Of a stretch of DNA of 64,000 nt, positions 1 to 64,000 are shown piece by piece. Position 1 is the first letter of the stretch. The number at the start of each line of letters is the position of its first letter. Made by a program: the position numbers and the translations under genes. The DNA comes from Solemya velum gill symbiont. GTDB lineage: Bacteria; Pseudomonadota; Gammaproteobacteria; Chromatiales; Chromatiaceae. The notes beneath the pieces were generated by a model that ran no database searches, had not been told where the DNA came from, and saw only the letters and a program-made list of their open reading frames with translations. Location: contig NZ_JRAA01000001.1 in assembly GCF_000787395.1 (NCBI RefSeq), forward strand, positions 186,001 through 250,000, written 5' to 3'.

Positions 1-2
1 AA

Positions 3-530
3 GGTGCGCGTGATCTTGCCGATAAAATGCAGGACGAGGGCAAGGGTATCGTGCTCAACCAGTTCGGCAATTTCGATAATCCGCAAGCCCATTACGAAAC
101 CACCGGTCCAGAGATCTGGCGTGACACCAATGGCGAAGTGACTCATTTTGTCAGTGCCATGGGAACCACCGGCACCATCATGGGCACATCGCGTTTCCTG
201 AAAGAGAAAAATCCGGCTATACAAATCATCGGTGTGCAACCGGAAGAGGGAGCCTCTATCCCGGGTATACGCCGCTGGCCGCAAGAGTACCTGCCTACCA
301 TTTTTGAATCACAGCGTGTCGATGAAGAACTCGATGTAACCCAGGATGAGGCGGAAGATATGACTCGTCGCCTTGCAGCAGAAGAGGGTATCTTCTGCGG
401 TATCTCCTCCGGGGGCGCTGTCGCTTCGGCGCTCAAGGTTGCACAGAGCAACCCCGGTGCAACCGTTGTTGCCATCATCTGTGACCGTGGTGACCGTTAC
501 CTGTCGACCGGCGTTTTCCCCGCAGAATGA
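3..530 (+). CDS. cysM: Cysteine synthase B, C-terminal part (cut by window edge)
   Basis: The frame is open from the window edge and gives about 175 residues, the last part of a PLP-dependent O-acetylserine sulfhydrylase, which is normally about 300 residues. It makes cysteine from O-acetylserine and sulfide or thiosulfate in the cytoplasm. The glycine-rich phosphate-binding loop (GTTGTIMG) and the conserved GISSGGA segment are visible. CysM rather than CysK is favoured by the RRWPQEYLP stretch and by the neighbour order cysM, PolB-like exonuclease, rlmD. The PLP lysine lies outside the window. The stop overlaps the next start as ATGA, so the two are probably translationally coupled. Confidence 0.93.
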   Translation, partial: GARDLADKMQDEGKGIVLNQFGNFDNPQAHYETTGPEIWRDTNGEVTHFVSAMGTTGTIMGTSRFLKEKNPAIQIIGVQPEEGASIPGIRRWPQEYLPTIFESQRVDEELDVTQDEAEDMTRRLAAEEGIFCGISSGGAVASALKVAQSNPGATVVAIICDRGDRYLSTGVFPAE

Positions 531-1210
531 ATATGCGCTTTATTTACTGCCAGACACTGCCCGATATTGATGGTGCGCGCGCTCTATACGATTTGGATGA
601 GAGCATTAGTGACAAGCAGGTAGCCAAGATCATTTTTCATCATCACACCCAGGAGCAGGGCAGGGATGCAGCATTCCTCGCACCTTTCCAGGCGATGCTG
701 AGCGTGGTTGCCATGTTCGAAATTCGTGATTTTGAGACGCGCCTTGTTATTACAGATATAGCTGATCGCAGCGAGATGGAACTGCTAGCAGCAATTGCAC
801 CAAGACTCGATGGACAGCAGGCTCTGTGCTGGGATGATGGTCATCAACTTGAAGCACTGATCAAAACACGTGCGCTTGTTCATGCCGAGTCACTCATGGA
901 TCTGCAACTGCAACCGGTCGAGGAAATGCTGTCACTGCGTCCCGGCGATGTCGGTCTCGTGCAGATGGCTGGCCGGCTTGGAATAACCGCGCACAAGACA
1001 ATCAGTGATGAGTCCGCCTGGGATGTCTACCGTAAAGAAGGCATTACGCCGCTGGTTGATCGTTGCAGGGAGAACCTGCTGGCAACAACCCTGGTTGGCC
1101 TGAGAAAAATGTGGCTGGCTGATCTTATCGACGAAGATGAATGTGATGAGTTGAGTGAAGCCTGTCGTGTACACGCCAACAACTATCCAGGCGAATCCCG
1201 GAACAAATAA
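527..1210 (+). CDS. Degenerate PolB-type 3'-5' exonuclease-like protein
   Basis: This 227-residue protein aligns along its length with the predicted 3'-5' exonuclease family related to the PolB exonuclease domain (PF10108), usually about 240 residues. Framework positions remain: the LPD after motif I, the TLVGLR helix near residues 188-193 and the LMD at 123-125. The catalytic acids appear lost. Motif I FDIET reads IYCQT, so D becomes Tyr7 and E becomes Gln9. The motif II region reads WDDGHQL at 102-108 with no Asp at the expected place. The motif III Asp is Asn183. Family members in other proteobacteria occupy this same slot between cysM and rlmD. It is therefore probably a pseudoenzyme, perhaps a nucleic-acid binder; that role is inference. 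ATG at 527 overlaps the cysM stop. Confidence 0.7.
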   Translation: MNMRFIYCQTLPDIDGARALYDLDESISDKQVAKIIFHHHTQEQGRDAAFLAPFQAMLSVVAMFEIRDFETRLVITDIADRSEMELLAAIAPRLDGQQALCWDDGHQLEALIKTRALVHAESLMDLQLQPVEEMLSLRPGDVGLVQMAGRLGITAHKTISDESAWDVYRKEGITPLVDRCRENLLATTLVGLRKMWLADLIDEDECDELSEACRVHANNYPGESRNK

Positions 1211-1215
1211 TATTA

Positions 1216-2544
1216 ATGGCCAGACGTCGTAGAAAACAGCTACCGCAGGGTAGTTTTCCCGCCACGATTGAATCTCTCAGTCATGATGGCCGTGGTGTCG
1301 CACACATCGATGGCAAGGTGACTTTTATCCCGACAACACTGCAGGGTGAAGAGATACAGTTCCACTATAGCTATCGTTCGCGCAAACATGACGAGGGCAT
1401 ACTCGATAGTGTCGACAAGGCGTCTGACGAGCGTGTCGAAGCGGGATGTGCACACTTTGGTATCTGTGGTGGTTGCAGCCTGCAACACATGGCGGCCGAG
1501 GCGCAGATGGCTTACAAGCAAGAGGCGCTGATGGATGCTTTCGAACGCATCGGCAATGTCACTCCTGAGGCAGTTGCCGCGCCCTTGCATTCAGAACCAT
1601 GGGGATACCGGCGCAAGGCACGCCTTGGAGTCAGGCATGTATTCAAGAAAGGACGCGTGTTGGTCGGTTTTCGTGAACGTGGCACCTCCTACCTGGCAGA
1701 TATCCGTCACTGTAAAGTGTTGCATCCATCTGTCGGTGAGCACCTGGAGGCACTCGGTGACATGATCATGACGCTTTCGATCAGCGAACAGTTGCCTCAG
1801 ATTGAGGTTGCTGTCGGTGACGATGCAACGGTCATGATTTTCCGCATTCTTGAACCTCTCACCGAGTCGGACGAAAAAACTATTGCCGATTTCTGTGCGC
1901 AAAGAGAGTGGACGCCTTATCTGCAGGATGGTGGACCGCAGACGGTCAAGCCGCTGCATGATGCGGCCACGCTGACCTACTCATTGCCACAGGAGTCGCT
2001 GCAGTTCGAATTTCTGCCCAACGATTTCACCCAGGTTAACAGTGACATCAACAGGCAGATGATCAGCCAGGCAATGGAGTGGCTGGATTTGCAGGGTGAC
2101 GAGAAGGTACTGGATCTTTTCTGTGGCCTGGGCAACTTCACCCTGCCACTGGCGCGCAGGGCAGAATCTGTGCATGGTGTTGAAGGTGACACGGCACTGG
2201 TTGAACGCGCTCGGCAAAACGCGATTCGAAACAGTATCGACAATGTCAGTTTTGATGTCGCCAATCTCTACGATGAAGAGACGCCTGCATTCAAGTGGGC
2301 AAAGCAGAAGTACGATGCCGTCCTGCTTGATCCACCGCGCAGCGGTGCGCTTGAGATGATGCCGCTGGTGGCAAAAATGGGGGCGGAAAAAATCCTCTAT
2401 GTTTCCTGTTACCCGGGTACTTTGGCGCGCGATGCCGATGTGCTGGTGAATCAGCATGGCTACCGCATGGTCAAGGCCGGTGTAATGGATATGTTTCCAC
2501 ACACAGCGCACGTCGAATCAATGGCACTATTTGTCAAAGATTGA
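1216..2544 (+). CDS. rlmD: 23S rRNA (uracil-1939-C5)-methyltransferase
   Basis: A 442-residue SAM-dependent RNA methyltransferase of the RumA/RlmD family, which methylates U1939 of 23S rRNA. Visible features are an N-terminal TRAM domain (about 1-70), the iron-sulfur cluster cysteines C78, C84, C87 and C166, the SAM-binding motif VLDLFCGLGNF at 298-308, LDPPRSG at 371-377 and the catalytic cysteine C398 in VSCYPG. Length matches the family. It starts 5 bases after the exonuclease-like gene and is probably cotranscribed with it and cysM. Confidence 0.97.
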   Translation: MARRRRKQLPQGSFPATIESLSHDGRGVAHIDGKVTFIPTTLQGEEIQFHYSYRSRKHDEGILDSVDKASDERVEAGCAHFGICGGCSLQHMAAEAQMAYKQEALMDAFERIGNVTPEAVAAPLHSEPWGYRRKARLGVRHVFKKGRVLVGFRERGTSYLADIRHCKVLHPSVGEHLEALGDMIMTLSISEQLPQIEVAVGDDATVMIFRILEPLTESDEKTIADFCAQREWTPYLQDGGPQTVKPLHDAATLTYSLPQESLQFEFLPNDFTQVNSDINRQMISQAMEWLDLQGDEKVLDLFCGLGNFTLPLARRAESVHGVEGDTALVERARQNAIRNSIDNVSFDVANLYDEETPAFKWAKQKYDAVLLDPPRSGALEMMPLVAKMGAEKILYVSCYPGTLARDADVLVNQHGYRMVKAGVMDMFPHTAHVESMALFVKD

Positions 2545-2620
2545 TTTTTCTGTCTGACACCTCCATTATTATTATGCACTGCAGCATGGCTGCAATCAGC
2601 AAAACAACCCGGGGCAGTAA

Positions 2621-3418
2621 ATGAGCCGTATAAGCATTACACAGCTTGAAGAGATGAAACAGAAAGGCGAGAAAATCGCCATGCTGACCAGTTATGACGC
2701 CAGCTTTACCCGTCAGATTGAAGAGGCAGGTATTGAGACGATTCTCATTGGTGACTCTCTTGGCATGGTCATCCAGGGACATGACAGCACGATACCGGTC
2801 ACGGTTGATGACATTGTCTACCATGTCAGTAATGTTGCCCGGGTCAGTCGTCGTGCACTGCTGATTGCAGATATGCCTTTTCTCAGCGACAGCTCCCCGC
2901 AAAAGGCTCTCGCGACAGCCAAGCGCCTGATGAAAGAGGGCGGAGCCCAAATGGTCAAGCTCGAGGGCGCAGGTGAGCGTCTTGCCGTGATTGAAACCCT
3001 GGCATCCCACTCGGTTCCCGTGTGCGGACATCTTGGCTTGTTGCCACAGTCGGTTTTTCTTCTTGGCGGCTACCGTGTACAGGGACGCGAGGAGCAAGAG
3101 GCGCAGCAGATGCTGAATGACGCAATTGCTATCCAGGATGCCGGTGCGCAGATGCTCGTGCTTGAGTGCGTGCCACGTCGGCTTGCCGAGGAGATCAGCA
3201 AGGCGCTTGTTATTCCTGTCATTGGTATTGGTGCAGGCGCAGCTTGTGATGGCCAGGTACTGGTTGTCTATGACATGCTCGGGATTACTCCCGGAAAGCT
3301 GCCAAAATTTGTCAAAAATTTCCTTGAGGGCAGCGGTTCGGTCGCGGCTGCACTTAAAAGCTACAACAGGGAAGTCAAGGAAGGCACCTTTCCTGAAAGC
3401 GAGCACGCTTTTCTGTAG
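2621..3418 (+). CDS. panB: 3-methyl-2-oxobutanoate hydroxymethyltransferase
   Basis: A 265-residue ketopantoate hydroxymethyltransferase, the first committed enzyme of pantothenate synthesis. It transfers a hydroxymethyl group from methylene-tetrahydrofolate to alpha-ketoisovalerate. The start region MLTSYDASFTRQIEEAG, the metal- and substrate-binding stretch IGDSLGMVIQGHD, and CGHLGLLPQ and IGIGAG further on are family signatures. Length is normal (about 264). panC follows after 11 bases, so the two form an operon. Confidence 0.98.
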   Translation: MSRISITQLEEMKQKGEKIAMLTSYDASFTRQIEEAGIETILIGDSLGMVIQGHDSTIPVTVDDIVYHVSNVARVSRRALLIADMPFLSDSSPQKALATAKRLMKEGGAQMVKLEGAGERLAVIETLASHSVPVCGHLGLLPQSVFLLGGYRVQGREEQEAQQMLNDAIAIQDAGAQMLVLECVPRRLAEEISKALVIPVIGIGAGAACDGQVLVVYDMLGITPGKLPKFVKNFLEGSGSVAAALKSYNREVKEGTFPESEHAFL

Positions 3419-3429
3419 GTACTGTCAGT

Positions 3430-4269
3430 ATGATTACGCTGCATGATGTGATTGTATTACGCGCCCGCGTCGCCGATTGGAAGTCGCAGGGCAAACGTGT
3501 CGCGCTGGTTCCAACCATGGGCAACCTGCATAGCGGCCATATCTCCCTGGTGGAACGAGCGAAAGAGCTGGCTGATGTTGTTGTCAGCACGATCTTTGTC
3601 AATCCCATGCAGTTTGGCGAGGGTGAGGATTTTGACAGCTACCCGCGTACACTTGAAGACGACCAACTGAAACTCGAAGCTGCAGGCAACGACCTGTTGT
3701 TTGCTCCACCGGTTGAAGCTGTCTATCCAAACGGCAAGGCACAACAGACAACTGTCTCGGTTCCCGGTGTTTCATCCATCCTCTGTGGTGCTTCGCGCCC
3801 GAGACATTTTGACGGCGTCACCACGGTGGTCACCAAGCTGTTTAACATGGTTCAGCCGGATGTCGCCCTGTTTGGTGAGAAGGATTACCAGCAGTTATAT
3901 ATCATTCGCAGGATGACCGAAGAGTTGTCGATGCCGATTGATATCATCGGCTGCCCCACGCAACGTGAAAGTGATGGTCTGGCGATGAGTTCAAGAAATG
4001 GCTATCTCACTACAGAAGAGCGTCATATTGCTCCGCGCATTTATCAAATCCTGACGAGCTCAGCCGAGTCGATTCAATCAGGTATGCCGTTTGCAGATGT
4101 TCAGCAGCAGGCTCTCAATGCGCTCGGGGAAGCAGGCTTTAGTCCGGACTATTTCGAGATACGTGATGCTGATACTTTGCTTGAGCCTGTTGAATCATCC
4201 GATGCACTGGTGTTACTTGTCGCAGCGCGCCTTGGAAGCACCCGTTTGATCGACAATCTGCGCATCTGA
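3430..4269 (+). CDS. panC: Pantothenate synthetase
   Basis: A 279-residue pantoate-beta-alanine ligase that condenses pantoate with beta-alanine using ATP. The nucleotidyltransferase HIGH-type signature appears as PTMGNLHSGH near residues 27-36, and the KMSKS-like MSSRNGYL loop near residue 190. GEKDYQQL is also conserved. It sits directly behind panB, and panD follows after a 247-base gap, so the whole pantothenate branch is grouped here. Confidence 0.98.
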   Translation: MITLHDVIVLRARVADWKSQGKRVALVPTMGNLHSGHISLVERAKELADVVVSTIFVNPMQFGEGEDFDSYPRTLEDDQLKLEAAGNDLLFAPPVEAVYPNGKAQQTTVSVPGVSSILCGASRPRHFDGVTTVVTKLFNMVQPDVALFGEKDYQQLYIIRRMTEELSMPIDIIGCPTQRESDGLAMSSRNGYLTTEERHIAPRIYQILTSSAESIQSGMPFADVQQQALNALGEAGFSPDYFEIRDADTLLEPVESSDALVLLVAARLGSTRLIDNLRI

Positions 4270-4348
4270 AGCACTTGCATACGAGAATTATTCCGGGATT
4301 ATCTTTCCTTGCAGATATCGAACAAAATCACTAAAAAGCTGTTTTTCG

Positions 4349-4366
4349 GCGCAATTTATATTGCGC
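4349..4366. promoter_or_regulatory. Perfect inverted repeat upstream of panD
   Basis: GCGCAAT and ATTGCGC form a perfect 7-base inverted repeat around a 4-base TTAT centre, about 150 bases before panD and downstream of panC. No T-tract follows, so it is more likely an operator or cruciform than a terminator. A second, imperfect hairpin (GGCAATTC ... GAAATTGCC) lies at about 4421-4443. No regulator can be named. Confidence 0.3.
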
Positions 4367-4516
4367 ACTGCACAAATTCGTGAATAATGTGTCATAATAT
4401 TGCAACTTTTTTGGCAGTTTCGGCAATTCGAGGGTGAAATTGCCGCTGCTTGCCCCTATTATTCAATTAACACAACGCAAAGTAATTTTGCCTTTAGATA
4501 ACAGGTTTACAACACG

Positions 4517-4897
4517 ATGCAGCTGACACTTCTCAAATGTAAACTGCACCGCGCGACGGTGACGAACTCGGAACTGGAATATGAGGGCTCTTGTGCGATT
4601 GCACAGGACCTGCTCGATGCCGCAGGCATCCTGCCATATGAACAAATCGAGATCTACAATGTCACAAATGGTGAAAGATTTACCACCTATGCAATTGAAG
4701 CTGAACGTGATTCGGGAATAATCTCGGTCAACGGTGCAGCTGCACACAAGGCGGATCCTGGTGACATTATTATCATTTGCGCATACGCGCGTATGGATGA
4801 AACCGAGGTCAAGACCTTCAAGCCTTCCCTTGTCTATCTCGATGAAAATAACGAGATCAAGAGTTTAGGTGATAGGATTGCGGTACAGGTGGCCTGA
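4517..4897 (+). CDS. panD: Aspartate 1-decarboxylase proenzyme
   Basis: A 126-residue pyruvoyl-dependent enzyme that makes beta-alanine, the PanC substrate, from aspartate. The self-cleavage site Gly24-Ser25 is intact in YEGSCAI, as are the N-terminal LLKCKLHRA and the ITYNGAAA-like segment [14 protein letters not shown]. Length matches the family (126 in E. coli). It is separated from panC by 247 bases and so probably has its own promoter. prc begins 17 bases later. Confidence 0.97.
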
Positions 4898-4914
4898 TTT
4901 TATGTAGGAGATTC

Positions 4915-7059
4915 ATGAAAATACTCAAGTCCTCGGCGCTTTTGACAAGCGCGCTGGTTTTATTTCTGGCGGTTGCAAGCGTCCAGGCCGCGGTCAGGGA
5001 AGTCCCAATATCGGAGCTGAAACCCAAGTTCCGGCAGACCCAATCCATGCTTCTCATCAGCGACGTGCTGAAGAAGTACCATTATAAAAAACATGTACTC
5101 GATGATGCCTTTTCATCACTGATCTTTGATGAGTATCTCGAGCTGATTGATCCCAATAAAAGCTACCTGACAAAAGAGCAGGTTGACACTTTCCGCTTCA
5201 ACTACGCAAAACTGTTCGATGACGATATTCGCAACGGTCGTCTTGAGCCTGTCTTTACTATCTACAAGGCCTTCCGTGCCGCAGTTGAACGGCAAACAGC
5301 CATCGCTCTCGATTTGCTCAAAAAACCAATCGACCTGACGACTGACGAGACCTATCTGATCGATCGAAAGGATGCCCCCTGGCCTGCAGACCAGGCTGCA
5401 CTCGATGCTCTCTGGGTGAAGCGGGTCAAGAACGATATGCTTGCCATGCGCCTGTCGAAGAAGGATAACGATGAGGCGCTGGAGCAACTCACCAAGCGTT
5501 ACGAGGGAGTTCGACGTCGTGCTCGCCAGAGTGAGAGCGATGACGTCTTCCTCCTTTTCATGAGTGCCTATGCGGGTGCAATTGAACCTCACACCGGTTA
5601 CATGTTGCCACGCAATGCAGAAAACTTTGATATCAGTATGCGTTTGTCGCTGCAGGGCATTGGTGCAGTTCTCGGTGTCGAGAACGAGTACACCGAGGTA
5701 CAGAAGATTATTCCCGGTGGACCGGCAGAGAAATCATCCCTGATTCATCCCGGCGACATGATAACCGGTGTGGCTCAGGGCAAGGATGGCGAGATGATTG
5801 ATGTCATCGGCTGGCGCCTGCAGGACGTGGTAGACAAAATTCGCGGCCCCAAGGGAACCGTGGTTCGCCTGACGATTCTTCCCAAGAAAAGCGGCAGTGG
5901 AGGTGCGAGCAAAGAGATTACGCTGGTGCGCGACAATATCAAGCTCGAGGAGCAGGCTGCAAAATCATCCATCATCGAGGGCGAGAAGGATTTGCATGGC
6001 CAGAAGATTGGCGTAATCGAGATTCCCGCATTCTATCGGGATTTTGCCGGCGCAAGCTCTGGCAGTAAAGATTTTCGCAGTACCACCCGTGACGTTCGTA
6101 ACCTGATCGAAGAGCTGCAGGAAAAAGGTGTTGACGGCATTGTTATCGATTTGCGAAATAATGGTGGTGGTTCCCTGATCGAGGCGACAGAACTGACCGG
6201 ACTCTTTATCGAGTCGGGTCCTGTTGTACAGATTCGTGATTACAACGGTAATGTTGAATCCGAGGTCGACCCTGATCCGGCTATCGCTTATCGCGGTCCG
6301 CTAGTGGTCATGGTTAATCGCAACAGTGCTTCTGCATCTGAAATCTTCTCTGGTGCGATTCAGGATTATGGACGCGGCATCATTATCGGTGAACCAACCT
6401 TCGGCAAAGGCACGGTGCAGCAACTTGTTGAGTTGGGTAATTTCCTCACCAAGGCAAGCGACCTGGGCCGTATGCGTGTGACCATCGCGCAGTTCTTCCG
6501 CGTTGATGGCGGCAGCACCCAGCATCGTGGCGTGGTGCCGGATATCCAGTTTCCGACCGTGGTCGAGGTTGACTATGGCGAACGCTCTCTTGATAACGCT
6601 CTACCTTGGGCAAGTATTGAGCGAGCCAATCATGATGAGTGGGGTATCGGCAATATCGATGTGGTTCGCAAGCGCTCTGATCAACGTATCAAAAAGGATG
6701 CTGGCTTCAAATATCTGAAGGCAGAGGCAAAGATGATTCACAAGATTCTGAATCAGAAGGTTGTCAGTCTCAACGAATCAAAACGTAAAAGTGAAGGGAA
6801 TAAACGCGAAAATGAACGCCTGCGTTTGCACAACAACTATCGCCGCTCGATCGGTCTGGATCGACTGACCAAAAAGGAGTTTCTCGAAGATGATGACCAG
6901 CTGCTTGAAAAGCGCAGCGAAGAGGAGAAGCTTAAAGAGGTTGAACTGAAGGAGTCTGCCCGCATATTGGCAGATGTGATTCAACAAGAGCTGGCTCCCG
7001 TTATCCGTTCTGCACAGATAGTTGTCAAGGATAAGCAGGACTCGCCTTTTCAACACTGA
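4915..7059 (+). CDS. prc: Tail-specific (C-terminal processing) periplasmic protease
   Basis: A 714-residue S41 family protease that degrades periplasmic proteins marked at their C terminus and, in relatives, processes penicillin-binding protein 3 and controls peptidoglycan hydrolases. It has an N-terminal signal peptide ending near residue 25 (SVQAA), a central PDZ domain (about 240-330), the S41 core with the Ser/Lys dyad (Ser about 473 in NSASASE, Lys about 498 in FGKGTVQQ), and a charged C-terminal domain of the Prc type. It is slightly longer than E. coli Prc (682). The start has a plausible ribosome site, TAGGAG, 7 bases upstream. Confidence 0.96.
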   Translation: MKILKSSALLTSALVLFLAVASVQAAVREVPISELKPKFRQTQSMLLISDVLKKYHYKKHVLDDAFSSLIFDEYLELIDPNKSYLTKEQVDTFRFNYAKLFDDDIRNGRLEPVFTIYKAFRAAVERQTAIALDLLKKPIDLTTDETYLIDRKDAPWPADQAALDALWVKRVKNDMLAMRLSKKDNDEALEQLTKRYEGVRRRARQSESDDVFLLFMSAYAGAIEPHTGYMLPRNAENFDISMRLSLQGIGAVLGVENEYTEVQKIIPGGPAEKSSLIHPGDMITGVAQGKDGEMIDVIGWRLQDVVDKIRGPKGTVVRLTILPKKSGSGGASKEITLVRDNIKLEEQAAKSSIIEGEKDLHGQKIGVIEIPAFYRDFAGASSGSKDFRSTTRDVRNLIEELQEKGVDGIVIDLRNNGGGSLIEATELTGLFIESGPVVQIRDYNGNVESEVDPDPAIAYRGPLVVMVNRNSASASEIFSGAIQDYGRGIIIGEPTFGKGTVQQLVELGNFLTKASDLGRMRVTIAQFFRVDGGSTQHRGVVPDIQFPTVVEVDYGERSLDNALPWASIERANHDEWGIGNIDVVRKRSDQRIKKDAGFKYLKAEAKMIHKILNQKVVSLNESKRKSEGNKRENERLRLHNNYRRSIGLDRLTKKEFLEDDDQLLEKRSEEEKLKEVELKESARILADVIQQELAPVIRSAQIVVKDKQDSPFQH

Positions 7060-7082
7060 CTGAAGCAGTCGGAGAAGTATTC

Positions 7083-8252
7083 ATGACCCATTTGTTCGAT
7101 TTAAGCTGGTGGCAACTTGTGCTTGTCGCTCTTGGCCTGACGCATATCACGATTGCCGGTGTGACTATTTTTCTGCATCGTTCACAGGCACACAAAGCTG
7201 TTGAGCTGAGCGCACCGGTTAATCACTTCTTTCGTTTTTGGCTATGGCTGACCACGGGCATGGTGACCAAGGAGTGGGTTGCCGTCCATCGACGTCATCA
7301 TGCCAAGTGTGAGACAGAAGGAGACCCGCACAGTCCCCAGGTTGAAGGTCTCAATCGTGTTCTGTGGCTCGGTGCATGGCTCTATCGCAAGGCGAGCACA
7401 AACCAGGAGACTCTCGACACCTACGGCAAGGGCACGCCGGATGACTGGCTTGAACGAAAAATCTATACGCCTTACCCGGGGATGGGCATCAGCCTGATGC
7501 TGATAATCGACTTACTTCTGTTTGGCTTTGCCGGCGCTCTGATCTGGGTCGTGCAGATGGCGTGGATTCCATTCTGGGCTGCTGGTGTTATCAATGGAAT
7601 TGGCCACTATTTCGGTTACCGTAACTGGAATACCACTGATGCCTCGACCAACATTATTCCTCTCGGCCTGGTTATCGGGGGTGAAGAATTGCACAACAAT
7701 CACCACGCCTTTGCATCGTCTGCACGGCTCTCAAGTCGCTGGTACGAGTTCGATATCGGCTGGCTCTATATCCGCCTGATGCAAACACTTCGCCTGGCGC
7801 GGGTGAAAAAGGTGGCACCGAGAATCCGTGTACGCAAGGATATCCGCCTTGTCGATCTTGATACGGTTTCAGCCGTCCTTGGTAACCGCTTGCAGGTTTT
7901 TTCCAACTATGCGAAACAGGTGGTCAAGCCGGTTGCCAAATCTGAACTGTGCAGTTCACGCCGTGCGTGCCGTGAAAAATACAAGGCGGTTCGAGGCCTG
8001 TTGGCAGACAGTCAGCGCCTCGATGAAGCGGCACGCCAGCGGCTTCAGAAACTTCTTGAAGAGAGCCAGCTTCTCGAGACTGTCTACCAGTTTCAGGAAG
8101 GACTTTCGGCACTCTGGGAACGTACAGCTACCAGCCAGGAAGCACGTCGGGAGGCTCTGCAGGAGTGGGTTGTTCAGGCGGAAGCGGCGGGTATCGATGC
8201 ACTGTCCCGTTTTGCCCGCCAGTTACGTGGCTATAGCGTCACCTCGACTTAG
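7083..8252 (+). CDS. Acyl-CoA/fatty acid desaturase (membrane, delta-9 type)
   Basis: A 389-residue membrane di-iron desaturase. The three histidine boxes that bind the iron pair are present: HRSQAH, HRRHH and HNNHH. Hydrophobic segments near residues 10-30, 45-65 and 140-185 fit the family topology. The last 150 residues form a soluble charged tail typical of the bacterial COG1398 desaturases. It probably introduces a double bond into saturated acyl chains and so tunes membrane fluidity. Electron donor and exact position specificity cannot be read from sequence. It lies 23 bases after prc. Confidence 0.9.
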   Translation: MTHLFDLSWWQLVLVALGLTHITIAGVTIFLHRSQAHKAVELSAPVNHFFRFWLWLTTGMVTKEWVAVHRRHHAKCETEGDPHSPQVEGLNRVLWLGAWLYRKASTNQETLDTYGKGTPDDWLERKIYTPYPGMGISLMLIIDLLLFGFAGALIWVVQMAWIPFWAAGVINGIGHYFGYRNWNTTDASTNIIPLGLVIGGEELHNNHHAFASSARLSSRWYEFDIGWLYIRLMQTLRLARVKKVAPRIRVRKDIRLVDLDTVSAVLGNRLQVFSNYAKQVVKPVAKSELCSSRRACREKYKAVRGLLADSQRLDEAARQRLQKLLEESQLLETVYQFQEGLSALWERTATSQEARREALQEWVVQAEAAGIDALSRFARQLRGYSVTST

Positions 8253-8311
8253 GTGTGAGCGGTTTTTCCCGAAACGAAACAGATTCATTTTGAAAACATC
8301 AAGGAGGGTGC

Positions 8312-8914
8312 ATGTTGAAAGTCTATGGAGATACGCAGTCAGGTAACTGCTACAAGGTCAAGCTGTTATTGTCATTTCTGGGTGTCGAGTACAAATGGCA
8401 GCATGTGAATATCCTTGATGGTGAAACAGAAACAGAAGAGTTTCTGGCACTGAATCCAAACGGAAAAATACCAGTCGTCATCCTTGATGATGGCAGGGCG
8501 TTGTGTGAATCAAATGCCATTCTCGGTTACTTCGCCGAGAATACCGGATTTCTGCCATCAGACAGTTATGCCAGGGCCAAGGTGTACGAATGGCTGTTTT
8601 TTGAACAGTACAGTCACGAGCCATATATTGCTGTTGCGCGCTTCATTCAGAAATATCTTGGACTGCCGGAAGAGCGCAGGGCCGAGTATGAATCACGCCA
8701 AAGCGGTGGTAACAAGGCGCTGTCAGTTATGGAGCGACAGCTGTCACAAACGCCTTTTCTGGCAGGTGAGTCTCTCTCTATTGCCGATATCTCCCTGTAT
8801 GCCTATACGCATGTAGCACATGAGGGTGGTTTTGATCTCAACAATTACCCGAATATCAAAGCCTGGTGCATACGCATTGAATCCACTCCGGGTTACACGG
8901 CTATTGGGAATTGA
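8312..8914 (+). CDS. Glutathione S-transferase family protein
   Basis: A 200-residue protein with an N-terminal thioredoxin-like domain (1-80) and a helical C-terminal domain. GKIPVVILDDG (cis-proline loop) and CESNAILGYFAE (glutathione-binding Ser) are clear, as is the ADISLYAYTH helix of the C-terminal domain. The likely activating residue is Ser10 or Asn12 in the SGNCYKV stretch. Substrate is unknown. A strong ribosome site, AAGGAGGG, precedes the ATG. Confidence 0.9.
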   Translation: MLKVYGDTQSGNCYKVKLLLSFLGVEYKWQHVNILDGETETEEFLALNPNGKIPVVILDDGRALCESNAILGYFAENTGFLPSDSYARAKVYEWLFFEQYSHEPYIAVARFIQKYLGLPEERRAEYESRQSGGNKALSVMERQLSQTPFLAGESLSIADISLYAYTHVAHEGGFDLNNYPNIKAWCIRIESTPGYTAIGN

Positions 8915-8984
8915 TAAGATGCCCGCATCTTAGTAGGTGAACGTTAAGTCTTTTTTTCATTCACCCAGTACAGGAAATCTCTGC

Positions 8985-9809
8985 ATGCGCAGGTTTGTTC
9001 TTTTTGCCATTGTCTCTCTCTTTGCAGCGCTTCTCTTTTTTGCCTGGACCACCTGGCAACAGGCGCAGGCCTTCGAACGTGAAACCGAGACGATCATTAC
9101 CCGCTTGAGTGCCGAATCACAGGTGGAGCAGGGTAAAAATCAGTTGCTGGAGTTACTCTCCTTCGGCTATTACGACAACTACTCAAAACATCTCGAAGAG
9201 CTCAACCAGCACAAGGAGCTGCAGTCGGCCTATGCCAAGTCGGTTGAAATCATGACCTGGCTGTTTGGCGGCACTGCCTTGCTGTTGCTACTGCTTGCAT
9301 GGTTTACGCGTTCAGACCTGGGTGACGTTGCTTATGCCATGTTGGGTATCGCATTTATCTCTCTGCTGGTCGGGCTCGCAACACCCATTCTCTCGATCGA
9401 GGCAAGCAAGGACCTGCCGGTACTGGGTGAGACCTTGCTGCAGTACCAGTCGAAGGGCGTCCTCTCTACGCTCGATGCCCTCTACGACAACGGCTACTGG
9501 TGGCTGGCCCTGGTACTGCTGATATTCAGCGTGGTATTGCCCATGATGAAAACAGCTGTCGGCGGGCTGACTTTCTTCAGCCGTACCAGCCCGCTTCTGG
9601 AGAAGTGGTTTCACATCAGCCACCATCTTGGCAAGTGGTCGATGGCTGATGTCTTCGTGGTTGCAATCCTGGTGGCATTCTTTGCCAATAGTGGAGCGGA
9701 CAGCCTGACACATGCAGAAGTTCGTCCCGGATTATGGTTTTTTCTCGGCTATGTATTATTGTCGATGCTGGCATTCCAGCTTCTTGGCAGGGAGTTGAAA
9801 CGGGAGTGA
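8985..9809 (+). CDS. PqiA-like integral membrane protein
   Basis: About 274 residues from the ATG at 8985, which has an AGGA box 8 bases upstream. A GTG at 8937 would add 16 residues with a poorer ribosome site. There is one N-terminal membrane segment, a charged periplasmic loop (about 25-95), then several membrane segments. The stretch VLPMMKT and the later HLGKWSMADVFVVAILVAFF resemble the core of paraquat-inducible protein A, a membrane partner of MCE-domain lipid transport proteins. No MCE gene lies nearby, so a lipid transport role is only suggested. Confidence 0.65.
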   Translation: MRRFVLFAIVSLFAALLFFAWTTWQQAQAFERETETIITRLSAESQVEQGKNQLLELLSFGYYDNYSKHLEELNQHKELQSAYAKSVEIMTWLFGGTALLLLLLAWFTRSDLGDVAYAMLGIAFISLLVGLATPILSIEASKDLPVLGETLLQYQSKGVLSTLDALYDNGYWWLALVLLIFSVVLPMMKTAVGGLTFFSRTSPLLEKWFHISHHLGKWSMADVFVVAILVAFFANSGADSLTHAEVRPGLWFFLGYVLLSMLAFQLLGRELKRE

Positions 9810-9859
9810 TTTGCACAGGTGGTCACAGACATGTCGCAAATCCCGTTTATACTTGAATT

Positions 9860-10372
9860 ATGAATAATACGAATCTTCAGCTGATTCTGTTTCGCCATGC
9901 GAAGTCTGACTGGGCATCCGGCGCTGCAGATGACTTTCATCGTCCGCTTGCTGCGAAAGGCAAGAAAGCAGCCAAGCATATGGGCAAACTGCTTGCAACC
10001 ATGGGGCAGGCGCCGGATTTCATTCTTACATCGTCGGCAGTACGTACACACGAGACACAACGCCTCGCATCTGTCAGTGGGCACTGGGGCGCACCGATCG
10101 GTGTCACTGATGACCTCTACGAAACAAGTCCTGCTGCTGTGCTTGAGATTATCCGGCAGATGCCAGATCAGTACCGGCGCGTGATGCTTGTTGGACATGA
10201 GCCCTGTTGGTCAGAGTTAACGAGTTTGCTAATCGGGGGAGGAGAGGTGCGTTTTCCCACGGCAGCGATGGTGCGTATCGATTTTGATGCCAGGCACTGG
10301 TCGCAAATTTCACAGGGAAGCGGCGAACTCAACTGGTTTTTACCACCAAAGCACCTCAAGAATTGCTGCTGA
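9860..10372 (+). CDS. Histidine phosphatase family protein (SixA-like)
   Basis: A 170-residue protein of the phosphohistidine phosphatase SixA group. The catalytic RHAKSDW (Arg12, His13) and the second catalytic His in VGHEP are present, as is TSSAVRTHETQ. E. coli SixA acts on phosphohistidine in the nitrogen phosphotransferase pathway; the substrate here is not known. Length is close to SixA (161). It precedes hisB by 54 bases on the same strand but has no evident link to histidine synthesis. Confidence 0.85.
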   Translation: MNNTNLQLILFRHAKSDWASGAADDFHRPLAAKGKKAAKHMGKLLATMGQAPDFILTSSAVRTHETQRLASVSGHWGAPIGVTDDLYETSPAAVLEIIRQMPDQYRRVMLVGHEPCWSELTSLLIGGGEVRFPTAAMVRIDFDARHWSQISQGSGELNWFLPPKHLKNCC

Positions 10373-10426
10373 ACAGCAAAATCTGCGTTAGAATATTTCT
10401 TTTGATGAATTGAAGATCCCGAAACG

Positions 10427-11017
10427 ATGGCGCGAACAGCGGAAATCGAACGCAACACGCTGGAAACACAAATCCGTGTTGCAATTAATCTTGATGGCAG
10501 TGGCAAGGCATCCTTTGATACAGGCGTGCCTTTCCTCGAGCACATGCTCGACCAGGTAGCGCGTCATGGGCTGGTTGATCTTGAGATCACCGCAAAGGGT
10601 GACAATCACATCGATGATCACCACACAGTCGAGGATATCGGTATTAGCCTCGGCCAGGCATTCGCACAGGCGATCGGCGACAAGAAAGGCATCAACCGAT
10701 ACGGCCACGCGTACGTACCTCTCGATGAGGCTTTGTCACGCGTTGTAATCGATTTTTCCGGTCGTCCCGGCCTGGAGTTTAATGTCGATTTCAGCCGTGC
10801 GCGCATAGGTGAATTTGATGTTGACCTCTTCATGGAGTTTTTCCAGGGCTTCGTTAATCATGCCGACGTCACGCTGCACATCGATAACCTGCGTGGACGC
10901 AATGCACACCATGTTGCCGAAACAGTATTCAAGGCATTCGGCCGGGCCATGCGTATGGCGCTGGAGGCTGATTCACGCATGGCGGGTGTCATGCCGTCAA
11001 CAAAAGGCTCACTCTAG
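10427..11017 (+). CDS. hisB: Imidazoleglycerol-phosphate dehydratase
   Basis: A 196-residue monofunctional dehydratase, the usual form outside the bifunctional enteric HisB. It converts imidazoleglycerol phosphate to imidazole acetol phosphate. The manganese-binding signatures [21 protein letters not shown] and [10 protein letters not shown] are present. It leads the hisB-hisH-hisA group, with hisH 9 bases downstream. Confidence 0.98.
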
Positions 11018-11026
11018 GTCCTGAAG

Positions 11027-11665
11027 ATGGAGACAATCGCTGTTGTTGATTACAACCTTGGCAACCTCCATTCGGTTTCCAAGGCAGTAGAACATGTTGC
11101 GCCGGACGCCCGTGTGTTGGTGACAGATGATCATGCCCAGATTGCACAGGCTGACAGGGTAGTTTTCCCGGGGCAGGGAGCTGCACGCGACTGTATGAAA
11201 GCGATCAGTGATCATCACGTCGAGGCAGCTGTACGCGAGGCCGCCGAGGTTAAACCATTTCTCGGTATTTGCATGGGCCTGCAGGTTCTCATGGAGTACA
11301 GCGATGAGAATGGGGGTACGCCTCTTCTTGACCTGTTTCCCGGCCAGGTCCGTCATTTCGCACGCGGCCGTGTCGATGATAATGGAGTGCCACTCAAAAT
11401 CCCTCACATGGGATGGAGCCAGGTCAATCAAGCCATTGATCATCCGATGTGGCAGGGTATTGACGACCAGAGCCGATTCTATTTCGTCCACAGCTACTAT
11501 ATTGTGCCGGATGACAAGTCGATTGTTGCTGCAACCACGGATTACATTGACCCTTTCGCTTGCGCTATTGCATCGGATAATCTCTTTGCCGTGCAGTTTC
11601 ATCCGGAGAAGAGTGCTGATGCAGGTCTGCAGTTACTGAAAAATTTCGTTAACTGGAAACCTTAA
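11027..11665 (+). CDS. hisH: Imidazole glycerol phosphate synthase, glutaminase subunit
   Basis: A 212-residue class I glutamine amidotransferase that supplies ammonia to HisF. The nucleophile cysteine sits in GICMGLQ, and the His-Glu pair in FHPEKS completes the triad. Its partner hisF lies about 1.8 kb downstream, separated from it by hisA and an inserted cytochrome gene on the other strand. Confidence 0.98.
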
Positions 11666-11697
11666 GGTTTCCAATATATTCAAGACAGGTATTTCCC

Positions 11698-12426
11698 ATG
11701 CTGATGATTCCAGCCATCGACCTCAAAGATGGAAAGTGTGTCCGCCTGCGCCAGGGGCGCATGGAAGATGACACTGTGTTTTCCGATAATCCCGTTGACA
11801 TGGCAGCACGCTGGGTGAATGAAGGCGCACGACGTCTACACCTGGTTGATCTCAATGGTGCATTCGAAGGTAAACCGGTTAATGGTGATGTCGTGCGTGC
11901 GATTGCTGACAGGTGGCCGCAATTACCGTTACAGGTGGGTGGTGGTATTCGTGATGCCGAAACCATTGCAGCCTATATCGATGCGGGCGTTGATTACTGC
12001 ATTATCGGAACAAAAGCGGTACGTGAACCCGAATTTGTTGATGAAGTCTGCAAACAGTTTCCCGGGAACATTATTGTCGGCATTGATGCAAAAGATGGCA
12101 TGGTTGCAGTTGAGGGCTGGGCCGAAGTGTCCGATGTGTCGGCAATCGACTTGGCAAAACGTTTCGAGAGTGCCGGCGTCAGCGCTATTGTCTATACGGA
12201 TATCAGCCGTGACGGTATGATGCAGGGAGTCAATCATGAGGCCACTGCCGAGCTTGCAAGGGCAATTTCTATTCCTGTTATCGCCTCTGGCGGCATTACT
12301 GATATCTCGGATATCTCAAGACTCATGCAGGTTGAGGATAGTGGCATTATGGGTGCTATTACCGGCCGTGCCATCTACGAGGGAACGCTTGATCTTGCAG
12401 AAGCGCAGCACCTGGCTGACTCCTGA
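11698..12426 (+). CDS. hisA: Phosphoribosylformimino-5-aminoimidazole carboxamide ribotide isomerase
   Basis: A 242-residue half-barrel-duplicated TIM barrel that performs the Amadori rearrangement in histidine synthesis. The N-terminal catalytic Asp in [13 protein letters not shown], the phosphate loops GGGIRD and ASGGITD, and the second catalytic Asp in YTDISRDGM are all present. Normally hisF follows directly; here a repeat and an opposing gene intervene. Confidence 0.98.
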
Positions 12427-12500
12427 CCGGATAGTATTCTCCGGCTTCGATAATTTCATGTCACCGGCCCAATTATTTCGTCACATCGGGCTTGTTAAAT

Positions 12501-12577
12501 TCGTCACCCCGGGCTTGACCCGGGGGGCATCCAGAACAGTGCACTAACTCCCAGGTATCGGCTCAGGACCGACATGA
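12501..12577. repeat. Dispersed palindromic repeat, family A, copy 1
   Basis: The left arm TCGTCACCCCGGGCTTGACC and a degenerate right arm (GGCTCAGGACCGACATGA) match copies at 37148-37227 and 54142-54221. It lies between hisA and the convergent cytochrome gene. A partial extra left arm (TCGTCACATCGGGCTTG) is visible just upstream at about 12478-12494, as if the end were duplicated. Confidence 0.8.
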
Positions 12578-12583
12578 GTTGGT

Positions 12584-13246
12584 TTATTTCTTCTTTTCCC
12601 TGCCAATCTCGCTGATTGAGATGTTAGGAACGGGGTCGATGGCAGGGCTGCTTTCACCCTCACCCGGCACAAAAAACTTGTGACCGTTAATCATGGCGGA
12701 TATTTCCGCACTGTTCCCTTTCAGGTCATGCAAAACGACCGCAAGGATATGCAGCAACATGATGGTGAAGAGAATGTCGGCCAGGATGCCGTGCAGGGAA
12801 GGGAGGTAGATCCCTGCAAGAATCGGCATATTGCCCTGTACAAATCCACTCACGGCCTGCAACAGCAGCAGGGCGATGATAAAGATATAGATAGGCGCCC
12901 AAAGCGGGTTGTGTGCGTACCAGCGTGGAAGCGGCATGCGTCCGAACGAGAGATAGAAGCGCAGCATCTCGCCAATCTTTTGCCACTGGGGGTCTGGTGT
13001 TAATGCCTTCAGACTGGCATTCCCCTTGTCAGTAAACAGCAGCAGGATACGCAGCAATAGACCGAGCGTGAAGACAGGTGCAAGCAACAGGTGTATATCA
13101 ATCGTGGCATCCGCGATGATGGGCGCCTTGTCGATCAGCCATCCGCTAGCGAAAAGGGCCAGCCCGGACAATGCGATTACCCAGTGGGCGACTCGCTGCC
13201 ATTTGCTCCAGATCAGGATGCGTTGAATTCCGGTTGCACTTGCCAA
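12584..13246 (-). CDS. Cytochrome b561 / Ni,Fe-hydrogenase-type cytochrome b
   Basis: A 220-residue membrane protein with four to five hydrophobic segments. Candidate heme-ligand histidines lie in QRVAHW, DIHLLL, SLHGI and LLHILAVVLHD, as in the prokaryotic cytochrome b561 family. Such proteins pass electrons between quinones and periplasmic carriers such as c-type cytochromes. The likely start is TTG at 13246, with an AGGA box 9 bases upstream; no in-frame ATG gives the full first helix. It runs opposite to the his genes and splits hisA from hisF. The polar C terminus ends in a lysine cluster. Confidence 0.8.
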   Translation of the reverse strand: MASATGIQRILIWSKWQRVAHWVIALSGLALFASGWLIDKAPIIADATIDIHLLLAPVFTLGLLLRILLLFTDKGNASLKALTPDPQWQKIGEMLRFYLSFGRMPLPRWYAHNPLWAPIYIFIIALLLLQAVSGFVQGNMPILAGIYLPSLHGILADILFTIMLLHILAVVLHDLKGNSAEISAMINGHKFFVPGEGESSPAIDPVPNISISEIGREKKK

Positions 13247-13428
13247 GTGTGATATTCCTGCAGTGGTTCATAAAGGCGTATTGTACCGTCTGTTGCATCG
13301 CAATGAGGCAAGATATCTCAATCTGAATTGCCGCCATTCATGACTTTTTACAGATTCTTGCTTACGTATTCCCTTGCAGCGCGAAAATGTTAAACTGCCT
13401 TTCTGTTATTGATATGAAGTGAATTCCA

Positions 13429-14202
13429 ATGGGACTCGCCAAACGTATAATTCCCTGTCTTGATGTTGATGCCGGCCGCGTGGTCAAGGGCGTCAAGTTT
13501 GTTGATATCCGTGATGCCGGAGATCCGGTTGAGGTTGCGCGCCGTTATAACGAAGAGGGTGCGGATGAGATTACCTTTCTCGATATTACAGCCAGTTCCG
13601 ATGAGCGCGAAACAATCGTGCACGTGGTTGAGGAGGTTGCCGGCGAGGTCTTTATACCGCTGACCGTTGGTGGCGGTATTCGCGAGGTGGCCGATGTACG
13701 CCGTATGCTCAAGGCAGGTGCCGATAAGGTTGCAATTAACACTGCCGCAGTATTCAACCCGGAGTTTGTCAAAGAGGCAGCCGACAGTTTTGGATCGCAG
13801 GCAATTGTTGTCGCGATCGATGCAAAGAGGGTGTCAGGTGAGGGTGAGCCCAGTCGCTGGGAGATTTTTACCCATGGCGGGCGTAAACCGACCGGTATCG
13901 ATGCAATTGAGTGGTCGCAGAAGATGGCCGATCTTGGTGCCGGTGAAATATTACTCACGAGCATGGACCGTGATGGCACTAAAATCGGATTTGATAATGA
14001 GCTGACACGTGCTGTTGCAGAGGCGGTGCCGATTCCCGTGATCGCCTCCGGCGGTGTCGGTGATCTCGACCACCTGGTTGATGGTATTAAACTCGGTGGT
14101 GCTGACGCAGTACTGGCGGCATCGATTTTCCATTTTGCAGAGTACTCGATTGGCGAGGCGAAGCAACACATGGCAGATGCCGGTGTCGAGGTGAGGCTAT
14201 GA
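13429..14202 (+). CDS. hisF: Imidazole glycerol phosphate synthase, cyclase subunit
   Basis: A 257-residue TIM barrel that closes the imidazole ring with ammonia from HisH. The catalytic aspartates appear in [12 protein letters not shown] and VAIDAKR, and the phosphate loops in GGGIREV and ASGGVGD. The stop overlaps the hisE start by four bases. A candidate promoter must lie in the 182-base gap after the inserted cytochrome gene. Confidence 0.98.
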
Positions 14203-14516
14203 GTGATGTTCTGAAACAGCTCGAGGCGGTCCTTGAGGAGCGCAAGAATGCCGATCCCGACAGCTCATATGTCGCTTCCCTGCATTCCAAGGGACTCGAA
14301 ACAATTCTCAAGAAAGTCGGCGAAGAAGCGACTGAGACAGTTATTGCCGCTGTCGGTGGTGATGACGGGCAGATTGTCTATGAGACAGCAGATCTCTGGT
14401 TTCATACCATGGTAATGTTGTCACACAAGGGAATCAGCCACGAAGCTGTACTATCGGAACTGGAGCGTCGCTTCGGACTTTCCGGAATCGAAGAAAAAGC
14501 GTCCCGAAAGGGGTAA
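14199..14516 (+). CDS. hisE: Phosphoribosyl-ATP pyrophosphatase
   Basis: A 105-residue all-alpha NTP pyrophosphatase that removes pyrophosphate from phosphoribosyl-ATP. The motif KKVGEEATE with the metal-binding acidic residues and the [13 protein letters not shown] helix are typical. It is a stand-alone HisE rather than the HisIE fusion. hisI, which often precedes it, is not present in this window. Confidence 0.96.
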
Positions 14517-14595
14517 TCAAGCAACTATTTTGTAGAATCTTGCGGTATTATTGACGCAAGTTTAAAAGGCCTGTGGCCATTGAGAGGATGAAATT

Positions 14596-14829
14596 ATGGG
14601 TTTTGGTGGAATCAGTATCTGGCAGCTGTTGATTGTATTGGCAATTGTTCTTCTTATTTTCGGAACAAAGCGCCTCAAGAACATGGGATCTGATGTTGGT
14701 GGAGCCGTTAAAGGCTTCAAAAAAGCGATGAAAGACGGCGAAGCTGCTGCGAACCCGGAAAAGCTGGAAAAAGCCGATGAAGAGTCAGTCATCGAGGGTG
14801 AAGCAACCAAAGAAAAAGAAAAGTCCTGA
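14596..14829 (+). CDS. tatA: Twin-arginine translocase subunit TatA
   Basis: A 77-residue protein with one N-terminal membrane helix (about 3-21), a hinge [10 protein letters not shown], an amphipathic helix and a charged tail. TatA forms the size-adjustable pore for folded proteins carrying twin-arginine signals. A GAGGATGA ribosome site precedes the ATG. It is the first gene of tatABC and follows hisE, an order common in gammaproteobacteria such as Pseudomonas. Confidence 0.97.
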
Positions 14830-14845
14830 ACAGGGCTGACTGACC

Positions 14846-15154
14846 ATGTTTGATGTCGGTTTCTGGGAGCTGTTGATCATCGGTATTGTTGCCTTGCTCG
14901 TTATCGGGCCTGAGCGACTGCCTGGTGTGGCACGCACCGTTGGCGCCTGGACAGGGCGGGCCAAACGCTTTGTTTCGTCGGTCAAGTCTGATATCGACCA
15001 GGAGTTACGTGCAGACGAACTCAAGAGAATTCTCAAGGATCAGGAGGAGAGTTCCTCGCTGCATGAGATCATTGAAGATACAAAAAGCGATCTTGACGAG
15101 ATACGCAAAGAGACAGAATCCGCGGTGAAAACCGGCAGTGATTCGCTCAAGTAA
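14846..15154 (+). CDS. tatB: Twin-arginine translocase subunit TatB
   Basis: A 102-residue protein starting [13 protein letters not shown], with the conserved membrane helix containing an acidic residue (Glu8) and the VIGPERLP hinge, then an amphipathic and charged tail. TatB pairs with TatC to recognise twin-arginine signal peptides. It is somewhat shorter than E. coli TatB (171). tatC follows after 21 bases. Confidence 0.96.
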
Positions 15155-15175
15155 TCCCGGGTAAAAATTCAGCCA

Positions 15176-16345
15176 ATGTCCTTGAACGTCGATACAGAAC
15201 AGCCGTTTTTTTCACATCTCTTTGAACTGCGTGATCGCCTGATTCGCATCGTTGTTGTTATCCTGGTCGCGTTCCTGGCACTTTTCTCGTTTGGTAACCA
15301 GATCTATACCATGGTTGCCGAACCGCTCATGCAGCACCTGCCGGAAGGCACCAGTATGATTGCCACCGAGGTTGCATCGCCTTTCCTGACACCGATGAAA
15401 CTCAGCCTGGTGGCTGCGATTTTTCTCACCATTCCCTTCACGCTCTACCAGTTCTGGGCATTTATCGCGCCCGGTCTCTATAAGCATGAACGCAAGATGG
15501 TGATACCGCTGGTTGTCTCCAGCACGCTGCTTTTCTATTTGGGCGTGGCATTCGCCTTTTACGTGGTATTTCCTCTGGTTTTCGCCTTTCTGACCGGCAC
15601 CGCGCCCGAGGGTGTCGCGGTCATGACCGACATGGGTCGTTATCTAGACTTCATTCTGACGCTCTTTTTTGCTTTTGGCCTGGCATTCGAAGTTCCGATC
15701 GCTGTCATTATCCTCATATGGACTGGTGCCACCACGCGCGAGAAGCTTTCTCGCGGTCGTCCCTATGTCATTGTCGGGGCATTTGTTCTTGGCATGCTGC
15801 TAACCCCGCCGGATGTCATATCGCAGACCTTGCTGGCATTGCCGATGTGGGTTCTGTTTGAATTCGGCCTGATTGCCTCCTCTTTCTTTGTACGCAAGAA
15901 GAGAGATGATGAAGAGGAAGAGTCTGATGACGATAATGAACCTGACAGTGAATCGGATGATGTGTCAGACGATGACTCGAGCAGTGATAAAAGTGAGGCA
16001 GATACCAGATATCCGGACGACTATGTAGCGCCGACAGATGAGGAGAAGGAAGCTGAACTCGATCGGCTCGAGTGGGAAGATGAAGATGACTGGGCAGAGG
16101 ACGAGGATGATGAGTCATGGAATGGCCCGGGAGACGATGCAGAATCCCCTGATGCGACCGGAGCAGAGGATGCCGACGCGATTATCAATGACCTTAATGA
16201 GTCACGCCTGAAACGCGTCATGGAACTGCGTCAGCAGGGTGATGTCGCCGAGGCACGCAAGCTGCTCTACGAGGTGCTTGCGAATGGAAATAATGACCAG
16301 ATCATGGTGGCCAGGAATATCCTCGAGCAACTCGATCAGGAGTGA
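15176..16345 (+). CDS. tatC: Twin-arginine translocase subunit TatC with acidic, FimV-like C-terminal extension
   Basis: Residues 1-242 are a complete six-helix TatC (SHLFELRDRL, the Glu of FEVPIA, LTPPDVISQ), the receptor for twin-arginine signals. The protein then continues to 389, whereas TatC is usually about 250. Residues 243-335 are a low-complexity Asp/Glu/Ser tract. Residues 336-389 form a short helical segment (LRQQGDVAEARKLLYEVL) that resembles the conserved C-terminal motif of FimV/TPR proteins. The tail would lie in the cytoplasm. No frameshift is needed to explain it, since the frame is continuous. The function of the extension is unknown. Confidence 0.95.
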   Translation: MSLNVDTEQPFFSHLFELRDRLIRIVVVILVAFLALFSFGNQIYTMVAEPLMQHLPEGTSMIATEVASPFLTPMKLSLVAAIFLTIPFTLYQFWAFIAPGLYKHERKMVIPLVVSSTLLFYLGVAFAFYVVFPLVFAFLTGTAPEGVAVMTDMGRYLDFILTLFFAFGLAFEVPIAVIILIWTGATTREKLSRGRPYVIVGAFVLGMLLTPPDVISQTLLALPMWVLFEFGLIASSFFVRKKRDDEEEESDDDNEPDSESDDVSDDDSSSDKSEADTRYPDDYVAPTDEEKEAELDRLEWEDEDDWAEDEDDESWNGPGDDAESPDATGAEDADAIINDLNESRLKRVMELRQQGDVAEARKLLYEVLANGNNDQIMVARNILEQLDQE

Positions 16346-16471
16346 CGGGAAGATTTGTACGCAAGCTTCTTGACTCTACATGGCCTCAAAGACTGCGTGG
16401 TTGGCACACTCTTTTCATATCTATAAAACCTGCTATAAATAACCAGACGTATCACAATAAAAGGAACCGTT

Positions 16472-16946
16472 ATGAAACAAGTGATTGCTTTTATCATCCT
16501 GTGTATGTTTTCAACTTCGATATATGCCCAGAATTTTGATGCCGATTTCAATCCTGAAATGGTCATTAAGTACCGAGTTGACTTTATGACAGCTGTCAAA
16601 GGTCACAACAATGGCATCAAGGCAGTGGTCAATGGTGCTGTGCCTTTCCCTGATCATCTGTCGATGCATGTCGATGCATGTCGATGCGTTGGAGAAGTTG
16701 TTTGAAAGGATACCTGAGCTGTTTCCGGAAGGGAGCGATTTCGGAGAGACCCATGCCAAAGATGCAATTTGGGATAATCCCGAAAAATTCAGCGATACTG
16801 TCACCAAGGCGCAACAGGCCCTGAGTGATTTCAAGAAGGTTGTCGCTGCCGGGGATATGGCTCAAACCCGTAGCGCATTCAAAGAGTTTGGTAAGAATAG
16901 CTGCGGAAGTTGCCACCGGGCATTCAAGAGAAAACACGATCACTAA
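16472..16946 (+). pseudogene. Cytochrome c' gene disrupted by a 10-base tandem duplication
   Basis: Two frames together encode one cytochrome c'-like protein. The first carries a signal peptide (MKQVIAFIILCMFSTSIYA) and the start of the four-helix bundle. The second carries the rest and the C-terminal heme site CGSCH, typical of cytochrome c'. At 16661-16687 the 10-mer TCGATGCATG occurs twice and begins a third time; one extra copy shifts the frame and leads to a stop at 16705. Removing one 10-mer restores a continuous 154-residue protein. Cytochromes c' bind NO and similar gases in the periplasm. The gene precedes a diheme cytochrome by 20 bases. Confidence 0.85.
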
Positions 16947-16966
16947 TTCTTCCAGGATCCTTGCCC

Positions 16967-17779
16967 ATGTGGGGTAGTCGAATCTGGGTGCTGCTGCTTT
17001 CCTTGTTTCCCTTGACTCTATCCGCACAGTCGATGGCAGATCAGGGGCAGTACCTGCTGCAGTTGGCCAACTGTTACTCCTGTCATACAGATACTGAAAA
17101 TGATGGCCCGGCACTTGCCGGTGGCCGTCGCCTGGAAACAGAATTTGGTATCTTCTGGACGCCCAATATAACCCCGGATTCAGAAACCGGAATTGGTCAC
17201 TGGAGTGATGAGCAATTTATCGCTGCAGTCCGGCATGGGCGTGCACCGGATGGTAGTTACTATTTCCCTGCTTTTCCCTATCCGGCATATCGGAATATGG
17301 AACCTGGGGATATTTTCGCCATCAAGGCATACCTCTTTTCCCAGGCCGGAGTCAGGCAAGAAAACAGGCCCCATGAATTGAACTGGTACGTCAAGCGATG
17401 GCTGATGCCAGTCTGGACCAAGTTAAATGAGCTGCTATCACCGGATCAGGAAGAGCAGGCTGCATCCCGTGGCGCATACCTGGTTGATACACTTGGTCAT
17501 TGCAATGAATGTCATACTCCAAGGAATCGTATCGGAATACTCGACTGGGGTCAGAGACTGCGAGGTAAAAAGGATCTCAGTGCGCCTGATATATCCTGGA
17601 CCGATTCGGGAATAGGGCAGTGGAGTGATGATGAGTTGGTTGACCTGTTCCGATATGGTGCTTTACCTGATGGAGATTATGTCGCTGACCATATGGCTGA
17701 AGTAGTCGAGTATTCCACATCGAAGTGGAGCGAAGATGACCTCAAGGCAGCAATCAGTTACATACGCACAATCCAGTGA
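16967..17779 (+). CDS. Diheme cytochrome c (AdhB/gluconate dehydrogenase cytochrome type)
   Basis: About 270 residues from the ATG at 16967. This start gives a good signal peptide (VLLLSLFPLTLSAQS), unlike the upstream in-frame ATG at 16910, which lies inside the preceding gene. Two heme c sites are visible, CYSCH and CNECH, each in a class I cytochrome domain, with candidate axial-methionine regions such as EPGD and DHMAEV. Domains of this type form the cytochrome subunits of periplasmic alcohol or sugar dehydrogenases, but here it pairs with a cytochrome c' gene, an arrangement also seen elsewhere. It probably transfers electrons in the periplasm. Confidence 0.85.
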   Translation: MWGSRIWVLLLSLFPLTLSAQSMADQGQYLLQLANCYSCHTDTENDGPALAGGRRLETEFGIFWTPNITPDSETGIGHWSDEQFIAAVRHGRAPDGSYYFPAFPYPAYRNMEPGDIFAIKAYLFSQAGVRQENRPHELNWYVKRWLMPVWTKLNELLSPDQEEQAASRGAYLVDTLGHCNECHTPRNRIGILDWGQRLRGKKDLSAPDISWTDSGIGQWSDDELVDLFRYGALPDGDYVADHMAEVVEYSTSKWSEDDLKAAISYIRTIQ

Positions 17780-17833
17780 CACTTTGAATAGGGCTGTCAC
17801 TCTTTCTTCTTCAATAACCTGAACAGGAATACA

Positions 17834-18706
17834 GTGAAAAGAATCGTTTTTATTACCATGCTCGTCATGGTCACGGTAGGCTGTGAAGAGCCAGCAAAAG
17901 TCACACAAGAACCTGCACCTCAAGCGCAAGAACCGCAGGCTGAAACCCCTGTAACTGAAGCGACAGAGGCTGTCACTCAGAGTGATGAAAAACAGCCTGT
18001 CGTGGAGCAGGAGAGTGATGAAGAACAGGTTGTAAAGGAGGAGATGAAACAGGGAGATCCTTCAGCAGATAAACCGAATGCCTCCGGCGTTGAACAAACT
18101 GGTGGCACTGAACCGCAGACTGCTCTCACACCAGAAGAGCATATCAGGCTAGCGCTTCAGCACAGGGGTGAAGGTCGTATAGCCGAAGCACTTGCCGTTC
18201 TGGATGAGGCAATAACCATTTATCCCGAGAATGCGCAGCTGCATGGAGTGCGTTCCGACATGCGTCGTCACAACCGTGATTATTCAGGCGCTCTTGATGA
18301 CATGGAAAAGGCAGTTAGCATTGATCCTGAAGATGCGCTCTATCTTGTCGGCCGTTCACAGCTTTACCTGCGCTACAAACGTTTTGCAGAGGCAGAAGCA
18401 GACCTCAGCAGGGCGATCGAGCTGAAACCTGACCTGGTTGCAGCGCGTTTCAACCGCGGAACGCTTTATGCGCACAATGGAGATTACGATAAAGCACTTG
18501 TTGATCTTGATGCATGTATCGCAGCCGATCCACATTTGCCAGCTCCCTATTTCAACCGGGGCTCGGTTAACTACAACATGGGACGTAAGGAGCAGGCAGT
18601 TGCCGATATAGAACGCTTTATCGAACTTGCAGCGGGCAACGAGTCATGGGTAGCGTCGGCAAAGGATCTGCTCAGGGCCTGGAACGATGCAGAGGCTGCC
18701 AAGTGA
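17834..18706 (+). CDS. TPR-repeat lipoprotein
   Basis: A 290-residue protein with a lipoprotein signal (lipobox VTVGC, Cys17). A Glu/Gln/Pro/Thr-rich linker (about 18-95) leads to four or five tetratricopeptide repeats with the usual Ala/Tyr/Pro spacing (ENAQLHGVRSDMRR, FNRGTLYAHNGDYDKAL). It is probably anchored to a membrane facing the periplasm and scaffolds protein contacts. The partner is unknown. It ends 75 bases before the convergent sucB, with a terminator between. Confidence 0.85.
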   Translation: MKRIVFITMLVMVTVGCEEPAKVTQEPAPQAQEPQAETPVTEATEAVTQSDEKQPVVEQESDEEQVVKEEMKQGDPSADKPNASGVEQTGGTEPQTALTPEEHIRLALQHRGEGRIAEALAVLDEAITIYPENAQLHGVRSDMRRHNRDYSGALDDMEKAVSIDPEDALYLVGRSQLYLRYKRFAEAEADLSRAIELKPDLVAARFNRGTLYAHNGDYDKALVDLDACIAADPHLPAPYFNRGSVNYNMGRKEQAVADIERFIELAAGNESWVASAKDLLRAWNDAEAAK

Positions 18707-18737
18707 TGAGGTAAGCAGTCCGGGTTTCCACAAAACA

Positions 18738-18763
18738 AGCGGCCTGATGGCCGCTTTTCTTTT
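18738..18763 (+). terminator. Rho-independent terminator between TPR lipoprotein and sucB
   Basis: AGCGGCC and GGCCGCT form a 7-base GC-rich stem with a TGAT loop, followed by TTTCTTTT on the plus strand. The opposite strand has an A-rich stretch before the stem that becomes T-rich when read from sucB (TTGTTTTGTGG), so it may act in both directions. Confidence 0.85.
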
Positions 18764-18780
18764 GATGCCGGAGAGGTAGA

Positions 18781-20001
18781 TCAGATATCCAGCAACATTC
18801 TCGCAGGATCCTCGAGTGCCTCCTTGATCGAGATCAGGAACTGCACTGCTTCACGGCCATCGATAATACGATGGTCGTAAGAGTGTGCAAGATACATCAT
18901 CGGACGAATCACAACTTCACCGTTTTCGGCAATTGGACGCTGGATGATGTTATGCATTCCAAGGATACCGGATTGTGGTGGATTAAGGATTGGTGTCGAC
19001 AGCATGGATCCGAATACGCCGCCATTCGAGATGGTGAAAGTACCACCGTTGAGTTCCTCGTAGGTCAGCGAACCATCTGCTGCACGCTGTCCGAACTCCT
19101 TGATCTTGTTCTCGATACCCGCGAGTGTCATCTGGTCTGCATCACGCAGCACCGGTACCACCAGGCCACGTGGTGAACCAACAGCAACGCCAATATCGTA
19201 ATAGCCGTGGTAGATAACATCATTGCCATCAATCGATGCGTTAACCGCCGGGAACTTCTTCAGTGCCTCGATGGTTGCCTTGACAAAGAATGACATAAAA
19301 CCGAGCTTGATATCGTGAGCCTTGACGAACGCATCCTGGTGCTGCTTGCGGATGTCCATGATCGCCTGCAGGTTAACCTCGTTGAAGGTGGTGAGAATTG
19401 CAGCTGTAGACTGTGCCTCGATCAGTCGCTCGGCAATACGAGCACGCAGGCGTGTCATAGGTACGCGTTGTTCTGGACGTGCACCGGCAGGTGTGACAAC
19501 TGCCGCAGCTTCTGTCTTAGCCGCAGGAGTTGCACCCTCGCTCTCCTGCTTGTCCATATGCGCCATGACATCAGACTTGAGGATGCGGCCATGCTTGCCG
19601 GTACCCTTGATGTTGGAAGCATCGACGCCAAGCTCCTTGACCAGTTTACGTACCGATGGTGTCAGTACCGGCTCTTCATCAGCATTGCTGTCACTCTCCT
19701 GTGGTGCCTCTTTTGCAGGCGCAGCCGCCTTGGCTGGTGCAGCAGCGGGAGTTGCAGCTGCTGATCCAGCTTCAATGATGGCCAACAGCTCATCGGCTGT
19801 TACCGTATCGCCTTCGGCAGCAGAAACTGCACCAAGGACGCCGTCAGCCGGTGCCGGAACTTCAAGAACGACCTTGTCGGTTTCGAGATCGACAAGGTTC
19901 TCGTCACGAACAACAGTGTCTCCAGGTTGCTTGTGCCAGGTCAGGACTGTTGCATCTGCAACAGATTCGGGGAGTGCAGGGACTCGGACATCAGTGCTCA
20001 T
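18781..20001 (-). CDS. sucB: 2-oxoglutarate dehydrogenase E2, dihydrolipoyl succinyltransferase
   Basis: A 406-residue E2 core subunit. It has an N-terminal lipoyl domain with the lipoyl lysine in [11 protein letters not shown], an Ala/Pro/Lys-rich linker, the E3-binding domain ([13 protein letters not shown], about 115-150) and the catalytic domain ending in the active-site [12 protein letters not shown]. It passes the succinyl group to CoA in the TCA cycle. Its start overlaps the sucA stop by 4 bases. No lipoamide dehydrogenase gene follows; a terminator does. Confidence 0.98.
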
Positions 20002-22850
20002 ACGTGCCTCTTGTTCATTTGGGGGTTGATATAGCCAGCCAGTGCATCATCAACCAGGGTTTCCTGTTGCATCTGGTGAAGATATGGGTAGCCGGTAGCC
20101 GGTGCTGCGGAGGCTGGTCGGCCGACATAGTAAAGTGGTGAATTTTTCGGGACGACATTGAACAGGCGATGTTTAACCTGGTCCCATGCACCCTGGTTCT
20201 GGGGCTCTTCCTGGCACCAGATATATTCCTTGCAGTTTGTATAGGGAGCTATCGCCTCACTGACTCGCTCATCCGGGAATGGGTAGAGTTGCTCGACTCT
20301 GACGAGGGCAACATTCTCCATGTTCTGGCTACGGCGTGACTGAACCAGTTCGTAATAGATTTTTCCACTACACAGGACAACACGTTCCACCGCTTCTGGC
20401 TGGATTGGATCTGGCTCTTTGATCACTGTCTGGAAACAGCGCCCTTCGTCGAAGAACTTCAGTTTTGAGACGGCGAGAGGGTGACGCAGCAGACTCTTGG
20501 GAGACATGACGACCAGTGGTCTGCGTAGCGGGCGCACCATCTGTCTGCGCAGCAGGTGGAAAATCTGTGCTGGTGTTGTTGGTACGCACACCTGGATATT
20601 CTTTTCTGCGCACAGCTGCAGGTAACGCTCGAGGCGCGCGGATGAATGCTCGGCACCCTGACCCTCCTGACCGTGTGGTAGCAGCAGTGTGAGGCCGCTG
20701 TGCAGACCCCACTTGGAACCAGCCGAAGTGATGAACTGATCAATAACCACCTGTGCGACATTGGCGAAATCACCAAACTGCGCCTCCCAGATAACCAGCG
20801 TCTCGGGAAATGCAGTGGCATAGCCGTACTCGAAACCGAGCACAGCCTCTTCCGAGAGGAGTGAGTCGATTACAGTAAAATGTCCGTGGCCATTCTCGTT
20901 GTCATGGTTTTTCAGGGGGATAAAGGCGTTGCCGGTTTTCTGATCGTGTAGTACAGCGTGTCGATGAAAAAAGGTACCGCGTCCTGCGTCCTGTCCACAC
21001 AAGCGGATATGAAAGCCATCGTCCAGCAGCGATGCATACGCAAGGTTCTCCGCGTAACCCCAGTCACAGGAGATTTCACCATCGGCCATACGTCTGCGAT
21101 CATCAAGAATTTTCTGGATACGCCTGTGGGGTACAAACTCCTCTGGCAGGCGTAGCTGGTCGAAGGCAAGTTCTGCAAGCTTGTCACCATCGACTCCAGT
21201 ATCCCAGTCATCGGTGATTTCAGCTTCACGATACTTGTCCCAATCAACCCTGTAGGGACTCTGCTGGTTCTTGATTGCCGGACGTGTGAGGCTTTCACCA
21301 CGGTCGAGGATATCGCGGCAATCGGAAGCCATCGCGATGCTCTCGTCTGGAGTGATAATCCCTTCTGCAATCAATTTTTCTGCATAGAGAGTTCGCGTAG
21401 TCGGATGACTGCGGATCTTGTCGTACATGACCGGCTGGGTGACTGCAGGCTCATCGGCCTCGTTGTGGCCCAGGCGGCGATAGCAGACAAGATCAATGAT
21501 GACGTCTTTTTTAAATGTTGTGCGGTAATCTGTGGCAAGACGTGTGGCGAAAATCACTGCCTCGGGATCATCACCGTTAACATGCAGAATTGGTGCCTGG
21601 ATCATCTTGCCAATGTCGGTACAGTAGTGGGTTGAACGTGAATCCAGCGGATTACTGATTGTGAATCCGATCTGGTTGTTGACCACGATATGGATGGTGC
21701 CTCCGGTATAGAATCCACGTGCCTGTGACATCTGCATGGTTTCCATCACGACACCCTGGCCGGCGAATGCTGCATCACCATGGATACAGATGGCCATCAC
21801 ATTATTGCCTTCAGCATCCATGCGGCGATCTTGGCGTGCCTTGACCGATCCCTCGATAACGGGATTGATGATCTCAAGGTGTGATGGATTGAAGCCAAGA
21901 GCAATATGTACCTTGCCACCGGGTGTTTCTACATTTGAAGAGAAGCCGCCGTGATACTTGACGTCGCCAGCTGTTACTATGCCCTGGGCTTTTTTCTTGC
22001 CTTCAAATTCATCGAACAGGACAGAAGGGCTCTTGCCCATGATGTTGACCAGAACATTGAGTCGACCGCGATGCGCCATTCCGATAACGACTTCCTCGAC
22101 CTCACTGTTTCCGGCACGCTGGATCACTTCATCGAGAAGAGGGATCAGGGATTCGCCACCCTCAAGTGAGAAACGTTTCTGTCCGACATAGCGGTTGTGC
22201 AGGTAGCGTTCGAGACCTTCTGAAGCGGTCAGGGTTTTCAGGAGCCAGAGTTTATCTTCCTTTTCGAGGACAGGTGTGCCCTTGTAGCCTTCGAGGCGTT
22301 TCTGCAACCAGCGTTTTTCTGCTGTTTCGGTGATGTGCATGTACTCGGCGCCAATCTTGCCGACATAGGCTCCACGTACATGTTCAATGATATCTTTCAG
22401 CTTTAGCTGTTCCGGGGCGTAGAGAGAGCCTGTATTGAACTCGGTCTCCATATCTTCCGGTCCAAGGTCGTGGGTTGCCGGAAGTAATTCAGTCAGTTCC
22501 AGTTGCGGCCTGAGCTTGAGTGGATCGAGGTCTGCATTCTGGTGACCGCGGACGCGGTAAGCGTTAATCAATCGCAGTACGGAGGCCTGTTTGTGTGCAG
22601 CAGCAGGTGTGATGCCCATATTGCTGCGACTGGCAGGGGATTTGGCCAGGGTTTCAAAGTGCTCACGAATAGGGGAGTGTGGTGTTTCGACTGTCTCGCT
22701 GCCGATACTTAGGGCGTCGAATTTTACTCGCCACTCATCCGGGGTTGAATCAGGATCTTCAAGGTACTCCTCGTAGAGCGCTTCGATGAAATTCGCATTC
22801 GTTCCGTTGTAGGTCGAACTTTTCCTTAATTCTTCAAATAGTGATGCCAT
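19998..22850 (-). CDS. sucA: 2-oxoglutarate dehydrogenase E1 component
   Basis: A 950-residue thiamine diphosphate-dependent decarboxylase, close to E. coli SucA (933). It decarboxylates 2-oxoglutarate and passes the succinyl group to the SucB lipoyl arm. Signatures include the N-terminal E2/E3-contacting segment [37 protein letters not shown] and NNQIGFT of the cofactor site, and [15 protein letters not shown]. Genes for succinate dehydrogenase, which often lie upstream, are absent: the upstream side is a 600-base AT-rich stretch. Confidence 0.98.
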
Positions 22851-22965
22851 TATGACGTTTATCCAAAGTTAAAATTCGAAAACTGGCGATAATTACCGCC
22901 CTGTTTTATTTTTTATGAACGACAGTCTAGCATTAATATTGAAAAAGTGAAGGAAAAAACCAGTA

Positions 22966-22983
22966 TTAGTACATACGTACTAA
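22966..22983. promoter_or_regulatory. Perfect inverted repeat upstream of sucA (possible operator)
   Basis: TTAGTAC and GTACTAA form a perfect 7-base dyad around ATAC, about 115 bases upstream of the sucA start codon. Size, symmetry and position suit a dimeric repressor site, and there is no T-tract to suggest a terminator. The regulator is unknown. Confidence 0.35.
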
Positions 22984-23215
22984 AACATCCGATAAATAAA
23001 TAATTAATTAATAAAAACAGTGGGATAGAGGTATGGAGTAACCTTTGTGATACTGATGTTAGGGTGATTGGTGATAGGGAAATATAATTTTCGTGATTAA
23101 TTTTTGTAAATTATTCTGAAAAATACCGGTTGGCATTTATCGGTTATTAGACTTACGTTGCTAGTTTCTGATCGAAAGTTATTTGGTGAAAGGTAATGTA
23201 GTGAGGTTGGTGAAG

Positions 23216-23236
23216 TGAGTCAGGTGTGCTGACTCA
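23216..23236. repeat. Perfect inverted repeat in the sucA upstream region
   Basis: TGAGTCA, a 7-base spacer and TGACTCA make a perfect dyad about 370 bases upstream of sucA. It could be a hairpin or a protein-binding site. No gene on either strand clearly uses it. Confidence 0.3.
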
Positions 23237-23354
23237 TACTCGTTCTGACGAAATAGATATTAAGATTCGATCATATTTTATATATAGCGGGTACTCAGTT
23301 GCTGAGCTTCGCAGTCCCTTCCCTGGGATTAGCAGAAGAGAGTAGTATCCTGCC

Positions 23355-23384
23355 AATGGCGGCTTCCGACCCAAAGCAGACGTT
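23355..23384. repeat. Short palindromic repeat family C, copy 1
   Basis: AATGGCGGCTTCCGACCC followed by AAAGCAGACGTT is a divergent copy of a roughly 28-30 base imperfect palindrome (core GTCCGCTTTTGGCC / GAAAGCGGAC) that recurs at irregular intervals up to 27.3 kb. Confidence 0.65.
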
Positions 23385-23449
23385 AAGTAGACAAGAAAAA
23401 GGCGCACCAAAGTACGCTTTGTGAATACCCTGGTAAGATTGATTTATCT

Positions 23450-23797
23450 TTAATCCCTGGGAGGACTGTAGCTACTGTCCTCATCCTCGGTATCAGCCCA
23501 TCCGGCACTACCTGTAACCGTCTTCTGAAGGAAATCGTAGCCGAGCAGGAAGGCCGAATTATCACATGCATAACCAGCACTCAGATCAACACCCCATGGT
23601 GTTGGAGTACCGAAGTAATATGTAGCGCCCAGTGCTGCGACACCCGTATCTTCTTCATCACTGGAGAGTACCTTGGCGGTCAGGCCAAAGTTGCCACTGA
23701 AGCCGTACGCAACACCAATAAAAGCAGCGGGATCGGCTGTAACAGTTGAAGACGCAATCATGGATGCGCCAAGTAGAGACAGTGCAATTTTCTTCAT
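23450..23797 (-). CDS. Small exported protein, outer-membrane-like
   Basis: About 115 residues from the ATG at 23797, preceded by an AGGAAGAA ribosome site; longer upstream starts have none and read through a repeat. A clear signal peptide (MKKIALSLLGASMIASSTV, then ADPA) leads to Gly- and aromatic-rich alternating stretches (AALGATYYFG, GVDLSAGYA) like beta-strands of a small barrel. It ends in an acidic, Ser/Pro tail (about the last 20 residues) rather than a C-terminal aromatic residue, so it may be truncated or not a true barrel. I do not recognise the family. Confidence 0.6.
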   Translation of the reverse strand: MKKIALSLLGASMIASSTVTADPAAFIGVAYGFSGNFGLTAKVLSSDEEDTGVAALGATYYFGTPTPWGVDLSAGYACDNSAFLLGYDFLQKTVTGSAGWADTEDEDSSYSPPRD

Positions 23798-23865
23798 TGT
23801 TGTTTCTTCCTGTGAGTTGAGGCTATAAAGAAATAATAACAATTGATGAAGTGTGGATGCAACCG

Positions 23866-23945
23866 ATGTCCGCTTCTGGCCGAAAGCGGACATATGGCGA
23901 ATTTGGCAGCCCAACTTGGTTGAACAAGCACTACCGACCCGATGT
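23866..23945. repeat. Short palindromic repeat family C, copy 2 (composite)
   Basis: The first 28 bases (23866-23893) are an almost perfect palindrome, ATGTCCGCTT ... AAGCGGACAT. About 40 bases later a partial second half (CTACCGACCCGATGTG) appears. The same two-part arrangement recurs at 24822-24911, so the composite may be the real unit. Confidence 0.75.
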
Positions 23946-24015
23946 GTTTTTTCGGATTTAGCTAAGATATCAAAGGTTTGCTGACTCCGAGCCTATTCCA
24001 GTGATCATTTTCGTT

Positions 24016-24759
24016 TTAAGGTTGGTCTATTGTTCTAGTTTGAGAATCAATATTCGGTCTAATTTGAGGATCATTGGTGTCATCCAGTTCGTCAACTCGT
24101 ATTAACCGTTTGTCTGACCTAAACTTAAATCGTTTGGAGAGGGATGGGACCTTTGAGCTTGCTGGTGGATGCCATGGATTTCCAGAGTCTGATGTAGTAA
24201 CACCAATCCGATAATTGGCTTCAGCTTCCTCGCGTTCGAGTACTTGTGTAAAAGATTCAAAATTATTTGCTAATGTGGCTTGATCCGCCGCACACTGTTC
24301 ATCTATTAGTGCTAACAGTTCATCACCCGTTATACTTGATGATCCTTCAAGTTGATTTTTACTTTTATGTGAAGGCATCTTTAAACGTAATGCAGAAGTA
24401 CGTGCTAGTTCACGACATGACAATAACTTCTCACAATTTTTCGCGGCTTTATCTGCTTTGGCTAACCAAATCTTTGCGTCGACTTCAGCTGAGCCAATGA
24501 CTCGTTCTACTTCTTCGGGGGATTGGTAAGTTTTTCTCTTCAACCTCTCAACACGTGCTGAAGCCTTTTTGTATTTCTTCCAGGCATGATCTCTATCTTT
24601 CTCGCATTTTCTGATTAGATCATCCAGCCCCATTTGATTTTGGCCGGGTAGCTTTTCTCCCTGATAATTCGACTGTGTTTGGTTTTTCGCCAGCTGTGTT
24701 TGACAGCCACTAATTGAAACCGAAACAGCCAGTAGTATTGTAGATAGTAGCCTTATCAT
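24016..24759 (-). CDS. Putative lipoprotein of unknown function
   Basis: About 247 residues from the ATG at 24759, which has a GAGGT box 9 bases upstream; an ATG 7 codons earlier has none. The signal sequence ends in a lipobox, SISGC. The mature part has a Lys/Glu/Arg-rich, probably coiled-coil section (DDLIRKCEKDRDHAWKKY and following, about 45-110) with several cysteines, then a polar C-terminal region. No family was recognised. It lies in the repeat-rich accessory region and looks AT-richer than its surroundings. Confidence 0.55.
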   Translation of the reverse strand: MIRLLSTILLAVSVSISGCQTQLAKNQTQSNYQGEKLPGQNQMGLDDLIRKCEKDRDHAWKKYKKASARVERLKRKTYQSPEEVERVIGSAEVDAKIWLAKADKAAKNCEKLLSCRELARTSALRLKMPSHKSKNQLEGSSSITGDELLALIDEQCAADQATLANNFESFTQVLEREEAEANYRIGVTTSDSGNPWHPPASSKVPSLSKRFKFRSDKRLIRVDELDDTNDPQIRPNIDSQTRTIDQP

Positions 24760-24821
24760 GAGAGAACTACCTCTATTCATGCAAATTATCAGTTCTGTTT
24801 ATACTATAGTCCTTTTATTGA

Positions 24822-24911
24822 GCGTCTGCTTTTGGCCGGAAGCAGACCTTCGGCAAGATTTCTCGCCTCAGCTAGTCTGAACGACCGCTACCGACCCAAA
24901 GCGGACATTGG
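24822..24911. repeat. Short palindromic repeat family C, copy 3 (composite, two cores)
   Basis: A first core GTCTGCTTTTGGCCGGAAGCAGAC is an almost perfect palindrome. After about 45 bases a second core (GACCGCTACCGACCC, AAAGCGGACATT) follows. The whole matches the layout at 23866-23945. It sits between the divergent lipoprotein gene and the next plus-strand gene. Confidence 0.75.
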
Positions 24912-24986
24912 AGAGGCAAGCGAAAAACTATCACGGTGCTATATTTATTACATTAATAGATCTTTGCAGATGCATGGAGGGCAAAA

Positions 24987-25496
24987 ATGGAAACCAACGC
25001 ATTGCCTAGATATGACGCAAGTGATAACCCTACTAACTGTTGTCCAAGATTTAAACCAGAAGGTTGGGATGAGCAGGAACTTCATTTCGATGACAAGTTG
25101 TTCGTGAAAGCTAAAAATTGGGGTGTTTTTCACATTCCCATCAATCTCGGATCTGTATATATCAATACCTTTGGTGCAATCGAAGAAGCTGGTGCCGTGG
25201 ATACGGAGCAGATAATCGTGCTTTCACACGATCCTTCCGCTTGGCGAGGTGAACATTTCTTTTCAGTCACGAAAGAGGTTCCTGGGCAAGAAATGACAAG
25301 GATGACAGGGGACTTTCTCACCAAGGTGTTTGAAGGACCTTATAAAAATGCGCCCAAATGGGAAAAAGAAATGGAGAAGTTCGTGGAAAACAGGGGAAAG
25401 CAGGTCAAACAAACCTATTTCTTCTATACGACCTGTCCCAAATGCGCTAAGTATTACGGTAAAAATTACGTTGTCGCAGTATCTGAAATCCATTGA
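24987..25496 (+). CDS. Conserved uncharacterised protein with C-terminal CPKC motif
   Basis: A 169-residue soluble protein with no signal or membrane segment. It resembles a compact conserved family I recall only as uncharacterised. Distinctive stretches are NCCPRFKPEGWDEQELHF near the N terminus, the middle VTKEVPGQEMTR and the C-terminal TTCPKCAKYYGKNYV. The cysteines of CPKC, together with NCC, could bind metal or be redox-active. The ATG has a GGAGGG ribosome site 6 bases upstream. The gene stands alone in the accessory region. Confidence 0.7.
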   Translation: METNALPRYDASDNPTNCCPRFKPEGWDEQELHFDDKLFVKAKNWGVFHIPINLGSVYINTFGAIEEAGAVDTEQIIVLSHDPSAWRGEHFFSVTKEVPGQEMTRMTGDFLTKVFEGPYKNAPKWEKEMEKFVENRGKQVKQTYFFYTTCPKCAKYYGKNYVVAVSEIH

Positions 25497-25573
25497 GGCC
25501 AGAAAAGCTTGCGAATGTGGGACAAAACTGATTTTCTCGGATGTTGAGAAGCGTCAACATTGTCTTGTGTGCT

Positions 25574-25603
25574 AATGTCCGCTAACGACCTAAAGCTGAC
25601 ATT
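25574..25603. repeat. Short palindromic repeat family C, copy 4
   Basis: AATGTCCGCTAACGACC followed by TAAAGCTGACATT: outer arms intact, centre diverged. It lies between two convergent genes, where a palindrome could also serve as a bidirectional transcription barrier. Confidence 0.7.
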
Positions 25604-25627
25604 CTCCAGCTGCCTACATTCGATGAA

Positions 25628-25906
25628 TCACTTCGATATTATTTTACCTGCCAGAATATCCTTTTTGTGGTGATGCCAAATGATAAGTATCATCACTCCT
25701 AAAATGATGAATAAGGGAAATGGTATCAGGGCAAGAAAACTGAATGTGATAAGCACACTGTTAACATCGTATCGCAGCATATCGATTATCGCGCGTACCA
25801 TAAATACCAAATAGACAATTATTAATCCGATCAGCACTAGAAGAATCGGGATAATTATATGCAAATTCTCTGAAACAGAACCGAGCATGTTTTGCATTTC
25901 CATCAC
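25628..25906 (-). CDS. Small two-helix membrane protein
   Basis: A 92-residue protein with two strong membrane segments (about residues 17-37 and 52-76) and a basic, His-rich C terminus (HHHKKDILAGK). GTG at 25906 and ATG at 25903 are both possible starts behind a TAGGAG box; the ATG is equally well spaced. No family could be assigned. Confidence 0.5.
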   Translation of the reverse strand: MMEMQNMLGSVSENLHIIIPILLVLIGLIIVYLVFMVRAIIDMLRYDVNSVLITFSFLALIPFPLFIILGVMILIIWHHHKKDILAGKIISK

Positions 25907-26056
25907 CTTAGACTCCTATATGTCACACAATTTGCATTAACGAAATTCGTATCAATACACTTCTATTATTAAGTATAGATATAGGTGGCCTATTGTTCCT
26001 CGCAATATTGACAAAAATATCAAAAAAATAATGGTGGCTGATTTTGGAAATTGCTG

Positions 26057-26086
26057 AATGTTCGCTTTTGACCGATAGTGGACATT
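26057..26086. repeat. Short palindromic repeat family C, copy 5
   Basis: AATGTTCGCTTTTGACCG followed by ATAGTGGACATT; several mismatches between arms but the outer AATGT/ACATT ends are kept. It lies in the gap before the sulfite exporter-like gene. Confidence 0.65.
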
Positions 26087-26197
26087 TACGTGAGTAAAGT
26101 TGCTTAATTAGATTGAAGACTACTAACAACCCTTTGCGAACCCATGAAAAAAGTGATCTGACAATAATGTTTTATCGCTTTAAGGACACAGGGCAGA

Positions 26198-26971
26198 TCA
26201 GAGAAGTCCGATTCCAAGGCCAATGGCGATCATCATCATCAAGCCCGCGACACTATTTTGAATTGTCCGATAGGTCACTTTACGCAACAACCGCGCTCCC
26301 AGAAAAGAACCGGTGAATGCCGCAGCTATCCCAGCTGCTACTACCGGTATGTTCTCTTCTAAACCTGCGCCAATGTAGTGGGCGGCATAGACCGTCAGGC
26401 GTGAAAGATCGACTATACAGGCAAGCAGCACGCCTGTGGCGACGAAGGCTTCCTTCGGCAGGCCGAGTCTCACGAGAAACGCTGCTCGAAATGCCCCTTG
26501 GTGTCCAGACAGACCGCCGAAGAAGCCACTTATCAATCCACCCAGTGGCAGGAAACGTCGTTCGAAATTAATCTTGAAAAATGTGTGGGAGAGTTCTGCA
26601 TATGCGAAGAAAGCCATCAATACCGCTATTGTGAGTTTCACCGGGGTTATGACAAACACATGATCGGCGATGCGATAGACATGCAGTGGATCAGCCTCTG
26701 ACAGCATACCGAGGAGGGTGGCGCCGCCAATTGCGGCGATGATTGCCGGAATCCCAAATCGCAATACCACGCCAAAGTCTGCATGACGCCCAAGTAGAGC
26801 TAGCTTGAACAGATTATTGGCCAAGTGAACCATCGCAGTCATTGCTACTGCAAGCTGCATGGGAAAGAAAATAGCGAATACTGGGAGTAGCAATGTGCCG
26901 ACACCGAAGCCCGAGAACAGTGTGAGGCTAGCGGCAAAAAAGGCAGCGAGTGCAATTACTAACAAGGTCAT
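26198..26971 (-). CDS. TSUP (TauE/SafE) family transporter
   Basis: A 257-residue membrane protein with about eight hydrophobic segments. It has the duplicated glycine-rich signature of the TauE/SafE family (SGFGVGTLLLPVF in the first half, GGLISGFFGGLSGHQGAF in the second). Members export sulfite or sulfoacetate, or import organic sulfur or carboxylate anions. No sulfur-metabolism neighbour fixes the substrate. It lies alone at the end of the accessory region, 390 bases before tRNA-Ser. Confidence 0.85.
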   Translation of the reverse strand: MTLLVIALAAFFAASLTLFSGFGVGTLLLPVFAIFFPMQLAVAMTAMVHLANNLFKLALLGRHADFGVVLRFGIPAIIAAIGGATLLGMLSEADPLHVYRIADHVFVITPVKLTIAVLMAFFAYAELSHTFFKINFERRFLPLGGLISGFFGGLSGHQGAFRAAFLVRLGLPKEAFVATGVLLACIVDLSRLTVYAAHYIGAGLEENIPVVAAGIAAAFTGSFLGARLLRKVTYRTIQNSVAGLMMMIAIGLGIGLL

Positions 26972-27229
26972 GAGGTGACTCCCAGGAGATAGTCCGGTGG
27001 AGGATTAATACGAAATTATCAAATAAATGGCGCCATCGCCTCTCATAGATTTCACCTCCTCGCGAGTCTTGCCTTATTAATATTAATTACTTAATGAGAC
27101 TCTGCCTAATATTAATAGATGAAATACCAGCACCACATATGGGAGTTAATATCAATATCGCGTAGCTACATTCATGACCATTAAAATAGTTTGATCCTGG
27201 ATTTTCGGAGATATTTGAAGGAGAGACTG

Positions 27230-27259
27230 AATGTCCGCTTTTGGCCGAAAGCAGACGTT
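27230..27259. repeat. Short palindromic repeat family C, copy 6
   Basis: AATGTCCGCTTTTGGCCG followed by AAAGCAGACGTT; this is close to the apparent consensus. It is the last copy seen before tRNA-Ser; I saw none in the housekeeping regions on either side. Confidence 0.75.
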
Positions 27260-27319
27260 CGTCTTAAGAATTAAGGAGCCTATCGAGTGTATATAGAAGT
27301 GTGTATAGGATTGGATTTA

Positions 27320-27350
27320 AAATAAAAAAGCACTGTATAAACAGTGCTTT
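27320..27350 (-). terminator. Rho-independent terminator of tRNA-Ser
   Basis: Read on the minus strand, AAAGCACTGT and ACAGTGCTTT form a 10-base stem with a 4-base loop, followed by a T-rich run. It lies 13 bases past the tRNA 3' end. Confidence 0.85.
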
Positions 27351-27362
27351 AATAATATTAAA

Positions 27363-27452
27363 TGGCGGAGAGAGAGGGATTCGAACCCTCGATACGGGTT
27401 AGCGTATACACACTTTCCAGGCGTGCTCCTTCAGCCACTCGGACATCTCTCC
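27363..27452 (-). tRNA. tRNA-Ser (anticodon GGA)
   Basis: A 90-base class II tRNA with encoded CCA. The acceptor stem GGAGAGA pairs with TCTCTCC, the T-loop GGTTCGAATCC is intact, and there is a long variable arm with a GTATACG/CGTAT stem. The anticodon GGA (27416-27418 on the complement) sits in the loop CTGGAAA, reading UCC and UCU codons. It closely resembles E. coli serW/serX. A -10-like TATAGA lies at 27466-27471, back to back with the 4.5S RNA promoter. Confidence 0.97.
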
Positions 27453-27465
27453 AGAGCCGCGAGAT

Positions 27466-27492
27466 TCTATAGAAAGTTGCTGCACTATGCAA
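27466..27492 (-). promoter_or_regulatory. Probable tRNA-Ser promoter
   Basis: On the minus strand, TTGCAT (27487-27492) and TATAGA (27466-27471) are spaced by 15 bases, and a GC-rich stretch (CTCGCGG) precedes the tRNA, as usual for stable RNA promoters under stringent control. Confidence 0.45.
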
Positions 27493-27517
27493 TGAAGACC
27501 TCTGGCGCAAAAGCACG

Positions 27518-27523
27518 TATAAT
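27518..27523 (+). promoter_or_regulatory. -10 element of the 4.5S RNA promoter
   Basis: A consensus TATAAT is followed by a C-rich discriminator (CCCCTG) and then the RNA start at about 27534. No strong -35 was found at the ideal distance; TGAAGA at 27493-27498 is 19 bases away. Confidence 0.6.
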
Positions 27524-27533
27524 CCCCTGACTG

Positions 27534-27658
27534 TTTATGGTGGTCCGCATGGGTCCCCTCGCAACGATAGGTTGTGAACCCGGTCAGGCCCGGAAGGGAG
27601 CAGCCGCAGCAGCTGACTCGTGTGCCGGGGTGTGGCTTGTGCGGGCCGCCTCCATAAA
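27534..27658 (+). ncRNA. ffs: Signal recognition particle RNA (4.5S RNA)
   Basis: The ends TTTATGG and CCATAAA pair, followed inward by TGGTCCGC / GCGGGCCGCC. The apical domain carries the conserved internal loops for Ffh binding, GTCAGGCCCGGAAGGGAGCA: the GGAA tetraloop closing on CAGG and AGCAG. The mature RNA is probably about 115 bases within these limits. It partners the Ffh protein to target membrane proteins. It stands directly upstream of dnaX, as scr does in Bacillus. Confidence 0.95.
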
Positions 27659-27696
27659 CACTGGTTTTTGATCAATATCGAGGTGTTCTACAGCCC

Positions 27697-29337
27697 ATGT
27701 CATACGAGGTACTTGCCCGAAAATGGCGACCACACGGCTTTGCCGAGCTGGTTGGGCAGGAACATGTTGTGCAGGCTCTTTCCAACGCACTCGATCAGGA
27801 TCGTCTTCATCATGCCTATCTCTTTACCGGTACCCGCGGGGTTGGCAAGACCACCCTGGCACGCATTTTTGCAAAATCACTCAATTGTGAAGAGGGCGTA
27901 AGTTCCACTCCATGTGGTGTTTGTAGTACCTGCCGTGAAGTTGATGAAGGGCGTTTTGTTGATCTGCTCGAGGTCGATGCCGCATCGCGTACGAAGGTCG
28001 AACAGACCCGCGAACTCCTCGAAAATGTTCCCTATGCACCAGCCAAGGGTCGCTACAAGGTGTACCTGATTGACGAGGTACACATGTTCTCAGACAGCAG
28101 TTTTAACGCGCTGCTGAAAACGCTTGAAGAGCCGCCACCCCATGTCAAGTTTCTGCTCGCGACAACCGATCCGCAAAAACTGCCGATGACGGTTCTGTCG
28201 CGTTGCCTGCAGTTTGGCCTCAAGCGCCTGACACTGGAACAGATTGCCGGTCAGTTGCGCCATATTCTGGATGTTGAGAAAGTCGGGCATGACGATACCG
28301 CTGTGACTCTGCTTGCTTACGGCGCTGACGGCAGTATGCGTGATGGCCTCAGCCTGCTTGACCAGGCGATCAATTTCGGTGGTGGTGAGGTTGTCGAGGA
28401 GAAGGTCGCCAGCATGCTGGGCACGGTATCACGTGACTACGTGTTTGGCCTGGTTGAGGCGTTGGTTGCACGTGACGGTAAACTGCTAATGCAGAAAATT
28501 GATGCGCTGGCAGACCGTTCACCCGATTTTCGCAGTGTACTTGATGAGTTGTTGCGCATGCTGCATCGTGTTGCCGTGTTGCAGACTGTGCCTGACCTGA
28601 ATGTTGAGAACGAGGTCGACCATGAACGTTATGCATGGATGGTTGAGACGGTTCCGGCCGACGAGGTGCAGCTCTATTATCAAATCGGTATAACCGGTAA
28701 ACGTGATATGCCGATGGCGCCCGACTTGCGCAGTGGTTTCGAAATGGTGATGTTGCGCATGCTGGCATTTCAGCCTGGTGCTGTGAGTCAGCCAGCTGAA
28801 GCACCACGTCAGGCTCAAAAAAAAAGCCCTGAACCGGTAGCTGCGCCAGCAGCCAGGCAGGCTGAGGCTGCAACAGAAGCCGAGGCAGAAACAAAAAAGA
28901 AAGTGCAGCAGCAAGCAGTCCCCGCAGCGCCTGTTTCACAGGATGCTGAGTTACCCCAGTCAGTCGACTGGAACCAACTACAGAAGGAACTCAAGCTGGG
29001 TGGTATTTCAGGCCAGTTGGCGATGAATTGCGCTTTTGATTCGGTTGATGGCAATCTGTTCAGGCTGGTGTTGCCTGAAGAGCACCAGGCACTGCAATCG
29101 GATATGGCGGTCAAAAGAATGGAAGAGGAGCTGCGCAAGCATTTTGGCTGTGCGGCACTGAAACTTGAAATCGCGCTGGGTAAACCACAGGTTGATACTC
29201 CTGCACAGCGAAAACTGCGCCTGGAGAATCAGCGCCTGGCTGAAGCGAAAGCAGGTATGGTTAACGACCCGTTCGTCAAGGAGTTGCAACAGCAGCTTGG
29301 CGCACGTGTAATCGATGAGACAATCAAGCCTGTATGA
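27697..29337 (+). CDS. dnaX: DNA polymerase III subunits tau and gamma
   Basis: A 546-residue clamp-loader ATPase. Visible are Walker A GTRGVGKT (45-52), a zinc site (CEEG...CGVCSTC), the DEVHMFS Walker B region, sensor segment LLATTDPQKLP and SRCLQF. After domain III (about residue 365) a Gln/Ala/Glu/Pro-rich linker leads to the tau-specific C-terminal part, which contacts polymerase alpha. An A9 run at 28817-28825 could produce a short gamma form (see the separate entry). E. coli tau is longer (643). ybaB and recR follow in the same order as in many bacteria. Confidence 0.97.
   Translation: MSYEVLARKWRPHGFAELVGQEHVVQALSNALDQDRLHHAYLFTGTRGVGKTTLARIFAKSLNCEEGVSSTPCGVCSTCREVDEGRFVDLLEVDAASRTKVEQTRELLENVPYAPAKGRYKVYLIDEVHMFSDSSFNALLKTLEEPPPHVKFLLATTDPQKLPMTVLSRCLQFGLKRLTLEQIAGQLRHILDVEKVGHDDTAVTLLAYGADGSMRDGLSLLDQAINFGGGEVVEEKVASMLGTVSRDYVFGLVEALVARDGKLLMQKIDALADRSPDFRSVLDELLRMLHRVAVLQTVPDLNVENEVDHERYAWMVETVPADEVQLYYQIGITGKRDMPMAPDLRSGFEMVMLRMLAFQPGAVSQPAEAPRQAQKKSPEPVAAPAARQAEAATEAEAETKKKVQQQAVPAAPVSQDAELPQSVDWNQLQKELKLGGISGQLAMNCAFDSVDGNLFRLVLPEEHQALQSDMAVKRMEEELRKHFGCAALKLEIALGKPQVDTPAQRKLRLENQRLAEAKAGMVNDPFVKELQQQLGARVIDETIKPV
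28817..28853 (+). other. Putative slippage site for gamma subunit synthesis in dnaX
   Basis: Nine consecutive A residues span codons 374-377 (CAA AAA AAA AGC). A -1 slip gives AAG CCC TGA, a stop two codons on; a +1 slip gives a stop (TAG at 28838-28840) after four codons. Either would truncate the product at about 378-381 residues, just after domain III, like gamma. A perfect 5-base stem (GCTGC GCCA GCAGC, 28840-28853) lies 14 bases downstream. E. coli uses ribosomal slippage and Thermus transcriptional slippage on A9 for the same end. Confidence 0.7.
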
Positions 29338-29367
29338 CAGGCTTATGGAAATGAACAAGAGGTTGTG

Positions 29368-29691
29368 ATGAAAGGCGGAATTGGCAATATCATGAAGCAG
29401 GCGCAGAAGATGCAGGAAGAGCTGCAGAAAGCGCAGGAGAAACTGGCAGAGGAAGAGGTGACCGGTGAGGCTGGCGGTGGGCTTGTGAAGGTCACGATGA
29501 ATGGTAAGCACGAGGTTCGCAAGGTCGATATCGATGATTCTCTGCTTGGTGATGACAAGGAGATGCTTGAAGACCTGATTGCATCAGCTTGTAATGATGC
29601 GGCACGTCGCGTTGCCGAGAAGTCGGAGCAGAGCATGTCCGGATTGACCTCTGGCCTGAACCTGCCGCCTGGAATGAAACTCCCTTTCTAA
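29368..29691 (+). CDS. YbaB/EbfC family nucleoid-associated protein
   Basis: A 107-residue DNA-binding protein. It shows [15 protein letters not shown] (the N-terminal coiled coil), [20 protein letters not shown] and a C terminus LPPGMKLPF, all typical. The protein dimerises and binds DNA without strict sequence need. ATG at 29368 is chosen over the GTG just before it because the AGAGG box would otherwise be only two bases away. It lies between dnaX and recR, the conserved position. Confidence 0.95.
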
Positions 29692-30288
29692 ATGGCGACA
29701 TCACTTCTCCAGGAATTGATTGAAAGCCTTCGCTGCCTGCCGGGTGTAGGGCCCAAGTCGGCCCAGCGCATGGCATTTCACCTGCTAGAGCATGACCGGG
29801 ATGGCGGACGGCGATTGGCCAGTCTACTCAGTGAGGCGATGGAGAAGATCAGTGAATGCAGCAGGTGCAGGACGTTGACCGAACAGGATGTCTGTTCAGT
29901 ATGTGTCAGTGATCGCCGTGATGTGTCGCTCTTATGTATTGTTGAATCACCAGCTGAACTGGCGGCGATAGAGGAGAGCACCAACTACAACGGGCTCTAT
30001 TTTGTCCTGCATGGCAGGCTCTCACCACTGGATGGTCTTGGCCCAAAAGAGATCGGACTTGACCGTCTTGAGAGTCGTCTCGATGAGGAAGTGGTCAAAG
30101 AAATTATTCTCGCAACTAATCCAACGGTTGAAGGCGAGGCGACTGCGCATTATATTAGTGAGCTAGCTTCGTCACATGGTATATTGACGAGCAGAATTGC
30201 GCATGGAGTGCCACTGGGTGGAGACCTGGGTTATGTCGATGGCGGAACGCTGGCTCACGCGTTTGCCGGACGACAGAAGATAGAATGA
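29692..30288 (+). CDS. recR: Recombination mediator protein RecR
   Basis: A 198-residue zinc-binding protein of the RecFOR gap-repair pathway. The helix-hairpin-helix [20 protein letters not shown], the four-cysteine zinc finger CSRC...CSVC, and a Toprim domain with VESPAEL and [11 protein letters not shown] are clear. It starts on the base after the ybaB stop. Confidence 0.98.
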
Positions 30289-30322
30289 CAAATAGTCTGA
30301 TGACTGCTTAACTGGTACCTTG

Positions 30323-30679
30323 ATGTCTGGCGATTGTATTTTTTGCAAAATCATCAACAGGGAAATTCCTGCTGATATAATTTTTGAAAATGATGATGTA
30401 CTGGCGTTCCGCGATCTCAATCCGGTAGCGTCTACCCATGCCCTGATTATCCCGAAGAAGCATATCGGGACGATAAATGATATTAATCCCGAAGATGCTG
30501 AGCTTGTAGGCAAACTCTATCTTGCGGCTGCAGAAATAGCCGCTGTTGAAGGCATTGCGGAGCAGGGCTACCGCGTTGTCATGAATTGTAATAAAGCTGC
30601 CGGGCAGACGGTTTTTCATATCCACCTGCATCTTCTCGGCGGTAGTGAAATGGGCTGGCCTCCATGGCCGGCTGCCTGA
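30323..30679 (+). CDS. HIT family purine nucleoside phosphoramidase (HinT-like)
   Basis: A 118-residue protein with the histidine triad HIHLHLL near the C terminus and CIFCKIINREIP at the N terminus, both typical of HinT. It hydrolyses AMP-linked amines such as AMP-lysine. The ATG at 30323 is preferred over a TTG immediately before it. It is followed by minC after 21 bases. Confidence 0.93.
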   Translation: MSGDCIFCKIINREIPADIIFENDDVLAFRDLNPVASTHALIIPKKHIGTINDINPEDAELVGKLYLAAAEIAAVEGIAEQGYRVVMNCNKAAGQTVFHIHLHLLGGSEMGWPPWPAA

Positions 30680-30700
30680 TACCGATTGGAACACTAACCT

Positions 30701-31324
30701 ATGTCGCCTTTACCAGTGGATTTAAAAATTCTGGACTATCGCTTGCCTACGGTACGCATATTCAGTCCTGACGAAGATGCTGTCATTGACCGTCTTGCGA
30801 TGATGATCGAGCAGCGCCCGGCCTTGTTCAAGGGCATGGATGTTGCCATGAATTATGCTGAAGATCTCCCGAATGAGTTTGATCAGCAGGTGATCGAGGA
30901 ATTTCTTGTCGCCCACGGTGTCAATGTTGTTGCACGCACTACAGGCGAAGGAAACGTGTTGGCTTTTACTGCATCTGCAAAAAGCCAGAAAAGCGTCCCT
31001 GACGAGGTCATCAGCAAAAGCCTGAGATCTGGCCAGCGTATCTATTCCAAGGGCAGCGTAGTGATCCTGGGGTCGGTCAGCTCAGGTGCCGAGGTACTTG
31101 CCGAGGGATCGATTCATGTCTACGGTGAATTGCATGGGCGTGCGCTGGCTGGTGTCCAGGGTGATCGCAATGCTGCGATATTCACTCAATCTATGGACGC
31201 TGAACTGGTATCGGTCGCAGGTGTCTATCGTACCGGCGACCAGCTCGATGAAGGGAGCAAGGGCAACGCGTGTAGCGTCATGCTCGATGGTGACTCCCTC
31301 TCTTTTCAATCGATTACTCAGTAA
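30701..31324 (+). CDS. minC: Septum site-determining protein MinC
   Basis: A 207-residue FtsZ-assembly inhibitor. The N-terminal domain (about 1-95) precedes the beta-helical C-terminal domain with [30 protein letters not shown] and [10 protein letters not shown], which binds MinD. It is a little shorter than E. coli MinC (231). minD follows after 11 bases. It blocks Z-rings at the poles in complex with MinD. Confidence 0.96.
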
Positions 31325-31335
31325 AGGAGAGCTTT

Positions 31336-32169
31336 GTGGGTCGTATTATCGTTGTAACGTCTGGTAAGGGTGGCGTCGGCAAATCTACTACCTCCGCATC
31401 ATTTGCGCTTGGCCTTGCACTGCGTGGCTACAAGACGCTGCTGATTGATTTTGATATCGGCCTGCGTAATCTCGACCTGCTTCTGGGACACGAAAAACGC
31501 ATTGTCTATGACATTGTCAACGTCATGCGCGAAGAAGTTGCATTGCAGGATGCCGTGGTCAAGGACCTGCGCTGTTCACGCCTGGCCCTGTTACCGGGCT
31601 CCCAGTTCGAAGACAAGGAGGTGCTGGAACGCAGAGGCATCGCCAAGCTTCTCAGCGAGGCGCGCAAAAAGTACCAGTACGTCGTCTGCGATTCTCCTGC
31701 CGGCATCGAGAAAGGCGCTGACATGGCGATGTATTTTGCCGATGATGCACTGCTGGTAGCGACACCTGAACGACCCTCGGTGCGCGATGCCGACCGCATG
31801 ATCGGTCTTCTGACCAACCGTACATACCGTGCCGAGAAGGGGCTTGAGGATATTGCTCCCTACCTGGTGATTAACCGTTATCGTCACAGCCTTGCCAAGC
31901 GTGGCATCGCACTGACGCCGAAGCAGATTCTCGATAATCTCTCGATCCCGCTGATCGGTATTATTCCTGATAGTGAAAGTGTCACGCGTGCAGCAAATAT
32001 TGGTGAGCCTGTTGTTTATGATCACAAGAGTGCGGCTGGCAACGCCTATGCGGATACAGTTGCACGCTATCTTGGTGATTCAGTGGCCTATACGCTGCTG
32101 CATGAAGGAAAAAGAAGTATCAGAAGTCGTCTGTTCGGTAACAAACGAGTTCACTTAAACGACGAGTAG
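31336..32169 (+). CDS. minD: Septum site-determining ATPase MinD
   Basis: A 277-residue ParA/MinD ATPase. The deviant Walker A GKGGVGKS (10-17), [23 protein letters not shown] and the C-terminal amphipathic membrane-targeting helix (IRSRLFGNK) are intact. Translation starts at GTG behind AAGGAGAG. A minE gene would be expected directly downstream; instead dapE runs in the opposite direction and its 3' end overlaps minD by 15 bases. Confidence 0.97.
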
Positions 32170-33285
32170 CCGCTTGAGTATCACCTCGTAGATGCTGCTT
32201 AGCTGATCAAGGTCTTTTACTGACACGCACTCGTTGATCTGGTGGATGGTTGCATTCAAAGGGCCCAGTTCCAGCACCTGTGCACCTGTCGGTGCAATAA
32301 AGCGTCCATCTGATGTACCGCCAGAGGTCGATAGCTGCGTTTCGTAACCTGCGACACTGCTGATTGCGTGCTGCGCGGCTTCCACCAGTTCTCCCTCTGC
32401 TGTCAGAAATGGCAGGCCCGAGAGGTTCCATTCAAGTTCATAGCGCAAGCCATAACGGTCGAACAGTTCAGTTGTTCTGTTTCTGATCTTCTCTTCGCTG
32501 TTCTCGGTAGAAAAACGCCAGTTGATCAGCATCTCTACTGTTGCAGGGATGACGTTGGTTGCGCCAGTACCACCATTGATATTGGAAATCTGGAAGCTGG
32601 TTGGCGGAAAGTGATCGTTGCCCTTGTCCCATTCGATGGTGCTGAGTTCAGCGATGGCCGGAGCGGCGAGGTGAATCGGGTTCTCGGCGAGATGCGGGTA
32701 GGCGACGTGTCCCTGCTTGCCGTGTACCGTCAGTTTTGCATTCAAAGAACCGCGGCGACCATTCTTGATCACGTCACCCACTTTGTCAGTTGAGGATGGT
32801 TCTCCGACAAGGCACCAGTCGATCTTCTCATTGCGTGCCTCGAGAGTTTCCACAACCCTGACGGTTCCATCGGTAGCGGGCCCTTCCTCATCGCTGGTGA
32901 TCAGGTAGCCGATGGAGCCACGGTGATCCGGGTGTGCTGCGACGAAAGCCTCGGTTGCCGTGATCATTGCCGCAAGGCTGCCTTTCATATCAGCAGCACC
33001 ACGGCCGTAGAGCATGCCGTCGTGAATCTCTGATTCAAATGGATCACAACGCCACTTTTCAACATCCCCGGTTGGCACCACGTCTGTGTGTCCGGCAAAT
33101 GCGAACAGCGGGCCATCGCTGCCGCGTCTTGCCCAGAAATTGTCGACATCACCGAAACGCAGGCGTTCGATGGTGAAACCGATACGCTCAAGGCGTTCTA
33201 TCATCACTTCCTGGCAGCCGGCATCTTCAGGGGTGACCGAGTTGCGGTTAATCAGGTTGATGGCGAGGTCGAGTGTTTCAGACAT
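32155..33285 (-). CDS. dapE: Succinyl-diaminopimelate desuccinylase
   Basis: About 376 residues from the ATG at 33285; the longer open frame upstream overlaps the preceding gene and lacks homology. An M20 dizinc amidohydrolase: metal ligands appear in [22 protein letters not shown] and [11 protein letters not shown]. It releases LL-diaminopimelate, the lysine and cell-wall precursor. It belongs to the minus-strand cluster dapC, dapD, yffB, dapE. Its stop lies inside the end of the convergent minD gene. Confidence 0.97.
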
Positions 33286-33292
33286 ATGCGTC

Positions 33293-33640
33293 TTATCCAA
33301 ATAGTTCGCTGTAACGTTCTTCGCTGAATCCGACGTGAATTGTTCCGTCAAGATCAAGCACAGGTCGCTTGATGATTGTTGGCGTCTCCAGCATTACCCG
33401 GCGTGCACTATCACGATCAATGTTGTCTTTCACTTCTTGCTCTAACTTACGCCACATCATGCCGCGACGGTTGAGCAGGATTTCCCAGTCGACAGACTCA
33501 AGCCAGCTGTCGAGCAGTTGTTCTTCCAGTCCGGCTTTCTTGAAGTCGTGAAAGCTGTAATCGATATCTTTGTCAGTCAGCCATTTGCGCGCCTTTTTCA
33601 TGGTGTCGCAGTTGGGTATGCCGTAGAGAGTTGTAGTCAT
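33293..33640 (-). CDS. yffB: ArsC/Spx-type thioredoxin-fold protein (YffB)
   Basis: A 115-residue protein of the arsenate reductase/Spx superfamily. It has the N-terminal [17 protein letters not shown] with a single cysteine in place of CXXC and [10 protein letters not shown] near the C terminus. E. coli yffB is likewise next to dapE. Activity on arsenate is doubtful for this subgroup; its role is not established. dapE starts 7 bases downstream, so they are coupled. Confidence 0.9.
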
Positions 33641-33659
33641 TTGTGTTTTATCAGCAAGT

Positions 33660-33726
33660 TGTAGGAGCCCCGCCCCCGGGGCGATCCAGCTGGTATTTTT
33701 AATCGCCCCGAGACGGGGCTCCTACA
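33660..33726. repeat. Palindromic repeat, family B (REP-like)
   Basis: TGTAGGAGCCCCG and CGGGGCTCCTACA are perfect 13-base inverted arms 67 bases end to end, with a second inner pair GGGGCGAT / ATCGCCCC. It fills the gap between dapD and yffB. The TGTAGGAGC end resembles REP elements found in other gammaproteobacteria such as Pseudomonas. The long stem could also slow transcription within the dap cluster. Confidence 0.85.
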
Positions 33727-33734
33727 TGATTGTT

Positions 33735-34556
33735 TTAAATTCCACGCAGCAGTTCGTTGATACCAACCTTTCCACGTGTCTTCTCGTCAACTGTCTTGAC
33801 GATAACCGCACAGTAGAGGCTGTAGCTGCCATCCTTTGAGGGCAGGTTACCTGAAACAACAACAGAACCGGCCGGGATGCGTCCGTAGCTGACTTCGCCT
33901 GTTTCGCGGTTGAAAATCTTGGTGCTCTGGCCGATGTAGACGCCCATTGAGATGACCGAGCCCTCTTCGACGATTACGCCCTCAACGACTTCAGAACGTG
34001 CGCCGATGAAGCAGTTGTCTTCGATGATGGTTGGTGCTGCCTGCAGTGGCTCAAGTACACCGCCAATGCCAACGCCGCCTGAGAGGTGAACGTTTTTGCC
34101 GATCTGTGCGCATGAACCGACTGTTGCCCAGGTATCAACCATTGTGCCGCTATCGACATAAGCGCCGATGTTGACGTAGGAGGGCATCAGGACGCAGTCA
34201 GGTGCGATGAAAGAACCACGGCGTGCAGTTGCTGGTGGCACCACGCGTACGCCGCCTTCGCGGAACTCACGTGAGTTCATATCTGCATACTTTGACGGGA
34301 CCTTGTCGTAATAGTTGGTGAAACCACCTTTCATGAAGCTGTTGTCCTCGATACGGAAAGAAAGCAGTACAGCCTTCTTGATCCACTCGTTGACGACCCA
34401 GTCACCATCGACTTTCTCGGCGACACGGATTTCACCGCTATCAAGCATGCCAATCGCTGACATGACAGCTTCCTTGAGCTGTGCATCCACGGTGCGGGGG
34501 GTGATTTCTGCGCGACGCTCGAATGCTTCGACAATAATGGGTTCAAGTTCATTCAT
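33735..34556 (-). CDS. dapD: Tetrahydrodipicolinate N-succinyltransferase
   Basis: A 273-residue left-handed beta-helix acyltransferase that succinylates tetrahydrodipicolinate in the diaminopimelate pathway. Hexapeptide repeats run through the middle ([40 protein letters not shown]). Length matches E. coli DapD (274). It lies between dapC upstream and yffB-dapE downstream on the minus strand. Confidence 0.98.
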
Positions 34557-34595
34557 TCCTAATTACTCCGGGAGAAATTGTTAAATAATTTAAAG

Positions 34596-35789
34596 TTAGA
34601 GGGATTCTACACAGGTTTTGATGCGTTGTGCCGCCTCAATGCAGTCTTCAAGGGGTGCGACCAGCGCCATACGGACGCGATTGCTGCCTGGATTGCCGTC
34701 CACTGTATCGCGTGACAGGAACTGCCCCGGCAATACGGTGATATTTTGTTCGGCAAAGAGTTTGCGTGCGAATTCTGTGTCTTCGACAGGTGTTTTCGCC
34801 CACAGGTAGAAGCCTGCATCAGGTCGTTCGACTTCCAGTACGCCATCGAGAATATCGAGAACGGCATCAAATTTTTCGCAGTAGAGGGCACGATTTTGCC
34901 TGACGTGCTCTTCATCCTGCCACGCCTTGATGCTGGCAGCCTGGTGATGCATTGGCATGGCGCAGCCGTGATAGGTACGGTAACGGAAAAACTGTTCGAT
35001 GATGTCGCTGTCACCGGCGACAAACCCGGAACGCAGGCCGGGGGCATTGGAGCGCTTCGAGAGGCTGTGAAATACAACACAATGTTTGTAATCATCATTG
35101 CCCATCTCGGCTGCAGCCTCCAGCAATCCTGCCGGTGGTGCTGATTCGTCGAAATAGATCTCCGAGTAACACTCGTCAGAAGCGATGATGAAATCATGCT
35201 GTTGCGCGAGCTTGATCAGTTTCTGCAGGATTGGCTTGCCAATGACGGCACCAGTCGGGTTTCCGGGTGAGCACAGGAACAGGATGCTGCACTGGTCCCA
35301 CGTCTCTGCACTGACCTGGTCAAAGTCGGGTGTCAGGCTATTGCCGTCACAATTCAGATAGACGGGCTCGGCACCTGCCAGTAGTGCCGCACCTTCATAA
35401 ATCTGGTAGAAGGGATTCGGCATCAGCACGAGAGACAACTCGGATGCATCGATCATCACCTGTGTGAAGGCGAAGAGTGCTTCACGGGTACCGTTGACCG
35501 GCAGCACGTGCTTGTCGGCACTAAGACTCCCTTGTGGAAGAGAGAAGCGCGTCGTCAACCATGCGCTAATCGCCTCGCGCAGTTCCGGCATGCCACGCGT
35601 TGCAGGGTAGACTGCAAGCTGGTGCATGTGTTCGATAACAGCTTCTGTCACCAGGTGAGGTGTTGCATGCTTGGGCTCACCGATCGAAAGAGCGATGTGC
35701 GACAATGCAGCAGGCGGCTCAGCACCCGCCTTCAGAGCAGCAAGCTTTTCGAACGGGTAGGGGTGCAAGTGATCGAGACCGGGATTCAT
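34596..35789 (-). CDS. dapC: Succinyldiaminopimelate transaminase
   Basis: A 397-residue class I/II PLP aminotransferase of the DapC group. The PLP lysine lies in HSLSKRSNAPGLRSGF, with SPGNPTG and SDECYSEIYF cofactor-contact segments. It converts N-succinyl-2-amino-6-ketopimelate to the diamine. Context with dapD and dapE supports this over other aminotransferases. The start is divergent from the next gene, 45 bases away. Confidence 0.96.
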   Translation of the reverse strand: MNPGLDHLHPYPFEKLAALKAGAEPPAALSHIALSIGEPKHATPHLVTEAVIEHMHQLAVYPATRGMPELREAISAWLTTRFSLPQGSLSADKHVLPVNGTREALFAFTQVMIDASELSLVLMPNPFYQIYEGAALLAGAEPVYLNCDGNSLTPDFDQVSAETWDQCSILFLCSPGNPTGAVIGKPILQKLIKLAQQHDFIIASDECYSEIYFDESAPPAGLLEAAAEMGNDDYKHCVVFHSLSKRSNAPGLRSGFVAGDSDIIEQFFRYRTYHGCAMPMHHQAASIKAWQDEEHVRQNRALYCEKFDAVLDILDGVLEVERPDAGFYLWAKTPVEDTEFARKLFAEQNITVLPGQFLSRDTVDGNPGSNRVRMALVAPLEDCIEAAQRIKTCVESL

Positions 35790-35834
35790 ACGGTTTTCTC
35801 AGGTTATTGGCGAAGCGAAAGAGAGTATTTTATC

Positions 35835-36749
35835 GTGATCGAATCATCGACTCCACACCGGAATTCTCCAGGCACATTCTGGCCGGTTGTCAACTTGCTG
35901 TTGTCGACGACCTTCTGGGGCATTCTCTGGTGGCCGCTGCGCCTGTTCGAAAGCGCTGGATTGAATGCTTTGTGGCTGACCCTGGTTTGCTATACGGCTG
36001 CCCTGCTGGTGTCACTGCCCTGGTTGCGGCAGTTGTCCAGAATCAGAACGCACTGGTTTCTCTACCTGTGCCTGGCACTTGCGGCCGGGTGGGGGAATTT
36101 AGCCTTTATCATCGCCATGCTGGAAGGCACCGTAATGCGGGTTCTGTTGCTGTTTTACATGGCGCCGGTCTGGACTTTGCTGTTTGCGCACTGGATTTTG
36201 CATGAGCATATCAGTCTGCGTATCGCTGGAGTGATGCTGCTGGCAATGTGCGGCGTATTGCTGATGCTGTGGAATCCTCAGCTAGAACAGCCCTGGCCAC
36301 AGGGAATAGCAGACTGGCTGGCGCTATCGGCCGGTATGGCATTTGCCCTCAATAACCTGATGATACGCAAACTGCGCTATGAACCGATTCTGCTCAAAAC
36401 CCAGGTCACCTGGGCTGGATGTATCCTCGTGGCTGGCTTTGCCGTCCTGATACGTACCGAGGCATTACCGCAGGTTGATGTTGAGGTTATCGGCTGGGCT
36501 ATTTTACTCGGTATATTCGGATTTGCGATGTCGAATCTGACCCCGCAGTACGGCGTCACCCACATGCGTGCCCAGAGGTCTGCTGTTATCCTGCTGTTTG
36601 AACTGGTGGTCGGTGGTGTCTCGGCGGCCTTGATTGCAGGCGAGATTTTGTCATTTCGTGAAGTGATTGGCGGAGCGATTATCGTCATTGCAGGTTACCT
36701 GGTTACCCTCTCAATGGCTGACGATGAGGAGAAAAATGAACAAACCTGA
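35835..36749 (+). CDS. EamA/DMT family transporter
   Basis: About 304 residues from a GTG at 35835, which has AAAGAGAG upstream; the open frame continues much further upstream but there overlaps dapC on the other strand. Around ten hydrophobic segments in two EamA repeats are seen (start NLLLSTTFWGILWWPLR; second repeat from WLALSAGMAFALNNL). Substrate unknown; such proteins export metabolites, amino acids or drugs. The end overlaps the next gene by 14 bases. Confidence 0.9.
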   Translation: MIESSTPHRNSPGTFWPVVNLLLSTTFWGILWWPLRLFESAGLNALWLTLVCYTAALLVSLPWLRQLSRIRTHWFLYLCLALAAGWGNLAFIIAMLEGTVMRVLLLFYMAPVWTLLFAHWILHEHISLRIAGVMLLAMCGVLLMLWNPQLEQPWPQGIADWLALSAGMAFALNNLMIRKLRYEPILLKTQVTWAGCILVAGFAVLIRTEALPQVDVEVIGWAILLGIFGFAMSNLTPQYGVTHMRAQRSAVILLFELVVGGVSAALIAGEILSFREVIGGAIIVIAGYLVTLSMADDEEKNEQT

Positions 36750-37110
36750 AATAAGTTGCATGCATCATGTCAGCCTGCTGGTTGCTGACACTGGCAAGGC
36801 GCTTGAGTTTTACTCCGATCTGCTTGGTCTGCAGGAGGCAGAACGCCCGCAGCTGTCGTTTCCCGGTGCCTGGCTGCAACTTGGTGATCAACAGATCCAC
36901 CTTCTCGAACTGGAAAACCCTGATCCTGTTGACGACCGGCCGGAGCACGGCGGGCGAGACCGTCACCTTGCGGTGACTGTGAAAGATCTCGAAGCTGTTA
37001 CTGCAGTGATGGAAGAAGCCGGAATCAACTACACACTCAGCCGCTCCGGGCGCGCGGCACTCTTCTGTCGTGATCCGGATGGCAATGCACTGGAGATGAT
37101 CGAGGCCTGA
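36736..37110 (+). CDS. VOC (glyoxalase/dioxygenase-fold) family protein
   Basis: A 124-residue single-domain protein with two beta-alpha-beta-beta-beta modules. HHVSLLVADTGKALEFYSDL and FCRDPDGNALEMIE are the typical ends, containing the His and Glu metal ligands. Reaction unknown. The ATG at 36736 has an AGGAG box and lies within the end of the transporter gene, implying coupling. Confidence 0.9.
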   Translation: MNKPEISCMHHVSLLVADTGKALEFYSDLLGLQEAERPQLSFPGAWLQLGDQQIHLLELENPDPVDDRPEHGGRDRHLAVTVKDLEAVTAVMEEAGINYTLSRSGRAALFCRDPDGNALEMIEA

Positions 37111-37147
37111 CGGCTCAATATTCGTAATCCCGGTCCACATGCATTTG

Positions 37148-37227
37148 TCGTCACACCGGGCTTGACCCGGGGTCCATCAGGAGCAGCACACGTACCCATG
37201 AATACCGGCTCAAGGCCGGTATGACGA
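37148..37227. repeat. Dispersed palindromic repeat, family A, copy 2
   Basis: An 80-base element with arms TCGTCACACCGGGCTTGACC and, inverted, ACCGGCTCAAGGCCGGTATGACGA (24 bases at the right end, given here as a position-level description of 37204-37227). The arms pair imperfectly. It occupies the gap between the VOC protein and the amidohydrolase. Confidence 0.85.
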
Positions 37228-37237
37228 AGTATCGGTT

Positions 37238-38026
37238 ATGTATACTGACGCAATGTTGCCCCAGATTTTCGATGCCCACCTGCACATCATCGATCCGCGT
37301 TTTCCACTGATCGAAAACCGCGGTTTTGTTCCCGAACCATTCAGCGTTGCTGATTACCGCCAACGTGTCAGTGACCTGCCTGTTGTTGGCGGCACCGTGG
37401 TCAGTGGTTCCTTCCAGGGCTTTGACCAGGAGTATCTTGTCGCGGCCTTGCAGGAGTTGGGTGAGGGCTTCGTCGGCGTCACCCAGTTGCCCGCATCTGT
37501 CACAGATGAGGAGATTCTGCATCTTGATGCCGCCGGTGTCAGGGGAGTACGCTTCAATCTCTTTCGCGGTGGTTCAGAACAGCTCGATCATCTTGAAAAT
37601 ATGGCCCATCGTGTGCATGAACTTGCCGGCTGGCATGTTGAGCTCTATGTCGATTCTGCCGTCCTTCCGCAGTTGAAGTCACGTTTGCTACGCTTTCCTG
37701 CCTACTCAATTGATCACCTCGGAATGAGTCTGGATGGCTTTGATACTCTGCTTGAACTCGTCGAGGCTGGCGCCATGGTGAAGGCGTGTGGCTTCGGGCG
37801 TGTTGAATTTGATATTGTTGAGGTCATGAGACAGTTGCTGGCTGTGAATCCACTTGCACTGATGTTTGCGACAGATCTGCCCTCAACAAGAGCTAAATTA
37901 CCATTTAATAACAATGATATAAAAACAATTATTGATAATATAGATGATTCCTGTCACGAGGCGATATTTCAGCTCAATGCGCAACGCTTTTACCGGCTGA
38001 AAAATCAGGCAATCACCATCGGATAG
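37238..38026 (+). CDS. Amidohydrolase family protein (PF04909 type)
   Basis: A 262-residue TIM-barrel metal-dependent hydrolase. The first-strand metal motif is FDAHLHIIDPRFP; later segments GVRGVRFNLFRG, YSIDHLGMSL and MFATDLPST carry His and Asp ligands. Members act on lactones, aromatic acids or dicarboxylates; the substrate cannot be inferred. A second ATG five codons in (37253) may be the real start, as no clear ribosome site marks the first. Confidence 0.88.
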   Translation: MYTDAMLPQIFDAHLHIIDPRFPLIENRGFVPEPFSVADYRQRVSDLPVVGGTVVSGSFQGFDQEYLVAALQELGEGFVGVTQLPASVTDEEILHLDAAGVRGVRFNLFRGGSEQLDHLENMAHRVHELAGWHVELYVDSAVLPQLKSRLLRFPAYSIDHLGMSLDGFDTLLELVEAGAMVKACGFGRVEFDIVEVMRQLLAVNPLALMFATDLPSTRAKLPFNNNDIKTIIDNIDDSCHEAIFQLNAQRFYRLKNQAITIG

Positions 38027-38054
38027 TCGTGTCACTTTCCGGTATAATCCCCCG

Positions 38055-38705
38055 ATGCCAGAACTCAATATCATTCAACAGATTTCCGCGCTTATTTTGC
38101 CGCTCATTTTCGCCGTTACCTTGCACGAGGCGGCGCATGGCTGGGTGGCCGATAAACTTGGAGACGACACCGCACGTAAGATGGGGCGTATTACCCTTAA
38201 TCCGCTGCCACATATCGACTGGATCGGCACCGTATTGCTACCAGTTGGTATGCTGTTGCTGACAGGCTTCGTCTTCGGTTATGCCAAGCCGGTACCTGTG
38301 AATGTGCTCAGGCTGGGCAATATGCGGCGCGACATGGCACTGGTTGCTCTCGCAGGACCAGGCTCAAACCTGGTGATGATGATCATGTGGGGCTTGGTGG
38401 CAAAATTTGCGACCACCACCGGCATTCCGTCTATTACCCAGGCGCTTGTCTACATGGCATTTTACGGAGTCTTGATTAATGCCGTATTGGCGCTCCTCAA
38501 CCTGTTGCCGATTCTGCCGCTCGACGGAGGTCGTGTGCTAGCGTCAATATTACCGCCAAACCTGGCAGAGCCATTTTCCCGGCTTGAGCCATTCGGTATG
38601 ATTATCCTCATTGTTCTGCTTGTTAGCGGATTCCTTGGCCATTTCTTGTGGCCGGCGATCGGTACACTGCAAAACCTGACATTTTCACTTTACGGAATTA
38701 ACTAA
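38055..38705 (+). CDS. Site-2 protease (M50) family membrane protein
   Basis: A 216-residue membrane metalloprotease of the compact M50 group. The zinc motif HEAAH sits in the first membrane region (about 20-35) and the third ligand in LLPILPLDGGRVL. There is no PDZ domain, unlike RseP. It cleaves substrates within the membrane; targets are unknown. It stands just ahead of trpS, a neighbour order common in proteobacteria. Confidence 0.93.
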   Translation: MPELNIIQQISALILPLIFAVTLHEAAHGWVADKLGDDTARKMGRITLNPLPHIDWIGTVLLPVGMLLLTGFVFGYAKPVPVNVLRLGNMRRDMALVALAGPGSNLVMMIMWGLVAKFATTTGIPSITQALVYMAFYGVLINAVLALLNLLPILPLDGGRVLASILPPNLAEPFSRLEPFGMIILIVLLVSGFLGHFLWPAIGTLQNLTFSLYGIN

Positions 38706-38711
38706 AACCTG

Positions 38712-39953
38712 ATGGATTCAAACGAACTCTCTCTCAGCAAGGTCGCCAACCAGCATGCCCGCGTCCTTTCCGGCATGCGTCCCACCGGCCGCCTGCATCT
38801 TGGCCATTACCACGGTGTTCTCAAAAACTGGGTTGAACTCCAGCACGAGTACCCCTGTTTCTTTTTCATTGCCGACTGGCATGCCCTGACAACACACTAT
38901 GATGATCCAAGCATTATTCCCGGGTCTGTCTGGGATATGGTCATCGACTGGCTTGCAGCCGGTGTTAATCCTAACGAGGCGACACTTTTTGTTCAGTCGC
39001 GCGTGCCCGAGCATGCAGAACTGCACCTGTTGCTATCGATGATTACTCCGCTTGGCTGGCTGGAACGCGTGCCGAGCTATAAGGATCAGCAGGAGAAGCT
39101 GAAAGAGAAAGATCTCGCAACCTACGGCTTTCTCGGCTATCCGCTGCTGCAGAGTGCCGACATCATGCTTTACAAGGCCGGTCTTGTACCTGTTGGTGAG
39201 GACCAGGTTGCACACGTTGAGCTGACGCGTGAAGTGGCGCGTCGTTTCAATCATATCTATGGCAAGGAAGCAGACTTCGGCGACAAGGCAGAAACAGCAG
39301 CGAAGAAGATGGGCAAGAAGAACGCCAGACTCTATGCACGCTACCGCAAGGAGTGGCAGGAGCGTGGTGACGAGGAAGCGCTGGCAGCAGCACGAGCGCT
39401 GCTTGAGGGACAGCAGAACATTACCGTTTCCGATCGTGATCGCCTGTTTGGTTATCTTGAAGGCAGCGGCAAGGTGATCCTGCCTGAGCCACAGCCATTG
39501 CTGACCCGGGCTTCGAAAATGCCCGGGCTTGACGGACAGAAAATGTCCAAGTCGTATGGCAATACGATTTCACTGCGTGCCGACCCGGACGAGGTGTCGC
39601 AGCAGATGCGTACCATGCCGACTGATCCGGCACGTGTACGCCGTAATGATCCGGGTGATCCATCAAAATGTCCGGTATGGCAGTTCCACGAGGTTTATTC
39701 CGACAAGCAGGTGTGTGACTGGGTACAAGAGGGGTGTCGCTCTGCTTCCATCGGTTGTGTCGACTGCAAGCAGCCTGTTATCGATGCTGTTGTCAACGAG
39801 CTTCAGCCGATGCGTGAACGCGCTGCCGAGTTTGAATCGGATCCTGACGTCGTGCGTACTATCATCAATGAGGGTTGTGAAGCAGCACGTGAAGTTGCCT
39901 ATGACACCATGACGGAAGTTCGCGAAGTGATGTCACTGGAAGCGATTCGCTAA
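38712..39953 (+). CDS. trpS: Tryptophanyl-tRNA synthetase
   Basis: A 413-residue class I synthetase with HIGH-type motif TGRLHLGHYHG (about 25-35) and KMSKSYGN. It carries extra internal sequence compared with the 334-residue E. coli enzyme, mainly a charged insert near residues 170-245, as in the longer TrpS form of some gammaproteobacteria. The stop overlaps the scpA start by one base. Confidence 0.97.
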   Translation: MDSNELSLSKVANQHARVLSGMRPTGRLHLGHYHGVLKNWVELQHEYPCFFFIADWHALTTHYDDPSIIPGSVWDMVIDWLAAGVNPNEATLFVQSRVPEHAELHLLLSMITPLGWLERVPSYKDQQEKLKEKDLATYGFLGYPLLQSADIMLYKAGLVPVGEDQVAHVELTREVARRFNHIYGKEADFGDKAETAAKKMGKKNARLYARYRKEWQERGDEEALAAARALLEGQQNITVSDRDRLFGYLEGSGKVILPEPQPLLTRASKMPGLDGQKMSKSYGNTISLRADPDEVSQQMRTMPTDPARVRRNDPGDPSKCPVWQFHEVYSDKQVCDWVQEGCRSASIGCVDCKQPVIDAVVNELQPMRERAAEFESDPDVVRTIINEGCEAAREVAYDTMTEVREVMSLEAIR

Positions 39954-40780
39954 TGGAACAGGAAGAGTTGCAGGTCACAACACAGCCTCAGCAGCAGGAG
40001 ATGCCTTTCGCAGTCGTGCAGGGCGAACCCATGCTGGAGTTGCCGGGTGACCTCTATATTCCACCGGACGCACTCGAGGTGATTCTCGAGGCTTTTGAAG
40101 GTCCGCTGGATTTGCTGCTTTACCTGATCAAGCGCCAGAACCTCGATATTCTCAATATACCGATTGCAGATATCACCGCGCAGTACATTAATTACATCGC
40201 CATGATGCAGACTCTTCGCCTGGAGCTGGCCGCAGAGTACCTGGTGATGGCTGCGATGCTGGCCGAAATCAAGTCGCGCATGTTACTGCCGCGAGTTAAC
40301 GTCGAAGATGACAGCGAGGATGATCCTCGTGCCGAGTTGATTCGTCGTCTGCAGGAGTATGAACGTTTCAAGCAGGCCGCGGAGGATATCGAAGAGCTGC
40401 CACGCATGGGGCGTGATCACTACCAGACAGAAGTTGCGGATCCCTACAAGCATATTGAGCGTCCGTTGCCTGATGTTGATCTGAAAGAAGTTCTGGTCGC
40501 TTTTTACGATGTATTGCGACGCGCTGACATGTTTACCAGTCACCAGATTGAAAAAGAGACTCTCTCGATGCGTGAGCGCATGTCAATCGTTCTGGAAAAG
40601 GCTCGCGCAGACCAATTTACCTCCTTCAGCGAATTTTTCGATATTTCCGAAGGGCGTATGGGCGTGGTGGTCACCTTTATGGCCATCCTCGAATTAATCA
40701 AAGAGCAGTTGCTGGAACTGGTGCAGTCCGACAACTATGCACCAATCCATGTTAAGGCACGTAGTAGTCATGTCGAATAA
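39953..40780 (+). CDS. scpA: Segregation and condensation protein A
   Basis: A 275-residue kleisin that bridges the SMC ATPase heads. It shows FEGPLDLLLYLIKRQNLDIL at the N-terminal binding region and a C-terminal winged-helix part (VVTFMAILELIKEQLL). It begins with an extra Gln-rich stretch of about 40 residues. It partners ScpB, encoded next with 11 bases of overlap, in chromosome organisation. Confidence 0.95.
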   Translation: MEQEELQVTTQPQQQEMPFAVVQGEPMLELPGDLYIPPDALEVILEAFEGPLDLLLYLIKRQNLDILNIPIADITAQYINYIAMMQTLRLELAAEYLVMAAMLAEIKSRMLLPRVNVEDDSEDDPRAELIRRLQEYERFKQAAEDIEELPRMGRDHYQTEVADPYKHIERPLPDVDLKEVLVAFYDVLRRADMFTSHQIEKETLSMRERMSIVLEKARADQFTSFSEFFDISEGRMGVVVTFMAILELIKEQLLELVQSDNYAPIHVKARSSHVE

Positions 40781-41885
40781 CAACGAAACAAATTCAGAAG
40801 AGATTCACACCGAGGACGAGGCTCCCGAAATTACGGATGAGCAAGTCAATGATGCAACTCCATTACCATCAGTCGAGGAGAGCGATGCAGTGGAATCTGA
40901 TGATGAGTCGGATACTCCCGCCGAAAGCGATCTGAAAAACACTGTTGAGGCTGCACTGCTGGCAGCAGGCAAACCACTTAGCCTGGACGTACTTCTGTCG
41001 CTGTTTCTCGATGAACAGCAGCCGGACCGTAATGAGTTGCGCGATGTGCTCGAACAGCTGCAGCAGGATTTTGAAGGTCGCGGAATCGAGATTGTCGAAG
41101 TTGCCAGTGGCTGGCGAATCCAGGTACGCAAGCAGTACTCGACACGGATTTCGCGCCTGTGGGAAGAGAAACCCGGGCGTTACTCGCGTGCCATGCTCGA
41201 GACACTGGCACTGATTGCTTACCGTCAACCAATTACACGTGGCGAGATCGAAGAGATTCGTGGTGTTGCTGTCAGTACAAATATCGTCAAGACCATGTTG
41301 GAGCGCGACTGGGTTCAGGTTGTTGGTCAGCGTGATGTGCCGGGGCGTCCGTCACTCTATGCGACAACTCGTGAATTTCTCGACTATTTCGGTCTCAAGA
41401 GTCTTGCAGACTTGCCGACGCTGTCCGAGATCAAGGACCTCGACGAGCTCAATCGCAAGCTCAATTTGCCTGAACCTGATGAAGACATTGAGAAGGCTGA
41501 CGCGGCGAATGAGGCTGTTCTCAACATGGATCCTGATGGGCATGCCGAGGTTGACGAAGAGGCTGAATCAGGTTCGGGTGATGATTCCGATCTCTCTAAT
41601 ACCGAAGCTGAAACCGCAGACCGGATAAGCAATCCTGATGAGATAGAGAGCGACAACGAACCAGACTCAAATGATGAATCCGATCGCGAGGCTCCTACAT
41701 TTGATGTCGTCGCCGAAGCTGAAACAGAAGATGGGATGAACGATCCTGATGAAATAGAGAGCGATAGCGATTTAGAGTCAGATGACGAATCCGATCGCCA
41801 CGGTGACGGGCCTCCTACAACCGATCTTTCCGCCGAAGCTGAACCAGAGAGTGAAACAGACGAAACCAATGTCAAAACCGACTGA
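40770..41885 (+). CDS. scpB: Segregation and condensation protein B with long acidic tails
   Basis: About 371 residues from the ATG at 40770; ScpB is usually 180-250. The core of two winged-helix domains (LKNTVEAALLAAGKPLSLD to YFGLKSLADLP) is complete and is preceded by about 50 acidic residues. The C-terminal 130 residues are Asp/Glu/Ser-rich and contain an imperfect repeat of about 37-40 residues (DPDEIESD...DESDR) encoded by 111- and 120-base units at 41602-41850. The stop lies inside the rluB start region. ScpB dimerises and binds ScpA. Confidence 0.94.
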   Translation: MSNNNETNSEEIHTEDEAPEITDEQVNDATPLPSVEESDAVESDDESDTPAESDLKNTVEAALLAAGKPLSLDVLLSLFLDEQQPDRNELRDVLEQLQQDFEGRGIEIVEVASGWRIQVRKQYSTRISRLWEEKPGRYSRAMLETLALIAYRQPITRGEIEEIRGVAVSTNIVKTMLERDWVQVVGQRDVPGRPSLYATTREFLDYFGLKSLADLPTLSEIKDLDELNRKLNLPEPDEDIEKADAANEAVLNMDPDGHAEVDEEAESGSGDDSDLSNTEAETADRISNPDEIESDNEPDSNDESDREAPTFDVVAEAETEDGMNDPDEIESDSDLESDDESDRHGDGPPTTDLSAEAEPESETDETNVKTD

Positions 41886-42741
41886 TAAAGAAGCAGGCAA
41901 AGAGCGCGTACAGAAAGTCCTGGCAAATGCCGGGCTTGGCTCACGCCGCGAAATCGAGCAGTGGATTCGTGAAGGCCGCATTCGTATCAACGGACGCCTT
42001 GCCCAGCTCGGTGACCGGGTGAGTATGGATGATCAGCTCAAGCTTGATGGCAAGACGATACACTCTGACAAGATTGCAAAGGCTGCGAAGAACCATCACA
42101 TCATTATTTACAACAAGCCAGAGGGTGAAATCGTTTCACGCGATGATCCTGATGGCCGCAAGACTGTCTTCAAGAGACTGCCGAAACTTCATCACGGACG
42201 CTGGATTTCGGTTGGCAGGCTCGATATCAACAGTAGTGGGCTGCTGATTTTCACTACACATGGCGAACTGGCCAACCGCCTGATGCATCCATCGACTGAA
42301 ATCGAGCGTGAATACGCAGTGCGTGTGTTGGGCGAAGTTGATGATGAGATGCTTGAGCAACTTGTTAACGGTGTTGAGCTTGAAGACGGTTTCGCACGCT
42401 TCGAGGAGATTGTTGATTCCGGGGGAGAAGGGCGCAACCACTGGTTTCATGTCGTGATCATGGAAGGTCGCAAGCGCGAGGTACGTCGCCTGTGGGAAGC
42501 TGTTGGCTGCCGGGTGAACCGTCTCAAGCGTGTACGTTTCGGTCCGATAATTCTCGACAGCAGCGTCAAGGTCGGGCAGTGGCGTGAGCTGGACAAGAAT
42601 GAGCGTCGCTCCTTGCTGGATATGGCTGAACTGCCGGATAAGGACTTCAATCTGCTACCTAAGTATCATCCGTCGAGAAAAAAGGCTGATGAAGCTGGTA
42701 CTCCTAAAAGGCGCAAGCCAAAGAGTGTTTGGCGGCGTTAG
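41869..42741 (+). CDS. rluB: 23S rRNA pseudouridine synthase B
   Basis: A 290-residue RsuA-family pseudouridine synthase. The S4 RNA-binding domain (RVQKVLANAGLGSRREIEQW, about 12-60) is followed by the catalytic domain with the Asp in GRLDINSSGLLI. It modifies U2605 of 23S rRNA in E. coli. ATG at 41869 is chosen by homology and overlaps scpB by 17 bases; the longer frame runs into the scpB tail. The C terminus is basic. Confidence 0.95.
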   Translation: MSKPTDKEAGKERVQKVLANAGLGSRREIEQWIREGRIRINGRLAQLGDRVSMDDQLKLDGKTIHSDKIAKAAKNHHIIIYNKPEGEIVSRDDPDGRKTVFKRLPKLHHGRWISVGRLDINSSGLLIFTTHGELANRLMHPSTEIEREYAVRVLGEVDDEMLEQLVNGVELEDGFARFEEIVDSGGEGRNHWFHVVIMEGRKREVRRLWEAVGCRVNRLKRVRFGPIILDSSVKVGQWRELDKNERRSLLDMAELPDKDFNLLPKYHPSRKKADEAGTPKRRKPKSVWRR

Positions 42742-42760
42742 AAACAGGCACGGGAAATCT

Positions 42761-42789
42761 TTGTCTATACATCAATGTGATGTTATAAG
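42761..42789 (+). promoter_or_regulatory. Candidate sigma70 promoter of the gsp operon
   Basis: TTGTCT (42761-42766), 17 bases, then TATAAG (42784-42789), about 75-100 bases before gspC in the AT-rich gap after rluB. No operator was recognised. Confidence 0.4.
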
Positions 42790-42836
42790 TTATGATTATT
42801 ATTAACTAATTGTTATGATTTCCCAGGTAGGATAAT

Positions 42837-42878
42837 ATGAAATTCGCATTGAAGTACAAGGAATGGATTTGTCTATAG
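42837..42878 (+). CDS. Possible 13-codon leader peptide overlapping the gspC start
   Basis: ATG at 42837 has a well-placed GGTAGGA box and encodes MKFALKYKEWICL, ending in TAG at 42876-42878. It overlaps the gspC start in another frame. It may couple or regulate gspC translation, or it may be chance. Confidence 0.3.
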   Translation: MKFALKYKEWICL

Positions 42879-43807
42879 CACAGGATGTGTTTTCAAGATT
42901 GAAACAACACAATAGTAACTGGTGGATTGGCACCGGTCTGCCTGTTGTGTTGGTACTACTGTTGCTGATTGCGATTGCCTCTCAGCTGGCATCTCTCTCA
43001 TGGTTACTGCTTGATTCCACGCCCGTGGCCACTACGCCAGTGACTCAAGCTGGTGTTGCCCGTCAAAACACTGCTCAAACCACTGTTAACTGGAAAGCCC
43101 TCAAGCTGTTCGGAAACGAGAGCGCCACCGTTACGAAAAAACCTGTCAAAAAGGCTCCCCGCGTCACAAACCAGCAAGATTCACAGATTCTGAAAAGGCT
43201 CAACGTCAAACTGGTCGGTGTTGTTGCATCTTCTGATGCGGAAAACTCCTGGATCGCAGTCAGTGACGGCGGCAGTGTTGATATCTATAACACCGGTGAT
43301 GAAATCAAGGATGGAGTTATTATCGACGAGATACGTGCCAAAGAGGTGACGCTACGACGTGGCGATGTCACCGAGGTCATCACGCTGTCAGAGGGAGATG
43401 CGAGTAGTGCACGTTCAAGAATACCGCAATCGCGCAATACCGCGAGGGTGAGACCGCCTGCAGGCACTTACCGTGTTACCAATGAAAATGCGAAAAAACG
43501 CATCGATGGATACCTGCAGGCACTGAAAACTGATCCGTTGTCGCTATTTGGCAAGGTGCGTACAATCGCTGTAATGCGTAACAACAAAGTGTATGGACAG
43601 CGATTGCGTCCGGGCAGTGACCGCACACTGTTGAAGGATGTCGGCTTGCGTTCCGGAGACATTCTGCTCAGTATCAATGGTATCAATGTAAATGAGGCCG
43701 CTAATGCCGGTAGCCTTATCGAAAGCATGGCTGCAACAACGGATAGTTTGCAGCTGAAAATAGAGCGGGGCGGAAAGGTGCGTGATATGCGCATTGAGCT
43801 TCGTTAA
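42863..43807 (+). CDS. gspC: Type II secretion inner-membrane protein GspC
   Basis: A 314-residue protein with one membrane segment (about 25-50), the periplasmic homology region (LKLVGVVAS-like LNVKLVGVVASSD, about 110-180) that contacts the secretin, and a C-terminal PDZ-like domain (YGQRLRPGSDRTLLKDVGLR onward). It links the inner-membrane platform to GspD. The ATG has AAGGA directly against it; a TTG two codons later has the better spacing and may be used. Confidence 0.92.
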   Translation: MDLSIAQDVFSRLKQHNSNWWIGTGLPVVLVLLLLIAIASQLASLSWLLLDSTPVATTPVTQAGVARQNTAQTTVNWKALKLFGNESATVTKKPVKKAPRVTNQQDSQILKRLNVKLVGVVASSDAENSWIAVSDGGSVDIYNTGDEIKDGVIIDEIRAKEVTLRRGDVTEVITLSEGDASSARSRIPQSRNTARVRPPAGTYRVTNENAKKRIDGYLQALKTDPLSLFGKVRTIAVMRNNKVYGQRLRPGSDRTLLKDVGLRSGDILLSINGINVNEAANAGSLIESMAATTDSLQLKIERGGKVRDMRIELR

Positions 43808-43843
43808 ATGATTTGTAACGACTTAACCACGAGAAATAGAAAC

Positions 43844-45796
43844 ATGCGTCAATTTGGACTGATACTGCTCACAATTATGCTGCTCGTGCATGCTTCGTTT
43901 GCCTCTGCCGAGGAGGTAACGATTAACTTCAAGGATACGGATATTCGCGAAGTGGCCGAAATGGTCTCAAAGGTGAGTGGCAAGAATTTTCTGATTGATC
44001 CCAGGGTCAACGGCAAGGTCACTGTACTCTCATCCGAACCGATCAACGGTGATACGCTCTTCTCGACTTTTCTGTCGATTCTCCGCGTACACGGTTTTAT
44101 TGCTGTGGACGACGGTAACCTGGTGCGTATCCTGCCTGCCAGCTCATCACGTGAACAGGCACCGATAAACCTCAGCGGAAGTGCGACGGATGATGACTCG
44201 ATCGAGGTGCAGGTGATTCCCGTCGAGCATGTCCCTTCTGTACAGATGGTACCGATTCTGCGCCCACTGGTTGAAAAGGATGGCCATCTTGCTGCACACG
44301 CCAATTCGAACAGCCTGATCGTTGCTGCCAGCAGGCGTACCATTGCAAAGATACGCCAGATGTTGGAAACCCTCGATCAGGAAGCTGAATCCGAGCTTGA
44401 GACAATTCCGCTGAAACACGCTTCTGCGACAGACATTGTCACTACGCTACAGACGCTTGCAGGTTCAGGCGGCGCTGGCGGTCCCGGAAATCCTAATACC
44501 GGAACTGGCACAAAGCTGGTTGCTGAAGAGCGTACCAACTCGGTGCTGGTGTCAGGCAATGTTGGTTTCCGTGAACGCATCAAGCGCATCATTTCCCAGC
44601 TCGATACACCGGTCAAGGACAACAGGAATATCCATGTTGTGGCACTGCACTTTGCCAAGGCAGAGGATCTTGCGCCCATCATAGAAAAGCTGGCAACAGT
44701 ACGTGCACCTGTTTCTCCAGCTGCTGGTTCGCCGGGAGCGCAAGAGCAGGTTCCAAGTGTACAGGCTGATGTCGAGACAAACTCATTGATTATTACTGCA
44801 CGTCCGGGCCGTATGAAGGAGCTTCGTTCCGTTATTCGTCGCCTTGATGTGCGTCGTTCGCAAGTGCTGGTCGAGGCCCTGATTGCCGAGGTGTCACTCA
44901 CCAAGGAAGCTGAACTGGGTATCCAGTGGCTTGGAGCGAGTGATGAACTTCTTGAATCGACTTCTGGTGATGATGATACATCTGCAGGTGAGGCGATTGC
45001 TTCTCTGCTCGGAACGAGTGCGGTTTCCCAGGGCACCCTTGTTGGCCTGTTGCATGGTGGTGGTATGAGTTTTGCTGCTATCGGCAGGGCGCTCGATAAT
45101 GACTCGGATTCAAACATCCTTTCGACTCCCAGTATTTTGACGCTGGATAATCATGAAGCCGAAATTACCGTTGGTCAGGAAGTGCCTTTTACAACAGGTT
45201 CCTATACCACCACCACCGGTGATGCGACGAATCCTTTCCAGACAATCACACGTGAAGATGTTGGCCTGACACTCAAGATTACGCCGCAGATATCCAAGGG
45301 CAAGGCAGTGGTGCTGGATATAGATCAGGAGATCTCAAGCGTTGTGCCTGGCTCAGCTGCCAGCGACAACCCGATTACCAGCAAGCGCACCATCAAAACC
45401 AAGGTGGTGGTTGATGACGAGAGCATTCTTGTACTGGGTGGTCTCATTGACGACCGTATTTCCGAGGCCGAAACCCGTGTTCCACTCCTGGGTGATATTC
45501 CTGTTCTTGGTGAGCTCTTTACGCACCGAAAAAATACCAGTGAGAAACGCAACCTGATGATTTTTATTCGTCCCAGTATCCTGCGTGACTCCTACAAGAA
45601 CCTCAATGCCACGCGCAAGCGCCACAAGGAAGTGCGCGATATGCAGCTGGTAAAACAGCAAGCCGGTATTACCCTGCTGCCTGAAGCAGAGCACCCGGTA
45701 TTGAAGCAGCTGGATGCAAGAGGGCGTGAGATTGAGCCACAGCCGGTCAAACAGAAGAAAAGCACGGATGATACGAATGGCCTCTGGAAACATTGA
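43844..45796 (+). CDS. gspD: Type II secretion secretin GspD
   Basis: About 650 residues from the ATG at 43844, which gives a proper signal peptide (MRQFGLILLTIMLLV, then FASAEE). N0-N3 domains come first (INFKDTDIREVAEMVSKVSG; N1-N3 repeats with NSLIVAA and NSVLVSG), then the secretin barrel with VPLLGDIPVLGELF and LMIFIRPSIL. It forms the outer-membrane channel. A Gly/Pro-rich loop (GSGGAGGPGNPNTG) lies in N2-N3. The end overlaps gspE. Confidence 0.96.
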   Translation: MRQFGLILLTIMLLVHASFASAEEVTINFKDTDIREVAEMVSKVSGKNFLIDPRVNGKVTVLSSEPINGDTLFSTFLSILRVHGFIAVDDGNLVRILPASSSREQAPINLSGSATDDDSIEVQVIPVEHVPSVQMVPILRPLVEKDGHLAAHANSNSLIVAASRRTIAKIRQMLETLDQEAESELETIPLKHASATDIVTTLQTLAGSGGAGGPGNPNTGTGTKLVAEERTNSVLVSGNVGFRERIKRIISQLDTPVKDNRNIHVVALHFAKAEDLAPIIEKLATVRAPVSPAAGSPGAQEQVPSVQADVETNSLIITARPGRMKELRSVIRRLDVRRSQVLVEALIAEVSLTKEAELGIQWLGASDELLESTSGDDDTSAGEAIASLLGTSAVSQGTLVGLLHGGGMSFAAIGRALDNDSDSNILSTPSILTLDNHEAEITVGQEVPFTTGSYTTTTGDATNPFQTITREDVGLTLKITPQISKGKAVVLDIDQEISSVVPGSAASDNPITSKRTIKTKVVVDDESILVLGGLIDDRISEAETRVPLLGDIPVLGELFTHRKNTSEKRNLMIFIRPSILRDSYKNLNATRKRHKEVRDMQLVKQQAGITLLPEAEHPVLKQLDARGREIEPQPVKQKKSTDDTNGLWKH

Positions 45797-47323
45797 TACT
45801 GAATTTCTCGAAGAAACACAGGATGACAGTGCAGGTAAAATCCTGGGCTACGCATTTTCACGTCGTTTCGGATTGCTGATCAAGGAGCAGCCGCTGGCTG
45901 CTGATGAAGCCGTGTCAATTATTGCGCGACCCGGCTTCTCAACTGCCCAGCTAGCCGAGGTGCGGCGTTATCTTGGTCGTCCTTGTCACCTGGAATTGGT
46001 CGATGAATCCTATTTCAGCAGCCAGATGCAGAATCAGCAGGAAGCGACAGCTGCCAGTGCAATGACGAATGTCGAGGGTTTTGATACTGATGTCGACCTG
46101 AATCGCCTGATCGACGAAATCCACGAACCTGAAGACTTGCTCGAAAGTGCCGATGATGCACCGGTGATTCGACTCATCAATGCACTGCTGACAGAGGCGA
46201 TTCGTCAGAATGCCTCGGATATTCATATCGAGCCCTATGAGAACCGTCTTCGTATCCGCTTTCGTGTTGATGGTGCACTGACAGAGGTGCTGCAGCCTGA
46301 GCGCAAATTTGCGCCACCGATCATCTCGCGAATCAAGGTTATGGCTAAGCTGGATATTGCCGAGAAGCGCCTGCCGCAGGACGGTCGTATCTCGCTCAAG
46401 CTTGGCGGCCGTTCGGTAGATGTACGTGTCTCGACGATCCCGGTGGGTAGTGTCGAGAAGGTTGTTATGCGTCTGCTCGACAAACAGGCGGGCAGACTCG
46501 ATTTGATACAGCTTGGAATGCCTGAGAGTCTGCGAACACCACGGTTGAGAATGTGATTCGTAAACCACACGGCATTCTGCTGGTTACAGGTCCTACCGGT
46601 TCGGGTAAAACAACTTCGCTGTACGCCATGCTTGGACGTCTGAATGACAACCAGCGCAACATCATGACGGTCGAGGACCCGATTGAATATTACATCGACG
46701 GTATCAACCAGACACAGGTCAATCCGGCGATCGGTATGACCTTTGCTGCCGGACTACGCTCAATTCTGCGACAGGATCCGGATGTCATCATGGTGGGTGA
46801 AATTCGTGACCTCGAAACTGCCCAGATTGCAGTGCAGGCGAGTCTTACCGGCCACATGGTTTTCTCAACCCTGCACACCAACACGGCGATTGGCGCAATT
46901 ACCCGTTTGCGCGATATGGGTGTTGAACCCTTCCTGCTCTCGACCAGTCTTAATGGTGTACTTGCCCAGCGCCTGGTGCGTTTGTTGTGCACCTCATGCC
47001 GGGAAGCCTACACGGCGGATGCAGCAGAATGTGAACTTGTTCGGGCAGATAGCGCCAATCCTCCAACGCTCTATCATGCACATGGTTGTTCAGAATGCGG
47101 CCAGACAGGTTATCGCGGACGCGTTGGCCTTTATGAGTACATCCATATTGATAACGAAATGCAGAGCCTGATTCATTCAGGTGCTGGTGAACATGAACTG
47201 CTCGAACATGCCCGCAGCAGCAGCCGTTCGCTTCAGCAGGAGGGCGTGGAGCTTGTAATACAGGGACGTACAACACTGGATGAACTGGTTCGTGTCGTCG
47301 GACTAGGTAACGGTGACAGCTAG
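45777..47323 (+). pseudogene. gspE: Type II secretion ATPase GspE, split by a frameshift
   Basis: The first frame (45777-46556) holds the N-terminal domains up to [10 protein letters not shown] and then goes out of frame. The second (from GTG 46553 to 47323) resumes at [19 protein letters not shown] (Walker A) and carries the Asp and Walker B boxes, HTNT and the tetracysteine zinc site (CTSC...CSEC). A normal GspE is one chain of about 500 residues. At 46534-46547 (CGAACACCACGGTT) two extra bases, or one missing, explain the shift. The halves overlap by GTGA, so coupled translation of two pieces is conceivable. Whether it is a real mutation or an assembly error is undecided. Confidence 0.85.
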
Positions 47324-47325
47324 CT

Positions 47326-48564
47326 ATGCCAGCCTGGTCATGGGAAGCCCTGGATGCACAGGGACGAATCCGAAAAGGTGTACAGGAGGCCGACTCCCCC
47401 AAGCATCTGCGTCAGTTGCTGAGATCAGATGGCCTGAATCCGGTTTCGCTGCAGGAGGCCAGCGGTCGTGACCTCAAGAAGAGTGAAAAGGGCGGCTCTG
47501 CAAGTTCATTGACAAAACGCAGTGTCGATCGTCGTCTTGGTGCGACAGATTTGTCGATGTTTACCCGTCAGCTGGCCACCCTGTTACGTGCCCGACTGCC
47601 AGTCGAAGAGGCGCTTCGTGTGCTCGTTAAGCAAGCTGATAAAAGTTGGCAGAAGAGTCTCTACACGAGCGTGCGTTCCCGTGTTGTCGAAGGTGTATCA
47701 CTGGCAGATGCACTGCGCCAGCATCCACAGGCTTTTCCCGAGTACTACGCTGCAACAGTCGCAGCGGGTGAACAGTCAGGGCAGCTCGAAGGTGTGCTTG
47801 AACGTCTTGCCGACTACGCAGAGCAAGCTAACGAAACACGTCAGAAAGTGATGTTGTCGATGCTCTACCCGGTGGTGGTGAGTATCGTTGCTGTACTGAT
47901 CGTCGTGATCCTGATGGTTTTCGTGGTGCCCAGGATGATCTCCGTTTTTGAGCACATGGATCAGGACCTGCCTCTACTGACGCGCGGGTTGATCTGGCTG
48001 AGTGATTTTCTGCAAAACTACGGTATCGTCGTAGCGGTGGTGATTGCGGTAGCGATTGCCTTGTATACATGGGCCTACACGAAACCGGCATTCAAGCTGA
48101 AGATGCATCGCCTGATTCTCAAGATGCCTTTTCTTGCCCATGTCAGCAGGGAGATGAATACAGGACGATTTCTGATTACCTACGGCATTCTTCTCGCCAG
48201 CAAGGTGTCTGCAACACAGGGCATGCTGACAGCCGCAGAGGTGCTTGCGAATCTTGAAATACGTGAGCACATCAAGAACGCAGCAGCACGTGTGAGAGAG
48301 GGTGCAAGTATCGGCAGTGCACTGGGTAATACCGGCTTCTTCTCGGCCATGGCACTCAACCTGATTGCCAGCGGCGAGGCCTCGGGTAACCTGGCTGAAA
48401 TGCTGGAGCGCGCAGGTGAAAACCAGGAGCGTACGTTGCAGGCGTCAGTGACGACAATTGTCGGCATCATGGAACCGGTAATGATCGTCATCATGGGTGG
48501 TGTGGTGATGATGATTGTTCTGGCTATCCTGTTACCTATTTTACAAATGAACCAGATGGTATAA
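47326..48564 (+). CDS. gspF: Type II secretion inner-membrane platform protein GspF
   Basis: A 412-residue polytopic protein with two copies of the GspF domain (FTRQLATLLRARLPVEEALR, about 75-200; MNTGRFLITYGILLASKVSA, about 275-400). Three membrane helices lie around 180-200, 225-245 and the C terminus. It works with GspE to assemble the pseudopilus. It starts 2 bases after gspE. Confidence 0.97.
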   Translation: MPAWSWEALDAQGRIRKGVQEADSPKHLRQLLRSDGLNPVSLQEASGRDLKKSEKGGSASSLTKRSVDRRLGATDLSMFTRQLATLLRARLPVEEALRVLVKQADKSWQKSLYTSVRSRVVEGVSLADALRQHPQAFPEYYAATVAAGEQSGQLEGVLERLADYAEQANETRQKVMLSMLYPVVVSIVAVLIVVILMVFVVPRMISVFEHMDQDLPLLTRGLIWLSDFLQNYGIVVAVVIAVAIALYTWAYTKPAFKLKMHRLILKMPFLAHVSREMNTGRFLITYGILLASKVSATQGMLTAAEVLANLEIREHIKNAAARVREGASIGSALGNTGFFSAMALNLIASGEASGNLAEMLERAGENQERTLQASVTTIVGIMEPVMIVIMGGVVMMIVLAILLPILQMNQMV

Positions 48565-48567
48565 AGC

Positions 48568-48978
48568 ATGAAAGTTGTAAAACAGCAGTTCAGGGGAGCA
48601 GCACAGAGTGGATTCACGCTCATCGAAGTGATGGTGGTGCTGGTCATGATCGGTATTCTGGGTACCTTCGTGGTACTGAATGTCATCGATCGCCCGGACC
48701 AGGCACGGACACAAAAGGCGCAGAATGATATCAGGACAATCGAGAGTGCGTTAAATCTCTATCGCCTCGATACATTCTCCTATCCGACCACGGAACAGGG
48801 TCTGGCAGTACTGGTTCCCAAGTACATCCAGCACCTTCCGGAAGATCCGTGGAAAAAAACCTATCTCTACCTCAGTCCCGGTGATCACGGTGAGATGGAT
48901 ATCTTTACCCTTGGTAGCGATGGCCTCGAAGGTGGAGAAGGCCAGGCAGCTGATATTGGCAACTGGAATATTGAGTAA
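48568..48978 (+). CDS. gspG: Type II secretion major pseudopilin GspG
   Basis: A 136-residue protein with a short basic leader and a prepilin peptidase site before GFTLIEVMVVLVMIGILG; Glu5 is present. The C-terminal domain has the LGSDG calcium-binding loop of GspG. It is the main pseudopilus subunit. No prepilin peptidase gene is in the operon, so PilD elsewhere must process it. Confidence 0.98.
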   Translation: MKVVKQQFRGAAQSGFTLIEVMVVLVMIGILGTFVVLNVIDRPDQARTQKAQNDIRTIESALNLYRLDTFSYPTTEQGLAVLVPKYIQHLPEDPWKKTYLYLSPGDHGEMDIFTLGSDGLEGGEGQAADIGNWNIE

Positions 48979-48991
48979 TTACAGGGGCCCA

Positions 48992-49069
48992 GTCATACCG
49001 GCCCAGGGCCGATATCGATGGAGCCCCGTTTTCGACCGCCATGGATGGCGGTAGGGACACACGGATGAC
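48992..49069. repeat. Palindromic element in the gspG-gspH gap
   Basis: The 100-base gap, in an otherwise tightly packed operon, is filled by a structured element. The outer ends GTCAT and ATGAC are inverted. An inner palindrome ACCGCC ATGGAT GGCGGT lies at 49035-49052. The left end GTCATACCGGCC recalls family A, but the rest differs. Confidence 0.55.
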
Positions 49070-49078
49070 ATTTTCCCT

Positions 49079-49597
49079 ATGAATCATAAGCGTAGCAATG
49101 GTTTCACACTGATCGAGATTCTCGTCGTTCTCGCACTGGTCGGTGTGCTTGTTTCTGTTGCCATGCTGGCGATTCGTGGACGCGATGCACAGTCAGTTGT
49201 CGACGAAAGCGTACAACAGCTTGCCTTCTCTCTTCGTGTTGCCGGAGAGGAGACGCTCTTCAGGCGCCGTGCACTTGGTCTATATCTTTATAAATCCGGT
49301 TACCTGTTTCTTGCCAGTGACAAGGAAGGCTGGTATCCGGTCAACGAAAATTTCTTCAAACCGCGTGAGTTTCCCGAAGAGCTGCGTCTGACTCTCTATG
49401 TGGATGCTGCGCCACAGGTACTCGATGAGGAACCGCCGACAGGCGATGATGCAGAAATCAAACCTCAGATCCAGTTAATTCCTGATGCAGAAGCGATTCC
49501 GTTTGAAATGCTTTTTGATCTTGAGGGACTGCAGCAGCGCAAAATTGAGATGACGCCAACCGGGCGCATCCTCACACATCTGGAGGCTGAAAAATGA
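49079..49597 (+). CDS. gspH: Type II secretion minor pseudopilin GspH
   Basis: A 172-residue type IV pilin-like protein. The leader MNHKRSNG precedes FTLIEILVVLALVGVLVSV. The body matches GspH in size and in the DEARRFAAL-like stretch VVDESVQQLAFSLRVAGEE. It caps or initiates the pseudopilus with GspI, J and K. Its stop overlaps gspI by four bases. Confidence 0.93.
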   Translation: MNHKRSNGFTLIEILVVLALVGVLVSVAMLAIRGRDAQSVVDESVQQLAFSLRVAGEETLFRRRALGLYLYKSGYLFLASDKEGWYPVNENFFKPREFPEELRLTLYVDAAPQVLDEEPPTGDDAEIKPQIQLIPDAEAIPFEMLFDLEGLQQRKIEMTPTGRILTHLEAEK

Positions 49598-49983
49598 ACA
49601 GTCGGCACAGCCCGGGTAATGAAAGTGGATTCACCCTGATTGAAGTGCTGATTGCGCTGACAATTGTTGCCATCGCCCTGACCAGTGGTCTGAAGATGCT
49701 TGGCCAGTACACCTCTAACCTGGGTTCGATCCAGGAACGAACCTGGGCTGACTGGACAGCAATGGATAACCTGGTTGCGTTGCAACTGAGTGAGCAGTGG
49801 AGCAAAACAGGTGAGGTCAAGGGAACAGAGAAGCAGACACCGTATCGATTTAACTGGCTGCGCAAGGTGAGTGAGACTCCCTATGAGAATGTGCGGCGAA
49901 TAGAAGTTGAGATTCTGAATGGTGCCGATAATCAGTCGTTGCACCGTCTCAGCTGTTACACCGGCAAGGAGTCAAGCTGGTGA
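49594..49983 (+). CDS. gspI: Type II secretion minor pseudopilin GspI
   Basis: A 129-residue prepilin-like protein with the GFTLIEVLIALTIVAIAL motif and a GspI-type body (TWADWTAMDNLVALQL). It forms the pseudopilus tip complex with GspJ and GspK. It overlaps both neighbours by four bases. Confidence 0.94.
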   Translation: MNSRHSPGNESGFTLIEVLIALTIVAIALTSGLKMLGQYTSNLGSIQERTWADWTAMDNLVALQLSEQWSKTGEVKGTEKQTPYRFNWLRKVSETPYENVRRIEVEILNGADNQSLHRLSCYTGKESSW

Positions 49984-50606
49984 ACAGACGTGTTGGCGGT
50001 TTTACCCTGATCGAATTGCTGGTATCCATATTTATTCTGTCGATCATCTCCGTGATCACTTACCAGGCGTTGCAACAGGTCCTGACTGTTGACCGGGTCA
50101 GTAGCAAGAGGGCAGATGAGATCGCTGAATTGCAGCACCTGATCGGTGTCATGGAGCGGGATTTTATCCAGATTGCACCGCGTCCGATTATTGATGAACT
50201 GAATCGTGAACGGGCAGCTGTCAGCATCGAAACCAATCCATGGTCGCGCATCGAATTCACTCGTGGTGGTGTAGCCAATCCGCTCGACAAGGCAAAGTCC
50301 TCCCTGATGCGTGTTGCCTGGGAACTGAATAACGGCGAACTGTCACGTACTACCTGGTCAGTGCTTGACCGCTCTGCACAGACGCAGCCCTATTCGCAGG
50401 AAATACTGATGAGCGGTGTCACCGGCATGAAAATCCGTGCGATGTTTGAAGAGAGGTGGCAAACGTCCTGGCCACGAACTCCGGTTGGTTCAGCCAGCGT
50501 CAACTGGATAGAAGAGCTTGTGATGACCCCGCGAGGAGTAGAAGTCATTATCAGCAGGAAAGACAAGCCGGATGTGAAGCGGCTTTTTCTCGGGGTGGGC
50601 GGATGA
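49980..50606 (+). CDS. gspJ: Type II secretion minor pseudopilin GspJ
   Basis: A 208-residue prepilin-like protein with the GFTLIELLVSIFILSIIS motif, then AVMERDF-like GVMERDFIQIAPRP, and RVAWELNNGEL typical of GspJ. Translation starts at GTG overlapping the gspI stop. Part of the I-J-K tip. Confidence 0.95.
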   Translation: MNRRVGGFTLIELLVSIFILSIISVITYQALQQVLTVDRVSSKRADEIAELQHLIGVMERDFIQIAPRPIIDELNRERAAVSIETNPWSRIEFTRGGVANPLDKAKSSLMRVAWELNNGELSRTTWSVLDRSAQTQPYSQEILMSGVTGMKIRAMFEERWQTSWPRTPVGSASVNWIEELVMTPRGVEVIISRKDKPDVKRLFLGVGG

Positions 50607-51559
50607 GACAGCAGCAGGGAATCGCGATAGTCTCTGTACTGGTAGTGGTTGCCATTATTGCCGGCATCGCCTCGTCGGTCATGCTTGACCAGCAGCTGCT
50701 GATACGCAGGGCTGAGAACCAGTTGCATGGTAACCAGGCGATTCTTCATCTTGTTTCGCTTGAGACTTATGCCAAGGAAGTGCTGATACAGGACCACGAG
50801 GACAACCCGGATGAGGATACACAGGAAGAGGCATGGGCCATACCGCTGCTTCCGGTCGAAACCGATGGTGGTGTTGTTTCCGGTTACCTTGAGGACCTGC
50901 AGGCACGTTTTAATCTTAACGCAGTGGTTGATAAAACCGGTAAACCAGTTGAGGCTGCCCGGCAGCAGTTTGAATGCCTGGTGAACAGGGCGACATCCGG
51001 GGAGCTGGATGCATCATCACTTGCCAGTGCACTGGTTGACTGGCTTGATGGTGACCAAAATGCAGGCCAGGGTGGAGCCGAGGATCTCGATTACCTGGGA
51101 CTTGACCCTGCCTATCGAACAGCATCACGACCAATGGCGAGTGCGACCGAACTTCGCCTGGTACAGGGGACGAGCGCAGAGGGCTGGAAGCTGTTAGCGC
51201 CGTTTATTACCGCTTTGCCTGGTTCCGAAGTGCCGATCAACGTCAATACGGCATCAGCTGAAGTGCTCAGCTGTCTTGATGATGAGATCGATTTTTCGCT
51301 TGCACAACAGATTGTCGATGAACGCAAAGAGGGTACTTATTACTCCTCGTGGCAGTCGTTCCTTGGAAAAATCAAGTTGGCTTATCCGCCGGAAGCGGAA
51401 GTCACACAGGAGGAGTTGAGAGTCGGCTTCGCCAGCAGTTATTTTCAGCTTAACTCTTTTTCGTCCTTTGGAGATATCAGCCTGTCGATGCGACAGCTGA
51501 TTAACAGGAATGAGCGGGAAGCAAGGACCCTGATGCGCGAGTTTGGTGGTGCAGAATGA
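50603..51559 (+). CDS. gspK: Type II secretion minor pseudopilin GspK
   Basis: About 318 residues from the ATG at 50603, which overlaps the gspJ stop by four bases; a longer upstream frame is a shadow of gspJ. The pilin-like N terminus is QQQGIAIVSVLVVVAIIAG; it lacks the Glu at position 5, as is usual for GspK. The large body contains the SAM-like/helix-hairpin segments (DLQARFNLNAVVD, PINVNTASAEVL). It sits at the very tip of the pseudopilus. Confidence 0.95.
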   Translation: MRQQQGIAIVSVLVVVAIIAGIASSVMLDQQLLIRRAENQLHGNQAILHLVSLETYAKEVLIQDHEDNPDEDTQEEAWAIPLLPVETDGGVVSGYLEDLQARFNLNAVVDKTGKPVEAARQQFECLVNRATSGELDASSLASALVDWLDGDQNAGQGGAEDLDYLGLDPAYRTASRPMASATELRLVQGTSAEGWKLLAPFITALPGSEVPINVNTASAEVLSCLDDEIDFSLAQQIVDERKEGTYYSSWQSFLGKIKLAYPPEAEVTQEELRVGFASSYFQLNSFSSFGDISLSMRQLINRNEREARTLMREFGGAE

Positions 51560-51610
51560 TGTGTGTATTGAACAACCAACAATTATCGAATAGCAACTAA
51601 TTAAGATAGA

Positions 51611-52879
51611 ATGCCATCCATGAATATTACTTACATTGCCTGCCCGGATGAGTCGTTAGAGACTTGTTCGTGGATGCGTTTTGTTGGCACTTCGCCATCC
51701 GCAGCCGCACAGCAGGGAACGCTTGATGAACTCCTGCAGGAAGCAGCAGGGCAGAAGCTGTTACTGGTGTTGCCTGCCGTGATGGTAAGCCTGCTGAAGG
51801 TGCAGGTTCCTGCAAAGTCAGACAAGCAGTTTATTGCTGCGTTACCATTCGCACTCGAGGAAGAGCTGGCAGAAGATGTCGAACAGCTCCATTTCGCGGT
51901 GATGAATCGTGCAGCGGACGGCCAGACAAGTGTCGCAGTCACAAGCAGGCAGCAGATGCAGAAGCTGTTTGACCAGCTTTCGCAGCATAGCTTCAGTGAA
52001 CTCCATGTGATTCCTGAAACACTGCTTCTTCCGGTCAATAGCGGATCCTGGAGCCTGTTGGTTACAGATGATCACTCCGTTTTACGTAAAAGTTCAGCTG
52101 CAGGATATGGTTTTGACAGTGATAACCTGCACTCACTGCTCGAATGTGAGTCTCATGCGCAGGCAGAAGCAGAAACGGAAGAAGCGTTGAAGGTCGATGT
52201 TTTCGATTTTCGTCAGCAAGACTCATCTCAATTGGCCGAACTGCCACAACTGGATAGCCTTGCATGGCAGCAGCAGGAGATGAATGTTGATGATCCGCTT
52301 ACAGCAAGGATCGGACTATTCCAGCACTACTGGAGCGAGAGTGGCGACAGGGCACACAACCTGTTGCAGGGTGTTTTCAGGATTCGCCAGGAGGTTGAGG
52401 GCGGTCGCCGCAACTGGCTGATTGCTGCAAGCCTTGCTGCCGTGTCACTGCTGCTGTTGGTGGTCATTAACGGAATCGAGAATGCACGTCTGCAGACACA
52501 GCTGGATCAACTTGAGTCACAGATGCGAACACTCTATTCAGAGGCATTCCCCGGTGAGCAGGTATCTAATCGTCCTGTCTCCGAGATGCGTAATCGTCTT
52601 GCCAAACTGAAACGTGAGCGTGGTGCAGCGGATGAACGTTTTCTCGACTACCTCGCAGTGAGCGGACGCCATTTGCACCAATTGCCCGCCAAGAGCATTG
52701 AGTCACTGCGCTTTCATCGCCAGGTACTGGAAATTGATATCCGTGCATCATCGGTTGAAGCGATTGAACAGCTTCAGCAAAAGATGCAGAAGGATACGCT
52801 CAATGTCGAACTCAAGGCGATCACCTCGGAGTCCGGTGTTGTTCGTGGACGACTGGTTGTATCGGAGCAAAAGTCATGA
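51611..52879 (+). CDS. gspL: Type II secretion inner-membrane protein GspL
   Basis: A 422-residue protein with an actin-like cytoplasmic domain (about 1-250; LLLVLPAVMVSLLKVQVPAK, LPFALEEELAEDVEQLHFAV), one membrane segment (about 272-292) and a ferredoxin-like periplasmic end. It recruits GspE to the membrane and binds GspM. The ribosome site is weak. It overlaps gspM by four bases. Confidence 0.95.
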   Translation: MPSMNITYIACPDESLETCSWMRFVGTSPSAAAQQGTLDELLQEAAGQKLLLVLPAVMVSLLKVQVPAKSDKQFIAALPFALEEELAEDVEQLHFAVMNRAADGQTSVAVTSRQQMQKLFDQLSQHSFSELHVIPETLLLPVNSGSWSLLVTDDHSVLRKSSAAGYGFDSDNLHSLLECESHAQAEAETEEALKVDVFDFRQQDSSQLAELPQLDSLAWQQQEMNVDDPLTARIGLFQHYWSESGDRAHNLLQGVFRIRQEVEGGRRNWLIAASLAAVSLLLLVVINGIENARLQTQLDQLESQMRTLYSEAFPGEQVSNRPVSEMRNRLAKLKRERGAADERFLDYLAVSGRHLHQLPAKSIESLRFHRQVLEIDIRASSVEAIEQLQQKMQKDTLNVELKAITSESGVVRGRLVVSEQKS

Positions 52880-53361
52880 ATATTCGTGAATGGTTTGCAC
52901 AGCGCACACAGCAGGAACAGCTGCTGATCACGATTGCATCAGTCTTCCTGATTCTTTTTCTCTTCTACCTGTTGCTCCTCAGGCCACAGGCCCAGCACAA
53001 GAGTGAGTTACAGGCGAATATTGACAGCAGGACGAGCATGGTTAACTGGATGGCTGGCGCCAGTGCGGAGATTCGTGCCCTGCAGGCTGGCCATGGAAAC
53101 CGCAATCGCAATGATGGACGCACCCTGATTGCACGTGTCAGCTCGGTGCTGAAAGAGAAGTCGATTGTGCCATCGGGCATGCAGCCGGAGGGTCAAAAAC
53201 GCCTGCGTGTGACTATCGACAGTGTTGCTTTTACAGTACTGATGGAGCGTCTTGGCAAGCTCTATGGCGATTATGGTGTAAGCGTCGAACAGGCAACCAT
53301 CAGACCTGTTGACGGAGCCACGGGCATTGTCAGTGCCCGCCTGACACTCTCACGCCCATGA
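52876..53361 (+). CDS. gspM: Type II secretion inner-membrane protein GspM
   Basis: A 161-residue bitopic protein: a short cytoplasmic start WFAQRTQQEQLLI, one membrane helix (about 18-38) and a periplasmic ferredoxin-like domain. It stabilises GspL. It overlaps gspL and gspN by four bases each. Confidence 0.93.
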   Translation: MNIREWFAQRTQQEQLLITIASVFLILFLFYLLLLRPQAQHKSELQANIDSRTSMVNWMAGASAEIRALQAGHGNRNRNDGRTLIARVSSVLKEKSIVPSGMQPEGQKRLRVTIDSVAFTVLMERLGKLYGDYGVSVEQATIRPVDGATGIVSARLTLSRP

Positions 53362-54128
53362 ATATCAGGCTGCGCTGGATCATTCCGGCTTTTATCATTC
53401 TGTTTTTATTCCTGCTTCTCGCCAGGGCACCGGCAAACCTGCTCGCTGGACAGCTTGCGCAACAGTTTCCTCTGCTGTCACTCTCGGGTGTCGAGGGGAG
53501 TTTCTGGTCTGGTCGCGCATCCAGGGTAAAGTATGACCGGATCGACGCGGGCGAGCTGAACTGGTCTTTCAATCCTCTTGACCTGTTATTCGCAAGCTGG
53601 GGTAATGCAGTTGAACTGAGCAACGCCGGTCAGTTTGAGCTTGATGGTGATCTCTCCTTGTCGCCTTTCGGTTCTGCTAGCCTCTCGAACCTGCACTTGC
53701 AGACCAGGCTGGCATGGTTGCTCGAGATGAGTGGTAAGCATTTACCTGGCCTGGTTCTTGATGCAGAGGTTGATGCATTGATTGATGATGCGTCCTGGTC
53801 AGAAGAGCAGGGTGTAAAAACGCTCGAAGGAAGTGTCAGGCTCACTAATCTGACACTGCAACCACAGAACCTGGGTGATTTTGTTGCTGAAGTCAGCATC
53901 AACGAGGCAGGTCAGACCCTGGTTGAATTCCAACCGTTGGGCGAAACCGGGCTGGATGCCAGCGGGACTCTTGAAATCGGCAAAGATGGAGAGGCGACAC
54001 TCGACATGACTCTCGCACGGCTTGAAGCGCTCGGCAATAATGCCGGACTGGTAAAAAGTCTGACGCGGGCACAGGGTGAGCGCCGTCATTTCAGTTGGCA
54101 GGGGAATATCAATACTTTTCTGCGATAG
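53358..54128 (+). CDS. gspN: Type II secretion protein GspN
   Basis: A 256-residue protein with an N-terminal membrane anchor (IIPAFIILFLFLLLARAP) and a beta-rich periplasmic region with VEGSFWSGRA, typical of GspN. The protein occurs in only some type II systems and is often dispensable. It ends the operon; no gspO or gspAB genes follow. Confidence 0.93.
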   Translation: MNIRLRWIIPAFIILFLFLLLARAPANLLAGQLAQQFPLLSLSGVEGSFWSGRASRVKYDRIDAGELNWSFNPLDLLFASWGNAVELSNAGQFELDGDLSLSPFGSASLSNLHLQTRLAWLLEMSGKHLPGLVLDAEVDALIDDASWSEEQGVKTLEGSVRLTNLTLQPQNLGDFVAEVSINEAGQTLVEFQPLGETGLDASGTLEIGKDGEATLDMTLARLEALGNNAGLVKSLTRAQGERRHFSWQGNINTFLR

Positions 54129-54141
54129 TCGCATGCAAGAT

Positions 54142-54221
54142 TCGTCACCCCGGGCTTGACCCGGGGTCCATCCAGAACAGCGCACGCCCTTATGGAGACC
54201 GGCTCAAGGTCGGCATGACGA
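54142..54221. repeat. Dispersed palindromic repeat, family A, copy 3
   Basis: An 80-base element nearly identical at its left end to copy 1 (TCGTCACCCCGGGCTTGACC) and ending in GGTCGGCATGACGA, which pairs imperfectly with the left end. It lies between gspN and lysS. Confidence 0.85.
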
Positions 54222-54322
54222 CCATTCTCCTACACACGGGGAAATCAGGCAGGAAACAGGTCACTAATAACCCTCAAACTGTTATAATCCCCGGCCATTG
54301 TGATTACTAACGACTTCTTTCG

Positions 54323-55828
54323 ATGACAGATCCCGTAACAGACCAGCAGCTAGACGAAAACCAGTTGATCGCGCAGCGCCGTGAAAAACTCGATGCCCTG
54401 CGTGAATCGGGCAAGGCTTTCCCGAATGACTTCCGCCGTGACGTAGTCACAGGTGAACTGCATGCCGAGTACGGCGAGAAGAGCAAGGAAGAGCTCGAGG
54501 AACTGGGTTTGCGTGTCAAGGTTGCCGGACGCGTCATGAGTCGCCGCATCATGGGCAAGGCGAGTTTTGCCCACCTGCAGGATATGTCAGGCCGCATTCA
54601 GCTCTATATCGCGCGTGATGCGATTGGCGAGGATGCCTACACAGGTTTTAAGAAGGACTGGGATATCGGCGACATCATTGGTGCCGAGGGGCAGCTGACA
54701 AAAACCAACAAGGGCGAACTCTCAGTCCGCTGTGATTCGGTGCAGTTGCTGACCAAGTCACTGCGTCCCTTACCGGAAAAATTCCACGGTCTCACTGACC
54801 AGGAGCAGCGTTACCGTCAGCGCTATCTCGACCTGATTATGAGTGAGGCATCACGCGATACATTCAGATTGCGTACCCAGGTTGTGCAGTACATCCGTAA
54901 CTTCCTCAATCAGCGTGATTTCATGGAAGTCGAGACGCCGATGATGCAGGTGATTCCCGGTGGTGCGGCAGCGCGTCCATTTATTACTTTTCATAACGCG
55001 CTCGATATGGATCTGTTCCTGCGTATCGCTCCGGAGCTTTACCTCAAGCGACTGGTTGTCGGTGGTCTTGAGCGCGTTTACGAAATCAACCGTAATTTCC
55101 GTAACGAGGGTCTCTCAACACGCCATAATCCTGAATTCACCATGCTCGAGTTCTACCAGGCCTATGCAGATCACAACGACCTGATGGACCTGACCGAGGA
55201 GATGCTGCGTAGTCTGACTCAGGATGTGCTGGGTTCGACAACTGTCGAGTACCAGGGTGACCATTATGATTTCGGCAAGCCCTTCGCGCGCCTGTCAGTA
55301 CGCGATAGCATTCTGCAATATAACCCGGACCTCACGGCTGCGCAGGTCGATGATTACGATGCTGCCTGCAAGGTGGCCGAGAGCTTGGATATTCCGCTGA
55401 AGCCGAGCTATGGTCTTGGCAAGGTACAGATCGAGATTTTCGAGAAGACAGTCGAGCACCGCCTGATGGATCCGACTTTCATTACTGCCTATCCGACCGA
55501 GGTGTCACCTCTCGCTCGCCGCAGTGATCATGATCCTTTTGTTACCGACAGATTCGAGTTCTTTGTCGGCGGGCGTGAAATCGCAAATGGTTTCTCCGAG
55601 CTCAACGATGCCGAGGACCAGGCAGAACGCTTCCGCCAGCAGGTGCAGGAGAAAGAGGCCGGTGATGATGAAGCGATGCATTTTGATGCCGACTATGTAC
55701 GTGCACTCGAGTACGGCATGCCGCCAACTGCGGGCGAGGGTATCGGAATAGATCGACTCGTTATGCTGCTGACCAACTCACCGTCGATCAGGGATGTGCT
55801 GCTGTTTCCGCATATGCGCCCTGAGTAG
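54323..55828 (+). CDS. lysS: Lysyl-tRNA synthetase (class II)
   Basis: A 501-residue class II synthetase. An N-terminal OB-fold anticodon domain ([20 protein letters not shown], about 70-170) comes before motif 2 ([19 protein letters not shown]) and motif 3 ([15 protein letters not shown]). Length matches E. coli LysS (505). prfB, often adjacent, is not here. Confidence 0.98.
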
Positions 55829-55846
55829 ACTGATTTAAGGTGAAGC

Positions 55847-56554
55847 GTGTCACGTCAATCATCCCGTAAAAGCCGCCTTAAAAAGTGGCTTTTTCTCTCT
55901 GTACTCTTACCTATTCTTTTACTACTGATTTTAGTCTTGGTATTCAGATGGGTTCCGGTTCCGACGACCTCTTTCATGCTGCAGGCATCATGGAATGCAT
56001 GGCAGCAACCGAATCAACACGAGCCTGTTCGTCACGACTGGGTTAAATACAGCGAAATCAGTCCCCAGTTGGCACTTGCCGTGATTGCATCCGAAGACCA
56101 GCGTTTTCCTGAGCACTATGGCTTCGATACTGTTGAAATCATGAAGGTGCTTGAGAGTAACACTGCATCGCGTGGCGCCAGTACATTGACCCAGCAGCTG
56201 GCAAAGAATCTCTTTCTATGGAGCGGGCGAAGTTATGTGCGCAAGGTGATCGAGGCCGGAATCACACTGCTTATCGAGTTGATGTGGAGTAAGGAACGCA
56301 TTCTCGAGGTTTACCTCAACAGCGTCCAGTTTGGTAACGGGATTTACGGTGCCGAGTCGGCAAGTCAGATCTATTTCAGGTCATCAGCACGTTACCTGTC
56401 GGATCGGCAGGCGGCGCTTCTGGCGGCAGTTTTACCCAATCCCAGGGCCTATTCTGCAGACAGACCTGATGCCTACGTGGTCGAACGTCAGAAGCGTATA
56501 CTGCGCCAGATGCGGAATCTTGGTGGCGTGGGATATCTTGAGAGGATTAAATAA
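55847..56554 (+). CDS. mtgA: Monofunctional peptidoglycan transglycosylase
   Basis: A 235-residue GT51 glycosyltransferase with one N-terminal membrane anchor (about 14-38). The catalytic Glu lies in ASEDQRFPEHYGFD and the second motif in GASTLTQQLAKNLFL, with ERILEVYLNSVQFG after it. It polymerises lipid II glycan strands. Translation starts at GTG, preceded by AAGGTGAAGC. Confidence 0.96.
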   Translation: MSRQSSRKSRLKKWLFLSVLLPILLLLILVLVFRWVPVPTTSFMLQASWNAWQQPNQHEPVRHDWVKYSEISPQLALAVIASEDQRFPEHYGFDTVEIMKVLESNTASRGASTLTQQLAKNLFLWSGRSYVRKVIEAGITLLIELMWSKERILEVYLNSVQFGNGIYGAESASQIYFRSSARYLSDRQAALLAAVLPNPRAYSADRPDAYVVERQKRILRQMRNLGGVGYLERIK

Positions 56555-56605
56555 ACTCGCAATCCCCACGATGACGGAAGTATGGATTAGCAGGTTTTAT
56601 TCAAT

Positions 56606-57871
56606 TCAGATCAACGCATCAAACGGTTGTATCAGCACTGTCTCTCCCTCTGCGACACCGGCATTCTCTTCCGGCAAATGAATGAAACAGTTCGCTTTGC
56701 TCATCGAAGTGAGAATTCCTGATCCCTGCGTGCCTGTCGGTGCAACAGTGAATTTCCCGTTGTCATCCTGTTCGAATAAACCTCGCAGAAACTCAAAACG
56801 ACCCGCACGCTTGCGAATGTCTCGGCTTGCGCTTGCCGCGATCATCAGCTGCTGTTTCGCCTTGCCGGATGCGAGAATCTCGATTGCCGGTTGGACAAAC
56901 TGGTAAAAAGTCACCATGACTGCAACCGGGTTACCGGGCAGGCCGAAGAAGAGGGCGTCACCGAGTTTTCCAAACACCAGCGGTCTGCCCGGTTTCATGG
57001 CGATACGCCAGAAGTGCATGTCGCCCAGTTCATCGAGAATCGGCTTGGTGTAGTCTGCCTCGCCGACAGAGACACCACCGGAAGTAATCACCATGTCAGC
57101 GATTCGGGCAGCATCTTTAAAGGCTTTTCTGAGGGCATCCTGATCATCTGGTATGACACCCATATCAATGATGTCGACGTTGAGTCTGCGCAGCATGCCG
57201 TAGAGGCTGTAGCGGTTGCTGTCGTAGATTTCACCTTCGGCAAGCGTTTCTCCTACACCGACCAGTTCATCACCGGTAGAGAAGAAGGCGATTCGCGGGC
57301 GCACTCTTGTTTTAACTTCTGCCACACCAAGTGATGCGAGGATGCCGATATCTGCCGGTGTCAGTGTGCGACCAACTTCGAAAACAGTGCTGCCGCGCGG
57401 AATATCCTCGCCTGCATATCGCACGTTCTGTCCCGTCCTGTGGCCGCTGCCGATCCTGATCACGTCATCGCCAATGCGTTCTGCATGCTCCTGCATGATG
57501 ACGGTATCACAGCCTGTTGGCATGGGGGCACCTGTCATGATGCGTATGCAGCACCCTGGTTCACAGCTGCCGTTGTAACCGTTGCCGGCGTAGGCGGTGC
57601 CACTCACTTTCAGTGCAAGTGTGTCGTCTGCAGGTAGTTCCTCTCCACGCATTGCGTAGCCATCCATCGCAGAGTTGGTATGACCCGGTACGTCGAGAGG
57701 TGATTTGATTGTCTCAGCCAGGACACGGCCAAGTGCACTGCGCAATGGTTTTTTCTCTTCAGCTTGGATTGGGGAGACGCTGTCCAGAATCTGTTGACGT
57801 GCCTGTGAGACTTTCAGAGATTTTGTATCTGATGCATCTGCACAGGAGATTGCAATTTTAATTTCTGTCAT
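56606..57871 (-). CDS. moeA: Molybdopterin molybdenumtransferase
   Basis: A 421-residue MoeA that inserts molybdate (or possibly tungstate) into adenylylated molybdopterin. It shows the N-terminal DVPGHTNSAMDGYA, GEDIPRGS and the MPT-binding domain with STGDELV and ITSGGVSVGEADYTK, then the C-terminal barrel. It is last in the minus-strand run tupA-B-C, mobA, mobB, moeA. Confidence 0.97.
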   Translation of the reverse strand: MTEIKIAISCADASDTKSLKVSQARQQILDSVSPIQAEEKKPLRSALGRVLAETIKSPLDVPGHTNSAMDGYAMRGEELPADDTLALKVSGTAYAGNGYNGSCEPGCCIRIMTGAPMPTGCDTVIMQEHAERIGDDVIRIGSGHRTGQNVRYAGEDIPRGSTVFEVGRTLTPADIGILASLGVAEVKTRVRPRIAFFSTGDELVGVGETLAEGEIYDSNRYSLYGMLRRLNVDIIDMGVIPDDQDALRKAFKDAARIADMVITSGGVSVGEADYTKPILDELGDMHFWRIAMKPGRPLVFGKLGDALFFGLPGNPVAVMVTFYQFVQPAIEILASGKAKQQLMIAASASRDIRKRAGRFEFLRGLFEQDDNGKFTVAPTGTQGSGILTSMSKANCFIHLPEENAGVAEGETVLIQPFDALI

Positions 57872-57889
57872 GAATCTCCTCCGTTAATT

Positions 57890-58417
57890 TTAGTCTGCCC
57901 AGGCGAGAATTTTTTTGAGGATAAAGTCAGCGACTTCCGTCGGATCATTCAGCGACAACTGCGGTATACCCGGATCCTCATTTTGAGGCTGATCTGACGC
58001 AATCGCGATGATATTAGGGTCATCAGGATAGAGCAGTGGCTTGCCTGCGGCAGGGCGGTGGCATTCGATCTTCAGGAATTGCTCGGTTTTGAAACCCTCT
58101 ACCAGAACCAGGTCAATGCCGTCTGTATCAAGGTAATGCAAGGCGTCAGCCAGGGTTGGCTCTTTCTGATTGTCCGGCAGTTCACGCATCCATGCATAGC
58201 GTTTCGACGATGCCAGCATGACCTGTTCAGCACCTGCGTGTCTCAGCGTGTGACTGTCTTTTCCCGGATGGTCGACATCAAATGTGTGATGCGCATGCTT
58301 GACCACGGCGATGCGAATGCCCCTTGCACGTAAAATCGGGATGAGGTGTTTAAGCAGGGTTGTTTTCCCCGTACCACTCCATGCGGCAAAACCAACCAGG
58401 GGAATTGGAAAATCCAT
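57890..58417 (-). CDS. mobB: Molybdopterin-guanine dinucleotide biosynthesis protein B
   Basis: A 175-residue P-loop GTP-binding protein (AAWSGTGKTTLLKHL near residue 10; VEGFKTEQFLKIE further on) that assists MobA. Its ATG overlaps the mobA stop by one base, and moeA follows after 18 bases, so the cofactor genes are one transcription unit. Confidence 0.95.
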   Translation of the reverse strand: MDFPIPLVGFAAWSGTGKTTLLKHLIPILRARGIRIAVVKHAHHTFDVDHPGKDSHTLRHAGAEQVMLASSKRYAWMRELPDNQKEPTLADALHYLDTDGIDLVLVEGFKTEQFLKIECHRPAAGKPLLYPDDPNIIAIASDQPQNEDPGIPQLSLNDPTEVADFILKKILAWAD

Positions 58418-59052
58418 CAGACGCTCTCCTTCTCTCTGTTCAGCGGCTGGTGACTAAGCCTGGCTTCTTCTTCTTCTGCCTGCTGTTCCGGTGTATTGAC
58501 GTTATTGAATGATTTGGCGACTTCACTGAAGTCGGCCGTGACCATTTTGTGTTTCGGGTACCAGAGATCGATTTTGCGATCACCGTTGGCAAGAAATTCA
58601 TGCAGGCTCGGCAACAGTGATCGTTTCATCAGCGCATAGACAGGTTGTAGACGCTTGCCATCGTGAGCAACTGCGATGTCGGCATCATCCGACTGCAGAG
58701 CCTCAAGCAGTTTTGACACCAGTCTGTGTGGCAAGGTGGGGCCGTCACAGGGGAGGGTGATCATCAACTCTGTCGGTGAATGTTCAAGGCCGGCAGCAAA
58801 GCCTGCCAGCGGGCCCTGGTAATCGTTTAGGCTATCGCTGATTACCGGGTGTCCATAGCGTTGGTATTCATCGAGATTGCGATTGGCGTTGATCACGACA
58901 TGATCAACCTGCGGAGCAATCTGTTCCAGTATGAATTCGATCATCGGCTTGCCCAGAAGCGGGGTGAGACCCTTGTCCTGTCCGCCCATACGGCTGCCGC
59001 GTCCACCGGCGAGTATTAGAGCCGTGACCTGCTGTTGTTCTGTTGTCTGCAT
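58417..59052 (-). CDS. mobA: Molybdenum cofactor guanylyltransferase
   Basis: About 211 residues from the ATG at 59052; the open frame runs upstream into the ABC gene without homology. The nucleotide-binding LILAGGRGSRMGGQDKG and the metal-binding MITLPCDGP mark MobA. It attaches GMP to molybdopterin to give the MGD form used by the DMSO reductase family, including formate dehydrogenases and nitrate reductases. Confidence 0.96.
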   Translation of the reverse strand: MQTTEQQQVTALILAGGRGSRMGGQDKGLTPLLGKPMIEFILEQIAPQVDHVVINANRNLDEYQRYGHPVISDSLNDYQGPLAGFAAGLEHSPTELMITLPCDGPTLPHRLVSKLLEALQSDDADIAVAHDGKRLQPVYALMKRSLLPSLHEFLANGDRKIDLWYPKHKMVTADFSEVAKSFNNVNTPEQQAEEEEARLSHQPLNREKESV

Positions 59053-59059
59053 CTTTTGT

Positions 59060-59761
59060 TTAACTACCCACCTTGCTGACTGGTTTGAGCTCACTGATGT
59101 TTCCTGCAACCAGTGGCTCTTCCGGAGTAGTGAGTTTACCACTTTGCAGCATCAGGCGCTGTTCACCCTTGCCGATAAAATGCACCGGGTCATGGGTGAC
59201 AACAACTAGCGCGATGCCTTCCTGTTTCAGCTGTTCCAGCAGGCTGAGTGTGCGCTGACGAGAGTCTGTATCCATGTTGGCTGTTGGTTCATCAAGCAGC
59301 ATCACCTGGGGTTTCCTTAGCAGGGCGCGCGCCAGGGCAACGCGCTGGCGTTCACCACCAGAGAGATGTGCGACATTTTCATCTGCAAGTTCCGCCAGAT
59401 CGGCCCACTCGAGTGCATATTCGATTTCGCTGCGGCGTGCAGCACGTGCGCCACTGAGGGGGTAGTCGAGGTTGCGCCATACGCTGCCTTCGAACAGGTA
59501 GGGACTCTGGTGAAGGTAGATGCTTTTGTGGAGCAGGATTTTTTTCGCCTCGCGCCAACTGTAGGTTTTACCACCCAGTTCGATTTCAGCATGATCCGGC
59601 CGTTCCATTCCGGCAAGTATTTTCAGCAGGGTTGATTTGCCGCTGCCATTTTTTCCACACAGTAGCAGGCACGCTCCTGAAGCAAGTTCGATGTCGACGC
59701 AATCGAGAATTTTTCTGCGAGCAAAGGATTTTTCGATCCCCCTGAACTTGATGCTGATCAT
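59060..59761 (-). CDS. tupC: Tungstate/molybdate ABC transporter ATPase
   Basis: A 233-residue ABC ATPase with Walker A (GKNGSGKST), signature LSGGERQRVAL, Walker B LLDEPTANMD and the H-loop VVTHD. It energises uptake through the adjacent TupB permease. Its start overlaps the permease stop by four bases. The TupC name rests on the neighbouring TupA and TupB; oxyanion specificity is inferred. Confidence 0.92.
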   Translation of the reverse strand: MISIKFRGIEKSFARRKILDCVDIELASGACLLLCGKNGSGKSTLLKILAGMERPDHAEIELGGKTYSWREAKKILLHKSIYLHQSPYLFEGSVWRNLDYPLSGARAARRSEIEYALEWADLAELADENVAHLSGGERQRVALARALLRKPQVMLLDEPTANMDTDSRQRTLSLLEQLKQEGIALVVVTHDPVHFIGKGEQRLMLQSGKLTTPEEPLVAGNISELKPVSKVGS

Positions 59762-60459
59762 GCGGCGAGCCTTCCTTTACCTTGTACGAGTTGCAGCATG
59801 CCGTTGAGGGTGAAGGCCATCAGCAACAGAACCAGCCCAAGTGCAACGCCCTGGGCAAATTCACCCTTGCTGGTTTCAAGTGCAATAGCGGTAGGGATGT
59901 TACGCGTGTAATGCAGAATATTTCCGCCAAGCATCATTGAAGCACCAACCTCGGAGATAATTCGGCCAAAAGCCGCGAGCAGTGCGGCCAGTAAACCAAA
60001 ACGTGCTTCTCGCATGATTGTCATGGTTGCCCTGGGCAGGCTTGCGCCAAGCGTCCTGGCCGTTTCCCATGCACGTCGGTCTATCGCCTGCAGTGCCGAG
60101 TGGCCCATGGCGACCAGTATCGGTATCGCCAGCGCCATCTGTCCGATGATCATCGCAGGCTGTGTGAACAACAGGCGCCACTCTCCCAGTGGCCCTTGTC
60201 GCGACAGTAAAATATAAAAAGTGAGACCGACGACAACAGCCGGAAAAGAGAGCAGGGTGTTGAACGAAGTGATAAGAAATCGCCTGCCGATAAAATTACC
60301 GTAGGCGAGCCCAAACGCAATCAGCAGCCCGATTGGCAGTGCCAGCAACAGTGCGCTCATGGAGACTTTGAAGGAGATGCCTATGATTCCCCAAAGCTCG
60401 GGATCGGCAGCGAACAACAGTTGCATCGCATCTCCGACGGTGTCCCATAGTGATGTCAT
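59758..60459 (-). CDS. tupB: Tungstate ABC transporter permease
   Basis: A 233-residue membrane protein with about five or six segments. The ABC-coupling loop appears as ETARTLGASLPRATMTIM followed by EVGASMMLGGN, as in TupB/WtpB-type oxyanion permeases. It lies between tupA (5 bases upstream) and tupC. Confidence 0.93.
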   Translation of the reverse strand: MTSLWDTVGDAMQLLFAADPELWGIIGISFKVSMSALLLALPIGLLIAFGLAYGNFIGRRFLITSFNTLLSFPAVVVGLTFYILLSRQGPLGEWRLLFTQPAMIIGQMALAIPILVAMGHSALQAIDRRAWETARTLGASLPRATMTIMREARFGLLAALLAAFGRIISEVGASMMLGGNILHYTRNIPTAIALETSKGEFAQGVALGLVLLLMAFTLNGMLQLVQGKGRLAA

Positions 60460-60464
60460 ACAGG

Positions 60465-61301
60465 TTATTTGTCCAGGTGCATGGCTGTCTGTGCAGCCGA
60501 TGGTACAAACAGTTGCTCGTCGTGTATACGGTAGTCGGCGATCTGCTGTTGTGCATCCTTGCTGGTGATCCAGGTGATTAAGGCTTCCGCGCCCGAGTGG
60601 TTGAGATCAGGGTAGAGAGACTTGCTGACCTCGATGATGCCGTAAGGATTATGCAGTTTGGTATCGCTCTGGAAAGTGATTCTTAATCTACTCTTCTCAC
60701 GATAGGCCAGCCAGGTGCCCTTGTCGGCAAGGGTATAGGCATTCATTTCATCGGCTATCTGGATCACTTTCCCCATTCCCTGTCCGGCTTCTCGGTACCA
60801 GTCACCAGACGGAGTCAGCCCGGCATCTTTCCACAGGCTTAGTTCCTTTTTATGCGTGCCGGAGTCGTCACCGCGTGAGACAAAGAATGCATTTGTAGAG
60901 TGAATCTTTGCAAGTACATCAGATGTTGTCTTGGCTTTCTTTACGCCAGCAGGATCTTCTGCAGGACCGAGGATCACGAAGCTGTTGTACATCACGGCAA
61001 AGCGTTGTTCACCATAGCCATCGGCAACAAACTTCTGTTCTGCAGCTGGCGCATGTACAAGCACGACATCGACATCACCATCGCGTCCCATGCGCAATGC
61101 CTTGCCTGTACCAACCGCAATGACATGAACCTGATAGCCACTCTCCTGTTCGAAATTGGGAAGTAATTTGTCGAGCAGTCCGGAATTGACCGTGCTGGTG
61201 GTGGTAGCGAGACGAATCACCTGGTTGTCTGCAGCACATGCAATGGCAGCGCTGAATAGCAGCGTGAATAGTGCAAATAGCAATTTTACAGTTCTTGTCA
61301 T
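60465..61301 (-). CDS. tupA: Tungstate-binding periplasmic protein
   Basis: A 278-residue solute-binding protein with a signal peptide (LLFALFTLLFSAAIACAAD). The ligand-binding TTTS near residue 33, the GTGKAL loop, DVVLVHAP and SRGDDSGTH are characteristic of TupA, which binds tungstate tightly and prefers it to molybdate. First gene of the minus-strand Mo/W operon. Divergent from the response regulator, with about 246 bases of shared control region. Confidence 0.95.
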   Translation of the reverse strand: MTRTVKLLFALFTLLFSAAIACAADNQVIRLATTTSTVNSGLLDKLLPNFEQESGYQVHVIAVGTGKALRMGRDGDVDVVLVHAPAAEQKFVADGYGEQRFAVMYNSFVILGPAEDPAGVKKAKTTSDVLAKIHSTNAFFVSRGDDSGTHKKELSLWKDAGLTPSGDWYREAGQGMGKVIQIADEMNAYTLADKGTWLAYREKSRLRITFQSDTKLHNPYGIIEVSKSLYPDLNHSGAEALITWITSKDAQQQIADYRIHDEQLFVPSAAQTAMHLDK

Positions 61302-61420
61302 GTCATCCCTCTAAACCAGAATGTTGGAATAGCAACTGCTTTAACTTGCAAATAGGATGCCAGTGGCGAAAAGCGGCATATTCCTTAGAAATTGCAGGCC
61401 AAAATGTCACAACTAATCGT

Positions 61421-61448
61421 TTGACTTACTGATAAATGCAGACATAAT
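61421..61448 (+). promoter_or_regulatory. Candidate sigma70 promoter of the response regulator gene
   Basis: TTGACT (61421-61426), 16 bases, CATAAT (61443-61448), about 100 bases before the start codon at 61548, in the divergent gap with tupA. Confidence 0.5.
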
Positions 61449-61547
61449 GACCCAGATAGTTGTCTTGAAAGCCCGAAAGATAAGAACTTTTCTGTCTTAA
61501 GTGCCATATCTTTCAGTTAAACGATTACTCAATACATAAGGAATCAG

Positions 61548-62939
61548 ATGCATTCCGAAAAAGAGTCTGTTACTGAAGTCAATCAACTTGCAAGACTGAC
61601 ATCACTGTTACTGGTTGATGCCGATCCTTCCTTGCTGTCTGTTCTGCGTAAAAGCCTTTCCCCGTTGTTTGACCTGGTCGAAGTGGCAGAAAATGCGACT
61701 GCAGCAGAGGAGCTGTTGTCGCGAATTCATTTCGACTTGGTGATCAGTGACAGTCATCTGCCCGACTACCCGGGACTCGAACTCGTTCGCCAGCTCCGCA
61801 AACAGGGTGATGCCACACCTGTGATTTTTACTTCAGCGGCAACTGAACAGGAAGCGGCAATCGAGGCATTACGTCTCGGCGCTGCCGACTTTCTCGTAAA
61901 GCCCTTTGTGCCAGAAGAGGTGGTAACGGCAGCCAGGCTATGCCTGGACAGTGCAGAGAGGCAGGGTGACGCCATTAGTCCACAGCAGTCAGTTGAAGGA
62001 AGTTGTGTGAATGGTGGTCTCATCGGTTCCAGTGCTGTGGTTACCGCGGTATGCGATGTCATCAGGCGTGTAGCCCCTATGCCGTCGACTGTGCTTCTTG
62101 ACGGGGAATCAGGAACCGGAAAGGAACTTGCTGCTCGTGCAATTCACGACTGGAGCGGCAGGAGCGGCGGTTTTGTACCTGTGAATTGCGGTGCCATGAC
62201 AGGCGAGTTGCTTGAAAGTGAACTCTTCGGACATGCCAAGGGTGCATTCACAGGCGCCACGCAGGCGCGCGATGGTCTCTTCTTCTACGCCAATGGCGGC
62301 ACTATTTTTCTCGACGAGATTGGCGAAATGCCAATGACGATGCAGACCCACCTGCTGCGTGTCATGGAGGAGCGCGAGGTCAGGCCGGTCGGTGGCAATC
62401 ATTCTGTACCTGTTGATGTACGTATCGTGGCGGCGACCAATCGTGACCTCAAGACTGCTGTCGAGCAGGGAACCTTTCGCGCCGACCTCTACTACCGTCT
62501 CAATGTCCTCACCATCAGAATGCCGACTTTGCGCGAGCGTAAAGAGGATATACCCGAACTCGCGTCATGGTTTGCCACCACGATCTCGGCAGAACTCGGA
62601 CTGCCGCAACCACAAATCGACAAGGTTGCGTTGCATCGCCTGAAACAGCACGACTGGCCGGGTAACGTGCGTGAACTGAAGAATGTTGTCGAGCGATGTT
62701 TGCTGCTCAGAAACTGTCCGAGTGAATGTCTTGATGGTACTGACTTTTCTGTCGCCAGTGGTTCAGGGGCGCTTGGTGAAAATGCCAACGAGTTGTTACT
62801 GGAGACAGTTGAACGCCAGCATATTCTCAGGGTGCTGGAACTGGAGAGTGGGAATAAATCTGCAGCTGCACGCCTGCTCGGTGTGTCGCGCAAAACGCTT
62901 GACAGGAAGTGCCGTGCGTGGGAAGCGGAAGAAGGCTAG
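61548..62939 (+). CDS. NtrC-family sigma54-dependent response regulator
   Basis: A 463-residue activator of sigma54 RNA polymerase. The receiver domain (about 18-135) has the acid pocket D24/D26, phosphoacceptor D68, T95 or S96 and K118. The AAA+ domain has Walker A GESGTGKE (186-193), the GAFTGA loop (232-237) that contacts sigma54, and the DEIGEMP Walker B. A Fis-type helix-turn-helix closes it (KSAAARLLGVSRKTLDRK). No histidine kinase lies beside it. Its targets are unknown; position next to the tungstate operon and a molybdate-type regulator suggests control of molybdo/tungsto-enzymes. It ends 6 bases from the next, convergent gene. Confidence 0.95.
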   Translation: MHSEKESVTEVNQLARLTSLLLVDADPSLLSVLRKSLSPLFDLVEVAENATAAEELLSRIHFDLVISDSHLPDYPGLELVRQLRKQGDATPVIFTSAATEQEAAIEALRLGAADFLVKPFVPEEVVTAARLCLDSAERQGDAISPQQSVEGSCVNGGLIGSSAVVTAVCDVIRRVAPMPSTVLLDGESGTGKELAARAIHDWSGRSGGFVPVNCGAMTGELLESELFGHAKGAFTGATQARDGLFFYANGGTIFLDEIGEMPMTMQTHLLRVMEEREVRPVGGNHSVPVDVRIVAATNRDLKTAVEQGTFRADLYYRLNVLTIRMPTLRERKEDIPELASWFATTISAELGLPQPQIDKVALHRLKQHDWPGNVRELKNVVERCLLLRNCPSECLDGTDFSVASGSGALGENANELLLETVERQHILRVLELESGNKSAAARLLGVSRKTLDRKCRAWEAEEG

Positions 62940-62945
62940 AACAGT

Positions 62946-63860
62946 TTACTCATCTCCCCAGATCATCTCACCGCTGTGGGTGAAATCATAACCGCCGAGA
63001 TTGTCGGCAACCTGCTTGCAGGCACCTGACTGAAGGCGCCCTAGCAAATCCTGAAAGAGCCTCCGGAACCAGATACCGCGCGACAGCGCCAGGTCGAAGG
63101 CCTCCCAACCAAAAGAGATAAAACCAAGTCCGGCTTCATTGGCAGCGGAACGTGCACCAGGTGCAACATCCGCCTGTCCCATGACGATAGCAGATGCTGC
63201 CTCGCGTTCGCTCAGTGTCGTGGCGGTCACATTGAGCTCTTCGCCACCCGGACACCTGTTGCTCATTTCCAGCAGGAAGCGTTGTGCACCGGCACCGGCC
63301 TGGCGTTGTGCCCAGCGGTACCTTGAGTTGGTCAGTTTTTCCGGGTCATCTGTTTTGGCGAGCACATCCGGGTGCACCATGAGCCCCTGTTCGCGTGCAA
63401 AGGCCCGTATCAGAATCCACTCCTTGTGGGGCTTGTGTTGCTGCAGCAGGGCGGGATGACGTGTACGGCTTTCGCTCTCCGGACCCCAGTGAATGGCACT
63501 GACATCGACGCGGTGTGCTTCGAGCAGGTCAAGCCCAAGGCGGGTGCCGGTGGGTGTGTAACCAACCTGTGCATGGGAATTAATGTCGTGTGCAAATGCC
63601 ATGATGATGCGATACAGAAGAGGATCGTCACTGCCGGCAATGACCAGGCGATCGGTTAACAGTCCACCGTGAGACGAGGTCAGAATCCAGCGATCAATCA
63701 GTTCACGCGGGAACATCCATTTGCCGGTGACCTTGGTGGCAGGTATTCCACCTTCACTGACCAGGGCATAGATTTTTTTCTCATTGACGTGCAGGTAGGC
63801 AGCAACCTGTTTGACACTCATGAAAACATCATGCTGCTCTGGCTGCATTCTGGCGTTCAT
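62946..63860 (-). CDS. One-component regulator: excisionase-type HTH fused to a solute-binding-like domain
   Basis: A 304-residue protein. The N terminus (about 14-58) is an excisionase/MerR-like helix-turn-helix (MSVKQVAAYLHVNEKKIYAL, then GKWMFPRELIDRW). From about residue 70 follows a type 2 periplasmic-binding-protein-like domain (LVIAGSDDPLLYRI, SAIHWG, ALGQADVAPG-like VMGQADVAPGARSAA) without a signal peptide, matching COG1910. Members are thought to sense molybdate or tungstate and control transport or enzyme genes. Its start overlaps the upstream gene stop as ATGA, so both are coupled. Confidence 0.85.
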   Translation of the reverse strand: MNARMQPEQHDVFMSVKQVAAYLHVNEKKIYALVSEGGIPATKVTGKWMFPRELIDRWILTSSHGGLLTDRLVIAGSDDPLLYRIIMAFAHDINSHAQVGYTPTGTRLGLDLLEAHRVDVSAIHWGPESESRTRHPALLQQHKPHKEWILIRAFAREQGLMVHPDVLAKTDDPEKLTNSRYRWAQRQAGAGAQRFLLEMSNRCPGGEELNVTATTLSEREAASAIVMGQADVAPGARSAANEAGLGFISFGWEAFDLALSRGIWFRRLFQDLLGRLQSGACKQVADNLGGYDFTHSGEMIWGDE

Positions 63861-64000
63861 GCCTGCGTCCTTTCTGAATCGCGTTTGGAACTGCTCTGTT
63901 TGGTCTTGTCGGAGTGCGGTCTTTGCGGCGGTATCGCATCGAACTGGATTCTCTCGGCACCGTGATAGGCGAGAAAGTGTTTCCCCTTGGCTCTTGCAAT
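63857..64000 (-). CDS. C-terminal end of a gene, possibly FdhD (formate dehydrogenase sulfurtransferase)
   Basis: Forty-seven residues are visible before TGA at 63857-63859. The stretch ARAKGKHFLAYHGAERI resembles the last strand of FdhD, which ends in a G-x(4)-Y-x(4)-R-[IL] pattern, and is followed by a polar tail rich in Lys, Ser and Arg. FdhD passes sulfur to the molybdenum cofactor of formate dehydrogenases, which suits the Mo/W neighbourhood. The match is short, so the name is tentative and no symbol is given. Confidence 0.4.
   Translation of the reverse strand: MARAKGKHFLAYHGAERIQFDAIPPQRPHSDKTKQSSSKRDSERTQA

Follow-up and report, generated by a model that had tools for sequence, protein, structure and literature searches.

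A nine-adenine tract in dnaX of the Solemya velum gill symbiont as a probable transcriptional slippage site for a gamma-like subunit, and its recurrence across Gammaproteobacteria

Introduction

Does the run of nine adenines (A9) inside dnaX of the Solemya velum gill symbiont serve to make a short, gamma-like clamp-loader subunit beside tau, and if it does, is it the RNA polymerase or the ribosome that slips there? In E. coli, dnaX undergoes a -1 programmed ribosomal frameshift at A_AAA_AAG, assisted by an internal Shine-Dalgarno sequence and a stem-loop, and relatives of E. coli likewise use ribosomal frameshifting; whether gamma is important in bacteria other than these and Thermus is an old dispute.

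According to a 2012 review, most other bacteria are without frameshift signatures in dnaX (PMC3290774). For a large fraction of bacterial genomes, selection against A/T runs starts once a run reaches nine (Baranov 2005, PMC1088944), and a comparative test for slippage that gives a truncated product was considered difficult by Baranov et al. 2005 (PMC1088944). The poly-A frameshifts of Blochmannia dnaX fall 3' of the gamma site and concern a different question (PMC3017870). In the searchable literature, which mostly excludes subscription papers, we came across no paper that gives A9 slippage as the mechanism of gamma formation in Gammaproteobacteria.

Results

The dnaX gene and its A9 tract

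The window, i.e. the whole 64-kb stretch of DNA that was analysed, contains a complete dnaX gene, identified by matches to PF13177, PF22608, PF12169, PF12170 and NF005942, which together comprise the AAA+ clamp-loader domains, domain III and tau domain V. A small SRP RNA (4.5S, RF00169) lies immediately 5' of dnaX at 27548-27644, near a tRNA on the strand opposite to dnaX at 27366-27452; ybaB-like and recR-like genes follow downstream. The features of the gene are:

27697..29337, + strand: dnaX, tau subunit of DNA polymerase III, 546 aa, 60.5 kDa (NF005942, E 7.7e-230; TIGR02397; Pfam)
28393..28767, + strand: DnaX domain III (DNA_pol3_gamma3), residues 233-357 (PF12169, E 3.5e-21)
28817..28825, + strand: A9 slippery tract, CAA AAA AAA AGC, read from the sequence; an exact A9 also occupies this place in L003/L032, Sedimenticola and others
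28818..28824, + strand: in-phase A_AAA_AAA heptamer within A9, a possible ribosomal -1 shift site, read from the sequence and missed by the earlier note on this DNA
28830..28832, + strand: TGA of the -1 frame, 4 nt past the tract, from translation
28838..28840, + strand: TAG of the +1 frame, 12 nt past the tract, from translation
28966..29325, + strand: tau domain V (alpha-binding), from residue 424 (PF12170, E 2e-14)

The tract runs from position 2 of codon 374 to position 1 of codon 377, 17 codons past domain III, the last domain common to tau and a gamma-like form. The reading frame is open across A9, so that tau (546 aa) is the zero-frame product. Direct reading of the sequence bears out the earlier note, which had A9 straddling codons 374-377 as CAA AAA AAA AGC, with TGA at 28830-28832 as the stop of the -1 frame and TAG at 28838-28840 as that of the +1 frame.

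Since domain III ends at residue 357 and domain V begins at 424, a shift in either direction removes domain V. Transcripts with A10 or A7 are predicted to encode 378 or 377 aa, ending ...QKKKP or ...QKKP at the TGA of the -1 frame; those with A8 or A11 are predicted to encode 380 or 381 aa, ending ...KALNR at the TAG of the +1 frame; and A9 or A12 messages are predicted to give full-length tau of 546 or 547 aa. The earlier proposal that both shifts truncate the protein after domain III, leaving a gamma-like subunit, thus holds for the predicted products, all of which lack domain V; its figure of roughly 41 kDa is too low, the short forms of 377-381 aa having a computed mass of 42.0-42.5 kDa.

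Although this is the sole A9/T9 in the 64-kb window, we do not use its rarity there as standalone evidence: shuffled windows hold a mean of 0.45 A9/T9, and 29/100 hold at least one. In the source genome (2.70 Mb, 10 contigs), A/T runs of at least nine number only about eleven, several of them within genes. Because one of these is an A9 within an intact class I/II aminotransferase ORF (L089, about 1247; C1:316346-316354), an A9 by itself is no proof of use; this ORF could serve as a slippage control from the same genome. Elsewhere in the genome, a T10 occupies the extreme 3' end of a 417-aa condensation-domain (NRPS-like) frame (L092, about 1241; C3:731640-731649), and a glycosyltransferase is split into two overlapping frames, with N-terminal GT4-like and C-terminal GT1 domains (L088, 600-1865; C1:283999-285264); the T9 in their overlap could point to phase variation, to slippage, or to a frameshift that arose by mutation or in the assembly. 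For the dnaX tract, a sequencing or assembly error is unlikely, as the 546-aa frame is intact and the same A9 is found in the other species of the genus.

A9 recurs in dnaX linkers across the class

We compared 253 distinct dnaX linkers, drawn from the window's family (210 genomes searched) and from a class sample of 140 Gammaproteobacteria genomes, nearly all from separate families. Sense-strand A-runs in these linkers peak at exactly nine (A7, 10; A8, 7; A9, 24; A10, 4), compared with 4, 3, 2 and 0 in the remainder of the dnaX ORF, and the linker spectrum contains no T-runs above 7. These spectra count related species separately, and the lineage-level counts are safer: A9 or longer is present in 16 of the 118 families with a readable linker, the window's included, or roughly one in seven. 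As a control, 37,097 nt of the same ORFs beyond 450 nt contain a single run of A9 or longer. Synonymous-codon shuffles, which are conservative because they retain the AAA codons of the tract, yielded an A9 or longer in 7.6 genes (at most 13 over 200 shuffles); in the real sequences the count was 28. Lysine codons could be the source of part of the A9 excess in these A-rich linkers.

Across the class, A9 is seen in each codon phase (0, 1 and 2). Within the window's family, an exact A9 or A10 stands just past domain III in the other species of the genus (L003/L032), all seven Sedimenticola of the tree, L061, three species of genus g63 and two of genus g80; in every case the tract, whether in phase 0, 1 or 2, is followed within 3-6 nt by TGA in the -1 frame.

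Stops follow the tract in both alternative frames

For stop codons we took one representative per lineage (n=17), with GC-matched positions as the null. A -1 frame stop lies within 30 nt (<=30 nt) in 17/17 lineages (6.5 expected, P<5e-5), a +1 frame stop within the same distance in 14/17 (4.9 expected, P<5e-5), and stops in both frames within 45 nt (<=45 nt) in 15/17 (3.7 expected, P<5e-5). Close stops in both frames are a requirement of slippage that yields a variable number of A's. Among members of the window's family the -1 stop keeps its position 3-6 nt past the tract and the +1 stop ranges from 12 to 45 nt; the constancy of the -1 stop suggests that what mainly happens in this family is the gain of a single A (or a ribosomal -1 shift). 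In the comparative set, chance falls far short of explaining the position, exact length and neighbouring stops of A9.

Conservation and absence of the tract

The nearest named relative is the Solemya elarraichensis gill symbiont (L032, 93%), and the one further species with which the genus is represented in the collection (L003/L032, 94%) has kept A9; synonymous comparison of the Solemya pair has little power (26/92; 29/38 comparable A-ending codons keep A). Sedimenticola belongs to the same family, and the linkers of G119 and L050 (S. selenatireducens DSM 17993) are identical. An exact A9 is present in 7/7 Sedimenticola species of the tree, although its codon phase varies between species; as a control, only 2/59 conserved K/E/Q codons outside the tract are A-ended in all seven, and the Lys AAA fraction is 0.35.

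The dnaX linker as a whole is poorly conserved. In the sister genus g2, 76-77% identical over the first 368 residues, the position of the tract reads AAG AAG AGG, with no run. The earlier note had looked to loss of the run in close relatives as evidence against its proposal, and here the outcome is divided: g2, which lost the run or never had it, is without it, but the other species of the genus retains it. From the run-length mode at nine and the synonymous conservation in Sedimenticola, we regard the length and position of the tract as probably kept under selection, even though g2 has no run. On a tree of 131 DnaX proteins, the deep part of which is weakly supported, A9 versus not-A9 needs at least 15 changes of state; together with its absence from g2, this indicates that gamma made by A9 is dispensable over evolutionary time.

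Other arrangements occur nearby. L036, which is near or in the window's family and branches inside it on the tree, and L272, from outside that family, carry an E. coli-type signal although they are not enterobacteria: A_AAA_AAG CCTGA, preceded at 8-10 nt by a strong Shine-Dalgarno-like element. In two other Gammaproteobacteria families, L294/L341 (A9) and L329/L347 (A11) have a two-ORF dnaX, in which a zero-frame stop directly past the tract ends gamma and tau lies in another frame.

Candidate stimulatory elements around the tract

Two further features bear on a possible ribosomal event:

28840..28853, + strand: GCTGC/GCAGC hairpin, arms 28840-28844 and 28849-28853, named by the earlier note and present
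28893..28899, + strand: second slippery heptamer A_AAA_AAG (ACA AAA AAG AAA), in phase, with a GAGG-like element upstream, missed by the earlier note

The hairpin does begin 14 bases downstream of the tract, as had been pointed out, but the region is no more stable than its dinucleotide shuffles (28826-28890: z = -0.24, 87/200 as stable), and we rejected it as a stimulator. The downstream fold across A9 sites has a median z of -0.24; the same crude score gives the real E. coli stem only -0.84. Anti-Shine-Dalgarno energies upstream of A9 sites have a median of -2.5 kcal/mol against a null of -2.95, so that a stimulator of this kind about 10 nt upstream, as in E. coli (-7.4), was not found at A9 sites. 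The A_AAA_AAG sites have energies of -7.4 (E. coli), -8.3 (L036) and -9.4 kcal/mol (L272) at 8-10 nt, and all three have a stop three nucleotides on. The window's dnaX has no A_AAA_AAG followed by a -1 stop one or two codons on: the A9 tract holds only A_AAA_AAA, and the stop for the A_AAA_AAG at 28893 comes 48 nt later.

Discussion

Transcriptional slippage as the best explanation

We consider it likely, with a probability of about 0.7, that A9 is a selected, programmed transcriptional slippage site that yields a gamma-like DnaX beside tau. RNA polymerase would realign on the tract and produce dnaX mRNAs with 8, 9, 10, 11 and further numbers of A's; A9 and A12 messages would be translated into full-length tau, and the remaining messages would stop 4 or 12 nt past the tract, giving a gamma-like subunit of 377-381 aa (about 42 kDa) that retains domains I-III and is without the alpha-binding domain V. 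From these patterns we infer slippage of the polymerase at A9 in vivo, and also accumulation and use of the short protein. The earlier note had likewise favoured transcriptional slippage as in Thermus, a reading that gains support mostly from evidence which the note did not have: the run-length mode of nine, the stops in both frames, the independence of codon phase, the conservation in Sedimenticola and the absence of a Shine-Dalgarno stimulator.

In the main rival reading, the same 378-aa gamma-like protein would arise from an unaltered mRNA, possibly alongside some transcriptional slippage, if the ribosome shifted to -1 at A_AAA_AAA (28818-28824), read AAG CCC and stopped at the TGA at 28830. 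The earlier note had argued for the polymerase from the codon phase; the phase it gave, CAA AAA AAA AGC, is right, but the argument is incomplete, because the in-phase A_AAA_AAA permits a ribosomal -1 shift as well. As such a heptamer exists in an A9 of any phase, phase independence alone was rejected as proof of slippage. A ribosomal event would also fit the -1 stop that always falls within 6 nt in the window's family, where the +1 stop lies at 12 to 45 nt, and close relatives of the E. coli arrangement do occur in L036 and L272. Run length speaks for the polymerase: in phases 1 and 2 the heptamer needs no more than an A8 or an A7, but nine is the commonest length in every phase. So do the surroundings, since A9 sites have no Shine-Dalgarno stimulator and A_AAA_AAG sites have one, and the downstream structure is no better than in shuffles, by a score that also misses the E. 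coli stem. The +1-frame stops, too, are unusually close, and in E. coli ribosomes shift far less readily on A_AAA_AAA than on A_AAA_AAG (PMC5009743). We judge ribosomal frameshifting at A9 unlikely on these grounds.

We find it highly improbable that the tract is a homopolymer doing no harm in a Lys/Ala/Pro-rich linker free of constraint, its leaky slippage useless and only tau of importance. The ease with which shuffled windows acquire an A9 (29/100), the sister genus without a run and the poor conservation of the linker speak for chance; the mode at exactly nine, the repeated recurrence at the same place, the enrichment of stops in both frames and the synonymous conservation in Sedimenticola speak against it. 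The second heptamer at 28893-28899 would, as a working site, support an E. coli-type shift to a longer gamma with a 16-residue tail. It has the right phase and sequence and the GAGG-like element upstream (-5.9 kcal/mol), but its -1 stop is 48 nt on, compared with 3-6 nt at the A9 tracts, and the sister species of the genus has an A6 in another phase at this position and no A_AAA_AAG. Being unconserved and too distant from its stop, it was rejected as the main site, and we give it hardly any credence.

If transcriptional slippage at the A9 signature does operate, gamma-like clamp loaders would be made in many Gammaproteobacteria families by a mechanism different from that of E. coli, with many gains and losses. 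From the comparative sequence data, A9 slippage is probably common in Gammaproteobacteria, repeatedly gained and lost beside the E. coli frameshift, and a short DnaX would then be far more widespread than is allowed by the view that gamma is not made in most bacteria other than enterobacteria. One family holds A9, A_AAA_AAG-like and no-signal lineages together, which makes the use of gamma testable by comparison of sister lineages. Run length, phase independence and stops in both frames combine into a comparative test for slippage that gives a truncated product.

Comparison with known systems

The window's dnaX resembles that of E. coli in the gene itself and the purpose served, in the Lys-Lys at the site and in the TGA of the -1 frame right after it; it differs in having A9 in place of A6G, no Shine-Dalgarno stimulator and, by our crude score, no significant downstream structure. 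In two-ORF dnaX genes with poly-A, tau needs a shift, for which slippage has been proposed (Antonov et al. 2013, PMC3711429). These share with the window a poly-A at the border between the common domains and the tau-specific part; in those genes gamma is the zero-frame product and tau is reached by a shift, but the window has tau in the zero frame and does not belong to the two-ORF group.

The closest likeness of arrangement is to Thermus thermophilus, where gamma arises because transcription slips on an A9 (Larsen et al. 2000, summarised in PMC1088944 and PMC5009743): both have one tau ORF, exactly nine A's, close stops in both other frames and a gamma-like truncation. Thermus belongs to a different phylum, and slippage in the window is a prediction from sequence. 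The kind of system is thus already known from Thermus; its breadth across the class was unexpected and is the most interesting part.
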